From assembly GCA_001805055.1 (NCBI GenBank), contig MHDZ01000058.1:2215-52464 (forward strand): DNA of 50,250 bases. The letters run 5' to 3'. How positions within the stretch are numbered: position 1 is the first letter of the stretch; every line of letters begins with the position of its first letter. Below are positions 1 to 50,250 of this stretch, in pieces. Both the position numbers and the translations under genes were made by a program. The stretch comes from Nitrospirae bacterium GWC2_57_13. Its GTDB lineage: Bacteria > Nitrospirota > UBA9217. The notes below the pieces were generated by a model, which did not search any database, had not been told where the DNA came from, and saw only the letters and a list, made by a program, of their open reading frames with translations.

Positions 1-1
1 C

Positions 2-625
2 GGCATGGACCAGGGGACGATCAAAAAGGTCTTCGAACCCTTCTTTACGACCAAGGGCGTGGGGAAAGGCACGGGATTCGGGCTTTCCATTGTCTACGGC
101 ATCGTGAAAGAGCACGAAGGATACATTACCGTTACGAGCGAGCCGGGCCAGGGCACGATCTTTACCGTATACCTGCCCCTGGAATCGCAGCCCGCCGAAA
201 CGGTGATGCCTCCGGCCCCAACGCCTGTCGTTGATGGCTACGAGACCGTGCTGGTCGCCGACGACGACGAGGCTGCCAGAGGCTTCATGGCGACCGTGCT
301 CAAAGGGTTCGGCTATACTGTTCTGCAGGCCGTGGACGGGGCTGATGCCGTGAAGAAGTTCAAGGAGGCGAACGGCGGGGTCCAGGCGCTGATCCTTGAC
401 GTGATCATGCCGACCATGAGCGGAAGGGAAGCCTGCGACGCCATCAGGAAACAGCGGCCCGACGTACGGGTGCTCTTCACAAGCGGCTATTCCGAAGACG
501 TGATCATCCAAAAAAAGATGCTTGCCGAGGGCCAGAACTTCATCATGAAGCCGGTCTCCCCGAAGGACCTACTGCAGCGCCTGAGGGCGGTACTGGAGCA
601 GAAGCCCCTCCCCACCTCACCGTAG
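2..625 (+). CDS. Hybrid sensor histidine kinase C-terminus (HATPase_c) fused to a receiver domain; truncated at window start
   Basis: FEPFFTTKGVGKGTGFGLSIVYGIV G-box motif followed by a receiver domain (VADDDEAA, LILDVIMPTMSG, LFTSGYS, KPVSP). Confidence 0.9.
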   Translation, partial: GMDQGTIKKVFEPFFTTKGVGKGTGFGLSIVYGIVKEHEGYITVTSEPGQGTIFTVYLPLESQPAETVMPPAPTPVVDGYETVLVADDDEAARGFMATVLKGFGYTVLQAVDGADAVKKFKEANGGVQALILDVIMPTMSGREACDAIRKQRPDVRVLFTSGYSEDVIIQKKMLAEGQNFIMKPVSPKDLLQRLRAVLEQKPLPTSP

Positions 626-785
626 CGTCGCTGGTAGGAACTTCCGCAGGAAGCACCCGTGTTTTCTTGCTCTATCCGAATTTATCAGATTTGATCCGCG
701 TCCAAAAAATGCTTTTTCAGTATGACATAGCCTCGCCTTGCAGGCGTAAATCCGCCTTCATCTGCGTCCAAGTGCTGTTTCAAGA

Positions 786-2108
786 TCAAAGCAATGTCGC
801 GGCAAGTTCCGCCAGGTCCGAACGCTCACCCTTCATCAGCGTGATATGGCCGGCAATGGCCTCGTCCTTGAACCGCTCGACCACGTAGGCCAGGCCGTTG
901 CTCGCCGAGTCGATATAGGGATTGTCGATCTGGTAGGGATCGCCGGTCAGCACCACCTTCGTGCCCTCGCCCGCCCGGGTGATGATGGTCTTGATCTCGT
1001 GGGGCGTCAGATTCTGCGCCTCGTCCACGATCAGGTACTGGTTCGGCATGCTCCTGCCGCGGATATAGGTGAGCGGCTCCACCTCGATCATGCCCAGGTC
1101 AAAAAGGCTCTGGATGTCCTTCCGGCCCTTTCCCCGCGCCGCTGTTGCCGACGCTCCCATCAAAAAATCGAGATTATCGCGGATCGGCTGCATCCAGGGC
1201 TTGAGCTTCTCGTCGATATCGCCGGGCAGAAACCCGATGTCCTTCCCCAGGGGAAACACAGGTCGGGAGACGACCAGGCGCTGATAGATCCTGGCCTCGA
1301 TCGTCTTCTCCAGCCCCGCAGCCAACGCCAGGAGCGTCTTGCCGGTCCCCGCCTTTCCTACAAGCGTCACGAGCCGGATATCATCGTTCAGCAGCAGGTC
1401 CAGGGCGAACTGCTGCTGCTTGTTCCGCGCCGATATCCCCCAGACGCCGTGCTTAACGTGAACTATCGGCAGCAGGGCGGCCCTCTGGTGGCTGTACCGC
1501 GCCAGCGCTGTCTGCGACTGGTGCGCCGTGCTCTTGAGCAACGCGAACTGGTTCGGATAGAACTTCCTGTCCGGGATCTTCAGCTCGCCCTTGGCGTAAA
1601 AATCGTCGAGTTGCCCGGGCGCCACGTCCTGCTCGGTCTCTCCGCCGTAGAGTTCCTCGATCGTGACCGTGTCGGTCTCAAAATCCTCGGCATGCAGCCC
1701 GACGGCGTCAGCCTTGATCCGCAGGTTGGTGTCTTTCGTCACCAGGACTACGGGCGGGCAATCCTCGCCTTCGCAGAGGTTCAGGGCCGTGGCCAGGATG
1801 CGGTTGTCGGCCTTGGTAGCCACGAGTTCCGGGGGAAGGCGCTCCGGGGACTGATGGTTCAGCTCGACCCGCAGGCTGCCGCCGGTGTCGAGCGCCACGC
1901 CCTTCGAAAGCTTTCCACGCAGCCGGTATTCATCCAGGATGCGCGATACCTGGCGCGCGTTCCGCCCCATCTCGTCGATGCCCTTCTTGAATCTGTCCAG
2001 TTCCTCGATCACGACGATGGGGATCACCACGTCATTGTCATCAAAGGAAAATATGGCGCGGGGATCGTGGAGCAGCACATTCGTGTCGAGCACAAACGTC
2101 TTCTTCAT
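786..2108 (-). CDS. PhoH family protein, N-terminal PIN domain plus PhoH ATPase
   Basis: FVLDTNVLLHDP PIN motif; Walker A VGKAGTGKTLLALAAGL; YLIVDEAQNLTPHEIKTIITRAGEGTKVVLTGDPYQID. Confidence 0.95.
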   Translation of the reverse strand: MKKTFVLDTNVLLHDPRAIFSFDDNDVVIPIVVIEELDRFKKGIDEMGRNARQVSRILDEYRLRGKLSKGVALDTGGSLRVELNHQSPERLPPELVATKADNRILATALNLCEGEDCPPVVLVTKDTNLRIKADAVGLHAEDFETDTVTIEELYGGETEQDVAPGQLDDFYAKGELKIPDRKFYPNQFALLKSTAHQSQTALARYSHQRAALLPIVHVKHGVWGISARNKQQQFALDLLLNDDIRLVTLVGKAGTGKTLLALAAGLEKTIEARIYQRLVVSRPVFPLGKDIGFLPGDIDEKLKPWMQPIRDNLDFLMGASATAARGKGRKDIQSLFDLGMIEVEPLTYIRGRSMPNQYLIVDEAQNLTPHEIKTIITRAGEGTKVVLTGDPYQIDNPYIDSASNGLAYVVERFKDEAIAGHITLMKGERSDLAELAATLL

Positions 2109-2192
2109 GCATTCTTCCTCTCTGCCAGGCCCCGCTTCGCCATGGAGCGGCGATTTCGGGGCGGCGCCTTCCCGCGATTGCCGCGGGAAAGA

Positions 2193-2549
2193 TCATTTTT
2201 TCTTTGCCGCTTCTTCAACTACGGCCAGCAGGCTCTGGACCGTAAAGGGCTTCTTCAGGAACCCAGCGGCCCCGTTCTTGCGGCACAGGTCTTCCATCAC
2301 CGCATCGCCGTATCCCGTGATCATCAGCACGGGAAGCGGCGACGGCATCGCGTTCACCTTGCCCAAAAGGGCCACGCCGTCCATGCCTTCGAGCAGGATG
2401 TCGGATATGACCAGATCGTAGTCTCCGGGGAGCTTTCGGAGCGCCTCTTCAGCGCTGACGGTCCCGTCAACGCCGTGCTTCTTGTACTTCAGGATGTCGA
2501 TCAGGGTGTTCCGCACCTGCTCATCATCTTCGATCACGAGAATCTTCAT
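2193..2549 (-). CDS. Single-domain response regulator
   Basis: MKILVIEDDEQVRNTL; DLVISDILLEGMDG; LMITGYGD; KKPF. Confidence 0.92.
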   Translation of the reverse strand: MKILVIEDDEQVRNTLIDILKYKKHGVDGTVSAEEALRKLPGDYDLVISDILLEGMDGVALLGKVNAMPSPLPVLMITGYGDAVMEDLCRKNGAAGFLKKPFTVQSLLAVVEEAAKKK

Positions 2550-2686
2550 CTTCCTCCCCTGCGATACTTGACATGATTGCGCGATTTATTTAAACCAAAG
2601 CTTGCCACAAAGGCGCTAAGGCACGAAGTAAGGGCTGAAATTATTTCACTAGTCAAGATACTAACCTGTTTATTGTCTCTCTTCGC

Positions 2687-2738
2687 GCCTTCCCCGTCCC
2701 GCATCCACTAGTAACTGGTAACGGAGCGGGGGTGGCGG
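2687..2738. repeat. Diverged partial copy of repeat family X
   Basis: CCCCGTCCCGCATCCACTAGTAACTGGTAACGGAGCGGGGGTGG. Confidence 0.55.
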
Positions 2739-2772
2739 CTTTTGGTCGGGCCTTCAGGTCTCATTATGTTCC

Positions 2773-3411
2773 TCAGATCCTGATCTTAACCTGCTTGCCG
2801 ATCTCCCTGACCGCGACCAGGCCATCACGCACTAGCAGCGGCGGGTCAACGCTCACATCGAACACCGTGGAAGGACGGCCGCCGGGCGTCTTTCCTCCGT
2901 CGAGGATCAGGTCGATCCCGCTGCCGATCGTTTCCGCCACCATCTCCGCTGTTTCAGGGCTGCGCCCGCCCGAAAGATTGGCGCTCGTGCCGGTGATCGT
3001 CATGTCCAGAAAGCGGAGCAGGTCGGCAACAAGCGCGCTGCCGGACAGCCGGAGCCCGATCGTGCCGGTCCCTGCTGTAAGCTCCCTGGCCACGCTGTCT
3101 CGGGCCTTGAATACCAGGGTGAGCGGCCCCGGCCAGAATACAGACATCAGTTTCTTTGCCGTTGGGCTTATCTCTGCAGCCCAGTCCGCAACGCTCCTCA
3201 CATCTGGCAGAAGCAGCAGGATCGGCTGGTCAGGCCGCCTGCCTTTAACCTCGAAGAGCCGCTTCACCGCCGCGGGATTACGCGGGTCGGCTCCGAGGCC
3301 GTAAAAGGTCTCTGTGGGATAGGCGATCACCCCGCCGCTGAGCAGCACCGCGCGGCAGAGGGAAAAGGCCTTCTCCGGCGCGCCGGCATCGAATAGTACC
3401 GTTTCAGCCAT
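2773..3411 (-). CDS. tsaC: L-threonylcarbamoyladenylate synthase (Sua5/YciO/YrdC family)
   Basis: GGVIAYPTETFYGLGADPRN; KGRRPDQPILLLL; TGTIGLRLSGS; ITGTSANLSGG. Start moved to internal ATG (MAETVLF). Confidence 0.92.
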   Translation of the reverse strand: MAETVLFDAGAPEKAFSLCRAVLLSGGVIAYPTETFYGLGADPRNPAAVKRLFEVKGRRPDQPILLLLPDVRSVADWAAEISPTAKKLMSVFWPGPLTLVFKARDSVARELTAGTGTIGLRLSGSALVADLLRFLDMTITGTSANLSGGRSPETAEMVAETIGSGIDLILDGGKTPGGRPSTVFDVSVDPPLLVRDGLVAVREIGKQVKIRI

Positions 3412-4312
3412 GGAACAAAAATCCGGCATCGCTGTCTGCGAACATCGACAGATCCGCATCTCCGTTCATCAGCACAATATCGCCTTCAGGCCGCCCGAGA
3501 GACCGCGCCACCACAGGACACTTCACCTTGAATAGAAAGAAAATCCGCGGGTCCTTCTCAGCAAGCAGCGTCTCGAAATTCGCCTGCCCCTTGCTGATCA
3601 CCAGATCAGCGGAGCGGTAGGCGTCCAGAAAGCGCTCTGAACAGGTCTCGAGCAGCGTGCCGATGCCGTCGCTGCCGTTGTCGATCACTCGCGCGCTCTC
3701 TTCCAGGCCTGCCGCAACCGCGTCATTTATAGTCGCGTCGTTGATCACCGCGGAACCTTTGACCACGGCGGTCACGTCCTTGCCCGCTGCCCTGAGCAGA
3801 TCGAGCAGGAGCCGGTCAAAGACGATCTCGCCGGCGTTGTCACAGAGATAGAGGATGGTACGCGCCCGTTCAAGGGCCCGGACGAATGATCGGTAAGGAG
3901 CGGAAGCAAGGGGCAGCCGGAGGGAATCGACAAGAGAGCCTTCGAGATCAAATTCTTCATAAATGCCGAAATCGATCACATTCCCCGCTATGGCCACGCG
4001 GACAGCGACCTCAAGCGGGTCCCGTCCCGGAGCGGATGCCGCGCTGACGCGCAGACGGGGCAGCAGGGCAAGAGCGCTGCGCGTGGAGCTTTCCTTGAGG
4101 TGGCGGTAAGGATCAACACCGGTATCGCGCCGAAGCGCCCGGTGAAGGTGAGTACTGATACGGGCCGGCGCCTGATCGAGGGTCGCCTGCTCGACGATTT
4201 CCCCGACCCTGCGCATGATCTTCCTGCCTGCGTCGCCGTTCACTCCCGCATACCGCAGGGTTCGGCTCACCTGCCTGAAAAAACAGGGCAGGCATTCCAG
4301 CTCGGTCTTCAC
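3404..4312 (-). CDS. DUF89/ARMT1-like domain protein (putative metal-dependent damage-control phosphatase)
   Basis: MKTELECLPCFFRQ N-terminus; LYLCDNAGEIVFDRLLL; DLVISKGQANFETL. Confidence 0.88.
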   Translation of the reverse strand: MKTELECLPCFFRQVSRTLRYAGVNGDAGRKIMRRVGEIVEQATLDQAPARISTHLHRALRRDTGVDPYRHLKESSTRSALALLPRLRVSAASAPGRDPLEVAVRVAIAGNVIDFGIYEEFDLEGSLVDSLRLPLASAPYRSFVRALERARTILYLCDNAGEIVFDRLLLDLLRAAGKDVTAVVKGSAVINDATINDAVAAGLEESARVIDNGSDGIGTLLETCSERFLDAYRSADLVISKGQANFETLLAEKDPRIFFLFKVKCPVVARSLGRPEGDIVLMNGDADLSMFADSDAGFLFHG

Positions 4313-4929
4313 TATTCAGACCCCTGCTCAGGCCCGGCGCCTGCCTTCTTCTTCCACCGCCGGCGTCGCGACTTCTTTTTCGCTGCGGCGGGAGTTTTTT
4401 CCGTTTCTTTTTTTTCTGATGGCGCCGCGGTCAGGGTAAGCAGCCGCTTCGCCTTGTCCTCAACCTCGCGCTCCATCTCCACCTTGTGGACCTTCAGGCG
4501 GTTCGCGATCTTCACGTCGGCCGTTGCGATTATCTGGGCTGCAAAGACCCCGGCGTTCTTGGCGCCTGCCTTGCCCAGCGACATAGTCGCAACGGGCACG
4601 CCGCCGGGCATCTGTGCCGTGGCTAGAAGCGCGTCCAGTCCATTGAGCGACGATGAATCGATAGGCACACCGATGACCGGCAGGGTAGTCTGCGAAGCGA
4701 TCACTCCCGCCAGATGCGCGGCCCATCCCGCGCCGGCGATGATGACCTTCAATCCCCGCCGTTCAGCGCTCTGGCTGTATTCAAGCACCTTCTTTGGCGT
4801 GCGGTGCGCCGAGGCGATCGTCATCTCGTATTCAATGCCGAATTCCTGGAGCATGACCGCTGCTTCCTGCATGATCGGCAGGTCCGAATCGCTCCCCATC
4901 AAAATGCCGACAACCGGTTTTGGTGGCAT
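4312..4929 (-). CDS. purE: 5-(carboxyamino)imidazole ribonucleotide mutase with a Lys/Arg-rich C-terminal extension
   Basis: VGILMGSDSDLPIMQEA; SAHRTPKKVLEYS; AGAGWAAHLAGVIASQTTLPVIGVP. Start MPPKPVV at 4929. Confidence 0.95.
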   Translation of the reverse strand: MPPKPVVGILMGSDSDLPIMQEAAVMLQEFGIEYEMTIASAHRTPKKVLEYSQSAERRGLKVIIAGAGWAAHLAGVIASQTTLPVIGVPIDSSSLNGLDALLATAQMPGGVPVATMSLGKAGAKNAGVFAAQIIATADVKIANRLKVHKVEMEREVEDKAKRLLTLTAAPSEKKETEKTPAAAKKKSRRRRWKKKAGAGPEQGSE

Positions 4930-5249
4930 ACTGTATGTCCTTTCAGCCTCGAACGGCAAGGGAGCCGTGTATTTACGCAGATAAAATAAGAAGCTCGCGT
5001 TAAAAATGCATGCACTCGTGTTCTTCACGCCCTGCGTGGTGAATCATTCATTACCCGCTATGGCGGGGCACAACAGACGATGAGATTTTATGTTTTTGCA
5101 GGGCAACCCTTCAGGGTTGCGGCCTTTCGGTAATCAGCCCCGAGTATCGGGACCCTGCCTACTGCAACAATACAACCGCCTGCAAAAAAATGCACGGTTG
5201 AAACGTATTCTGTTTCCGGCCTGTCCGGTTCAAAATCGCGACATCTGGA

Positions 5250-6527
5250 TCAACTGCCCGTTTCGAGGGCCCGGGCGCCGATATCCTTGCGATACTGGGC
5301 GCCCTCGAAAGATATATCCCTGGCCGCCGCGTACACCCTGTCGATCGCAGCAGCGATCACGCTCCCGAGGCCGGTCACGCCGAGCACGCGCCCGCCGTCG
5401 GTCACCACTTTTCCGTTCCGGAGCGACGTGCCCGCATGGAACACTATCACGCCTTCCCGGGTCCCCGCCTGCTCCAGCCCCGCTATCTCTTTTCCTTTTT
5501 CATAGGCGCCGGGATAACCGCCTGCCGCGATCACGACGCAGACCGCTGACTCCGGCTTCCAGCGCACGTCCGCCTTCGCAAGCGTACCATCGATGACCGC
5601 CTCGAGGATCGCCACCAGGTCCGTATCGAGCCGCGCAAGCACCGGCTGCGTCTCGGGATCGCCGAAACGGCCGTTGAACTCCAGCACCTTGGCTCGGCCG
5701 TCATGGATCATAAGACCCGCATACAGCACGCCCTTGAAGAGCCTGCCCTCCTTCTCCATGGCCCGCACCGTGGGGATCATCACCTCGTCCATCACCTGGC
5801 GTTCGAGCCTGACGGTCACAACCGGCGCCGGCGAATAGGCGCCCATGCCGCCCGTGTTCGGGCCCTTGTCGCCGTCAAAAACGCGCTTGTGATCCTGCGC
5901 CGAGGCCATGGGCACCACGGTCTTGCCGTCCGTAAAGGCCATAAAGGACGCCTCTTCGCCTTTGAGGCATTCTTCGACGACAACGCGGTTCCCGGCAGCG
6001 CCGAATTCCTTCTTTCCCATGATGCGGTCCAGCCCATCGAGGGCCTCTTCTATCGTCTCCGCCACGATGACCCCTTTGCCGGCGGCGAGGCCGTCTGCCT
6101 TCACCACCAGGGGCGCGCCTTTTTCGCGCACGTAGGCTTCGGCTGCGGCACGGTCCTCGAAGACCTCATACTCCGCCGTGGGGATGCCGTATTTTTTCAT
6201 GAGCTCTTTGGAGAAGGCCTTGCTTCCTTCGATCTCGGCGGCCGCTTTGCTCGGACCGAAAACGCGCAGCCCTGCTTTGGCGAATTCGTCGACGATACCG
6301 GCAGACAGGGGTCCCTCGGGGCCGACCACTGTCAGATCCACCTTTTTCTCCCGTGCAAAGGCGAGCAGCGCGCTGATGTCGTCGGCCTTGATCGGTACGT
6401 TCTCGGCCCGCAGTGCCGTGCCTGCATTGCCCGGCGCCACGAAGACCTTCGTGACCCCTTTGCTCTGCGATATCTTCCAGGCAAGGGCGTCCTCACGCCC
6501 TCCGCCGCCAACGATCAGAACCTTCAT
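5250..6527 (-). CDS. purD: Phosphoribosylamine--glycine ligase
   Basis: MKVLIVGGGGREDALAWKI; APGNAGT; GPEGPLSAGIVDEF; KADGLAAGKGVIVA; EFNGRFGDPETQPVL. Confidence 0.97.
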   Translation of the reverse strand: MKVLIVGGGGREDALAWKISQSKGVTKVFVAPGNAGTALRAENVPIKADDISALLAFAREKKVDLTVVGPEGPLSAGIVDEFAKAGLRVFGPSKAAAEIEGSKAFSKELMKKYGIPTAEYEVFEDRAAAEAYVREKGAPLVVKADGLAAGKGVIVAETIEEALDGLDRIMGKKEFGAAGNRVVVEECLKGEEASFMAFTDGKTVVPMASAQDHKRVFDGDKGPNTGGMGAYSPAPVVTVRLERQVMDEVMIPTVRAMEKEGRLFKGVLYAGLMIHDGRAKVLEFNGRFGDPETQPVLARLDTDLVAILEAVIDGTLAKADVRWKPESAVCVVIAAGGYPGAYEKGKEIAGLEQAGTREGVIVFHAGTSLRNGKVVTDGGRVLGVTGLGSVIAAAIDRVYAAARDISFEGAQYRKDIGARALETGS

Positions 6528-6536
6528 GTATTCCCC

Positions 6537-6683
6537 TTTTGGACCAAGGCAACCCCCGTCTCCGTCCCGCATCAATAAAGATGTATGACACGGAGCGGGG
6601 CCCGCGTCCGCTACCATTTAAGAACGGGGCGGGGCGTGTTGCCGTATTTTAAACGTCCCGATCAGATCGGGACTCGCTCCATA
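6537..6683 (-). repeat. Intergenic repeat family X, copy 1 (larE end to purD start)
   Basis: GGACCAAGGCAACCCCCGTCTCCGTCCCGCATCAATAAAGATGTATGACACGGAGCGGGGCCCGCGTCCGCTACCATTTAAGAACGGGGCGGGGCGTGTTGCCGT ... GACTCGCTCCATA. Confidence 0.92.
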
Positions 6684-7483
6684 AGCCCTTCATTCATGCT
6701 CCCTGTCCGGTACCCTTCCAGGTCCAGGCAGACATAGGTATAACCCAGCTTCTTGAGCGCCGAGACGATCCTGCGGGTGCTATCGCCTGTCGATATGCGC
6801 CCGAAATCGCCGGGGCTGATCTCGATCCGCGCCGTGTCTCCGTGATGACGCACGCGGACCTGCCGGAACCCCATTCCCACAAGCACGTCCTCGGCGCTCC
6901 CGATGGCCTTGAGGAGCGCAGGCGTGACCTGCGTACCATAGGGGATCCTTGAGGCGAGACAGGCGAGAGATGGTTTGTCCCACACGGGAAGGTTGAACGA
7001 GCGGGCGAGTTCGCGGACGTCCTGCTTCGTAAACTTCGCCTCGATGAGAGGGCTTCGTACCGAATATTTCGCTGCAGCCCGCCTGCCAGGGCGATGGTCG
7101 GCAAGATCGTCCAGGTTGGATCCGTCGAGGACCTGCGCGAACCCGCGTTCGCGGGCAAGGGAAACGAGCTTACCGAACAGCTCGCTCTTGCAGTAATAAC
7201 AGCGTTCAGGAGTGTTGCTGCAGAAGTCTTCGGATCGCAGTTCGTCGCTCTCGATGACCAGATGCGCCGCACCCACGGACCTGGCGAATTCCCGGGCGTC
7301 AACAAGTTCAGCTGCAGGATAGGTGTCGGAAAGGGCGGTCACGGCCAGGAACTTTCCGCCCAAAGCGTCCACACCCGCCTTCAACAGCAGTGAGCTGTCC
7401 ACGCCGCCGGAAAAGGCTAGCACGGCGCTCTCCATGCCGCGCAATACTGCCGCAAGGCGGTCCCATTTCTCATGCACATTCAT
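6662..7483 (-). CDS. larE: ATP-dependent sacrificial sulfur transferase LarE-like
   Basis: LAFSGGVDSSLLLKAG PP-loop; CYYCKSELF; DGSNLDDLADHRPGRRAAAKYSVRSPL; KPSLACLASRIPYG. Confidence 0.9.
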   Translation of the reverse strand: MNVHEKWDRLAAVLRGMESAVLAFSGGVDSSLLLKAGVDALGGKFLAVTALSDTYPAAELVDAREFARSVGAAHLVIESDELRSEDFCSNTPERCYYCKSELFGKLVSLARERGFAQVLDGSNLDDLADHRPGRRAAAKYSVRSPLIEAKFTKQDVRELARSFNLPVWDKPSLACLASRIPYGTQVTPALLKAIGSAEDVLVGMGFRQVRVRHHGDTARIEISPGDFGRISTGDSTRRIVSALKKLGYTYVCLDLEGYRTGSMNEGLMERVPI

Positions 7484-7539
7484 TTTTTCGATAATAGCAC
7501 AGCCGTGAGAACAGTGTCAAATGCAACCTAAAAAAATGA

Positions 7540-8751
7540 TCACTGCACAGCACGATTCTCGAAGTCCTGGATGATCCGGACGTTCTCCCGGTCGATCTCG
7601 CTCAGTGCGCTGTCGGAATAGGTCGGGGACTGGCGATACCAGGGCTTGCGCGAAAAATACTCCTGCAGGTCCAGAGCGTCAAAGGTCCTGCCGTAGTGTG
7701 CGTATACCTCGTTGCGCATGGCCCTGAGCTCGCCGGCGCTCCTGCCGTGCAACTCAGCCTCGGACAGCACGCGGTCTGCCGGCGTGAGATAGCCCGTTTC
7801 CTGATAGAGATGCTCGGGGATGGCGGATGAGCCTTCTGCCACCGGCGTCTCCGTCTTTGGAGGCGCCACAGACTGGTAGGCGAGTTCGAGCTTGATCTTG
7901 TCGAGCTGCTGCCTGGCCCCGGCCAGCTCGGGGTTGAGCTTCACTGCTGATTCGAGCAGGGTCTTTGCTGCTGCCAGGTCCCGGACCGAGACCTTCAGCA
8001 TGGCAAGTTCGTAGAGTATTCCGGCGGCCTCGGCCTTCTTGTCCTTTTTCCGGTACAGGGTGACCATCTCGTTCATCACGTCTTCCCTGCCGCTCTTGAT
8101 GCGGTCGAGGAGGGACACATAGGTCTCATCATCCTGGAAGCCCGCCAGGGGATCTGCGGAACCCCGATAATAGGACAGGACATAGGTCTTCGGGGCCTCG
8201 CCTTTGACGAAGTCCTGCCGGGGCTTGGTGCCGAGGAAGAGGGTTCCCGTATATTCAGGGGCCCGCACCCGGAACTCCGGCTTCTGGGCCTGGAGCCACT
8301 GGACAATTTGGGCCGCTTCGTTTCTCACGTCAGGTGAGTTTTTCGGCAGAAGCTTCATCCTGAGCAGCCGGGCGGCAAGGAGGTGGTGGCTCTTGTCGAA
8401 GGACTTCAACTGGCCAAGCCAGAAGTCGGCCTCTGTTGTTCCGGTACGATAGAGTCCCAGAGACCTCACGAACATGTAGTACAGGAACGAATCCATGTAC
8501 TTGCTCTGGGCAAGCCCTGCGTTCTCGGCGATCCGCTTCGCCTCGACATAGATCTCCGACGATTTTTTCGTCGTTTCCGTAAGGTTCAGGATGTCCAGGA
8601 ACTTTTTGTCGATGTCCTTGTCGTTCTTGTAATCCGGAGCGACGCTTTCCAGGCGTCTCGTGTTCGCCTTCAAGTCCCATTCAGCGGCGGAGGCTGACAG
8701 GGGAACGAAGATGCCGAGCACCAGCAGTAGCGAGACAATGACCTTTCCCAT
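7540..8751 (-). CDS. Exported TPR-like protein with C-terminal YARHG domain
   Basis: Signal peptide MGKVIVSLLLVLGIFVPLSASA; C-terminal LRAMRNEVYAHYGRTFDALDLQEYFSRKPWY. Confidence 0.8.
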   Translation of the reverse strand: MGKVIVSLLLVLGIFVPLSASAAEWDLKANTRRLESVAPDYKNDKDIDKKFLDILNLTETTKKSSEIYVEAKRIAENAGLAQSKYMDSFLYYMFVRSLGLYRTGTTEADFWLGQLKSFDKSHHLLAARLLRMKLLPKNSPDVRNEAAQIVQWLQAQKPEFRVRAPEYTGTLFLGTKPRQDFVKGEAPKTYVLSYYRGSADPLAGFQDDETYVSLLDRIKSGREDVMNEMVTLYRKKDKKAEAAGILYELAMLKVSVRDLAAAKTLLESAVKLNPELAGARQQLDKIKLELAYQSVAPPKTETPVAEGSSAIPEHLYQETGYLTPADRVLSEAELHGRSAGELRAMRNEVYAHYGRTFDALDLQEYFSRKPWYRQSPTYSDSALSEIDRENVRIIQDFENRAVQ

Positions 8752-8791
8752 AGAACCTCCCTCGTCCGTCAGAGTATAACGCCGCGTCACT

Positions 8792-9589
8792 TCACTTCAC
8801 GGTAGACGCCGCGCTGAAGCCCAGCTTGGAGGAGAGCATCTCTCCCGCCTCCTTGAGCTGCCGGATAACGTCTCCCTGCAGGATCTTTGCGTCCGTCAGG
8901 CGGCTCGCAGGCGCCACAATGCCCACGGCGGCGATCACTTTATTCGAGAAATCCCACACCGCCACCGCCGCGCTGCGCACCTCAAGGTCGCATTCTTCGT
9001 CCTCAAAGGCATAGCCCTTTTCCTGCACCGTTTTCACGGCGGCAAGAAGAGCGTCCCGTGTTTTGATGCTCTTCTCCGTCAGCGTCGGAATGTCCTGGTC
9101 CGGGTAGACCCGCTCGATCTCCGCCGGCGTCATCAACGCAAGCTGCGCCTTGCCCACGGCCGTGCAGCAGGCAGGCAGCATGGCGCCGATGCGCGAAATA
9201 GCCCGCACCGTCTTGTCCGTCTCCACGCTGTCCATGAAGATGACCTTGTTCGCCCGGAGCACGGCCACAACTGTTGTCTCGCCCGTGGCAGCCATGAGGC
9301 TTTCGAGAATGGGCCGGGCCTGGCGGCGGCACTCGCGCTGTTCGATAAAGGTGGCGCCGATCTGGAGCGTCTTGGGACCCAGACGATAATTCTCGGTCTC
9401 CTTGTTCTGCTCGATATAGTGGCGATGTTCCAACGTGGCGAGCAGACGGAATACGTTGTTCTTGTGCAGTCCCAGCCGCTTTGACAGCTCGGTCACGCCC
9501 AGTTCGTCCTCCGTTTTGGTGAACGACTCCAGGATGTCCATGGCATGGGAGACCGACTGAATAAGATAATTTGCTTTTTCACGCTTCAT
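8792..9589 (-). CDS. IclR family transcriptional regulator
   Basis: SVSHAMDILESFTKTEDELGVTELSKRLGLHKNNVFRLLATLEHRHYIEQ HTH, then effector domain. Confidence 0.92.
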   Translation of the reverse strand: MKREKANYLIQSVSHAMDILESFTKTEDELGVTELSKRLGLHKNNVFRLLATLEHRHYIEQNKETENYRLGPKTLQIGATFIEQRECRRQARPILESLMAATGETTVVAVLRANKVIFMDSVETDKTVRAISRIGAMLPACCTAVGKAQLALMTPAEIERVYPDQDIPTLTEKSIKTRDALLAAVKTVQEKGYAFEDEECDLEVRSAAVAVWDFSNKVIAAVGIVAPASRLTDAKILQGDVIRQLKEAGEMLSSKLGFSAASTVK

Positions 9590-9763
9590 TCCGGACTCCT
9601 TGTCACAGCGCGGTCATTGACCGCAATTGAAAACTGAAAATTTCAAATTGCAAAAGTGGCGAAGAATAACAATCTCCAGCAGGCTCGAACCTTTGTTCAC
9701 TGTATCCTTGCTTCTTTTCAACCTCTTACCTTCCCGACTTCTTACCTTCGCATCTCTCATCAA

Positions 9764-10171
9764 TCAAGGCCGATCGCCTTTTTTGACCGGATACCCCTTC
9801 ATGAGCCACTCAGGCATTCCACCCTGGAACACCATGAGATAGGTATGACCCATTTCGAGCGCCGCGACCGCGGCAGCCTGGCTCAACGTTCAGCCTGCGC
9901 CGCGGCAGTAGAAGATGATCGGCGTTGCCTTGTCCTTCGGCAGCTTGGCCCGATCAACCTTCATCCGATCTGCAGGGATGCTGATCGCACCGGCCACATG
10001 CCCCTCCCGGTATTCCACGGGAAGCCGTGTGTCGATAACCACGACCTTCCGCTTCCCCTCCATCATCGACTTGAGCTGCTCAGCGCTCACTACCGGAAAC
10101 TGTGCCTGCGCTGCCGCCGGGACCAGGAATACTGCCAAATACAAAAGGATTAAATATATTCTTTTTCGCAT
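9764..10171 (-). CDS. Probable selenocysteine-containing exported rhodanese-like protein (in-frame UGA at 9890-9892)
   Basis: N-terminal part ends ...KDKATPIIFYCRGAG at TGA. Reading through gives U-TLSQAAAVAALEMGHTYLMVFQGGMPEWLMKGYPVKKGDRP and stop at 9764-9766, completing a canonical rhodanese domain. Confidence 0.82.
9857..9884 (-). promoter_or_regulatory. Putative bacterial SECIS hairpin just 3' of the UGA codon
   Basis: Minus-strand UGA ACG UU GAGC CAGGCU GCCGC GGUC GCGGC GCUC: apical stem GCCGC/GCGGC with GGUC loop, possible lower stem GAGC/GCUC. Confidence 0.7.
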
Positions 10172-10267
10172 ACGAAGACAAACCTCCGTTTCTAAAACGC
10201 TTGTTTAGTTTTATTATAATAACAATTGTTTGTCAAGAGAAAACAGGTGGGAAATAATTTTCCAAGA

Positions 10268-10837
10268 TCACAGCATAATGAGTGCTGAAAGGCCGAGGAT
10301 AATAAAAAGGAATCCCGAAAGAGGCGCAACATATCGCTGAGGTATGAACTTATGCAGTCTGCCGGCCAGGAACACACCCAGCACGGTTGCCAGGGTGAGT
10401 GCGGCGAGGCTGCCGAGGAACACGGCGGTGAAATTCTGATACTTGACCGACAGCAGGAGGGTGGCTATCTGGGTCTTGTCCCCCATCTCGGAGATCGCGA
10501 TCAGGCTGAAGGCCGCGAGCACGCCGGCCCTGTTCGACTGGCGCGGGGAGGCGTCATCACCCTCGTCTTTTTTCCGCAGCAGCATATAGACTCCAAAGGC
10601 GATAAAGACCCAGCCGGAAACGCGGGTCAGTATCTCCGGCGAGATGAGTTCGCTGAACCCTTTGCCCACGATCGCAGCGCTGCCTGACAGCAGTGCAAAG
10701 GCTAGGAAGGCACCGAGCAGCACCGGCCTGCCGCCGTAGCGAAGTGCAAGGGTCAGGACCATGAGCTGCGTCTTATCGCCCAGCTCGGCGGCAAAGATGA
10801 GACCAAAGGACATGAGCGCAACAGAAAAAAACGTCAC
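10268..10837 (-). CDS. TMEM165/GDT1 (UPF0016) family transporter
   Basis: Two E-x-G-D-K-T motifs (AAELGDKTQLMVL and ISEMGDKTQIATLL) in a six-TM-like protein. Confidence 0.93.
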   Translation of the reverse strand: MTFFSVALMSFGLIFAAELGDKTQLMVLTLALRYGGRPVLLGAFLAFALLSGSAAIVGKGFSELISPEILTRVSGWVFIAFGVYMLLRKKDEGDDASPRQSNRAGVLAAFSLIAISEMGDKTQIATLLLSVKYQNFTAVFLGSLAALTLATVLGVFLAGRLHKFIPQRYVAPLSGFLFIILGLSALIML

Positions 10838-10867
10838 TCACAAAACTCCAGACCCATGAAAACCTAT

Positions 10868-10985
10868 TGGACACGGATCAAATCTGGAACATCTGATAAA
10901 AGTTATAAAGACGACATCTCCTGAAAAAAAGTTTTTTCCTGTCTTTATCCGCTCTTATCAGATTTTATCCGCGTCCAAATACTCT
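10868..10985. repeat. Intergenic imperfect inverted repeat (GGACACGGATCAAATCTG...CAGATTTTATCCGCGTCC)
   Basis: Complementary ends read directly; related half-sites at 672-712, 12706-12760 and 24530-24780. Confidence 0.8.
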
Positions 10986-11065
10986 TCTCATAATCAAAGG
11001 TTAACCGCTATTTCCGTGTTCCAACTGCAATTCTCGGGCTGATAGATGCTTGAAGCAGGGCATTT

Positions 11066-11596
11066 TTACTCAGCCAGGTCCGCCTCGACATCAAGTGTTA
11101 TCTCCACGTCCTTTGCGAGCATAAGCCCGCCGCCTTCCATGGGCTCGTTCCAGGTCATGCCGAAATCCTCGCGGTTGATCACTGTCCTGGCCATGAAGCC
11201 CATGCTGAGCTCACCGCCCATGGGACTCTTGGCTGGACCCACAAAGTCAGCTTCGAACGCAACAGGCCGGGTAACGCCATGTATGGTCAGGTTGCCGGTC
11301 ACCTTGCAGCTGTTCACGCCGGTTTTTTCCGCTGCAGTGCTCTTGAACGTGACAGCAGGGTATTTCTTGACATCAAAAAAATCGCCACTCATCAGGTGCT
11401 CATCGCGCTTCTTGATGCCCGTAGTGACCCCTGCCACGTCAAAGGTGACCTCTACCGACGATCCGGAAATGTCGGCAGGATCGAAACGGATCATCCCTTT
11501 CATCTTGTTGCACTGTCCCCTGATCTTCGCGAGCATCAGGTACCGGATGGAAAAAGCAGCCACAGAATGGTCGGAGTCGATGGTCCAGGTCTTCAT
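11066..11596 (-). CDS. YceI family protein
   Basis: WTIDSDHSVAAFSIRYLMLAKIRGQCNKMKGMIRFDPAD; RDEHLMSGDFFDVKKYPAVTFKS; GNLTIHGVTRPV. Confidence 0.93.
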   Translation of the reverse strand: MKTWTIDSDHSVAAFSIRYLMLAKIRGQCNKMKGMIRFDPADISGSSVEVTFDVAGVTTGIKKRDEHLMSGDFFDVKKYPAVTFKSTAAEKTGVNSCKVTGNLTIHGVTRPVAFEADFVGPAKSPMGGELSMGFMARTVINREDFGMTWNEPMEGGGLMLAKDVEITLDVEADLAE

Positions 11597-11837
11597 GATC
11601 GTCCCCTCCTGATCTGAAGGATAAAATATTTTTTACCACAAAGACACCAAGACACCAAGAAAGAATAAATTAAAATTAGATTTACGCTTCTCTTTGCGAC
11701 CTTTGCGACTTTGCGAGAGACGCCTTTCGCTTTTGAATTGATTCATACCCTGTTCGTCCGGAGTAGGGTCTCGCTGAAAGACACAAGTTACTTAAATCCC
11801 AAAGGCATTCATGTATTACTTCGTGCCTTCGCGTCTT

Positions 11838-11889
11838 CCTCCGTCTCCGTCCCGCATCAATAAGATGTATAACACGGAGCGGGGGTGGT
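11838..11889. repeat. Partial copy of repeat family X core hairpin
   Basis: CTCCGTCTCCGTCCCGCATCAATAAGATGTATAACACGGAGCGGGGGTGG. Confidence 0.8.
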
Positions 11890-11954
11890 GAATTCTGTTC
11901 CTGCTTGTCCGGGTTAGGACACACATGCAGCATGCGCGCCCCTGGAGATCCTGT

Positions 11955-12677
11955 TTACTTCCCCTGCTCCCATTGGAGCACTTCCCTTTGTTTTGCCACG
12001 AGGGCCTTGATCCCCTGCTCGCCCAGATTGAGCATCGTATCCAGCTCTTGCTTCGAAAAAGGCGCGCCCTCGGCTGTGCCCTGGACCTCGACGATGGCGC
12101 CGGAGCCGGTCATCACCAGGTTCATGTCCACTTCCGCGGCCGAATCCTCAGTGTAGCAGAGATCGAGCACCGGCGTGCCCTTCACAACGCCCACGCTTAC
12201 GGCGGCGAGAAAATCCTTCACCGGGATCGCTTTGATCAGCCCCTTTTTCTGCGCGCTGCGCAACGCCTCAACGAGCGCAATGAAGGCGCCGGTGATGGAG
12301 GCGGTGCGCGTGCCGCCATCGGCCTCGATCACGTCGCAGTCGATCAGCACCGACCGTTCGCCCAGGGCTGCCGTGTTCATGACGGACCGGAGCGACCTGC
12401 CGATGAGGCGCTGGATCTCGTGGGTCCTGCCGCCGACCTTGCCGCGCTCGCGGCTGATCCGCTGCGGCGAGGAGCGGGGAAGCATGGCATATTCTGCCGT
12501 GACCCACCCCGTGCCTTTGCCTTTCAGGAAGGGTGGAACGGATTCCTGGACCGTGGCCGTGCAGAGCACGCGGGTGTTGCCGATCTCGATAAGGACCGAG
12601 CCCTCCGCTGAGGTGATGTAATTTCGGGTGATCTTTAGTGCGCGGAGCTCGTCTGCTTTCCTGCCGTCAGTACGCAT
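11955..12677 (-). CDS. rph: Ribonuclease PH
   Basis: [83 protein letters not shown]. Confidence 0.97.
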
Positions 12678-12898
12678 TTAAACCTCCATAGTAACCTGAA
12701 AAAACCATTTGGACGCGGATACAATCTGATTACATCGGATTAAAGCCGATCAAAATCAAAATTTCTCTCGGTAAAATCTTCATCCTGATGGTGAATCGTC
12801 TTTCAATAAACAGCTTTTTTTATGCACCGCTAAAGTCAGCAGCGAACTTCCGTTTGAGGATCAAATGGTGCCGGCGTCTAAAATGCCTTTTCTGTAAA

Positions 12899-13699
12899 TC
12901 AAATTTGAAAATACCGAAGATTTCTGTTCTTCCCTGCCGGCTTCGCCTTTCTCAACAGGGTATCCACATGTTCTTTCGCCTTCTCCACTGCCTTTTCCAC
13001 AGCATATCCACGGCCGATGAACACGGCCACGGCCGATGAAAGCACGCACCCGGTGCCGTGAACCTCGCCGCTGCGCCAGGGTGTGGAAAAAGCCAGCACC
13101 TTTTGCCCGCCATAGAGGGTATCTTCCGCCGCGCTTGAGGCGCGGTGACCGCCTTTGATCAGCACATAGGAAGGCCCCAGGTCGAGGATCCTGCCGGCGG
13201 CAAAATCCATGTCCTGCTCGCTTCTGATCGCCATGCCTGCAAGCGCCTCGGCCTCCATGATGTTCGGCGTCACGACCAGAGCAAGGGGAAGAAGCTTTTT
13301 CCTGAGCAAAGGAACCGCGTCTTTCCGCAGCAGGGTCCGGCCTGAGCTCGACAGCAGTACCGGGTCGATGATCAGGTTCCTGATTCTGAACTCTTTGACC
13401 GCAGCGGCTACTGCGTCTACGTTCGCCCTCGTGAGCAGCATGCCGGTCTTGACGGCAGCAGGCTTGATGTCGGAAAGGAGCGCCTTAAGCTGACGCTTAA
13501 GATCTGCGGAGGGAACGGGAGACACGCTAAATACGCCCCGGCTGCTCTGAGCGGTGAGGGCCGCCGGGATGGCCATGCCGAAGGCGCCAAGGGACTGGAA
13601 GGTCTTGAGATCGACCTGTATCCCCGCCCCGCCGGACGGGTCGGAGCCTGCGATGGAAAGGATTTTGATCATATCATATTGAGCCGCAGATGAACGCAA
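12899..13699 (-). CDS. thiD: Hydroxymethylpyrimidine/phosphomethylpyrimidine kinase
   Basis: SIAGSDPSGGAGIQVDLKTFQSLGAFGMAIPAALTAQ; IDPVLLSSSGRTLL; TPNIMEAEALAG; GEVHGTGCVLSSAVAV. Confidence 0.95.
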   Translation of the reverse strand: MRSSAAQYDMIKILSIAGSDPSGGAGIQVDLKTFQSLGAFGMAIPAALTAQSSRGVFSVSPVPSADLKRQLKALLSDIKPAAVKTGMLLTRANVDAVAAAVKEFRIRNLIIDPVLLSSSGRTLLRKDAVPLLRKKLLPLALVVTPNIMEAEALAGMAIRSEQDMDFAAGRILDLGPSYVLIKGGHRASSAAEDTLYGGQKVLAFSTPWRSGEVHGTGCVLSSAVAVFIGRGYAVEKAVEKAKEHVDTLLRKAKPAGKNRNLRYFQI

Positions 13700-13849
13700 A
13701 TAAGGTGAAAAGGTCTTGGAGAAACACAGCGCCTGGAAGCGGAGATTTTACATCAGCATATTCGATCCGGTCTTTGCCGTGTTCATCCATACCCAAGCCT
13801 TAATCAAAACTTTTGATCTGCGTGTATCCGCGAAATCTGCGGCTAAAAT

Positions 13850-14689
13850 TCAATCCAGCTTCAGTTCCAGCAGTTTCAGGGGGTCCACTCGCGCGCCCTG
13901 CATGCGCACGCCCCAGTGCAGGTGCGGTCCCGTGGAACGGCCTGTGGATCCCACCAGGGCGATCACTTCGCCCCTGGCGACCTTCTGCCCCGGCGTGACC
14001 AGGGACTTGGACAGATGAAAGAACATGGTGTAAATCCCCTGGCCGTGGTCGACGATGACGGAGATTCCGGAATAAAACAGCTCGTCAACGAAGATCACGG
14101 ATCCGCTGTTCGGCGCCCGCACTTCAGCGCCTTCATCAGCAGACACATCCACGCCGCTGTGCGAGCTCTTCGGGATCTTGTTGATGATCCTGCGCAGGCC
14201 GAAACGGCTCCCTATCTTTCCTTCCCGGGGGTTCGTGAAATCGCCGTTCCAGAGCTTCTCCGTCTCACCGGGCCAGATGGCCGAGACCCGCTTCTGCTCC
14301 TTCTCGACGCGGGCCGCATTCTCGGGCGAGAGCACCACCATGTCCTTGGGGAGCGTGAGCCGCTGGACCTCATACTCCTTCTTCACGACCGTCAGGACCC
14401 GCGAATAGGATTTTCCGCCGAGGGAAAAGACGATCTCATACTGACCCGGCGCGCTATTAAGGTCAATGCCCACGACAGCCTTCCATGACTCGCGGGAGGG
14501 GGAAAAATAAACGTTCTTCTCGTCCAGCGTCCCGGTGACCGCTCCCTTCGCGCCCTGCACGGTCACCACGGCGATCTCGCCCGGGCCCACCTCGGCCGGC
14601 TCGATTAGGATGACCGGTTCTGCCGGTGCTTCCATTGCCGCTGCCGGCAGCGCGATCAGCATGAGAAACATGATCATTGCATAGTGCAT
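13850..14689 (-). CDS. Exported M23 family (LytM-like) metallopeptidase
   Basis: GSRFGLRRIINKIPKSSHSGVDVSADEGAEVRAPNSGSVIFVDELFYSGISVIVDHGQGIYTMFFHLS; STGPHLHWGVRMQ. Confidence 0.93.
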   Translation of the reverse strand: MHYAMIMFLMLIALPAAAMEAPAEPVILIEPAEVGPGEIAVVTVQGAKGAVTGTLDEKNVYFSPSRESWKAVVGIDLNSAPGQYEIVFSLGGKSYSRVLTVVKKEYEVQRLTLPKDMVVLSPENAARVEKEQKRVSAIWPGETEKLWNGDFTNPREGKIGSRFGLRRIINKIPKSSHSGVDVSADEGAEVRAPNSGSVIFVDELFYSGISVIVDHGQGIYTMFFHLSKSLVTPGQKVARGEVIALVGSTGRSTGPHLHWGVRMQGARVDPLKLLELKLD

Positions 14690-14920
14690 AGCGCTCCCCT
14701 CTATAAAAAAAGGCTAGTTCTTTTCAAGAAGTGGCATGCTCACGCGAATATTTAGCCCGCTTAGAGCCGCAATCTTCTGAATCCGCAAGTACGCTCCGAC
14801 GTGAGACGACGGACAGGGGCGGCTCTAACGGGCTTTATACCATCATGGCCATCGGCCATACGACAAATTTTCAATTTGATATTTCCAATTTCCAACTTTC
14901 AATTGCGGCCGCAGGCCGCG

Positions 14921-16255
14921 CTATGAACTGCTCGTGCGGCCTTTAGCGACCTGGCCTGCACCAACGCCGCTGTCCTTCTTCAGATAGGCGCTCACACCCT
15001 TCATGGAGCAGAACTCTCCGCACATGGTGCAAACATCCGTGTCTTTCGGCATCCGGGACTCGCGCAGTTTGCGCGCCCGTTCCGGGTTGATGGACAGCTC
15101 GATCTGCCCCTTCCAGTCCAGGGCCTTGCGCCGCTTTGCCATCTCGCGGTCCCAATCCATGGCGCCCTTCACGCCCTTGGCGATGTCGGCGGCATGGGCG
15201 GCTATGCGCGACGCGATCACGCCCTCGCGCACGTCCTCGAGGTCCGGAAGCCGCAAGTGCTCCGACGGCGTGACGTAACACAGAAAATCCGCTCCCGCCG
15301 CTCCGGCAATGGCGCCGCCTATGGCCGACGTGATATGGTCGTAGCCCGGCGCAACATCGGTCACCAGGGGGCCGAGCACATAGAAGGGCGCGCCCTTGCA
15401 GAGCGCCTTCTGGATCTTCATGTTCGTCTCGACCTGATGGAGGGGAACGTGGCCCGGCCCTTCGATCATCACCTGCACGCCCGCCTCATGCGCTGCGTCG
15501 CGCAGCTCGCCCAGGATGATCAGCTCTTCGATCTGCGCGCGATCCGTGGCGTCAGCCAGGCAGCCCGGCCGCATGCCGTCGCCCAGCGAAAGCGTGAGGT
15601 CGTATTTTTTTGCAATATCGATCAGGCGGTCGTAGTGCGCGTAGAGGGGGTTCTCCTGCTCGTTCTGGATGATCCACTCCAGATGGAAGGCGCCGCCCCT
15701 GCTCACCACGTCCATGATCCTGCCCTGCCGCCGCAGACGCTCAACGCTGTCGATGGTCACGCCGCAGTGTACAGTGACGAAGTCAACGCCCTCCTCGGCC
15801 TGCTGCTCGATCACCCGAAACAGGAGCTCAGGATCCATCTGGACGATCGATTTTCCCTGTTCGACGGTCTCGACGGCAGCCTGATAGATCGGCACCGTGC
15901 CGATGGCCACCGTGGACTGCCGCATGATCTCCCTGCGAATCTCGATGATCGGCCCGCCTGTCGAAAGGTCCATCACCGCGTCAGCGCCCGCCGCCACGGC
16001 GACCTTGAGCTTTTCGATCTCGTCGGCAATGGACATCTGGTCCTTGGACGTGCCGATGTTCGCGTTGATCTTGGTGCGAAGCCCTTTCCCGATCCCAAGG
16101 GGCGTGATATTTTTGTGCGCGTTGTTCCGCGTGATGACGATGATGCCCTCAGCCACGCCGTCCCGCACGTGCTCGACGCTCACGCCTTCGGCCCGGGCGA
16201 CCGCTTCCATCTCCGCTGTAATGTTGCCCTTCCGGGCTTCGATGATCTGTGTCAT
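14921..16255 (-). CDS. thiC: Phosphomethylpyrimidine synthase
   Basis: MTQIIEARKGNITAEMEAVARAEGV; KINANIGTSKDQ; GADAVMDLSTGG; C-terminal CTMCGEFCSMKG cluster motif. Confidence 0.97.
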   Translation of the reverse strand: MTQIIEARKGNITAEMEAVARAEGVSVEHVRDGVAEGIIVITRNNAHKNITPLGIGKGLRTKINANIGTSKDQMSIADEIEKLKVAVAAGADAVMDLSTGGPIIEIRREIMRQSTVAIGTVPIYQAAVETVEQGKSIVQMDPELLFRVIEQQAEEGVDFVTVHCGVTIDSVERLRRQGRIMDVVSRGGAFHLEWIIQNEQENPLYAHYDRLIDIAKKYDLTLSLGDGMRPGCLADATDRAQIEELIILGELRDAAHEAGVQVMIEGPGHVPLHQVETNMKIQKALCKGAPFYVLGPLVTDVAPGYDHITSAIGGAIAGAAGADFLCYVTPSEHLRLPDLEDVREGVIASRIAAHAADIAKGVKGAMDWDREMAKRRKALDWKGQIELSINPERARKLRESRMPKDTDVCTMCGEFCSMKGVSAYLKKDSGVGAGQVAKGRTSSS

Positions 16256-16282
16256 GAGTCACTCCTGCCTGTGAAGCGGGTG

Positions 16283-16972
16283 TCAACCGACTGCGGCGCC
16301 GTCTCGCTGCTCCCGCCTTATCGCCTGCCCACTCCGGTCTATTGTTGCAAGGATGTTCTTTGCTGCTGCCGTGATATCATCGGCCGCCAGGATCGCCGAG
16401 ATCAATCCGATGCCATCGACGCCGGCGTCGATCACGGCGGAAACGTTGCTGACCGTTATTCCGCCCAAAGCAAATACCGGGATGCGAATCGCTTTCTTTA
16501 TTTCCGCTATGGGCCCCAGCCCCACAGGCGGGCCGTACTTCTTTTTTGATGGCGTTTCGAACGCAGGCCCGAAGGTTATGAAGTCCGCGCCGCGCTGTGC
16601 GGCTTCGACGGCCTCACTGAGGCTGTGGGTCGAGACGCCGATGAGCATTTTGTCGCCCACGATCCTGCGGACCGCATCCACGGGAATGCTCTCTCCGCCC
16701 AGATGCACGCCGTCGGCATCGACGGCAACCGCCACGTCAACGCGGTCGTTGATGAAAAGCCTGGCGCCGTACTCCTTCGTAATGCGCCGAAGCTCCCCGG
16801 CCAGCTTGAGCAGTTCCCTGATCGGCAGGTCCTTTTCCCGGAGCTGCACTGCCCGCACTCCGCCTTCGAGCGCGGCGCGCACAGCCTGAGGCAGGGGGAT
16901 CTTTGCCGCATGCCGGTCAGTGATGAGGTAGAGCTTGAAATCAATTGCCAAGGAAGTCTCCGCAGAGAGCAT
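16283..16972 (-). CDS. thiE: Thiamine phosphate synthase
   Basis: FKLYLITDRHA; VRAVQLREKDLPIREL; LFINDRVDVAVAVDADGVHLGGES; IGVSTHSLSEA; TFGPAFETPSKK. Confidence 0.95.
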   Translation of the reverse strand: MLSAETSLAIDFKLYLITDRHAAKIPLPQAVRAALEGGVRAVQLREKDLPIRELLKLAGELRRITKEYGARLFINDRVDVAVAVDADGVHLGGESIPVDAVRRIVGDKMLIGVSTHSLSEAVEAAQRGADFITFGPAFETPSKKKYGPPVGLGPIAEIKKAIRIPVFALGGITVSNVSAVIDAGVDGIGLISAILAADDITAAAKNILATIDRSGQAIRREQRDGAAVG

Positions 16973-17123
16973 ACAACAAATAGCAGCGGGTTGAAAAACG
17001 GTTACGGCAACGAGGCCCGTTTCGGTGTTCGGTTCCGCCTAACGATACGGGCTTCGTAGCCGATAGACGCTTACCATTTTTACTCCATGCGCCCAGCTCT
17101 CTGCCCCATGCCCTCTGCGGTGT

Positions 17124-17903
17124 TTACGCTCCGATCATCCCGTCCAGCGGACTGCTGGCCGTGGCATAGAGCTTCTTCGGTATCCGGCCCGCCTTGTAGG
17201 CAAGCCTGCCGGCAAGGACTCCGTATTTCATTGCTTCAGCCATGACAATGGGGTTCTTTGCTCCTGCAATGGCCGTGTTCAGCAGCACTGCGTCGCACCC
17301 CAGCTCCATGGCCAGGGCCACATCCGACGCTGTGCCGACGCCTGCGTCCACAATGATCGGGACCTTCACCGTCTCCAGGATGATCCTGAGGTTGTAGGGA
17401 TTTCTAATGCCGAGGCCGGACCCGATCGGCGCCGCAAGGGGCATCACGGCCGGACAGCCGATATCCATCAGCTTCTTTGCCATGATGGGATCATCGCTGG
17501 TATAGGGAAGCACGATCAGGCCCTCGCTCACGAGCACCTTTGCGGCCTCAAGGGTCGCTTCATTGTCCGGAAAGAGCGTCTTCTCATCGCCGATCACTTC
17601 GAGCTTCACGAGATTTGTGATACCCGCATCGGCCGCGAGCATGGCCGTGCGAATGGCATCCTTAGCCGTATAGCAGCCCGCCGTGTTCGGCAGGATCTTG
17701 TACTTCTTCGGATCGATATGGTCGAGCAGGTTTTCCTTGCCCTTTTCAATGATGTTCACGCGCCGCACCGCCACGGTCACCACATCGGCGCCCGAGGCCT
17801 CGATGGCCTTCCGCGTTTCCTCGAAATCCTTGTACTTGCCTGTTCCGACCCAGAGGCGGGAGTTGAACTCGATTCCTGCGATGGTCAGCTTGTCGTCAGT
17901 CAT
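17124..17903 (-). CDS. thiG: Thiazole synthase
   Basis: [96 protein letters not shown]. Confidence 0.97.
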
Positions 17904-17913
17904 GCTTTACTCC

Positions 17914-18095
17914 TTTTGGACCAAGGCAACCCCCGTCTCCGTCCCGCATCAATAAAGATGTATGACACGGAGCGGGGCCCGCGTCCGCTGCCATTTAAAA
18001 ACGGGGCGGGGCGTGTTGCCGTGCCCTTGGACCAAGGCGATCATATCGCCGTTCTTAAATTACAATTACGCCGACACGGTCGGCTCGCTCCATAG
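17914..18095 (-). repeat. Intergenic repeat family X, copy 2 (thiS 3' end to thiG start)
   Basis: Near-identical to copy 1 over about 100 bp, ending GGCTCGCTCCATA. Confidence 0.92.
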
Positions 18096-18295
18096 GCGCC
18101 CCCACCCATGAAGCTCACGATCTCCACCCTGTCCCCGTCCTGCACCTGCGCAGTCGAGTAGCCCTTTTTCCTTACCACGCTCTCGTTCAGCTCGATGGCC
18201 ACCCGCTCGGGCTGGATAGTGAGATGCTGCAGCAGGCCGAGCACGGTGATGCCGTCGGGGACTTCTTTTTTTTCACCGTTCAGCGTGATGTTCAT
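18041..18295 (-). CDS. thiS: Sulfur carrier protein ThiS with an unusual 18-residue tail after Gly-Gly
   Basis: MNITLNGEKKEVPDGITVLGLLQHLTIQPERVAIELNESVVRKKGYSTAQVQDGDRVEIVSFMGGG then AYGASRPCRRNCNLRTAI-stop. Confidence 0.9.
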   Translation of the reverse strand: MNITLNGEKKEVPDGITVLGLLQHLTIQPERVAIELNESVVRKKGYSTAQVQDGDRVEIVSFMGGGAYGASRPCRRNCNLRTAI

Positions 18296-18305
18296 CCTTC
18301 TCTTC

Positions 18306-18536
18306 CCTTGGGGACCGAGGCAACCCCCGTCTCCGTCCCGCATCAATAAAGATGTATGACACGCCCGCCCCGGATCAAACAAAAATAGGAAGCGGGTCCC
18401 GCACCTTTGCCAATAGTAGTGGACGCGGGACTCTCGAAACGGAGCCGGGGGAGCGGGGCCCGCGTCCTCTACCATTTGGAAACGGGGCGGGGCGCGTTGC
18501 CGTCAATAAACGCCGACACGGTCGGCTTGCTCCATA
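18306..18536 (-). repeat. Intergenic repeat family X, copy 3 (upstream of thiS), with internal insertion
   Basis: GACCGAGGCAACCCCCGTCTCCGTCCCGCATCAATAAAGATGTATGACAC, extra segment, then GAGCGGGGCCCGCGTCCTCTACCATTTGGAAACGGGGCGGGGCGCGTTGCCGT...GGCTTGCTCCATA. Confidence 0.9.
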
Positions 18537-18537
18537 A

Positions 18538-18564
18538 CAAAAAAGCCACGCCGGGGGCGTGGCT
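18538..18564 (-). terminator. Rho-independent terminator between TPP riboswitch and thiS
   Basis: Minus strand AGCCACGCC-CCC-GGCGTGGCT followed by TTTTTT. Confidence 0.9.
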
Positions 18565-18592
18565 GAAAGGTCTTCATTCTGCATGCATGACA

Positions 18593-18683
18593 GCCTTCCC
18601 TACGCCGGAACTACCCGGATCAGGTTCCAAGGGTCGCCCTCTCTGACAGACGGCTCTCAGCCCCATCCTGCGGGGCTCCCCCA
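18593..18683 (-). promoter_or_regulatory. TPP riboswitch (THI element)
   Basis: Minus strand GGGGGAGCCCC...GGGGCTGAGAG...GGGCGACCCTTGGAACCTGATCCGGGTAGTTCCGGCGTAGGGA matches the THI-box consensus. Confidence 0.97.
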
Positions 18684-18782
18684 GCTTATTTCCATAACTA
18701 CAGTAAAATACAGTACCTCTGGAGTGAAGTCAACGGGTTTCTCTCCCAATCAGCAATCCTGCGGGGACAGAATCGCCCAAAG

Positions 18783-18835
18783 CGTAGGGGCGGGCATGCC
18801 CGCCCTCAAAAAGGGCTGCTATGGCAGCCCCTACG
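18783..18835. repeat. Cloverleaf palindromic REP-like element
   Basis: CGTAG|GGGCGGGCATGCCCGCCC|TCAAAAA|GGGCTGCTATGGCAGCCC|CTACG: two hairpins inside an outer 5-bp stem. Confidence 0.85.
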
Positions 18836-18920
18836 TCCAATCGCTTGCACCTGTCTGCACGCACAGGTAGTTGATAGAGCGAGAGGGTGGCCGCCTCCCG
18901 GAGCTGACGAAAAATCGCCC

Positions 18921-19517
18921 TCACCCGTTCAGCAGTTTCACGACGGGCATGCCGTCGTCGTAGTAATCGATGATGTTCATCGCTCCGAAGGCCTGGTCGA
19001 TCCGGAAAAGGTTCAAAGGCTCGATGCCGAGGGTATCAGCCAGGATGACGCGATTCACGCCGCCGTGCAGCAGCAGGGCGATCTCCCGGTCCCGGTTGTC
19101 AGCCACCAGTCTACGGTACACGGGCAGGACCCGGCCATGGACATCAAGCAGACACTCGCCGTCGGGCGGCCGGTAGTTCAGCAGGTCAGCCCGCCATTTC
19201 GCGTATTCATCGGGAAACCGCGCCTTGATCTCCTCAGCGGTCAGGCCCTCCCATTTCCCCACGCTCCGCTCGCGCAATTCGCGCAGGGACGTGAATGAAA
19301 TTCCGAGACGCCCGGCAATGGTCCTCGCACCCTTCACGGAACGGATAAGATCGCTCGAGTACACGGCCGCTACAGGCTTGCCCACGAGCCGCTCGGCAAG
19401 GCTGCGCATCTGCTCCTCGCCTTTCCGCGTGATGTCCACGTCGATGTGCCCGTTGTACCGCTTCTCGCCGCCGTTCTGCACCTCGCCGTGGCGCATGAGA
19501 TATACTCGTGTCGGCAT
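18921..19517 (-). CDS. cobC: Histidine phosphatase family, probable alpha-ribazole phosphatase
   Basis: RVYLMRHGEVQN; VYSSDLIRSVKGARTIA; adjacent to cobS/cobT. Confidence 0.85.
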   Translation of the reverse strand: MPTRVYLMRHGEVQNGGEKRYNGHIDVDITRKGEEQMRSLAERLVGKPVAAVYSSDLIRSVKGARTIAGRLGISFTSLRELRERSVGKWEGLTAEEIKARFPDEYAKWRADLLNYRPPDGECLLDVHGRVLPVYRRLVADNRDREIALLLHGGVNRVILADTLGIEPLNLFRIDQAFGAMNIIDYYDDGMPVVKLLNG

Positions 19518-19521
19518 ATCC

Positions 19522-20268
19522 TTACCCTCCGCCGAAGATCACTACGCACAGGAGCAATACCAGCGTTTCGCTCAGCTCGCTCACCGCGCCGACCGTATCG
19601 CCCGTCACGCCGCCGAGAGCACGAACAATATACCACCGCGCAAGCAGTGCGACTATAAGCACGGAGGGAACGAACACCAGCGCCCACAGCCCGGCCACAA
19701 AGGCCGACAGCACGATGGCCACGACCGCAGCTGCGATCATTCCGCTTGTCCCGAGGCGGCCCGAGAAGGCGCGGCCCATGCCGTTCTCCCGCGCATAGGC
19801 CGCCCGAAAGACCATCAGCGTCTGCGACCACCTGCCGAGCAGGGGGGCCATGAGCAGCGCTGCGGTCTTGTTGTCGCTGAACAGGATGTTGAGGCTGAGA
19901 TATTTCAAAAATAGAAGAAAGATGATGCCGATCGCCCCGGCCGTCCCGATGCTGCTGTCCTTCATGATCCGCAGCTTCGCCTCGCGGTCCGCGCCGCCCA
20001 TGAACCCGTCGAGGGTGTCGGCAAGGCCGTCCACGTGCAGCGCCCGGGTGAGCACAATCGCCAGCAGCACGAGGAGCGCGTTGCTGATGGTGTGCGGCAG
20101 CACCCAGGCAAGCGCCTGGTCCGCGTAGACCAGGCACAGGCCGATCAGGAACCCGACAGCGGGAAAATAAGGAAGCGACTTCGCAAGGTCGCCCTCTGCG
20201 GGCCGCTGCTTCCTGCTGACGGTAAATATAGTAAGGAACTGCAATGCGTTGATGAAATTCCGTATCAT
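19522..20268 (-). CDS. cobS: Adenosylcobinamide-GDP ribazoletransferase
   Basis: NALQFLTIFTVSRKQRP; YFPAVGFLIGL; LHVDGLADTLDGFMGGADREAKLRIMKDSSIGTAGAI. Confidence 0.95.
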   Translation of the reverse strand: MIRNFINALQFLTIFTVSRKQRPAEGDLAKSLPYFPAVGFLIGLCLVYADQALAWVLPHTISNALLVLLAIVLTRALHVDGLADTLDGFMGGADREAKLRIMKDSSIGTAGAIGIIFLLFLKYLSLNILFSDNKTAALLMAPLLGRWSQTLMVFRAAYARENGMGRAFSGRLGTSGMIAAAVVAIVLSAFVAGLWALVFVPSVLIVALLARWYIVRALGGVTGDTVGAVSELSETLVLLLCVVIFGGG

Positions 20269-20299
20269 AATGAGCGGCCGTGGTTCCCCTCGTCCCTTC

Positions 20300-21376
20300 C
20301 TATCTTCCTACCTTCTCACCTTCCCCATGCTGCTCCGACACGCCTGCATCGGCAAAGGTGGCCATCTCTGTCAGGATCTTCACACCCGCCTCGACGAGCG
20401 AAATGCCCAGGGCCGCTCCCGTGCCTTCCCCGAGCCGCAGGTTCAGGTCGAGCAGCGGGACCTGTTCGAGATGGGCCAGCATCTTCCGATGGCCGATCTC
20501 CACGGACTGGTGGGCGGCAATGATGTAGCCCTTCACCGCCGGGTTCAGTTCCGCGGCGATCAACGCTCCTGCCGTTGAGATGAACCCGTCGACCACCACG
20601 GGGATGCGGTAGCGGGCCGCGCCGAGCACCAGCCCGGCGATGCCCGCGATCTCAAAACCGCCGACCTTGGCCAGCACATCCAGCGCGTCGGACCGGTCCG
20701 GCTTGTTCACGCTGATGGCCTTCCGGATGATCTCGGCCTTGCTCCGCAGGCTTTTGTCGTCGATCCCCGTGCCCCGGCCCGTCACCTGCTCCGGATCCGT
20801 TCCCGTGATGACCGAAACGATGGCCGACGAGGGCGTCGTGTTCCCGATGCCCATGTCGCCGGTGCCGATAATGTCCAGCCCGTCGCGATATTTCTCTACC
20901 ATTTCGATGCCGACGAGGACCGCCTGCTCCGCCTCGGCGCGCGTCATGGCCGGCCCCTTCGTCATGTTCCGCGTGCCCCGGCCGACCTTGCGAATCTCAA
21001 GCCCTTCGGCAGGCTCGAAGTCATGATCAACGCCCGCGTCTACAACGATCACCCGCGCGCCGGCATGGCGCGCCAGCACGTTCACGCCGGCGCCGCCGCG
21101 CAGGAAATTGTAGACCATCTGCGGCGTCACTTCCTTCGGAAAGGCGCTCACGCCCTCTTCGGTCACACCGTGGTCTCCGGCAAAGGTGAAAATAATCTTA
21201 TTCCGGATCTGCGGCCGGTCCTTGCCGGTGATAAGGCAGTACTTCTTCGCCAGCTCTTCCAGCCGGCCCAGACTGCCCTGGGGCTTTGTAAGGTTGTCCA
21301 GCCGCTCCTGGATGGCAAGCGCCCGCGATGCATCAACGGGTTGAATGGATTTTATAATGTCCTGCAATTTGCTCAT
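20300..21376 (-). CDS. cobT: Nicotinate-nucleotide--dimethylbenzimidazole phosphoribosyltransferase
   Basis: [78 protein letters not shown]. Confidence 0.97.
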
Positions 21377-21417
21377 ATCTGACCTCTCCCCTGATTTATA
21401 TTTGAACTATAATCTCT

Positions 21418-21580
21418 TTAGCCGCGAATTAACGCGAATGAAACAAAAAGCAAAACAGCAAGTTTTCTGTTTGCATAAACTCCTACATTCACAGACTTAA
21501 TTCTTGGAGTTTTTTTCAACCCTTAACATCATCTACAACCGCTCTTTCACGCCAATTCGCTTCCATTCGCGGCAAAAATA
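21418..21580. repeat. Intergenic imperfect inverted repeat (GCCGCGAATTAACGCGAATG...CCATTCGCGGC)
   Basis: Complementary ends; related elements at 13681-13850 and 22838-22880. Confidence 0.75.
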
Positions 21581-21853
21581 GTCTTGCCTTAACGCCCATG
21601 AAGTTTGAATCCGTGTCCGTCCGCGGCCAACGGCCTTTTCTCTTGCTCATCTCTGTGATCTTTGGCTCCCCCGTTAGATATCTTTACCTCTAACGGGGTG
21701 AATCTGTGGCGCAAATTATTTCCTGCTCTTCGCAGTTAGATCTCTATACTCCATGCGCCATGCGAGCCTTAGTTGCTACCCGTGTGCATCCGTGTCCCCG
21801 ATGGACCCCATTATCACATCGCAAGGCCCTATAGGTTCCCTTGACAACGAGCC

Positions 21854-21889
21854 TTCAATTGAATGAGCCTATAGGCTCATTCAATTGAA
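21854..21889. repeat. 36-bp perfect palindrome overlapping the stop of the TPR gene
   Basis: TTCAATTGAATGAGCCTATAGGCTCATTCAATTGAA is its own reverse complement; flanked by ACAACGA/TCGTTGT. Confidence 0.95.
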
Positions 21890-22636
21890 CAAGTCGTTGT
21901 GAAAATCTGAATTCATCTCTTTCAATTTCCCTACCATTTCATAAACCTTCTTCCAATTCCCAGTTTTTCTATAAGCCAAGCCGAGAACATAATAGTGCTG
22001 GGCAGATGGATTCATATCAGACGCCTTTTCTAACGTATTGATGGCGAGCTGATACTTGCCGGTGTTCAGATAAGCCTCGCCTAAAAAAGTAAAATTGTTA
22101 GCATAGTCTGGTTTAAGTTGATTGAGTTCATTAAATTCAACAATAGCTTGCTCGTATTTCTGCTTTTTAAAAAGATCCGCCGCAATATAATATCTGGCCT
22201 CCCAATGAGAAGGATTATATTTTAGGGTCTCAGAAAACTCCTCCTTTGCAGAAATATAGTACTCTTTTCTGTATCCATACCGGACTAACAGCCCTTCCCT
22301 TTTTGAAATATCATTCTTTGAAAAATCCTTATTTGGCCTCCTAATGACATCTGCAAGAAGTTTCATTTGGGCCTTATCGTATGACTTTAGATACTCCGCG
22401 TACAAAAGCACGCCAAACTCAAAATGCAGCGCGCTGCTATCGGGGCGTAATAGTATTGCTTTTCTGTATGACTCAACGGCCTTGTCAACTTTTCCCTCGG
22501 CATTAAACTGTTGACCCCTTGCAATCAATTGATCTGCCGTTAATGTAATATCACGTCTTTCGCAGCCATGCCCAATGAAGGCAAGAGCCACAATAATGCA
22601 TAGTCTTATCAAAGTATTTTTTTTATATCGCCTCAC
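21881..22636 (-). CDS. TPR-repeat lipoprotein-like protein
   Basis: N-terminal hydrophobic segment ending GHGC; repeated TPR units (GKVDKAVESYRKAILLRPDSSALHFEFGVLL etc.). Confidence 0.8.
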   Translation of the reverse strand: MRRYKKNTLIRLCIIVALAFIGHGCERRDITLTADQLIARGQQFNAEGKVDKAVESYRKAILLRPDSSALHFEFGVLLYAEYLKSYDKAQMKLLADVIRRPNKDFSKNDISKREGLLVRYGYRKEYYISAKEEFSETLKYNPSHWEARYYIAADLFKKQKYEQAIVEFNELNQLKPDYANNFTFLGEAYLNTGKYQLAINTLEKASDMNPSAQHYYVLGLAYRKTGNWKKVYEMVGKLKEMNSDFHNDLFN

Positions 22637-23004
22637 ATCGGCTCATTTGCCACAGTGGCAACTCGTGCACCTGGGATTTGGAGTAAAGCCATTTCTGAAC
22701 CAATATGGTCGCGTCTTGCTTTTTGATATTTACTCCTGAGCAGCTACCAATCTGCACGCCGGCGCATAATTCAAACCCATATGATCTGCGATCTCCCGTT
22801 GAAGGTACCTGTAGTGACCCTGGGGGAGTCATTCGTTCTTTTAGCGCTCATTCGCGTCCATTCGCGGCTAACATGCCTCGGCTTTTCGCCTTTCACTCAC
22901 TTGCTGCCTTTATCCGCATCCATCCGTGGCAAACTTGCTTCCCATGTATCGGAGCGACCAAGGGATATCCTGTCGTCCCCATATACCTCTTGAAATTGCA
23001 TCTT

Positions 23005-23292
23005 CTACTTGGCAAAGGCCTCAAGGGCCGCCAGAACATCTCCGGCATCAAGGTTACCCTTGGTGCCACGTTCCAGCAGGAGATCGATCATCTCGCTCTG
23101 GGTGATCCCGAGTCGTCTGGATGCTTCTGCCAAGGACAGCTTACCGTCCCGATAGCGGTCGGCAACATAGGTCTCATATCCGATCTTGATCAGCTTGCGG
23201 ATGGCAGTCGCCTCTTCTACTTTCTCTTCCTTCTCGACCTTTGTAACTGCCCGCTGGATATCATCGGGTATACGAATTGATTTTGTTTTCAT
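23005..23292 (-). CDS. UPF0175 family protein (antitoxin-like)
   Basis: SIRIPDDIQRAVTKVEKEEKVEEATAIRKLIKIGYE; GKLSLAEASRRLGITQSEMIDLLLERG. Confidence 0.8.
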   Translation of the reverse strand: MKTKSIRIPDDIQRAVTKVEKEEKVEEATAIRKLIKIGYETYVADRYRDGKLSLAEASRRLGITQSEMIDLLLERGTKGNLDAGDVLAALEAFAK

Positions 23293-23768
23293 GATTTTCT
23301 CCCCCGTTCCAGGAACAACCGTACTGTGTAATACTCGTCGTCGCTGATATAGGGCGCCAGGGCATCAAGATTGGCGAACCCGCTTTCGCGGGTCATCATC
23401 CCCTGCCGAACCATAACGGCAATGCAGACCGCTGGAGTCACATAGGGTATGTGAAATGCCTTCAAATGTCGTATGAACTGCCGGTCATCGCTGCCGATAG
23501 CGTCATAGCCGCCGTTACGAAATGCCAAAATGACCTCATCCTCTCCTCGAATCTTCTTCGCGCGCATCTCCGACAAAACCGTCAAGGCTCCACTTTGTAC
23601 ATTTTGCTCTATAAGGAAAGCATCCGGCAGATTCTTGCTTTTTCCGCGGTCAACCACTTCTTCCTTAACGAGTTGGGGAATGGAAATGGAAAACGCCTTG
23701 CAGACGTCTTCCTTCAGGCCGGCTTTGGTGAGCTTAATAATGCAATCGGCATCCATAACGATCTTCAT
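23289..23768 (-). CDS. PIN-like domain protein (putative toxin partner), 4-nt overlap with the UPF0175 gene
   Basis: MKIVMDADCIIKLTKAGL acidic PIN-like N-terminus; KKIRGEDEVILAFRNGGYDAIGSDDRQFIRHLK. Confidence 0.65.
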   Translation of the reverse strand: MKIVMDADCIIKLTKAGLKEDVCKAFSISIPQLVKEEVVDRGKSKNLPDAFLIEQNVQSGALTVLSEMRAKKIRGEDEVILAFRNGGYDAIGSDDRQFIRHLKAFHIPYVTPAVCIAVMVRQGMMTRESGFANLDALAPYISDDEYYTVRLFLERGRKS

Positions 23769-23965
23769 GCACTACATTGTAATATACCGACTACATGAAT
23801 GTCAAGGGGTACATCAGCAGAGGGAAACTGCAGGACAGAACCAAGAGGGTCAGAACCAATAAGGTCGCCTGGTATCTTGATATTTTCTCCTGGAACTGTA
23901 GGGAAACACCCTATAGTCCCCCAGACGTGCCCAGTTTCCTGCTTCCCACAGCGCTTCTCATCCCT

Positions 23966-24487
23966 TCACTTCATCCGCACAGGAATTCCCGAAGCCACGA
24001 AGTAGGCCTCATCGGCCGCAGCAGCGGCCCGCTGGTTCACGATGCCCGCCAGGTCGCGGAATCTCCGGGCAAGCGGATTATCAGGCACGATCCCCAGGCC
24101 CACCTCGTTCGACACAACGATGCAGGTGCCGCTGAAGGCGCTGAACGCGCTGACGAGCTCTTCGGACATGGACAGGATCGCGTCGTCGGCCTCGACGCGG
24201 CCCAGGATGACGTTGTTCAGCCAGAGCGTCAGGCAATCGATGAGGACCACATCATGCGACCCCTGCAGCCTGCGCAGAAGATCTGCCACAGCCAGCGGCT
24301 CTTCAAAGGTCTCCCAGACCGCATCGCGCTCCCGCCGGTGCCGCTCGATGCGCGCCGCCATCTCAGGGTCCAGGGCCTGCGCCGTGGCAATATAGGCCCG
24401 CTTTCCCGGCAGCTCTGTTGCCAGCGCCTCGGCAAAGGATGATTTGCCTGACCGTGCCCCGCCTGTTATGAAAATCTTCTTCGACAT
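23966..24487 (-). CDS. cobU: Adenosylcobinamide kinase/adenosylcobinamide-phosphate guanylyltransferase
   Basis: KIFITGGARSGKSSFAEALA; AYIATAQALDPEMAARIERHRRERDAVWETFEEP; VSNEVGLGIVPDNPLARRFRDLAG. Confidence 0.97.
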   Translation of the reverse strand: MSKKIFITGGARSGKSSFAEALATELPGKRAYIATAQALDPEMAARIERHRRERDAVWETFEEPLAVADLLRRLQGSHDVVLIDCLTLWLNNVILGRVEADDAILSMSEELVSAFSAFSGTCIVVSNEVGLGIVPDNPLARRFRDLAGIVNQRAAAAADEAYFVASGIPVRMK

Positions 24488-24807
24488 TGTTTATCCCAAC
24501 CCGGACAACAAGGAACCAAAAAAAGTCAAAGCCTTTGACACGGATTACGGCGGATTAACACCTATGAAAAATCAGAATTCTTCATAACTCAATCAGCATA
24601 AATCAGTGTCAAAGAAGTTTTGTCTTCCCATGTGAGAAGATTTTGATTTGTAACTGACTAAATACGACGGTTGGACGCTGATTTGCTCGGATAATCGCTG
24701 ATAAGCTTCTTAATCGAAAGACGATCCACCCTCAGCGTGACGATGTTACTGATCTTATCCGCGTCCAAATTCTTTTTTAGGCTGACACATTTCTCGTTGT
24801 GCCGCGC

Positions 24808-25485
24808 CTACTGCTTCATCCCCGCCTTTTCCAGAGCCACGTCGGCAAAATAACTTTCCGCTGACGTCTCCGTATGCTGGGAATTGATCTGGAGCCTCAC
24901 CCCCTGGATTGGCGGAGGGTCCTGGCCGTAGAGTTTCCGATAATCGTCATAGACATTGCGCTTTTCGGATATCCACTTGCCCGTCTCCGCCGGGCCCGAG
25001 CGGACGACCACGGCCTTGATCCTCATGAAGGGCGGCGCCGGCGCATCCTTCATCAGCCCCTGGGGCGCCGATGTGTCCCAGATGTACACAATGGCCTTTG
25101 TCTTCGAGAAAGCGAGAAACAGCTGGGCCGCCTGGTCGTCGGTCTTTGATTTCCGGAAATCACCGCCTGCGGGAAGCTTTGTCACCTTCCATTTCCAGGT
25201 CAGGATCGGGTGCTGCTTTACGTCCAGGTCCACGGACTTCTGGATGGAATAAGAAGTATCTGCGCTCCTGAGACGCAGGGCATGGAGATCGCCGTCCTGG
25301 ACCACGCCGAATTCGGCCTTTCCCGACTTCTCCTTGAGCTGCCAGCCCGCAGGAACGCCCCTCGCATCGATGCCGCCCGAAAAATCGGCAATAACAATAC
25401 GGTCGCCGGCAGCGATGGCAACGCTGACAAGCAGCACCGGAGCCAGCAACGCGAGCAGCCTTTTTTTCGGCAACTGACTGATCAT
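24808..25485 (-). CDS. DUF3047 domain-containing exported protein
   Basis: Signal peptide MISQLPKKRLLALLAPVLLVSVAIAAG; LTWKWKVTKLPAGGDFRKSKTDDQAAQLFLAF; SEKRNVYDDYRKLYGQDPPPIQGVRLQINSQHT. Confidence 0.8.
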   Translation of the reverse strand: MISQLPKKRLLALLAPVLLVSVAIAAGDRIVIADFSGGIDARGVPAGWQLKEKSGKAEFGVVQDGDLHALRLRSADTSYSIQKSVDLDVKQHPILTWKWKVTKLPAGGDFRKSKTDDQAAQLFLAFSKTKAIVYIWDTSAPQGLMKDAPAPPFMRIKAVVVRSGPAETGKWISEKRNVYDDYRKLYGQDPPPIQGVRLQINSQHTETSAESYFADVALEKAGMKQ

Positions 25486-25500
25486 GAGGCACCTCCCGAG

Positions 25501-25537
25501 AAAAAAAACCCCTGCCGAAGTGGAAGCACGGCAGGGA
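25501..25537 (-). terminator. Rho-independent terminator downstream of tRNA-Gly
   Basis: Minus strand CCCTGCCGTGC-TTCC-ACTTCGGCAGGG imperfect hairpin followed by GTTTTTTTTC. Confidence 0.8.
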
Positions 25538-25624
25538 CCAGATGCGCAATGTTTGTCAGGAAAATTAAGGCTGATCCGACCAGGGTGATGCAACCTTTCC
25601 GGCCTGATCAGTGTCTAAGCTACA

Positions 25625-25700
25625 TGGAGCGGGCGACGGGACTCGAACCCGCGACACCAAGCTTGGGAAGCTTGTACTCTACCAGCTGAGCTACGCCCGC
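25625..25700 (-). tRNA. tRNA-Gly(CCC), 3' CCA encoded
   Basis: GCGGGCG TA GCTC...CAAGC TTCCCAA GCTTG GTGTC GCGGG TTCGAGT CCCGT CGCCCGC TCCA: complete cloverleaf, anticodon CCC. Confidence 0.96.
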
Positions 25701-25801
25701 TTGACGAGCCGTATTATAGCGGCCCCCTCCGGCGATGTCAACCAGGAAAAACCACAAGAATCCGTTGACGGAAGGGTGCGAGCGCATTATCATAGCCGAG
25801 C

Positions 25802-27073
25802 ATGTCATCAGAAACTATTGCCATAGCACTGTCGCTCTGCATTCTTGCGGCATCCTTCCCGGTCCAGGCCGCTGAGCCGGAGCCGGTAACCTGGAAGGAA
25901 TGCCTTCAGGAAGCAACGGCGAATCATCCCGACCTGGCCGCTGCGCGCGAGCAGGCAGAGCAGGCGCGGGCGAGCCGGAACATTGTTCGGGGCGCCCTGT
26001 TCCCGCACCTCAGCGCCTTTGCCGACCAGTCGCGCTTCGGGTCTTCCCTGTCGCCCACTGCCGAGACCTATTCCTACGGCGTGACAGCCAGCCAGCTCCT
26101 GTTCGACGGATTCAAGACGCCCTATGACGTCTCGGCAGCGACCAGGAGCATACAGGCAGCGGAATTCCGGTACATCGTGACCTCTGCGGACGTGCGGTTC
26201 CGGCTGCGCTCGGCCTTTGTGGACCTGCTGCGCTCCCAGGAGCTGCTTGCGATCACCGGAGGCATTGCCGACCGAAGGCGCAAGAACAGGGAGCTCGTCG
26301 GGCTGCGCTATAATGCGGGCAGGGAACATAAAGGCTCGCTGCTCACCGCGGATGCAAGCCTTGCCCAGGCGGATTTCGAAGTATCGCAGGCGCGGCGCGG
26401 CATCGACCTCTCGCGCCAGAAGCTCAGCCGCGAGATGGGCCGGATCGGCCTCGCTCCCCTCGCTGCTCAGGGCAGCCTCGATATGGCCCTGAAAACTGAA
26501 AAGCTCGTTGACCTGGAAAGCATTGTACAGCGAAACCCCGTGGTCCTGCAGCAGGCCGCTCTGAAAGAAGAGGCCCGCTACGGGTTAAAGGCAGCGCGGG
26601 CCGATCGGGCGCCGAAGTTCTATGCCAATGCAACGGCAGCCCGAAGCTCTTCTGACTGGCCGCCCCGTGAGGAAGAGTGGACCGTGGGCCTGAACGTGAC
26701 GCTGCCGCTCTTCGAAGGCGGCATACGGCAGGCAGGCATTGCCCGTGCCCGCGCAGGGCTCCGGCAGGCAGAGGCGGAAGAACGAAGCATCCGCGATGAA
26801 GCGCTGGTGGCCCTCCGGGAGGCGCGAACACGTTTCGAGAATGCCGCGGAACAGGCGCAGGTCCAGCAAAAATTTCTTGCAGCGGCCGAGGCGCGCGCCA
26901 CGATCAGCAGGGCCCAGTATTCCACCGGGCTCATCTCCTTCGATAACTGGACCATTATCGAGGACGATCTCGTGCGGGTGGAAAAGGCGATGCTCGACGC
27001 CCGGGCGAACGCGCTGACCACGGAAGCTGCCTGGATACAGGCGCAGGGAGGCGCTCTGGAAGATGTGGAATAA
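25802..27073 (+). CDS. TolC family outer membrane efflux protein
   Basis: Signal peptide; LQEATANHPDLAAAREQAEQARAS; VGLNVTLPLFEGGIRQAGIARARAGLRQAEAEE. Confidence 0.93.
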   Translation: MSSETIAIALSLCILAASFPVQAAEPEPVTWKECLQEATANHPDLAAAREQAEQARASRNIVRGALFPHLSAFADQSRFGSSLSPTAETYSYGVTASQLLFDGFKTPYDVSAATRSIQAAEFRYIVTSADVRFRLRSAFVDLLRSQELLAITGGIADRRRKNRELVGLRYNAGREHKGSLLTADASLAQADFEVSQARRGIDLSRQKLSREMGRIGLAPLAAQGSLDMALKTEKLVDLESIVQRNPVVLQQAALKEEARYGLKAARADRAPKFYANATAARSSSDWPPREEEWTVGLNVTLPLFEGGIRQAGIARARAGLRQAEAEERSIRDEALVALREARTRFENAAEQAQVQQKFLAAAEARATISRAQYSTGLISFDNWTIIEDDLVRVEKAMLDARANALTTEAAWIQAQGGALEDVE

Positions 27074-28025
27074 ATTGCGCAAACGATACCTGGGGTTGCT
27101 GCTGCTTGCCGCGGCAGTGGTGATCGCGGCCCTGTTCTTTCTGAACCGTGATACCAAGACGGCGTACGTGATGAGGGAGGTCCGTCCCGAGACCGGCACG
27201 GCGCGAACGGTCATCACGAGCACCGGCTCGGTGCAGCCGCAGAACCGTCTGGAGATCAAGCCGCCCATCGGCGGGCGGATAGAGAAAATACTGGTGCGGG
27301 AAGGCGACCGCGTTAAAGCGGGCACCGTGGTTGCCCTCATGAGCTCCACAGAACGGGCCGCGCTGCTTGATGCGGCCCGCGCCCAGGGCGCCGAAGCGAT
27401 CAAGTACTGGGAAGACGCTTACAAGCCCACGCCGCTGCTCGCGCCCATCAGCGGCGACGTGATCGTCCGGGCCGTTGAACCCGGCCAAACGGTGACCCAG
27501 ACCGATGCGGTCGTCGTACTCTCCGACCGCCTCATCATCAAGGCCCAGATGGACGAGACGGACATCGGACGGGTCCGTCTCGGCCAGAAAGCGCTGATCA
27601 GCCTCGACGCCTATCCCGAGATCTCCGTTGACGCCCGGGTGGACCACATCTCCTTTGAATCGAAGGTTGTGAACAACGTCACGATGTACGAGGTGGACGT
27701 GGTGCCGGAGCGTGTACCCGATGTCTTCCGGTCGGGCATGAGCGCCACCGTGAAGATCATCGAGAAGATTAAGGAGAACGCACTGCTCCTCCCCCGGGAG
27801 GCGGTGAAGCAGGACTCGGACGGGAGCTTCGTGCACGTACGGAAGGAGAACGGCAGAATCGAGCGCCTTCCCGTCGTTACGGGCATCGCTGAAGATGGCC
27901 GCATGGAGATCACCGGGGGCCTGAGCCTTGATGATGTCGTCATCATCAGATCGGAGCCATCAGCTGCGCCGAAACGGGCAGGCCAAAGCAACCCGCTCGT
28001 GCCCTTCAGCAGGAAGAAAAATTAG
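27063..28025 (+). CDS. Efflux periplasmic adaptor subunit (MacA/HlyD-like)
   Basis: N-terminal TM; GSVQPQNRLEIKPPIGGRIEKILVREGDRVKAGTVVALM; APISGDVIVRAVEPGQTV; MSATVKIIEKIKENALLLPREAV. Confidence 0.92.
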   Translation: MWNKLRKRYLGLLLLAAAVVIAALFFLNRDTKTAYVMREVRPETGTARTVITSTGSVQPQNRLEIKPPIGGRIEKILVREGDRVKAGTVVALMSSTERAALLDAARAQGAEAIKYWEDAYKPTPLLAPISGDVIVRAVEPGQTVTQTDAVVVLSDRLIIKAQMDETDIGRVRLGQKALISLDAYPEISVDARVDHISFESKVVNNVTMYEVDVVPERVPDVFRSGMSATVKIIEKIKENALLLPREAVKQDSDGSFVHVRKENGRIERLPVVTGIAEDGRMEITGGLSLDDVVIIRSEPSAAPKRAGQSNPLVPFSRKKN

Positions 28026-28075
28026 CAAGGGACTGTCCCCTTTGATTCTAGGGGGACTGTCCCCTGTCATAATCA

Positions 28076-28205
28076 AGGGCGTCTCTCGCAAAGACGCCAA
28101 GGTCTTAAGCCTGAAAAGATCTCGTCATTCTCGGCGGTCTCTGAGCCTTTGCGATAATAAATATCTTTGCTTTTCTTTGCGCCTTCGCGTCTTTGTGGCA
28201 TGCCT
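28076..28205. repeat. Intergenic imperfect inverted repeat (CGCAAAGACGCCAAGG...CGCCTTCGCGTCTTTGTGGC)
   Basis: Complementary ends; related elements at 2603-2700 and 11631-11715. Confidence 0.75.
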
Positions 28206-28236
28206 GGTTTCTGCCTTGCTCTTGCAACATAATAAG

Positions 28237-30198
28237 ATGATCGAACTTCAGAACATAAATAAGACCTACCAGGCCGGCCCCACGGGTGTTGCCGCGCTGT
28301 GCGATATCTCGCTTCGCATCGAGGCCGGGGAGTTCGTGGCTATCATGGGCCCATCGGGCTCGGGCAAGTCCACGCTGCTCCATGTTCTCGGTTTTCTGGA
28401 CCGGCCGGACTCGGGGTCCTATATCCTGGGCGGTGCGGACGTCACATCGCTCACCGACGACGAGCTTGCCTTCCTGCGCAACCGCGTAGCCGGCTTCGTG
28501 TTCCAGCAATTCCACCTGCTGCCGAGGCTCACAGCCGTGGAGAACGCAGAGCTGCCGCTGATCTATGCCGGGAAACACGCTGCTAAGCACCGGGCACGGG
28601 AACGTATCCGCGATGTGGGCCTTGCTTCGCGCGCCACCCACATGCCGAACGAACTCTCAGGCGGCGAACAGCAGCGCGTGGCCATTGCCCGGTCGCTGGT
28701 GAACGAGCCGATGATCATCTTCGCCGACGAGCCCACGGGCAACCTGGACACGAAGAGCGAAGAGGAGATCATGGCCGTCCTGAAGGGCCTGAACGCACAA
28801 GGGCATACGGTAATCATGGTCACGCACGAGAAGGAAGTGGCAGAACATGCCCGGCGGATCATCCGCATGCGGGACGGCGCGATCGTTTCTGATGAACGCG
28901 TCGGGCCCGAACCCGCCGGCAGTCACGGGAGGACATCCCCGGTTTCAGTGAAGACCCTGCTGCAGGAATCGCACAGCGCAGCCGCTGCCGCCCTGGCGGA
29001 CCATCTTCGCCAGGCTTTGCGCGCAATGACCTCCCAGAAGCTGCGCTCCCTGCTCTCCATGCTCGGCATCCTGATCGGCGTTGCGGCGGTCATCGCCATG
29101 ATCGCCCTGGGACAGGGCGCAAAAGCGTCCATGGAACAGCGGCTCGCGTCCCTCGGCTCAAATCTGCTCATGGTCCGGCCCGGAGCGCGCCAGCTCCATG
29201 GAGTGGTCCTCGAAGCAGGCGCTGTTACGCGGTTATCGATCCAGGACGCAGAGGCCCTCGAACGGGTCCCGCTCGTGCGGCGGGTATCCCCCTCGGTGCG
29301 CGGACGCGCACAGATAGTCGCAGGGAACAGGAACTGGAACACGATGGTCGAGGGCACGGGTGTGGACTACGCTGAAATGCGGGCCGCCGTACCGACCATC
29401 GGACGGTTCTTCTCCGACGAAGAGGTCCGCACGCGCAGCAAGGTGGTATTGCTCGGCGCCACTGTTGTCCGCTCCCTTTTCGGGGAAGCGAACCCATTGG
29501 GCGCAACGATCAGGATGAACCGCATAAATTTCGTAGTGATCGGCGTGCTTCCTGAGAAAGGCGCCTCGGCCTGGCGCGACCAGGACGACGTGGTCATCGT
29601 CCCGTTCACCACCGCCATGTACCGCCTCCTGGGCAAGGATTATGTGGACTCCCTGGATGTCGAGGTGCGTGACGCAACGCTCATGGAAGAGGCCCAGGAC
29701 GCGATCCGCGGGCTGCTGATGAAACGCCACCGCCTGGGAGCGTCGGACAGCGATGCATTCCAGATCCGGAACATGGCCGAGATCCAGGAGACCCTCAAGA
29801 GCACCACGCAGACCATGACCATGCTGCTGGGCTTCATCGCCGCCATCTCGCTGCTCGTGGGCGGCATCGGCATCATGAACATCATGCTCGTGTCTGTCAC
29901 GGAGCGGACGCGGGAGATCGGTCTGCGCAAGGCCGTTGGAGCGCGGCGCAAGGACATCATGCTGCAGTTCCTGATCGAGTCTATGGTGATGACGGCGAGC
30001 GGCGGCGCTGCAGGGATCCTCGTCGGCGTGAGCATTACATTGCTGCTTTCCTTCGTGGCCGGGTGGTCAACGCAGATCGCGCCCTTTTCGATCCTGCTTG
30101 CCACGGCCTTCTCTGTTGTCATCGGCCTCGTCTTCGGCCTCCTGCCGGCGCGCAAGGCCGCGGGACTCAATCCCATCCAGGCCCTGCGGTATGAGTGA
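28237..30198 (+). CDS. macB: MacB-type ABC transporter, ATPase fused to FtsX-like permease
   Basis: MIELQNINKTYQAG; GPSGSGKSTLLHVLGFLDRPDSG; LSGGEQQRVAIARSLVNEPMIIFADEPTGNLD; RSLLSMLGILIGVAAVIAMIALGQGAK; GLRKAVGARRKDI. Confidence 0.95.
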   Translation: MIELQNINKTYQAGPTGVAALCDISLRIEAGEFVAIMGPSGSGKSTLLHVLGFLDRPDSGSYILGGADVTSLTDDELAFLRNRVAGFVFQQFHLLPRLTAVENAELPLIYAGKHAAKHRARERIRDVGLASRATHMPNELSGGEQQRVAIARSLVNEPMIIFADEPTGNLDTKSEEEIMAVLKGLNAQGHTVIMVTHEKEVAEHARRIIRMRDGAIVSDERVGPEPAGSHGRTSPVSVKTLLQESHSAAAAALADHLRQALRAMTSQKLRSLLSMLGILIGVAAVIAMIALGQGAKASMEQRLASLGSNLLMVRPGARQLHGVVLEAGAVTRLSIQDAEALERVPLVRRVSPSVRGRAQIVAGNRNWNTMVEGTGVDYAEMRAAVPTIGRFFSDEEVRTRSKVVLLGATVVRSLFGEANPLGATIRMNRINFVVIGVLPEKGASAWRDQDDVVIVPFTTAMYRLLGKDYVDSLDVEVRDATLMEEAQDAIRGLLMKRHRLGASDSDAFQIRNMAEIQETLKSTTQTMTMLLGFIAAISLLVGGIGIMNIMLVSVTERTREIGLRKAVGARRKDIMLQFLIESMVMTASGGAAGILVGVSITLLLSFVAGWSTQIAPFSILLATAFSVVIGLVFGLLPARKAAGLNPIQALRYE

Positions 30199-30257
30199 TC
30201 GGCTTCCGCCCATTTCAGCAGTAAGCGACGTCGCATCCCGCACCTGCCAGGCCAATC

Positions 30258-31670
30258 CTACTCCCCCACGCACTTGCCTCCCGCATCAGGATAACTCCCG
30301 TCGAACTTGCAGGCGAAACCAGGGCAGCACAGTAGCCCGGCGATACTGCCGCACATTTCGTTTTCCCCGGCGCATCGTCTGGACAATATTTGCTTCTGTC
30401 CAGAGGCTTCATTTTTACGAAGCATGTTGATTGCAGTATCAAAAACATCTTTAAGATCAGGATTATTCCTTGCCGCTACTTCAATTGCCGGTATCACTGT
30501 AGGGTCGCCCAGCTCTCCGAGGGCTATCGCAGCGACGGCACAGATGGGGAAGCCGTCATTTTTATTCACGCCTCGTTCATATTTATAAAACCAGGGCCAT
30601 CGGGGATGTTCATAAGAAAATATTTCGGCCAAATCAGCTATGTGCGGCTTGATTAATAAATCCTCTTGCAAAAAATGTAAAAGCGTTGATTTCGCATTCA
30701 GCGAGCGAGAAAGCCCTAAGCCTAGGATTGAAAGAAATATCTGGTCATCATCAATTGCACGTTCGTAACGTCTATCCCAGAGTCCGGACTCGGCAAAAAC
30801 GGCAAGTGATGTCGCCGTCATAGGATCTCCACCCATATAAAAGATAATCCTGAGCAAGTCTTCCTGATCGCAGCAGAGAGACGCTCTGGCATTTTTCGCG
30901 CGTAAATCCTTATTATCCCGCATGAGTCTCGCCGCCTCGGCATCAAATGAACTCAGCTCTTTTTGAAGCAAGGGGAGATATCTATCCCTATCTACAGCGA
31001 ATAAATACCCAAGGGCATATCCTCTTTCATTGGTACGATTTAACCTGTTTTCCCATATTTTCAGCGCTTGCGTTTCATAGCCGGATGCTTTCAAATTGCT
31101 CAAAGCTTTTAATGCCGGAATCCTGAGCCAGGTATTGTTGATCAGGGTTCCCAGGTCTTCAACCGCAGCCGGGTCATGTATCAGCACAATAGCTTCCCTC
31201 GCTTTTACGGATTCCGACGTCGGCGAAATGAACGGCATCAGCGCTTTTGAAAATGCCAGTTCTTTTCTTCCTGAAATATCGATCAGATGCTTCAGGCCTT
31301 TTTTGCCCATTTTTGCGAGATATTTCATGGGAACACGAGAGTCGATTCTTTTTGCCCTGAGCACCTCATTTTTCAAGAGCATTGCCGCCTTTTCCGTACC
31401 GACCCGGGCGATGGCGTTCAGAACGTCTTCGTACTCTTTGTAACTTTTCCCCAGTGAAGTTCTGAGTATTTTTTTCAAATGCGGCAGTCCGGCATCGCCC
31501 ATTTTAGCGACGTTGCCCACTATCTCGAGTTTTTCTCCATCGCCTGCATTCAAATATGAATCGTATATGTTCTTATTAACATCGTTAGCAAAAGCGCAAG
31601 AGCAAAATAAAAAAGAAAAAGCGGCAATACCTGCTTTGAAATCTATAAAATTCTTCGCACGTCTGATCAT
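30258..31670 (-). CDS. Exported HEAT-like repeat protein with C-terminal Cys-rich (knottin-like) module
   Basis: Signal peptide; alpha-helical repeats; C-terminus CAGENEMCGSIAGLLCCPGFACKFDGSYPDAGGKCVGE. Confidence 0.7.
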   Translation of the reverse strand: MIRRAKNFIDFKAGIAAFSFLFCSCAFANDVNKNIYDSYLNAGDGEKLEIVGNVAKMGDAGLPHLKKILRTSLGKSYKEYEDVLNAIARVGTEKAAMLLKNEVLRAKRIDSRVPMKYLAKMGKKGLKHLIDISGRKELAFSKALMPFISPTSESVKAREAIVLIHDPAAVEDLGTLINNTWLRIPALKALSNLKASGYETQALKIWENRLNRTNERGYALGYLFAVDRDRYLPLLQKELSSFDAEAARLMRDNKDLRAKNARASLCCDQEDLLRIIFYMGGDPMTATSLAVFAESGLWDRRYERAIDDDQIFLSILGLGLSRSLNAKSTLLHFLQEDLLIKPHIADLAEIFSYEHPRWPWFYKYERGVNKNDGFPICAVAAIALGELGDPTVIPAIEVAARNNPDLKDVFDTAINMLRKNEASGQKQILSRRCAGENEMCGSIAGLLCCPGFACKFDGSYPDAGGKCVGE

Positions 31671-31688
31671 ATGCCCGGCCCCTCCGCA

Positions 31689-33524
31689 TTATTTCGCCTC
31701 TACAAATACTGGAACCTCTTCCAGGACAACGGTTGCTTTGCCATCGCTCACCGTTTTTGTCCCCGCCTCAAAGGCGGTTTTGTAATCAACCACATCTTTA
31801 CCTGCTTCATACCTCGGCACTGCCCTGGTAATGATGACTTGTTTGGCTTCTATATCCAGGCTGATTTCCGCTCTGGCATCAATTTTCATCCTGCTGCATT
31901 TCTGTTCGTCGAAACAACTAAACCAGCCCACATAGACGGGCTTTCCATTTTTCATGAACTTGCATAGAAAGATACCATAGGCGTCGTTCTGTTCGTCCCT
32001 GATCATCTGGATATTATTCCAGTCCGAACCTTCTAAAACCTCGATCATCTTTTTATAAGTATAGTATGAAAGCTTCTTGACCCCGTAGCCTGGATTACCG
32101 GGACCTTTGCCGTTGTAAATCAGTCCCATGTGTCCGTCAGGCCCTTCGCTCGCCGCGCAGTCCACGATCCCCCATGCCCAGAAGACTTTTTTAACACCGA
32201 AAGTCAGCGGGTAAATCAGTCTCCTCACCAAATCTATGGCCTGCTCTTTTTCCGACTGAAACGGTGCATATCCTCCGATATCACGCGGCCTGCCCGTGTA
32301 CGTGCCGGTCTCGGTAATCCATATCTCCATATCTGTATAGCCGATACTGTCCAACCCTTCTCTGATCATTCGGTATGCGTCTTTCATTGTCTTCCAGCTA
32401 TTCTTCGCGTCACCGTAAAAGTGGTAATCAAAAATATCTACATGCTTGCCCTTCAATTTTTCTAAAATTTTCAGATAATATTGGCAAAATAATCCCGCCG
32501 TACCGGGACCGATATCTGCCATTCCCGACAACGCTACCTTAGCAGAAGGATCGGAGGATTTTATCGCATTATTCGTAATATCGAGTACGTGGGCATAATT
32601 GTTTAGAGAAGCTTGGAGCCATTTGTCATTTTCCGCCTGATTCGATGAATTTATCTCAAACGGGGGGATGCCGGGAAGTTCGTTGTCAATCTGCCAGTAT
32701 TTTACGGGATTCTTAAGACCGGGCATGTCGTTCACGCCGTCGCCGTCGTATCGCTCTACCAAATCTCTTACAAACTGGATGTAAAGCCTTTCGTCAAACA
32801 ACTCCAGGTAGCTTACCGGCGGATGGTATGTCGTAAGATTCTTCAGTTCCTCGGGCGTTTGCGACGGCCGGGTATGCGTAAACGCACGCACATCGATGTT
32901 GGCAAATATCCTCATCGAACCCGGTACGGTTGAATAGATACGATCAGTTAATTGCAGCCACGACAGGCCCGACTTCTGCGGCGGAATCCATGCATACATC
33001 CCCGGCCGTTCCCACCCCACGCCGATGTCCTGTGCATATTCATATTTGCCCCAGATTTCCGGATCGAGGGGGTTGTCAGGATTGTGCGCCGCTATATCTT
33101 TCGGGAAAGCGTTTCCTGTATGAAAACCAAAAGGGATATCTCGATAGGTTGTGGCCGCACAATCTTTCGGGCAGTTATAAGCCGTTTCCGTACCGGGACC
33201 GCACACGCCGTCTCCACATTTTGACGTGCAGATTCCTCGTGAGCCGACGATTCTTGAATCTTTCGGCTTAATCAGCGTCAATCCTTCACAGCATGGAAGG
33301 GCCATCGGGATAACAGGGATTGATCCCCCTTCTTTGACACATTTTGGGCTGCAATCCTCCGGACACAAGCGGGGATTTGCCTTTTCGTATTCATCGCAAA
33401 CCTTGTCGCCGCATTTACCGCTTTGCAACTGAGAAAAGGCCGGCATCTGAACAATGATCTGTCCGCCGATACTCGTAGCGATAATCATGATGAGAGAAAG
33501 AAGAGCTCGATTGCTTTTGATCAT
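31689..33524 (-). CDS. Exported clan GH-A-like glycoside hydrolase with N-terminal Cys-rich repeats
   Basis: CGDKVCDEYEKANPRLCPEDC and CGDGVCGPGTETAYNCPKDC; ERYDGDGVNDMPGLKNPVKYWQIDNEL (acid/base candidate); EIWITETGTYTG (nucleophile candidate). Confidence 0.75.
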   Translation of the reverse strand: MIKSNRALLSLIMIIATSIGGQIIVQMPAFSQLQSGKCGDKVCDEYEKANPRLCPEDCSPKCVKEGGSIPVIPMALPCCEGLTLIKPKDSRIVGSRGICTSKCGDGVCGPGTETAYNCPKDCAATTYRDIPFGFHTGNAFPKDIAAHNPDNPLDPEIWGKYEYAQDIGVGWERPGMYAWIPPQKSGLSWLQLTDRIYSTVPGSMRIFANIDVRAFTHTRPSQTPEELKNLTTYHPPVSYLELFDERLYIQFVRDLVERYDGDGVNDMPGLKNPVKYWQIDNELPGIPPFEINSSNQAENDKWLQASLNNYAHVLDITNNAIKSSDPSAKVALSGMADIGPGTAGLFCQYYLKILEKLKGKHVDIFDYHFYGDAKNSWKTMKDAYRMIREGLDSIGYTDMEIWITETGTYTGRPRDIGGYAPFQSEKEQAIDLVRRLIYPLTFGVKKVFWAWGIVDCAASEGPDGHMGLIYNGKGPGNPGYGVKKLSYYTYKKMIEVLEGSDWNNIQMIRDEQNDAYGIFLCKFMKNGKPVYVGWFSCFDEQKCSRMKIDARAEISLDIEAKQVIITRAVPRYEAGKDVVDYKTAFEAGTKTVSDGKATVVLEEVPVFVEAK

Positions 33525-33616
33525 TTATTTATCCTCTGTGCCGACTTGCTCTGGGCAAGGATTAGTGCCGGGAAAACAGTGCCAGCGGCAAGGATTACAA
33601 TCATAAGGGCGGCCAT
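33521..33616 (-). CDS. Small signal-peptide-like ORF (31 aa) overlapping the next GH start codon (ATGA)
   Basis: MAALMIVILAAGTVFPALILAQSKSAQRINK-stop; TGA overlaps ATG of the 33524 gene. Confidence 0.4.
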   Translation of the reverse strand: MAALMIVILAAGTVFPALILAQSKSAQRINK

Positions 33617-33632
33617 AATATGTTTGTTCAAG

Positions 33633-35162
33633 TCATTTCCTCTCCACAAACACAGGAACGCTTCCTAATTCGAGATATAGTTGCGGAGGATAACTTTCTA
33701 AAAGATCTTTTCGTGTAATTTCCTGAAAAGCGCCGTTGTAATTTATCACCTCTTTCCCCGATTCGGATTTGGGAACTGCCTCAGTGATCTTGACAGCCTT
33801 GGTATCTCTGTCCAGTCGTATTCTCAAGCCCTTCGACTCCTCGCCGTCATTCCACGCCACCCAGACCGGCTTGCCCTGCTTCATAAATTTATAGATATAC
33901 ACGCCCTCGGATTCCCGAACCGTCTGGATATTGTTCCAATCCGAACCTTCCAGGATCTCGATGAGTTTTTTGTAAGTATAATAGGAAAGCTTCTTTACGC
34001 CGAACCCGGGGTCTTCCGCGCCTATGCCGTCATACACGAGCCCGAAGTGGTCGGAAATCTGATCCACGATTAATGGGTGTTCGCCTTCGATCATATTCCA
34101 CCAGAATATCTTCTTCACGCCGATTGACCGCAGGTGGATAAACCGTTTGACAAGATCCGATGCCTGCGCCCTCTCTCCAACCAGTTTGCTGGGTATCGCA
34201 GTTTCGGTAAACCAGATCTCCGTCTTTTGATACCCATTCTGATCAAGCCGACGGCGGAAGAGTTGATAGGCGGTTTTCATGTCCTTCCAGGCCCTCTTCC
34301 ACTGTTCAGGGCCTTCTCGCGGTTCTTCATAATAGTGAATGTCAAAGATATCGATATATCTTCCGCTCAGATTCCGCAAAAGGGGAAAATAAAATCCTTC
34401 AATCTCTTTTTGAAAAAAAGGATCATTCTTCTTCACCGCATGTCCGCCTGCCACCCCGCCCAGGGAAATTTTTGCTTCCCTGTCACTTTCCTTGATGGTC
34501 GTATAGGTGATTTCTACGATGTGGCTGAAACCTATCCAATCAAGATTGAACGTGCTGCTATCGAGGTTGGGAAAAACCGGTTCGTTCTCGATCTGCCAGT
34601 ATTTAATCGGATTCTTTAAGCCGGGCATGTCATTCAAACCATCGCCGTCATACCGTTCGACTATTGCTTTCACATATTGCAGGTAACGTTCTTCAACATA
34701 CTTGTTGACAAATTCCCAGGTTCCGGGTTTTGTGCCCTGCCCGACGCAGATATTGGCCAAGGCGTTCACCCCGCGAGGCACGCGGCCATAGAGATTGTCA
34801 ACAACAGCCCACTCATAAACGCCTTTTTCCACGTGATCCGGCGTCGGCTGAACAAGGGGCCAGGTAATATCAATGCCGGGACGTATCCATTTGCCGCCGA
34901 TGTCCTGGACGTGGCTATAGGGTTCTTTTAGTCCGGAGACCATTCGGAGAATTTCTTCACGGGTGACCGTATCGTCTTTTACATAAGGCCGCGAGAAAGC
35001 GCCGGACGCCCCAAAGGGAGAATCTTTGCTTATTTGTTCTTCAGAAATTGCCGGTTTCTTTTGCGGCTCGGCTAAAGCGGTTTTTTGAAAGAGAAAGTGA
35101 GCGCCGTTGCCGGCAGCCATGAATAGGGTTAAAATAATCGGCGTGATTAGTTTGTTCATCAA
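33633..35162 (-). CDS. Exported clan GH-A-like glycoside hydrolase
   Basis: ERYDGDGLNDMPGLKNPIKYWQIENEP; EIWFTETAIPS; KKLSYYTYKKLIEILEGSDW. Confidence 0.78.
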   Translation of the reverse strand: MMNKLITPIILTLFMAAGNGAHFLFQKTALAEPQKKPAISEEQISKDSPFGASGAFSRPYVKDDTVTREEILRMVSGLKEPYSHVQDIGGKWIRPGIDITWPLVQPTPDHVEKGVYEWAVVDNLYGRVPRGVNALANICVGQGTKPGTWEFVNKYVEERYLQYVKAIVERYDGDGLNDMPGLKNPIKYWQIENEPVFPNLDSSTFNLDWIGFSHIVEITYTTIKESDREAKISLGGVAGGHAVKKNDPFFQKEIEGFYFPLLRNLSGRYIDIFDIHYYEEPREGPEQWKRAWKDMKTAYQLFRRRLDQNGYQKTEIWFTETAIPSKLVGERAQASDLVKRFIHLRSIGVKKIFWWNMIEGEHPLIVDQISDHFGLVYDGIGAEDPGFGVKKLSYYTYKKLIEILEGSDWNNIQTVRESEGVYIYKFMKQGKPVWVAWNDGEESKGLRIRLDRDTKAVKITEAVPKSESGKEVINYNGAFQEITRKDLLESYPPQLYLELGSVPVFVERK

Positions 35163-35483
35163 TTATCTCCTTATCCTTATCTTTGTACTTAATTTAGCAT
35201 AGATGGCGCTTATCACGCAGGAAATAAGATAGGATAGGGCAACGCCGATCAATACAAGGATCGCGCCTAAATAGCCGGTTGTTCCCATCGGATTTATCGT
35301 TATTCCGGAAACCGGCATCGTGCTGACCCAGGAGATAATAATCGGGAAATACGCGGTTTTGCAGACGAGAGAAGAAGAACAGGTTGTATGCGGCACGGGA
35401 TATAACAGCAACATGGCTGCTGTCACTTTTGAAAAAGCAGGCTTGAAGAAGTATTTCCGCACGTTGCCATCTCCTCGATTCAA
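35163..35483 (-). CDS. Small hypothetical membrane protein
   Basis: 106 aa ORF with hydrophobic segments (FIIISWVSTM; GYLGAILVLIGVALSYLISCVISAIYA). Confidence 0.5.
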   Translation of the reverse strand: MNRGDGNVRKYFFKPAFSKVTAAMLLLYPVPHTTCSSSLVCKTAYFPIIISWVSTMPVSGITINPMGTTGYLGAILVLIGVALSYLISCVISAIYAKLSTKIRIRR

Positions 35484-37966
35484 AGGCGGTTATTCAAGAC
35501 GTCAAAATATATTTCCGGAGAGTGCATTGTTATAGCGTCGTCCGGGTCCGAATAGTGCGCGCGAAGCGTATATCGTCCCTCCTGGCTGATAACGAATTTC
35601 CCATAGGCGCGCCGGCCTTGCTGCTCAGTTGCCGTCATATCCAGTATGTTCCAGGACTCCGAGTAAGAACCGTCTTTTGCCACGTTTTTCGTCGTATCGG
35701 GAGCGTACTCCCGCGCGTCCAATGCCCGGACAAAGGGGACCTTCGACCATTGCGGTTCCTCTTGCGAAGAGAACCGGTTGATGGCAACGCCGAAATTGGG
35801 CAGATTGTCCAGGATGCTGATCTTTCTTTCAACGTTCCGAAGATTTTTCAAAACATACGTGACAATGACCGGCTCGCCAACGCGGTATTCGGTTTTGTCG
35901 GTCGTGATCGTCAGCGCCCAGGCATACCGATCGAGAAGTTGCTCGACGGCCTGCAAGCGTTCCGCGGCCTGCCCGGCTTCTTTCGTGTCCGGATAGAGTC
36001 GTCTCACATCGGCAAAAGCGAGTCGTGCCTTACCCAGGAGATCGCTTATCTTCTCATAAGCGATCTCCTGTTGGAGCATCTGGAGTGATCCCTCTACGAA
36101 AGAATAGTAATGGTCGCCGAGCGCCATTTTCGCGGCAGCGGCATATTCGCTTTTCGGATATTTTGCCAGAAAGGCCTCATACTTCGGAATACAATTCAGT
36201 GTAATATCTCCGCCCTCATGGATGAGCCCTTCATCGTACTGGAGGAGTGTAAACTCCGCATTGTCCGCCCAAGGACTGCGAGGATGGTTTTTGATCAACC
36301 GGCTGAATAACTCCCTGGGATAAGCGAAGTTGCACCCCACCTCCCCCTCATTCCAGGCAACGCACAGCGTCTCAAAAAAGAGTTTACCGAGAAGCCAAAG
36401 CTTCTCGTCCTCGGGGACCTTCCCGGCGCGAATTTCCCGCGACTCCTGCGCGGCCCTCTTCATCTTCTCCATATCCTGCTTGCTTATCCAGGAAAGAGGC
36501 CGTCCCTTTGGAAATTCCCTTGCCAGGAGGGCGTAATACTCCAGCGCCAGCTCCGGATCGCCGACAACGAACGGACCGGTTGCCAGAAAATAATAGGCCA
36601 GTTCCTTTTCCAGCGGAGGCAGGGGTCCTTTGAGCTGTTCTTTCAAGCGCTGGAGCTCTTCCGGGTTGGTCACTTTCAGGGTGCGTCGCTTGGCGTAGAT
36701 AGCAGATTCCAGCTCAGCGCCTTTGAGCAGTGCATAGGTCCGCTCAATTTCAGCCGCGGTCCAGGACAGATTTTCAACCATCGACCCCGTGGCTGCCGGC
36801 GATGCTGATTGTGAAGCTCGTTCCCCCTCCACTACCTGTTCGAGGGGTTGAAAGAGATTATCCATGCCGGCCTTGTTTATGCGGACCAGGCTGTCGCTGT
36901 CCAGTATCCAATACGAAGAAGGGTCTGAAAGCAGGGCCCGCACCCGTATGTCCGGAATGATCTCGATCCGGCCGGTGGCCGCATGGAAACGGCCCAGGGT
37001 GGCGCCCGAACGGTAATACACATAATCACCCTGAAGGCGGATCTCCGACAGGTACGAGATGCGGTCGGAATGAGGACCGAGCCGTACCCCGTCGCGCAGC
37101 ACGTTCTTGACCGTGTCAAATACGGCGCAGCCGGTGCCGCCGCAGAGCCAGAGGTTGATCCGGTCCATGGCCGCCGTGCGCCACGGAAGGCCGCGTCCGG
37201 TCGCCACGATCCTGTCTTCCCGGTCCAGGATCAGAAGCGGTTGGGCGCCCTCGTACTGCCAGAATATTTTGTATCCGTTGACGAGAATAATATCGGTCAC
37301 TTTGGGAATGGACCAGTTCGGGAATTCATATACGGACTTTATCGTGTTCAAGCCCCGGTTCAGTACAAACTCCCCGTTGATCCAGAGTTTCCGGCCGTCT
37401 ATGATTATCGTGCGGACCCATACATCCGCGAATTCCTTTTTCTCCGCGATCTTTCCTGTTTTCCGTTCGTACCAGAAGAGACCGCCGGATGTGCCGACCC
37501 ATACGACTGTCCGGTCCGGCACGATCCCGGTAATCGACTGTGAGCGAAAAAGGTCGGGCTTGTAATGCGTTTTTGCTTTACGTGCCGTGTCATACAGCAG
37601 GACCCCGTTATGAAAATTTCCGATCCAGACGAGGTTCTGATCAAAAGGGTCCTTGACTATGCCGCTGTCCCTGCTGAGGCTGACCCCGAAAGAGCCGAGG
37701 ACCGGTTCAAGGCTCTTCCAGGCTCCTGTCTGAATATCAAACTCCTCTGCAGCGTCGTCGGGATTCAATTTCCAGATCTTCGCGGGGGAAAAGGGGGAAA
37801 AGATAATATCATATGCATAAAAGGCCGATGCCCGGTCCGGCCGGGGAAGGGCATATCTCTGCACGACGGCGTCGGTACACACGCCGGTCTGCTGTTCGAG
37901 CGCATATAGTTCCCCGCCCGCACTCAATAGTATCACGATCAGAACAACAACTGCCAGTTTTTTCAT
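35480..37966 (-). CDS. Large exported protein: beta-propeller-like N-terminus, TPR-like middle, Ig-like C-terminus
   Basis: Signal peptide MKKLAVVVLIVILLSAGGELYA; VVWVGTSGGLFWYERKTGKI blades; ELALEYYALLAREFPKGRP; ITTDKTEYRVGEPVIVTYVLKNL. Confidence 0.65.
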   Translation of the reverse strand: MKKLAVVVLIVILLSAGGELYALEQQTGVCTDAVVQRYALPRPDRASAFYAYDIIFSPFSPAKIWKLNPDDAAEEFDIQTGAWKSLEPVLGSFGVSLSRDSGIVKDPFDQNLVWIGNFHNGVLLYDTARKAKTHYKPDLFRSQSITGIVPDRTVVWVGTSGGLFWYERKTGKIAEKKEFADVWVRTIIIDGRKLWINGEFVLNRGLNTIKSVYEFPNWSIPKVTDIILVNGYKIFWQYEGAQPLLILDREDRIVATGRGLPWRTAAMDRINLWLCGGTGCAVFDTVKNVLRDGVRLGPHSDRISYLSEIRLQGDYVYYRSGATLGRFHAATGRIEIIPDIRVRALLSDPSSYWILDSDSLVRINKAGMDNLFQPLEQVVEGERASQSASPAATGSMVENLSWTAAEIERTYALLKGAELESAIYAKRRTLKVTNPEELQRLKEQLKGPLPPLEKELAYYFLATGPFVVGDPELALEYYALLAREFPKGRPLSWISKQDMEKMKRAAQESREIRAGKVPEDEKLWLLGKLFFETLCVAWNEGEVGCNFAYPRELFSRLIKNHPRSPWADNAEFTLLQYDEGLIHEGGDITLNCIPKYEAFLAKYPKSEYAAAAKMALGDHYYSFVEGSLQMLQQEIAYEKISDLLGKARLAFADVRRLYPDTKEAGQAAERLQAVEQLLDRYAWALTITTDKTEYRVGEPVIVTYVLKNLRNVERKISILDNLPNFGVAINRFSSQEEPQWSKVPFVRALDAREYAPDTTKNVAKDGSYSESWNILDMTATEQQGRRAYGKFVISQEGRYTLRAHYSDPDDAITMHSPEIYFDVLNNRL

Positions 37967-38067
37967 GCCGACTCTCTCACGTCCGCCCACCATGGCATTT
38001 TCTCTGTCATTTTTCGTCGCCGATTTTGTATTTTCAGCCCGGCCACGGCAACAAGAACGGTTCCGGG

Positions 38068-38601
38068 TTATCTGCAATACAATGGATTACTGAGCTCGTC
38101 GCTCACTTTACCATCATCCCAATAAACCCGTGCGATGAAACGAGAAGATACTTGATCGCAGTTTTTTATATGAAAGACAAACCGGTAAAGGCCTGCCATT
38201 TCTAATTCGACGGGTTTAGAATTTGACTCAATGAGTTTCTCAAGACCAGCAACCCCGGTGCCGGTGGGACCTGCGTACAACTCTACCTTCAGCGCTTTTC
38301 GGGGAGTTTCTACATAAACAGTATTGGGGACTATGAGTCGTTGTTCGTTCGTGAGGGGAGGGTTGAATTCCAAGAATATTTCTTCAGCCGGCAACGTTAT
38401 GCAGACACCGCCTGCGTCGGGGTGGTTGCCGCCATATTTACATGCAAGTCCGGGGCAGCATAAAATTCCGGCAATGCCCCCGCACATCTCATTCATTTTG
38501 GCGCATTGCTGTCTCGCATCCGAACTCTGTACGGCAATCGGACTGAGGATCATAGTGAATATGATCGAGAAAAAAAAGGACATGGCGATTTCTTTGTTCA
38601 T
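38068..38601 (-). CDS. Small exported Cys-rich protein with knottin-like module
   Basis: Signal peptide; CAKMNEMCGGIAGILCCPGLACKYGGNHPDAGGVC. Confidence 0.65.
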   Translation of the reverse strand: MNKEIAMSFFFSIIFTMILSPIAVQSSDARQQCAKMNEMCGGIAGILCCPGLACKYGGNHPDAGGVCITLPAEEIFLEFNPPLTNEQRLIVPNTVYVETPRKALKVELYAGPTGTGVAGLEKLIESNSKPVELEMAGLYRFVFHIKNCDQVSSRFIARVYWDDGKVSDELSNPLYCR

Positions 38602-38623
38602 ATCATCGTGCCTCCTCCGTAAA

Positions 38624-39253
38624 TCAGCCCTTCGGCAACTCGGATAATTGGTCAGTGAATTTAAACTTACCGGTGTATCTGGCGGTAGAAAGGATTTTAC
38701 TAAAATCATTGAGATGCTTATCGTCGAGATTCGCTATATAGGTAATGACGATATCGCAAATTATAGAATCTCCGAATTTTTCAACTGGCCCTAAATAGTA
38801 AGTGACAATCTTTCTATTATTGTATGCCGGATTGGGCTCTCTCTCACCGGTTATCCTTTCCTGTTTCTTTGCATGCACACTGTTACCATGACCGATGATT
38901 ACATCCGGCAATTGTGCAGCAATCGCGGCATTGATTGAATTATTGCAGTTCTCTTCACAAAAGCTTATTTCAATTAATCCACGGGGAACATCCATAGTCT
39001 CTGAAGCTTTCTGTGAAACCGTCTCTTTCGGATCTATTGCGACATAAACAACCGCCTTGCCGCTCTTCATGGTATATTTTTGCAATTTCCAGTCACCCGG
39101 ATATTGTATTTCAAAGTTATGCTTTTCATTCCGGTACGTCTTCCAGGCTGATGGCTGGGAAAAGGCCGATTTCTGAAAAACAGACCAGAAACCGCACAAA
39201 ATACACACTCCCAAAACCAGGCTTGCCGGAATTGTTTTTTGCATGGGGTTCAT
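38624..39253 (-). CDS. Exported PsbP-like hypothetical protein
   Basis: Signal peptide; WKTYRNEKHNFEIQYPGDWKLQKYTMKSGKAVVYVAIDPK. Confidence 0.55.
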   Translation of the reverse strand: MNPMQKTIPASLVLGVCILCGFWSVFQKSAFSQPSAWKTYRNEKHNFEIQYPGDWKLQKYTMKSGKAVVYVAIDPKETVSQKASETMDVPRGLIEISFCEENCNNSINAAIAAQLPDVIIGHGNSVHAKKQERITGEREPNPAYNNRKIVTYYLGPVEKFGDSIICDIVITYIANLDDKHLNDFSKILSTARYTGKFKFTDQLSELPKG

Positions 39254-39263
39254 ATGGCTCTTC

Positions 39264-40064
39264 TCAATTAAAGGTTAAGATGTTTCCCCTGTCAAATTCC
39301 TGAAGCGCTCTGTTGACTCGCTCTTTCCCGCTCTTGAGCCCGGATCGATCCGTTGATTTGTCCATGAAGGGCCGGGCAATGTCATCCCAGGCATCGAACA
39401 GCGCTTTCCCGTCAATGGGGATTCCGAGTGTCCGCGCTTTGACCACGTAGCGATCGCCTTCGAATACAAATTCGCTGCTAAGGTCCCGGTATACGCCATC
39501 GTTCTGTATGTCCCTTTTTAACTGCACGACCCAGGGATGTTCCTTAATCGTTTCGTACGTGAATTTGTCACTTAGTTTTAAAACAGAAAAGTCGAAGCGA
39601 ACCACGCCATCCTGATACGCACCCTTCACGTTCAAGATATCTCTGCCGTTTTTGTACTGCCGCTCTCCCCGCATGAGCGCCTTGTACTCGTCAAGCCACC
39701 AGCGGAACTCTTTCGTTTCATACACCGGGTGGTTCACTCGGATCTGGATAGTAGAATAAAAAGATAAGAGGTGCACGAAATAGATCGAAGGTATCCGATA
39801 CCGGCCATCGGTGTCCGTGGCCGCCAGTCTGGTACGGGCTGTCGAACCGATATCTCCTCCGACCGATGCCATTGCCTTGTGATATGTCAACTCGATGACC
39901 GCGTTCGCGACTGGCCTGCCCGTCGTCTGATCGATCAACTGACCCTCAAATGACGGGATGATCCTGAGTGGCGGGCCGCATCCGGAAAGCAGAAACACAG
40001 CACAGAAGCACGCTGCCCCAGATATATTGATTAGTATTGTATGACGCATGAGTCGGGCAATCAT
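39264..40064 (-). CDS. Lipoprotein with carboxypeptidase-regulatory-like domain
   Basis: Lipobox-like LLSGCGPP; FEGQLIDQTTGRPVANAVIELTY; TDTDGRYRIPSIYF. Confidence 0.65.
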   Translation of the reverse strand: MIARLMRHTILINISGAACFCAVFLLSGCGPPLRIIPSFEGQLIDQTTGRPVANAVIELTYHKAMASVGGDIGSTARTRLAATDTDGRYRIPSIYFVHLLSFYSTIQIRVNHPVYETKEFRWWLDEYKALMRGERQYKNGRDILNVKGAYQDGVVRFDFSVLKLSDKFTYETIKEHPWVVQLKRDIQNDGVYRDLSSEFVFEGDRYVVKARTLGIPIDGKALFDAWDDIARPFMDKSTDRSGLKSGKERVNRALQEFDRGNILTFN

Positions 40065-40271
40065 AGTTTGAACCCCGTGCCGATTTCACTAGTTTTGAGT
40101 ATACGGGAAACAGAGATTCAGCACAAATATTTATATTTCGTCTCAATGCTATCTTGATCTTCGTGCTTGAAAAGGTGCTTGGTTGCAAAGAGTATTGCAC
40201 GCATAACCATCGTCGGCCTGCCCCTCGCCAGAAAGGTAAGAGGCTGGCCGACGATCACGCAGGTCATATTT

Positions 40272-42185
40272 TTATGGATTGATTGGTTTTTCCGGCAGCA
40301 GCCCCGCCCCGAGTATCTCCGAAACGGTCCTGCTGTGCTCTCCGAGCGGGTCGCGCTCGTGCAGGAAGTCCATGAATTTTATCATGGCATCCGACTGGAG
40401 CGCGACGCTGTGGGTCACCGCGCCGTACACGCCCCACGGCATCTTAGCGAACATCTGAGCAGCGCCGGCCGCCTGGTCGTCGTTCATGACAGTAGCATGG
40501 GCAAGCCACTTCCTGACAATCCCGTTCACCGGGCCGATGGAAGCATAATCATTTCTGCCCTTCTCAGGATTGAAGTCCGGCAATGGCATGTTCGGTGCGC
40601 CGAAATTCGCATAGCCGGAGCAGGTGTCGAACACGATATGCGGCGGCATCTCGTTCTTGTCCTTCTCGTCGTTCATGCATCCGGAATGAACCTCCGGGTC
40701 CAGACCCGCGAGCACAAATTGGTAATCGAAGAGATTGCCGAGGTAGGGCTCATTTTTTCCCATACTGTCCCGGATAACCATGGCTTCGAACGGAGGAAGG
40801 TACGTGTAGCCGTCCCAGGTGCCGGGATGCCAGACGCCGTGGTGATGGCCCGCTATCTCATGGCCTTGCTTCTTCCAGAGCTCCAGTTCCATAGCCCGCG
40901 TGCGGTCGCTCTTGATGAATTCCGTCCACGGGGGGGTGAACATGAGGGTGAGCTTCATATGATAATCATTCGCCTTTTCCACCAGCCGTTTCAGGGCCTC
41001 GTAATTAACGCCGAGATCCCGTACCACCGGCTCATTGTGAACGGCCAGAAAGTAGGACGGTGCCGTGTTCCTGGCCTCGAAGATTGCCGCAAGCTCCATA
41101 GGCGTGACGAATTTCACCTTTGCGCCGTTCGCCACCCTGTGCTGCATAACGTCCATGATTGCGGTAAGCCCTCTTCCTTCTCCTTCAAGGGGCTTTCCTG
41201 TTGCCGCCATGTTGAAGTCGTTCCACACGCCGTTTGAGTGAGTCGTAAAGCCGAAGAAGTAGACCTTCCTTGGGTCAGGGTCTGCTGCGCGCGCCTGGAG
41301 GGTCCGGTCGAGCCGTTCAGCGGCCTCTTCCGGCGTTTCGCACCGCGGCGTGCTCCCCTGGCAATGGCCGGTGATGCTGCCGTTCATATCGAGCTTGGTC
41401 ATCTGGACGCCGTCGGGATACACGGCCCGATAAACGAAGGGGGAGGCGTAGAGATTGTTGATGCCCGTGGGCTCGTCCTTCATGTGTCCGTCATGGTCCT
41501 CGAAGGATATCCGGTACCCGAGGGCAAAGGCAACGTGGTCGATCACATACTCTGCATAGGCGTCGCCCAGTCCCTGACGCTCTATTTTCCATCCGCCCGT
41601 GAACGTTTTCCCGTTGTTCACCGCGCGGTCACCAAGGCGCGCGTGGGCCGCGAAAAAGTCGAGGTCCTTGAATTTCCGTTCAACTCCCTCTTCGGTATGC
41701 GGACTGTCGTACCAGCCGAAGTTTATCCCCGAATACATGATCGCGTGACCCTGGATTCCGAACTCGTTCCCGAGCGCCAGGTAGTTGTACTTGTCGAAGG
41801 CCTTTCCACCGTAGAAGGGGTGTGCATATGTCTGCCACCATTCACCGGTGGGCTCGATAAAGAGCTTCGGCTTCTGACCGGCTGAATCGGAGTAATTCAG
41901 CAGTATCCGGTAGATCAGATCATTCCCGGCCACATCCAGGGCATACGAGGGCTTTGCAACCATGCCCGGAGGCGGGAGCTTGGCCGTTTGATATTCGACG
42001 GACGCCAGGCAGAGGGCATCTCCCTCAGGGCAGGTCCTGTCCCCTTCCACATGGTTCATAATGACGACATAGACGGGTTCCTGCGCGGGCGCAAATGCGG
42101 CATCATCGGCAATTGCGATCCCGGCGGAAAACAACGCAAGAAAACAGAGTACAGCTGTCTTGCTCATATTTTCAATACTGTTCAT
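40272..42185 (-). CDS. Exported polysaccharide deacetylase-like (CE4-like) protein
   Basis: ERLVEKANDYHMKLTLMFTPPWTEFI-type region (LKRLVEKANDYHMKLTLMFTPPWTEFIKSD); GHEIAGHHHGVWHPGTWDGYTYLPP HxxxH motif. Confidence 0.6.
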   Translation of the reverse strand: MNSIENMSKTAVLCFLALFSAGIAIADDAAFAPAQEPVYVVIMNHVEGDRTCPEGDALCLASVEYQTAKLPPPGMVAKPSYALDVAGNDLIYRILLNYSDSAGQKPKLFIEPTGEWWQTYAHPFYGGKAFDKYNYLALGNEFGIQGHAIMYSGINFGWYDSPHTEEGVERKFKDLDFFAAHARLGDRAVNNGKTFTGGWKIERQGLGDAYAEYVIDHVAFALGYRISFEDHDGHMKDEPTGINNLYASPFVYRAVYPDGVQMTKLDMNGSITGHCQGSTPRCETPEEAAERLDRTLQARAADPDPRKVYFFGFTTHSNGVWNDFNMAATGKPLEGEGRGLTAIMDVMQHRVANGAKVKFVTPMELAAIFEARNTAPSYFLAVHNEPVVRDLGVNYEALKRLVEKANDYHMKLTLMFTPPWTEFIKSDRTRAMELELWKKQGHEIAGHHHGVWHPGTWDGYTYLPPFEAMVIRDSMGKNEPYLGNLFDYQFVLAGLDPEVHSGCMNDEKDKNEMPPHIVFDTCSGYANFGAPNMPLPDFNPEKGRNDYASIGPVNGIVRKWLAHATVMNDDQAAGAAQMFAKMPWGVYGAVTHSVALQSDAMIKFMDFLHERDPLGEHSRTVSEILGAGLLPEKPINP

Positions 42186-42362
42186 TAATGCCTCCTTATA
42201 TTGAATTTCTGTCGACATAGCATAGCTTGTTTGCATTGCAAACAGTGAGTCATGCTCTCCCCCCCTGATCGTCCACCCCCTTTCTTGGGAGGGCATGTCC
42301 TTCCTGTTCTTAAAATACCGCATACTGGCAGCGGCGCACGCCGATCCCGGCCGCCCTGTCGT

Positions 42363-45143
42363 CTATTGCGTTTCGTAGACGTAAATCCCGGCATTCCCCG
42401 TCCCGATGCCCTGACCGGCGCTCTGGCCGGAGTAAATTCTATTTCCGAAAACTTCGAGCGACGGCCGTATCTCCCCGCCGTCCTTACCCCACAGCGTTTC
42501 CTTTACCTGTTCTCCGAGAAGCAGATTAAAATCGTTGTCGAAAATCTTGATCATTGCCCGGTGCTTCCCATCGACCGTATTCGGGATGCCTACGGTCTGC
42601 TTATAGGTAATGTAAAAATAGTTGCCGTCGGCTTCAAGACCGGTAATGTAATTCTCCCGGTCGTCGGGCTCTGCCGAGATGGTGCGGACATCCGTCTGGG
42701 GATCGAAGGACCAGTCCTGATTCATTCTGACAAGAATGATATCCGAGAGAGCGCCGTCATCAGTTTCCTCTCGTACCACCTGGTCGGGAGGAAACGTGGT
42801 TGCAAGGGCCATATAGATGCTGTTGTTCCGGAAGAGAAGACTGGCCACCCGTCCGCGGCCATCGGCTGCGTCGGAGAGATCAAGATGGCGCTCCGACCGC
42901 AGGGTGAGCGTGTCCTTGTCGAATTCCCTGACATGGTAAACGGTTTCTCCTTCCGGGGAAATGGAGTTGTCAAATCGCGTTACGACAAAGACGCTGTTCG
43001 GGCCGATGAGCGGCGCAGGGTCGTCAAGAAGCTCCTGACCGTCCGGAGAATCCGTCATGGGTATGCTGGCAGCAATCAGGGTCGCGTTGGCCGCGAACGA
43101 CGTGCAATCGTCATTCAGCGCGCACGTTGTGGCCCAGAGATACGTCTCGGCAGCATCAGGAGAAATTGTTTTGTGCGTCTCGAAAAAGGCATAGAGGTTC
43201 TGCCCGTCGGACGCCGCTCTGATATCCGTCGGCCCCCCGTATTCTTCCGTTGTCTTGAACAACGTTTTTTGTGCAATAAGCGTTTCAAGCTGGTTGTCAT
43301 AGATCTTCATGTGGAACCGTCGATTGTTGCCATCCGAAATGTTTCCAAGATATACGACATAGATCTTTTCGGCCGTGGCCACGATTTCCGGTCTGGCCGA
43401 ACCGCCCTCCGCGTCCGTGGTGAGCGCAATTGTTTTCAATGGAATAAGGAGGGGCGATTCTACGATCACAGGACTATCACCCAGGTCCACCATCACTGAG
43501 CCGTTTGATATAGTGAGCATGCTTGTGCTAAATGCCGTCGAATAATCCGTAACTTCGACCCCGGCTGAAAACTTCGGAACTGCCTCAGTGATGACTGCCG
43601 CCGTGCCTTGCAGCCCTGAGAGGGAGACTTGCATGGTCTTGCCCGGCGTATAGGAGGGATCATTGAAATAATCCCACCATGCAACGTAGACGGGCGCGCC
43701 TTGTTTGATAAATTTGAAAATATACACGTCGCCGCTATCCCGGATCGTCTCGTTGTTCTCCCAGTCCGAGCCTTCGAGCATCTCGGTCATCTTCTTGTAG
43801 GTATAATACCCGAGCTTTTTCACTCCCAAGCCAAGATCGTACGGAGCGCCTCCTGCAGGGTCCCAGCCGTCGTAGATCAGCCCAGTGTAGTCGAAGTATC
43901 CTCCGCCATAGTGAAGTCCTTCCATGAGGCCGTAGGCGGGAAAGATCTTTTTCACGCCGAAGGAAAGAGGATAGACGAAGCGCTTAAAATAATCCAATGC
44001 CTGCTGCCTCTCTGTCTGAAGTGGATAATCCGGAAGCGGACCGACTGGCGCAGGATCTCCGCTGTAGGATCCCATCTCGGTTATCCAGATCGGTATGGGT
44101 GGAAATCCATCAGCGTTGAGGACAGCGCGGATTTGGTTATATACTTCCTTGGCGTCCCGGTAATCACCGGTCGAGTTCCCGTACCAGTGGAAGTCCATGA
44201 TGTCCACATACTTTCCACCGAGGGCATCGAGAATGGGCTTGTAATGCAGATCAAAATTCAAAAGATAGTCAGCAACCGGTGGCATGCCCGGCACGCCGCC
44301 GATCAGGACCAAGCAGTCGGGACACGCCGCCTTGATCGCTGTATACGTTATTCTCTGTAAGTCTGCAAAACCGCTTTTTGCAGTATTCGGTTCGTTCCAC
44401 ACCATCCAATGTTTGATAGGGTTGGTCAGTCCCGGCATGTCCGTGATACCGTCACCATCGTAGCGCTCCACAGTGGCCTTTACGAAGGCGACATATTTCT
44501 GCTCATCTACGGGGAGATACGAGTTCGGTAGGCAATAGCTGTCGTTAATCGGCCCCAGTGGGGAAATATTTGCAAGAACCTTCATCTCATTGGGAATTCT
44601 GCTCCACTGGCTGTCATAGAGCGTAAAGTCATACTCCTGGCTGGAGAGGTCAGGCTGGATCAGGAACCAGAATGCGTAGATACCGTCTCTCGCCCATTTG
44701 ACGCCGATGTTCTGCGCGTCGCCGTATCCGTTGCCGGTATATCCTGGTTTGGCAACACCGGCGGGATGGAATCCGAAGGGGCTTTCGAGTATGAGGTCTC
44801 TTACCGTCAGCGTAGTGCTTCCGGCAATATTTCCCGATGCCGCCGTGATAGTGGTCAGGCCTGCGGCAACAGCCGTCGCCAGACCCGCGCTGTCGATTAC
44901 CGCAATCTCGATATCTGATGACGCCCAGGTTGCTGATAAAGTCAAATCCTGCGTACTATCGTCCGAGTAGGTTCCCATTGCCGTAAATTGGCGTGTCGTT
45001 CCGATATTAATGCTCGGGTCAGCGGGTGACACTGTAATCGAAATCAAAAAGACAGAAGTAGAGCCGCCGCCACTGCCACCGCAGCCTAATAGAAAGGCAA
45101 AAAGCAATAAAGGGCAGATTATAATACTTGCCAAGCGGTTCAT
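42363..45143 (-). CDS. Lipoprotein: Big_2-like Ig domain + clan GH-A-like glycosidase + C-terminal propeller-like domain
   Basis: LLGCGGSGGGS lipobox; ITVSPADPSINIGTTRQFTAMGTYSDDST; ERYDGDGITDMPGLTNPIKHWMVWNEPN; IWITEMGSYSG. Confidence 0.8.
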   Translation of the reverse strand: MNRLASIIICPLLLFAFLLGCGGSGGGSTSVFLISITVSPADPSINIGTTRQFTAMGTYSDDSTQDLTLSATWASSDIEIAVIDSAGLATAVAAGLTTITAASGNIAGSTTLTVRDLILESPFGFHPAGVAKPGYTGNGYGDAQNIGVKWARDGIYAFWFLIQPDLSSQEYDFTLYDSQWSRIPNEMKVLANISPLGPINDSYCLPNSYLPVDEQKYVAFVKATVERYDGDGITDMPGLTNPIKHWMVWNEPNTAKSGFADLQRITYTAIKAACPDCLVLIGGVPGMPPVADYLLNFDLHYKPILDALGGKYVDIMDFHWYGNSTGDYRDAKEVYNQIRAVLNADGFPPIPIWITEMGSYSGDPAPVGPLPDYPLQTERQQALDYFKRFVYPLSFGVKKIFPAYGLMEGLHYGGGYFDYTGLIYDGWDPAGGAPYDLGLGVKKLGYYTYKKMTEMLEGSDWENNETIRDSGDVYIFKFIKQGAPVYVAWWDYFNDPSYTPGKTMQVSLSGLQGTAAVITEAVPKFSAGVEVTDYSTAFSTSMLTISNGSVMVDLGDSPVIVESPLLIPLKTIALTTDAEGGSARPEIVATAEKIYVVYLGNISDGNNRRFHMKIYDNQLETLIAQKTLFKTTEEYGGPTDIRAASDGQNLYAFFETHKTISPDAAETYLWATTCALNDDCTSFAANATLIAASIPMTDSPDGQELLDDPAPLIGPNSVFVVTRFDNSISPEGETVYHVREFDKDTLTLRSERHLDLSDAADGRGRVASLLFRNNSIYMALATTFPPDQVVREETDDGALSDIILVRMNQDWSFDPQTDVRTISAEPDDRENYITGLEADGNYFYITYKQTVGIPNTVDGKHRAMIKIFDNDFNLLLGEQVKETLWGKDGGEIRPSLEVFGNRIYSGQSAGQGIGTGNAGIYVYETQ

Positions 45144-46810
45144 TGAAGCACCTCCACGAACACGGGATTTTCGCCAAGCCTCAGCGTTACCGAGCCGTTT
45201 GATACGGCGAGCTCCTCCGTATGAAAAGCCGTTGTATAATCCGCAACGTCAAGTCCGGAATTTCCAAGCGGTACGGCCTCAGTGAGCTTGACCGCGCTGC
45301 CCGTAATACCGTAAATTATGGCTTGCTTCGTGCTGCCCGGAATGTATAAAGGATTATCGTAATAATCCCACCATGCGACATAGACCGGCCTGCCGTTCTT
45401 CATGAGCTTGAAGACCTTTACGTCATTCGACTCCTGAATTGTCTGCATCCCGCCCCAGTCGCTCCCCTCGATCAGTTCAGCCATTTTTTTGTACGCATAA
45501 TAGGCCAGCTTCTTGTGGGACAGACCGTCGGCATTGAGCGGATTATGAATAAGGCCGGTGTGCGCAAAGATCACGTTGTCGGCATAATGACTATACTCGC
45601 TCGTTGTAGTCCAGAAGACTTTCTTCTGGCCCTTGCTCAAGCTGTATAAATACATCCTGACCACGTAGCCTGCCTGGTCCCGCTCCATGTCCAGAGTCCC
45701 CGCCATGCCCGATTCAGCCGAGATAATGTTCGAGCCGTTAAAGCCGGCCCGGCCAACGATGCTCTTTATCTTTGCAATGTAGTCGCCGTTTCTTACGTAG
45801 TCTTCACCTTTGGTCACATAGCTGGGAGGATTCGTCATGCTCCATGTGTGGTAGTCAAACCCGATATCGGTGATGCCTTTTCCCTGGAGATAGCCGAGCA
45901 CGGTAGCAAAATAATTCTGCTCCGGTATCATGTCCTCGAGAATGGGCACAGGCATGTACAGAACACAGTCGCTGCACGCCGCTTTCATCGACGAATAAAT
46001 CGTCTCGAATATTTCGGCATACTGGTCCGGATGATTGCGCCAGTAATCGTGGGTCACATCACCCAGTTCGTGCACGAACTGATAATTCTTGATGCGGATC
46101 GGTGTTGAACAGGGTGCGTCGTTTACGCCGTCGCCATCGTACCGCTCGACCCATGCTTTGATGAAATTCCCGTAATCAGCCACATGGTTGTCCGGGTATT
46201 CATCGGTGAAATCAAGTTTCCCCTCGACCCAGTAAGTTCCATAGAGAGCATTGATGGGCCTTATCGCATAGATCAGATTCTGGCCGTTTGTATAAAGATT
46301 GCATAGCCCTCCGTCCCTACTCGAAAAATCGTACACGCCCTGGACTTTCTCCACTCCCCCCCAGTCGAAGCCTTCCTGTCCTCCCCTGAGCCAGTGCGTG
46401 TTGAGGTCAGAGTAATACGTGAACTTATCCGGCGGAACGTCCAGAAATCCGAATGGGCTTTCGAGCGCGGCATCCCTGATCGTCAGCGAAGCGATGCCCG
46501 AGACGCTTCCCGATACCGCCGTGATCGTGGTCGAGCCTGCGGCAACAGGCGTGACCAGACCTGCGCTGTCGACGGTCGCAATTGCAGTATCCGAGGACGT
46601 CCAGGTTGCAGACGTGGTCAGGTCCTTAGTGCTGTTGTCCGAATAGGTCCCTGTTGCGCTGAACTGCTGTGTTGTCCCCAGGGTAATGTTCGGGTTTACA
46701 GGTGCTACTGAAATAGAAACCAGAGCAGGGGACGAGTCCCCGCCCCCACTGCATGAGCCAAGCATGGCGGCCAACAGGACCGCGACCGGCAAACCGGATA
46801 ATATCTTCAT
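45140..46810 (-). CDS. Lipoprotein: Big_2-like Ig domain + divergent clan GH-A-like glycosidase
   Basis: LGSCSGGGD lipobox; ISVAPVNPNITLGTTQQFSATGTYSDNSTKDLT; ERYDGDGVNDAPCSTPIRIKNYQFVHEL; IISAESGMAG. Confidence 0.78.
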   Translation of the reverse strand: MKILSGLPVAVLLAAMLGSCSGGGDSSPALVSISVAPVNPNITLGTTQQFSATGTYSDNSTKDLTTSATWTSSDTAIATVDSAGLVTPVAAGSTTITAVSGSVSGIASLTIRDAALESPFGFLDVPPDKFTYYSDLNTHWLRGGQEGFDWGGVEKVQGVYDFSSRDGGLCNLYTNGQNLIYAIRPINALYGTYWVEGKLDFTDEYPDNHVADYGNFIKAWVERYDGDGVNDAPCSTPIRIKNYQFVHELGDVTHDYWRNHPDQYAEIFETIYSSMKAACSDCVLYMPVPILEDMIPEQNYFATVLGYLQGKGITDIGFDYHTWSMTNPPSYVTKGEDYVRNGDYIAKIKSIVGRAGFNGSNIISAESGMAGTLDMERDQAGYVVRMYLYSLSKGQKKVFWTTTSEYSHYADNVIFAHTGLIHNPLNADGLSHKKLAYYAYKKMAELIEGSDWGGMQTIQESNDVKVFKLMKNGRPVYVAWWDYYDNPLYIPGSTKQAIIYGITGSAVKLTEAVPLGNSGLDVADYTTAFHTEELAVSNGSVTLRLGENPVFVEVLQ

Positions 46811-46895
46811 AGGTTGAGCCTCCTTGTTTACATGCGAATATATTTTCTGTCATTTTACGAAAGCCCTGAACTTGTACACTCTCGTCGAAGCGATA

Positions 46896-47818
46896 TTATT
46901 GGAGATATTCCAACGATATTTCTTTCATCGTCTTCACACTACTTCCATTTTTCTTGATGAAATCGAACCATTGGAGGTATGTATCTTTTTCCAGAAAGTA
47001 ATCGAATTCATGCCACACGATGCCGAAGACTTCGTCATCCGCCATGGTTCTATACTGTTCCTGAAGAACGGGCAGCGCCTCTTCCAGTGATATATCCATA
47101 CCCGTTGTGAAACCTCGTGTCGTCAACTGCAGCAGGTCCCTTTCAATGTCGCGAATGATCGGCCGACTGTAAATCGGCTTCAGGCTTCTCACAGACCCTA
47201 ATTGGGGATACGAATTATCAGCGTTGCCTTCTCCGTAGACAAGGGTAGGGGAAGTCATGTGTGAAGGGAAGTCGCCGGGAAGGCCTCCTATTGTGGAACT
47301 GATGACATTGTCGGGCGAAGCTAATGCATTCACATATGAAAAGCCGTCGTTTACCGGTCCGAGATACAGGGGATAATTTACAACATCGGATTCATTGGAA
47401 TAGCCATCCCAGTCTATGTGTGTTACCGGATGATGTTGAAATCCGATCTCATGCCCCTGCGTCCTCCATTGCCTTGCTAAATCCAGGCGTGCACTGTCGC
47501 TCGCGATAAATTTCCCCCATTGAGGAGTGAAGGCGAGTGTTAACTTAAACTCATATTCGTTCGCTTTCTCGACTAATTCAACCACAGTCGGCCAGAAATA
47601 TTCCTGCCACCCTTGAGAACAAACGTCGGCAGTTAACCCTGGGGAAGATTATCGGCAACCTTGCATGCCTTATACCCCGCTTCGAGATGAATCATGATAA
47701 AGGTGCGTTTCGCGCCTGGTGCATTATCTGTTGGAGCCGATTCATGCCCCGTGCATGCCGACAGAACGATCGCGGTTAAAACAGATAATGCAGCGATTCG
47801 GACCATGGCTGTTCTCAT
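46896..47818 (-). pseudogene. Frameshifted polysaccharide deacetylase-like lipoprotein
   Basis: N-part 47633-47818 (lipobox LSACTGHES; FIMIHLEAGYKACKVADNLPQG-stop) and C-part to 46896 join after a shift near 47640 (LTADVCSQGWQEYFWPTVVELVEKANEYEFKLTLAFTPQWGKFIASD); GHEIGFQHHPVTHIDWDGY. Confidence 0.65.
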
Positions 47819-49308
47819 TGCAACAACTCCACGAATACGGGATTTTCACCAAGGTTCAATGTTGTCGTACCGTTTGATATGCCGAGCGTCTCCGTACGAA
47901 ATGCAGTCGTATAATCCGTTACTTCCTCCCCCGACGAAAACATCGGTATTGCTTCTGTTATCACGGCTGCTGAACCCTGCACTTCCGTGATTTCGACCTG
48001 TTTTGTCATGCCCGATGTGTAGGCCGGATCATTCAAATAATCCCACCAGGCAACATACACGGAACGTCCATTTCTCGTGAGTTTGTAGATATGAGCATCT
48101 CCTGATTCCTGTACGATCTGAATACTCTTCCATTCGCTGCCTTCCAGCATCTCGACCATCTTTTTGTATGTATAGTAGGCAAGCTTCTTGTGGGATTGGC
48201 CGTCGTTCAGCGGATTGTTGATGAGGCCCACGTGGTCGAAATAGCCGTTGACGATGCCGCCGGCACTGTGTTCCTCGAAGATCTGCGCCCAGAAGATTTT
48301 GTCGATCCCTGCGGTCAGGGCATAGATGTATCTTTTCATGATTGCCGCGGCATGATAGGCCTCGGTATGGTTCGTATAGCCTTCCGGCGTATCGCTGTAA
48401 TCGGACATTTCGGTAATATAGAACGGCACGCTGGTGTACCCGATTGCGTCAAGTTCGCTGCGGATATTGGAAGCGAATGCCCTCATTTCGTAGGTCCCGG
48501 CGGGAAGAGATATTGCAGCGTAATCGTCGTCGCCTAAAAACTGTCCGGACCAGTGAAAGTCGAAGATATCGAAATATTGATCCCCAGGGTTATCCTTAAT
48601 TCTGTCCAATTCCGCCAGAACGGGTTTATAAAAACGGTAGAATCCAGCTGGGGTGGCCACGCCTCCTATGGCCACTTTCATATCCGGAGCAGCCTGCTTG
48701 ACGGCTTGATAAGATTTTTTGAGAAGGAGGGCGTAATTCTCCGGCGTATCCTGCCAGAATGCAATGCCGTCAAGCTCGTTTTCGATCTGAACGACGTCAA
48801 TCCTGGGGGAGCCCGGCGCGTCGTCAATTCCGTCTCCGTCGTATCGCTCAACGGCATTTTGCAGAAATTGCAGATACCAGTCCATGTGCTTTGGAAGTGT
48901 GCCGGTTCCGAGTGGTGTCCCCTCCAGTCTGTTCTGTGCCCCGACAACTACGAAGAGGTTGGCCCCTGCGGCATATCCGGCGCCCAGCACCTTGTCGGAC
49001 GCAGTCCAGTCATAAACGCCTTTTTCTTTTTCGATCACGTCCCAGATCAGACTCCCATACGCTGAAATCCTTGCGGTCTTCGCGCCGATATCAAGGATGG
49101 CGCTGGCTTCGTCAATATCAGGGTTCGTGAACCTCACATCGTGCATTGCGAAGGGCGAGTTTTCTGTGGCAGGCTTGGATGAGCCGCTGCTGCTGCCGTG
49201 TTTACATCCCGCCATGATAATCGTTATGATAAAAGATAATGTGACGATTCCGAATGCGGTTGACTTCATTGCAGCGCCTCTCTCACCTCCCGTGACTTGC
49301 TCATCCAC
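47815..49308 (-). CDS. Lipoprotein clan GH-A-like glycosidase
   Basis: IIMAGCKHGSSSGSS lipobox; ERYDGDGIDDAPGSPRIDVVQIENEL; PFYITEMSDYSD; KKLAYYTYKKMVEMLEGSEW. Confidence 0.78.
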   Translation of the reverse strand: MDEQVTGGERGAAMKSTAFGIVTLSFIITIIMAGCKHGSSSGSSKPATENSPFAMHDVRFTNPDIDEASAILDIGAKTARISAYGSLIWDVIEKEKGVYDWTASDKVLGAGYAAGANLFVVVGAQNRLEGTPLGTGTLPKHMDWYLQFLQNAVERYDGDGIDDAPGSPRIDVVQIENELDGIAFWQDTPENYALLLKKSYQAVKQAAPDMKVAIGGVATPAGFYRFYKPVLAELDRIKDNPGDQYFDIFDFHWSGQFLGDDDYAAISLPAGTYEMRAFASNIRSELDAIGYTSVPFYITEMSDYSDTPEGYTNHTEAYHAAAIMKRYIYALTAGIDKIFWAQIFEEHSAGGIVNGYFDHVGLINNPLNDGQSHKKLAYYTYKKMVEMLEGSEWKSIQIVQESGDAHIYKLTRNGRSVYVAWWDYLNDPAYTSGMTKQVEITEVQGSAAVITEAIPMFSSGEEVTDYTTAFRTETLGISNGTTTLNLGENPVFVELLQ

Positions 49309-49324
49309 GAATACTGCATCGCAG

Positions 49325-50250
49325 TCACGGATAGGTGACTTCCAGAAACTTCGGACCGTTCTCCGCTCCCAGGGTCAAGGTCTGCGCGGGAGTGATTGCG
49401 CTGGTCGAGCCGTTGACGTCGGTGAGGACGACAGCGGAAGGAACCTTGTCCAGGTTGAGCGTGTAGTTGAGCGTCTCGCCATCGAGCAGGATCGTTTGCC
49501 CCTGCGCATAGTGGAAGGGCTTGAAAAAGATGTAAAGCTCTTTGCTCCCCGATTGAAACTTCTCGACCCACGCCTGGGTCTCATCATCGAAAGCGCCGCT
49601 CACATGGGAGGAGTAATGATAATCGCGAAGCTTGTCCCGCAGCAGACCCACGGCCTTCAGGTGCTTCGACAGGCTCCCGTCCGGATACAACGAACCGCTA
49701 GCGCCGGGGATGGCGCCGCTGGGAAAGATTTTCAACGCCAGAACGCCGTACAAGGCGGCGTTCCCTGCGGGGGTATGCAGCGTCCGCTCCAGGAGGGAGT
49801 GTTGGACCATGTAGGCCTCCTCCAAGCGGTCGTTCGGGTCCGTGAGCGTCGCCTGGAGGACGCCGAAGTGTTCCGTGTCGATGATGGGCCGATCCTGCCA
49901 GCCGTTGGCATCGAGCGCCTTGCGGATCTCCAATATTCCCGGAATGCCGGCGTACTTGTTGGTCACGGGGGTCCTCGTCGGCGGATAAAACGCAAAGCCT
50001 TGACTCAATACATCCGCCAGGGCATAGCCGTGGAAGGCCCAGAAATCGAACCTGGCCCCGTTGCTTTTATCCAGGAAGTACTCAATAGTCGTAATCGCCT
50101 TGTTCATCGTGGCATCCCCCGACGTATCGATCCAGTATTCAAATCCCGGGGTCCCCACCCACACGTCCGGGCACTTTGCCTTGATCCGGTCGTAGATATT
50201 GTTCGTCATCTCCAGAAGCTGGGCGTCCGTGCCTTTCCACCAACTGGCAG
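49325..50250 (-). CDS. Glycosidase-like protein, N-terminus beyond window end
   Basis: Frame open to window end (SWWKGTDAQLLEMTNNIYDRIKAKCPDVWVGTPGFEYW); WQDRPIIDTEHFG; C-terminal beta-sandwich-like region. Confidence 0.7.
   Translation of the reverse strand, partial: ASWWKGTDAQLLEMTNNIYDRIKAKCPDVWVGTPGFEYWIDTSGDATMNKAITTIEYFLDKSNGARFDFWAFHGYALADVLSQGFAFYPPTRTPVTNKYAGIPGILEIRKALDANGWQDRPIIDTEHFGVLQATLTDPNDRLEEAYMVQHSLLERTLHTPAGNAALYGVLALKIFPSGAIPGASGSLYPDGSLSKHLKAVGLLRDKLRDYHYSSHVSGAFDDETQAWVEKFQSGSKELYIFFKPFHYAQGQTILLDGETLNYTLNLDKVPSAVVLTDVNGSTSAITPAQTLTLGAENGPKFLEVTYP

Follow-up and report, generated by a model that had tools for sequence, protein, structure and literature searches.

A predicted rhodanese selenoprotein gene with a conserved SECIS-like hairpin in a Nitrospirota bacterium

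The question raised by this locus is whether a rhodanese gene of Nitrospirae bacterium GWC2_57_13 ends at an in-frame UGA or continues through it as a selenoprotein gene. The gene lies on the minus strand of the window, by which we mean the whole stretch of 50,250 nucleotides that was analysed. Its frame starts with an ATG at 10171 and runs to 9764, with one internal in-frame TGA (9892-9890), after which 41 open codons lead to a second TGA (9766-9764). Read through, the frame (9764-10171) specifies an exported single-domain rhodanese of 135 residues with selenocysteine (Sec) predicted at residue 94. The term exported refers to an N-terminal segment (MRKRIYLILLYLAVFLVPAAAQA, 10103-10171, minus strand), which by eye looks like a signal peptide and is similarly hydrophobic in the orthologues.

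The reading frame across the UGA

The TGA and the 41-codon extension in the same frame, with the peptide as written in the initial annotation, are present in the sequence. The extension had been described as the missing C-terminal half of a rhodanese, and the Pfam profile bears this out: the PF00581 match of the read-through product spans the entire domain (residues 29-124) and scores 67.6 bits, above the gathering score of 22.2 bits, against 47.9 bits for the truncated product, which ends inside the domain. The C-terminal part of the domain (9767-9889, minus strand) is translated only beyond the UGA. A single-sequence AlphaFold2 model reached a pLDDT of 57 and was too poor for a fold search.

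Orthologues were sought in 148 relatives and then in 396 genomes of the phylum. In about 20 orthologues from related genomes this codon is likewise UGA, within the motif FYCRGxGU[TSG]LS and close variants of it; short UGA orthologues were found in families f1 (that of the host), f5, f11, f21 and f34, and a partial one in f13. Three f1 orthologues (L027, L029 and L030) have TGT (Cys) at this codon. The homologues thus carry either Sec or Cys where the UGA had been noted to fall, at the second-Cys position of small rhodaneses, and in close relatives the UGA is kept together with a conserved downstream frame. A scan of named genomes with the single rhodanese protein gave only two distant matches, both without Sec, and searches of plasmids and of viral contigs gave no match to the rhodanese locus.

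In the tree the three Cys orthologues form one group inside the Sec clade (support 84/76) and join the UGA-bearing L031 with support 95/92. Since they are nested in this way, a single change from Sec to Cys is the simplest reading of the sequences. The genomes of all three still have tRNA-Sec, and the Cys version works in these relatives, so that neither the fold nor the role of the protein depends on Sec. With a Sec and a Cys version both occurring naturally among close relatives, the gene is well suited to a comparison of what Sec contributes to a rhodanese.

The codons after the UGA are under purifying selection, and in the rhodanese frame only. Across 24 pairs and 33 post-UGA codons pN lies far under pS, and dN/dS is mostly about 0.1 with a maximum of 0.4, values printed as 0 being without meaning because they stem from saturated dS. 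The post-UGA frame is free of stops in all 18 sequences, while each of the other two frames is interrupted in 11 of the 18. Termination in general competes with Sec insertion at UGA, and on this ground a cell might make both forms, a 93-residue truncated protein with a function of its own under selenium shortage and the Sec form under ample supply. We regard this as very unlikely, as the rhodanese domain of the truncated product is missing its final part and a conservation pattern requiring the truncated form was not found.

The downstream hairpin and the decoding machinery

Downstream of the UGA lies a SECIS-like hairpin, UGCCGC-GGUC-GCGGCG (9860-9875, minus strand; loop 9866-9869), at nucleotides 18-33 when the U of UGA is counted as 1. 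It contains the hairpin GCCGC-GGUC-GCGGC of the initial annotation, with GGUC at nucleotides 24-27 as reported there, and a sixth pair, U-G, lengthens the stem. In the 42-mer of E. coli fdhF the GGUC loop lies at nucleotides 22-25, the position given in the initial annotation; the 42-mer was checked against the fdhF annotation. The stem sequence differs from that of fdhF, and here the apical hairpin alone is conserved. An Rfam scan at the gathering threshold gave no match at the rhodanese locus; elsewhere in the window a TPP riboswitch was found (18579-18692, minus strand; RF00059, 70.4 bits).

Such a hairpin could be a by-product of Ala-rich coding, with the SECIS located elsewhere or being unconventional. 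When single sequences were shuffled synonymously, all six pairs arose in about 14% of draws (P ~0.14) in most sequences. This per-sequence test is weak because Ala codons (GCN) give GC-rich palindromes, and only a comparison across genes carries conviction. This comparison was made on an alignment of 19 Sec genes (L088, L092 and L094 were left out), which share ancestry, so that the following counts are non-independent and the figures inflated: 13 of the 19 genes have all six pairs, where 2.1 would be expected, 15 have the inner five, where 5.5 would be expected, and the pairs 18-23/28-33 form in 94.7% of cells against a shuffled mean of 81.0, with 0 of 500 shuffles as high. Sliding the partner columns by 1-3 positions lowered the pairing to at most 66.7%, and the apical loop at nucleotides 24-27 starts with GG in 18 of the 19 genes. 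Because relatedness inflates these statistics, we place the weight on synonymous sites and on the contrast between Sec and Cys genes. Two pairs at third codon positions covary, namely 18:33 (CG, GC, UA) and 21:30 (CG, UA, AU), with permutation P values of 3e-5 and below 1e-5, respectively, kinship being ignored in both. Pair 21:30 is moreover intact in 19/19 Sec genes and broken in 3/3 Cys orthologues (GG, AG, AG). Both observations speak against an origin in Ala coding, which we hold to be distinctly improbable.

A search of the host genome, 3.3 Mb in 105 contigs, showed that selA, selB, selC and selD are all present. By profile search, selA (59118-60488; SelA, 599 bits), selB (57047-58933; SelB, 367 bits) and selC (54776-54870; tRNA-Sec with anticodon UCA, 66 bits) lie together on contig C33, and selD (L101) is found on contig C76 (25022-25939; SelD, 364 bits), each over its cut-off. 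Within the family of the host, 13 of 14 genomes have tRNA-Sec and 11 of 14 have SelB over the cut-off. The host selD frame itself has one in-frame TGA and probably encodes a selenoprotein too. In one family genome (G005) there is a second tRNA-Sec gene with anticodon UCA (L060 1500-1594; G005:C130:47997-48087), with a multi-domain rhodanese of the Cys type about 1.5 kb away.

A conserved read-through frame would by itself also fit insertion of another residue, either by a near-cognate tRNA or because UGA is reassigned. This we consider highly improbable in a host with tRNA-Sec, SelA, SelB and SelD, given that orthologues have Cys instead and that the hairpin decays where Cys replaces UGA. UGA is also the ordinary stop in 9 of 12 ORFs checked near the rhodanese, which argues that the code is not reassigned in the host. 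That the UGA is a real stop in a nonsense-mutated pseudogene agrees with where a standard-code ORF caller ends the gene, but is hardly credible when about 20 genomes from several families share this UGA and the frame beyond it is intact with dN/dS of about 0.1.

Taken together, these comparisons lead us to conclude, with a probability of roughly 0.95, that UGA 9892-9890 is decoded as selenocysteine and that the rhodanese gene is a genuine selenoprotein gene. SelB and tRNA-Sec would decode the UGA, directed by the hairpin 18-33 nucleotides downstream. Standard gene calling splits selenoprotein genes in two, and the rhodanese locus is a well-supported case of this.

The neighbouring regulator and its candidate operator

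The downstream neighbour of the rhodanese gene encodes an IclR-family regulator (8792-9589, minus strand; PF01614, 133 bits). An IclR-family gene lies next to the rhodanese in 12/12 loci of family f1, with about 70-76% identity, while outside this family the neighbours of the rhodanese are different. In the window the gap between the two genes is about 175 nt and a search of it revealed no terminator-like site, and a putative operon of rhodanese and iclR is therefore likely. Upstream of the rhodanese start, a -35-like hexamer TTGACA (10231-10236, minus strand) is invariant in 12/12 loci of the host family, and a palindrome TAAACAnnYGTTTTA (10193-10207, minus strand), a candidate IclR operator, is recognisable in all 12. 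The site in the window is the sole match to this 15-base pattern in the 50 kb with one mismatch allowed. Seven family genomes each have a single copy of a strict 16-base form, in six of them at the rhodanese gene. In the seventh (G006), where no close rhodanese was found, it lies directly before iclR, which suggests that the palindrome belongs to the IclR-type regulator. In the host family the rhodanese appears to share a promoter with this regulator, which may control both its own gene and the rhodanese.

Further along, beyond iclR, lies larE (6662-7483, minus strand; TIGR00268, 314 bits), encoding an ATP-dependent sacrificial sulfur transferase, and larE is found in this flank at seven other f1 loci. 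It could be speculated that rhodanese, iclR and larE form a dedicated IclR-controlled sulfur unit, with the rhodanese as its output: sulfane sulfur outside the cytoplasm would be handled by a selenenylsulfide of the active-site loop, and the regulator would respond to it, but we consider this proposal doubtful. The regulator and the neighbouring genes offer a handle on the function of a rhodanese selenoprotein.

The active-site loop and known rhodanese selenoproteins

The active-site loop reads Cys89-Arg-Gly-Ala-Gly-Sec94, where Cys89 (codon 9905-9907, minus strand) and Sec94 (codon 9890-9892) form a CxxxxU motif. All 14 aligned orthologues have Cys at residue 89, and at residue 94 each has either Sec or Cys. 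Alignment to rhodanese-fold structures puts Cys89 at the catalytic position, and BH2092 (3nhv, 3o3w) has CxxxxC, with its second Cys likewise five residues past the Cys at the catalytic position; the difference is Cys there and Sec here. In the mechanism that seems most plausible to us, though with less than even confidence, Cys89 and Sec94 would alternate between the reduced state and a selenenylsulfide, or sulfane sulfur would move from one to the other. The rhodanese would then act outside the cytoplasm as a transferase or reductase of persulfides and disulfides, with Sec accelerating the resolving step. At three f21 loci (L038, L085 and L087) the next same-strand gene downstream encodes, by eye, a TlpA-like exported thioredoxin. 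This neighbour fits an extracytoplasmic relay, as does the likeness to TsoB described below, though neither proves it.

Three further UGA rhodaneses were observed in the host genome, each with a hairpin 3' of the UGA. L002 (C54:6943-7284) has the motif FYCGGMTUAMS in a 487-residue multi-domain frame. L003 (C87:19065-19430) has YCEUTDE and is a member of NF041203 (156 bits, cut-off 115). L008 (C66:46158-46436) has AYUASGMRS, with Sec at the position of the catalytic Cys, and is fused to a domain weakly matching ferritin-like families.

Rhodanese selenoproteins have been catalogued in five forms (PMC13188914; also PMC9312934), and both reviews give them as predicted proteins without tested function. 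The initial annotation mentioned Sec rhodaneses of some delta-proteobacteria; rhodanese selenoproteins are listed in several forms (PMC13188914 Table 1), and the present host is probably not a delta-proteobacterium. The best NCBIfam match of the protein is TsoB (NF045694, rhodanese/DsbD fusion-like), by way of the rhodanese part only, and with a score of 63 bits, where the cut-off is 805, it is not assigned there. TsoB has the published motif UxxxxU, with two redox residues and four between, while the present protein is a stand-alone rhodanese of 135 residues with CxxxxU and without the DsbD part. The small rhodanese selenoproteins of form 3 (NF041203, CxU) are similar in size class, but the protein is not one of them, since it scores 57 bits, below the cut-off of 115, and has CxxxxU instead of CxU.

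Form 1, the rhodanese-like selenoprotein with PF00581 and UxxS (representative WP_010941598.1; Zhang and Gladyshev 2005; PMC13188914 Table 1), shares with our protein the rhodanese domain and the UxxS motif, here U-T-L-S (GUTLS). By domain and motif the protein fits form 1. As a kind of selenoprotein it is not categorically new, since the form 1 motif has already been published. What is new is the pair of Cys and Sec separated by four residues in the active-site loop, the three further UGA rhodaneses in the same genome and, in the host family, the invariant combination of promoter and palindrome with an adjacent IclR-type regulator.

Follow-up and report, generated by a model that had tools for sequence, protein, structure and literature searches.

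A palindromic repeat encodes the C-terminal tail of ThiS in a Nitrospirota genome, and a JAMM peptidase probably removes it

The window analysed here, meaning the whole stretch of 50,250 nt from contig MHDZ01000058.1 of Nitrospirae bacterium GWC2_57_13, encodes on its minus strand a thiamine synthesis cluster in the order TPP riboswitch, thiS, thiG, a thiE-like gene and a thiC-like gene. The gene thiS adjoins thiG and lies under thiamine control. Two families of repeats are interspersed with these genes, and the features are as follows.

14921..16255, minus strand: thiC-like ORF, named by sequence resemblance
16283..16972, minus strand: thiE-like ORF (thiamine phosphate synthase), named by sequence resemblance
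17124..17903, minus strand: thiG, encoding thiazole synthase, the partner of ThiS; adjoins thiS
17912..18022, minus strand: second repeat, GGCAAC...GTTGCC, filling the gap between thiS and thiG; 98% identical to window positions 6535-6645
18028..18094, minus strand: palindromic repeat X, 67 nt, encoding 17 tail residues and the stop codon; recognized by its genome copies and its hairpin
18041..18295, minus strand: thiS ORF, 84 codons and a stop (TIGR01683, E 2.4e-22)
18044..18097, minus strand: 18-codon tail beyond Gly-Gly-Gly, predicted to be removed, judged from the sequence, the low pLDDT and the lack of conservation in relatives
18098..18295, minus strand: ThiS core of 66 residues with a GGG end (TIGR01683 positions 1-64 of 64)
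18305..18535, minus strand: more copies of repeat X and of GGCAAC...GTTGCC, between riboswitch and thiS
18579..18692, minus strand: TPP riboswitch upstream of thiS (RF00059, 70.4 bits)

The minus-strand translation of thiS reads MNITLNGEKK...VEIVSFMGGG-AYGASRPCRRNCNLRTAI-stop, starting from an ATG at 18295-18293 that is preceded by AGAAGG, running through the codons of the three glycines at 18106-18098 and ending in a TGA at 18043-18041. An earlier note on this DNA had described a ThiS with an 18-residue tail past its Gly-Gly terminus, and the frame is indeed as it was read there: the encoded C-terminus is not exactly Gly-Gly but GGG followed by 18 residues. Residues 3-66 matched the thiS equivalog model TIGR01683 over its full length with 79 bits (cut-off 37.45), and this model sets no requirement for a stop at Gly-Gly. 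Structure was predicted from an alignment of 40 sequences: the core had a mean pLDDT of 88-94 per 10-residue block up to residue 60, while residues 65-84 were mostly below 50 and disorder was predicted from about residue 65. The closest solved structure to the core was the ThiS entry 2k5p/3cwi. This entry shows a K after GGG (chain position 70) and may be a capped carrier itself or tagged. A profile search with PF02597 found no second thiS in this genome, which is 95.7% complete; the other two matches were a CysO/SAMP1-like carrier and MoaD, which leaves the earlier suggestion of another ThiS without support. Between the ThiS cores of this genome (G000) and of the sister genus G002, both of which are tailed, pN was 0.135 and pS 0.745 (saturated), and the core therefore appears to be under purifying selection.

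Repeat X at thiS is a complete 67-nt palindrome (18094-18028) that folds into one long hairpin (-29.5 kcal/mol, fold z -4.4). It supplies 17 of the 18 tail residues as well as the thiS stop codon, and the proposal that the repeat encodes the tail was borne out to that extent. With three mismatches or fewer allowed, the genome contains 11 copies, against none for a reversed control pattern. A shorter pattern matched 12 times in this genome and 30 times in G002, the sister genus; three further genera of the family had 1-6 copies, and the other 56 sampled genomes had none. The copies surveyed include window positions 18028-18094, L012-L022 and L285-L314. Of 31 copies that were inspected, 16 are in sense orientation behind an ORF of 90 residues or more, with the repeat edge 3-5 nt past its stop codon. 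Repeat X is thus mainly an intergenic element abutting stop codons, and in thiS the stop codon has been captured by it. The sister genus G002 carries repeat X at the same thiS site but in another frame, where it encodes VWSEPTVSA-stop. A 253-residue ORF of G002 (L303) likewise reads through a copy of the repeat and ends in TEPTVSA. A search of plasmids with this DNA gave no match.

The earlier note had suggested searching the genome for JAMM peptidases and thiF. Two Prok-JAB (JAMM) proteins were found over cut-off, along with a single E1 of the ThiF family at the family cut-off. Both JAMM proteins carry the metal motif HxHx7SxxD, as HSHPSGPAYPSGID and HSHIDCGAYFSEMD. One of them is encoded on contig C9, where a cluster of homoserine dehydrogenase, TusA, E1, JAMM, carrier and NIL genes places it between the single E1 and a carrier with a tail; this carrier is CysO/HcyS-like and ends in GGG-YNRRVRR. 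The second, on contig C69, adjoins a cysteine synthase gene. No JAMM gene lies beside thiS, the nearest being the one that adjoins the other carrier on C9. G002, which has a repeat-encoded ThiS tail, encodes only one JAMM copy and this is of the carrier-linked kind, which makes the C9-type JAMM the best candidate for trimming ThiS.

The comparison with other genomes covered about 200 of them overall. Tails of 2-23 residues without a common sequence were found on ThiS in 11 of 14 family genomes, and several of these look derived from other low-complexity repeats. Across the phylum the caps ranged from 0 to 35 residues and were mostly short, in a set that includes some ThiS-like paralogues. Other Gly-Gly carriers showed similar additions: 29 of 32 CysO/HcyS-like carriers in relatives were capped, a ThiS-like carrier was fused to cysteine synthase after GGG in two cases (L055 and L151, family f2 of the phylum), and 13 MoaD proteins from 11 family genomes were fused to MoaE directly after Gly-Gly. 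These 11 are the family relatives in which the protein was read; in the genome studied here MoaD and MoaE are separate, with repeat-like sequence in between (L003, 1492-1824). Because tails of many origins span the phylum, trimming of ThiS probably preceded the insertion of the repeat, which was then tolerated. The earlier idea that a mobile repeat had created a maturation problem thus finds no support.

To read ThiS ends, 80 named loci were collected by means of ThiG, and JAMM was scored as present at PF14464 with E <= 1e-12, a threshold set after seeing the E-values in order to drop weak matches that look RadC-like. The phylum of the window was deduced from the match of the named Nitrospira locus L185 to genomes of that phylum (L056-L058). 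Most Gamma- and Deltaproteobacteria among the named loci had a ThiS ending exactly in GGG; in others it was ThiG-fused or tailed. In this named set JAMM occurred in 15 of 18 genomes with a capped ThiS and in 13 of 32 with an uncapped one (p 0.007); within the Gammaproteobacteria the counts were 5/6 and 0/12. An even draw of 110 Pseudomonadota genomes with a requested completeness of >=90% gave JAMM in 30/30 genomes with capped and 41/80 with uncapped ThiS (Fisher p 1.8e-7), an association inflated by relatedness, since the 30 capped proteins comprise 28 ThiS-ThiG fusions and 2 tails and most of the fusions appear to represent a few clades. The association weakens when phylogeny is taken into account. 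A quick ThiG tree, in which clades are nested, implied 10 gains of capping, 8 of which fell on JAMM-positive backgrounds; these make up 33-40% of branches (p 0.003-0.011). A test on independent pairs, with only 6 supported pairs, was not significant. Within Nitrospirota a PF14464 match over the cut-off was found in 50 of 51 genomes, and owing to this near universal presence a correlation of capping with JAMM has no power there. Capped ThiS was almost never seen without JAMM; the cases are two MAGs without a JAMM match (L191 and L226) and one, L186, with weak JAB matches only. The presence of JAMM may track other carriers such as CysO or MoaD-MoaE instead of ThiS.

These observations have to be weighed against several other explanations of the tail. 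A sequencing or assembly error that erased the true thiS stop in the G-rich run is hardly credible, even though the junction GGTGGGGGCGCC contains a short G run and the assembly is a draft. Neither of the other frames stops at the thiS glycines, the +1 frame reading LWSEPTVSA-stop, and a single wrong base in the G run could alter the letters and the length of the tail but not abolish it. The earlier note had reasoned that with such an error relatives would stop right after GGG, and 10 of the 13 other family genomes are tailed, G002 having the same arrangement independently. It is also improbable that the tail inactivates ThiS and that thiazole or thiamine is obtained otherwise. By established chemistry a free C-terminal glycine is needed for the activation of ThiS, and MoaX, too, needs cleavage (PMC4326299); the core, however, is under purifying selection in the tailed lineages and undecayed in the sister genus that shares the tail, and the riboswitch, thiG, thiC and thiE are all intact. 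The inactive protein that the earlier note had considered is for these reasons disfavoured.

A replacement of ThiS by a CysO-like or MoaD carrier that serves ThiG is very improbable. Pathways can share carriers, as is known from actinobacteria, and interchangeable carriers occur in Streptomyces (PMC6006322), but here the ThiS core has stayed conserved, in a gene that adjoins thiG and is preceded by a TPP riboswitch. Less remote, although still unlikely, is the removal of the tail by a carboxypeptidase or general protease with no need for a JAMM. A tail predicted to be disordered could be degraded down to the folded core, and the two capped ThiS proteins from MAGs without JAMM match would be in line with this. 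The association of capping with JAMM argues against it, as does the internal cut that ThiS-ThiG fusions need; general proteases would presumably also rarely halt exactly at Gly-Gly.

Trimming by a JAMM peptidase is the best supported of the three possibilities raised earlier (inactive protein, another ThiS, or a trimming peptidase), with JAMMs encoded in the genome and capped ThiS almost never found without one; the inactive protein is disfavoured, and another ThiS lacks support. We therefore favour, with a probability of about 0.74, a working ThiS precursor whose tail is trimmed after Gly-Gly by a resident JAMM, so that the loss of the thiS stop would have been nearly neutral. ThiS would be made with its 18-residue tail, and a resident JAMM (Prok-JAB) metallopeptidase, most likely the one on C9 beside the E1 and the CysO/HcyS-like carrier, would cut after Gly-Gly and remove it. 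The exposed glycine would then be adenylated and thiocarboxylated by the single ThiF/MoeB-type E1 for use by ThiG. Selection on the thiS stop codon would be weak because such trimming ignores what follows Gly-Gly, and a palindromic intergenic repeat usually found directly after stop codons could in this way capture the stop of thiS. The tail is real, and it is probably harmless since it would be cut off.

The mechanism itself is known from capped carriers, which typically need a protease, as described for PtmS2 and QbsE (PMC6006322). New here are its proposed extension to the ThiS of thiamine synthesis, the spread and variability of the tails, their link to JAMM and the capture of a stop codon by a repeat. 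As cited in PMC6006322, QbsE of the thioquinolobactin pathway in Pseudomonas is also a ThiS-like carrier with residues past Gly-Gly, which the JAMM QbsD removes. QbsE, however, is dedicated to siderophore synthesis, its tail is short and fixed, and its operon includes a JAMM gene, whereas the tail described here is long, variable and repeat-encoded, on a thiamine ThiS in an operon without JAMM. PtmS2 and PtmS3 of Streptomyces platensis are likewise capped, by 1-2 residues past GG, with PtmS1 as the encoded JAMM (PMC6006322), but these very short tails belong to carriers for thioplatensimycin. In the molybdenum cofactor pathway a carrier is also freed at Gly-Gly by proteolysis before activation: DRJAMM cleaves the MoaD-MoaE fusion in Deinococcus (PMC8832034), and MoaX requires a cut between Gly82 and Ser83, made by an enzyme that was then unknown (PMC4326299); there, unlike in the ThiS studied here, the cap is a functional partner. 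Iyer et al. (2006) proposed that JAB domains could free fused ThiS or MoaD, but reported JAB genes to be absent from thiamine pathways (PMC1779556), which counts against our reading. A search of the open literature turned up no paper in which a JAMM processes ThiS for thiamine synthesis, a weak negative given that the gene name is also the word 'this'. Ubiquitin precursors and deubiquitinases offer a eukaryotic counterpart in which a C-terminal extension on a Gly-Gly protein is removed before E1 activation, although in a conjugation system. The HcyS/HcyD methionine route of Wolinella has JAMM, E1 and a capped carrier in one cluster. Its make-up resembles that of contig C9, with HcyS rather than ThiS as the substrate of the JAMM.

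At roughly even odds, the same would apply more widely, with thiamine synthesis in Nitrospirota and several Pseudomonadota depending on a JAMM that matures all Gly-Gly carriers (ThiS, CysO/HcyS-like and MoaD), the stop codon freed from selection and the C-terminus repeatedly seized by repeats or fusions. If so, many bacteria would need a bacterial relative of deubiquitinases to make vitamin B1, a link that the earlier genome survey did not draw, and the processing of ubiquitin precursors would have a parallel in prokaryotes. It would further explain how an apparently invariant protein end can be replaced by a repeat or a fusion, and it would caution against labelling a ThiS with a tail or a ThiG fusion a pseudogene. 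Fusions of ThiS to ThiG were seen in Methylococcaceae and in many Alphaproteobacteria-like genomes (L221, L226, L230, L239, L240, L316-L318 and others), and Gly-Gly-Gly was kept at the joint.
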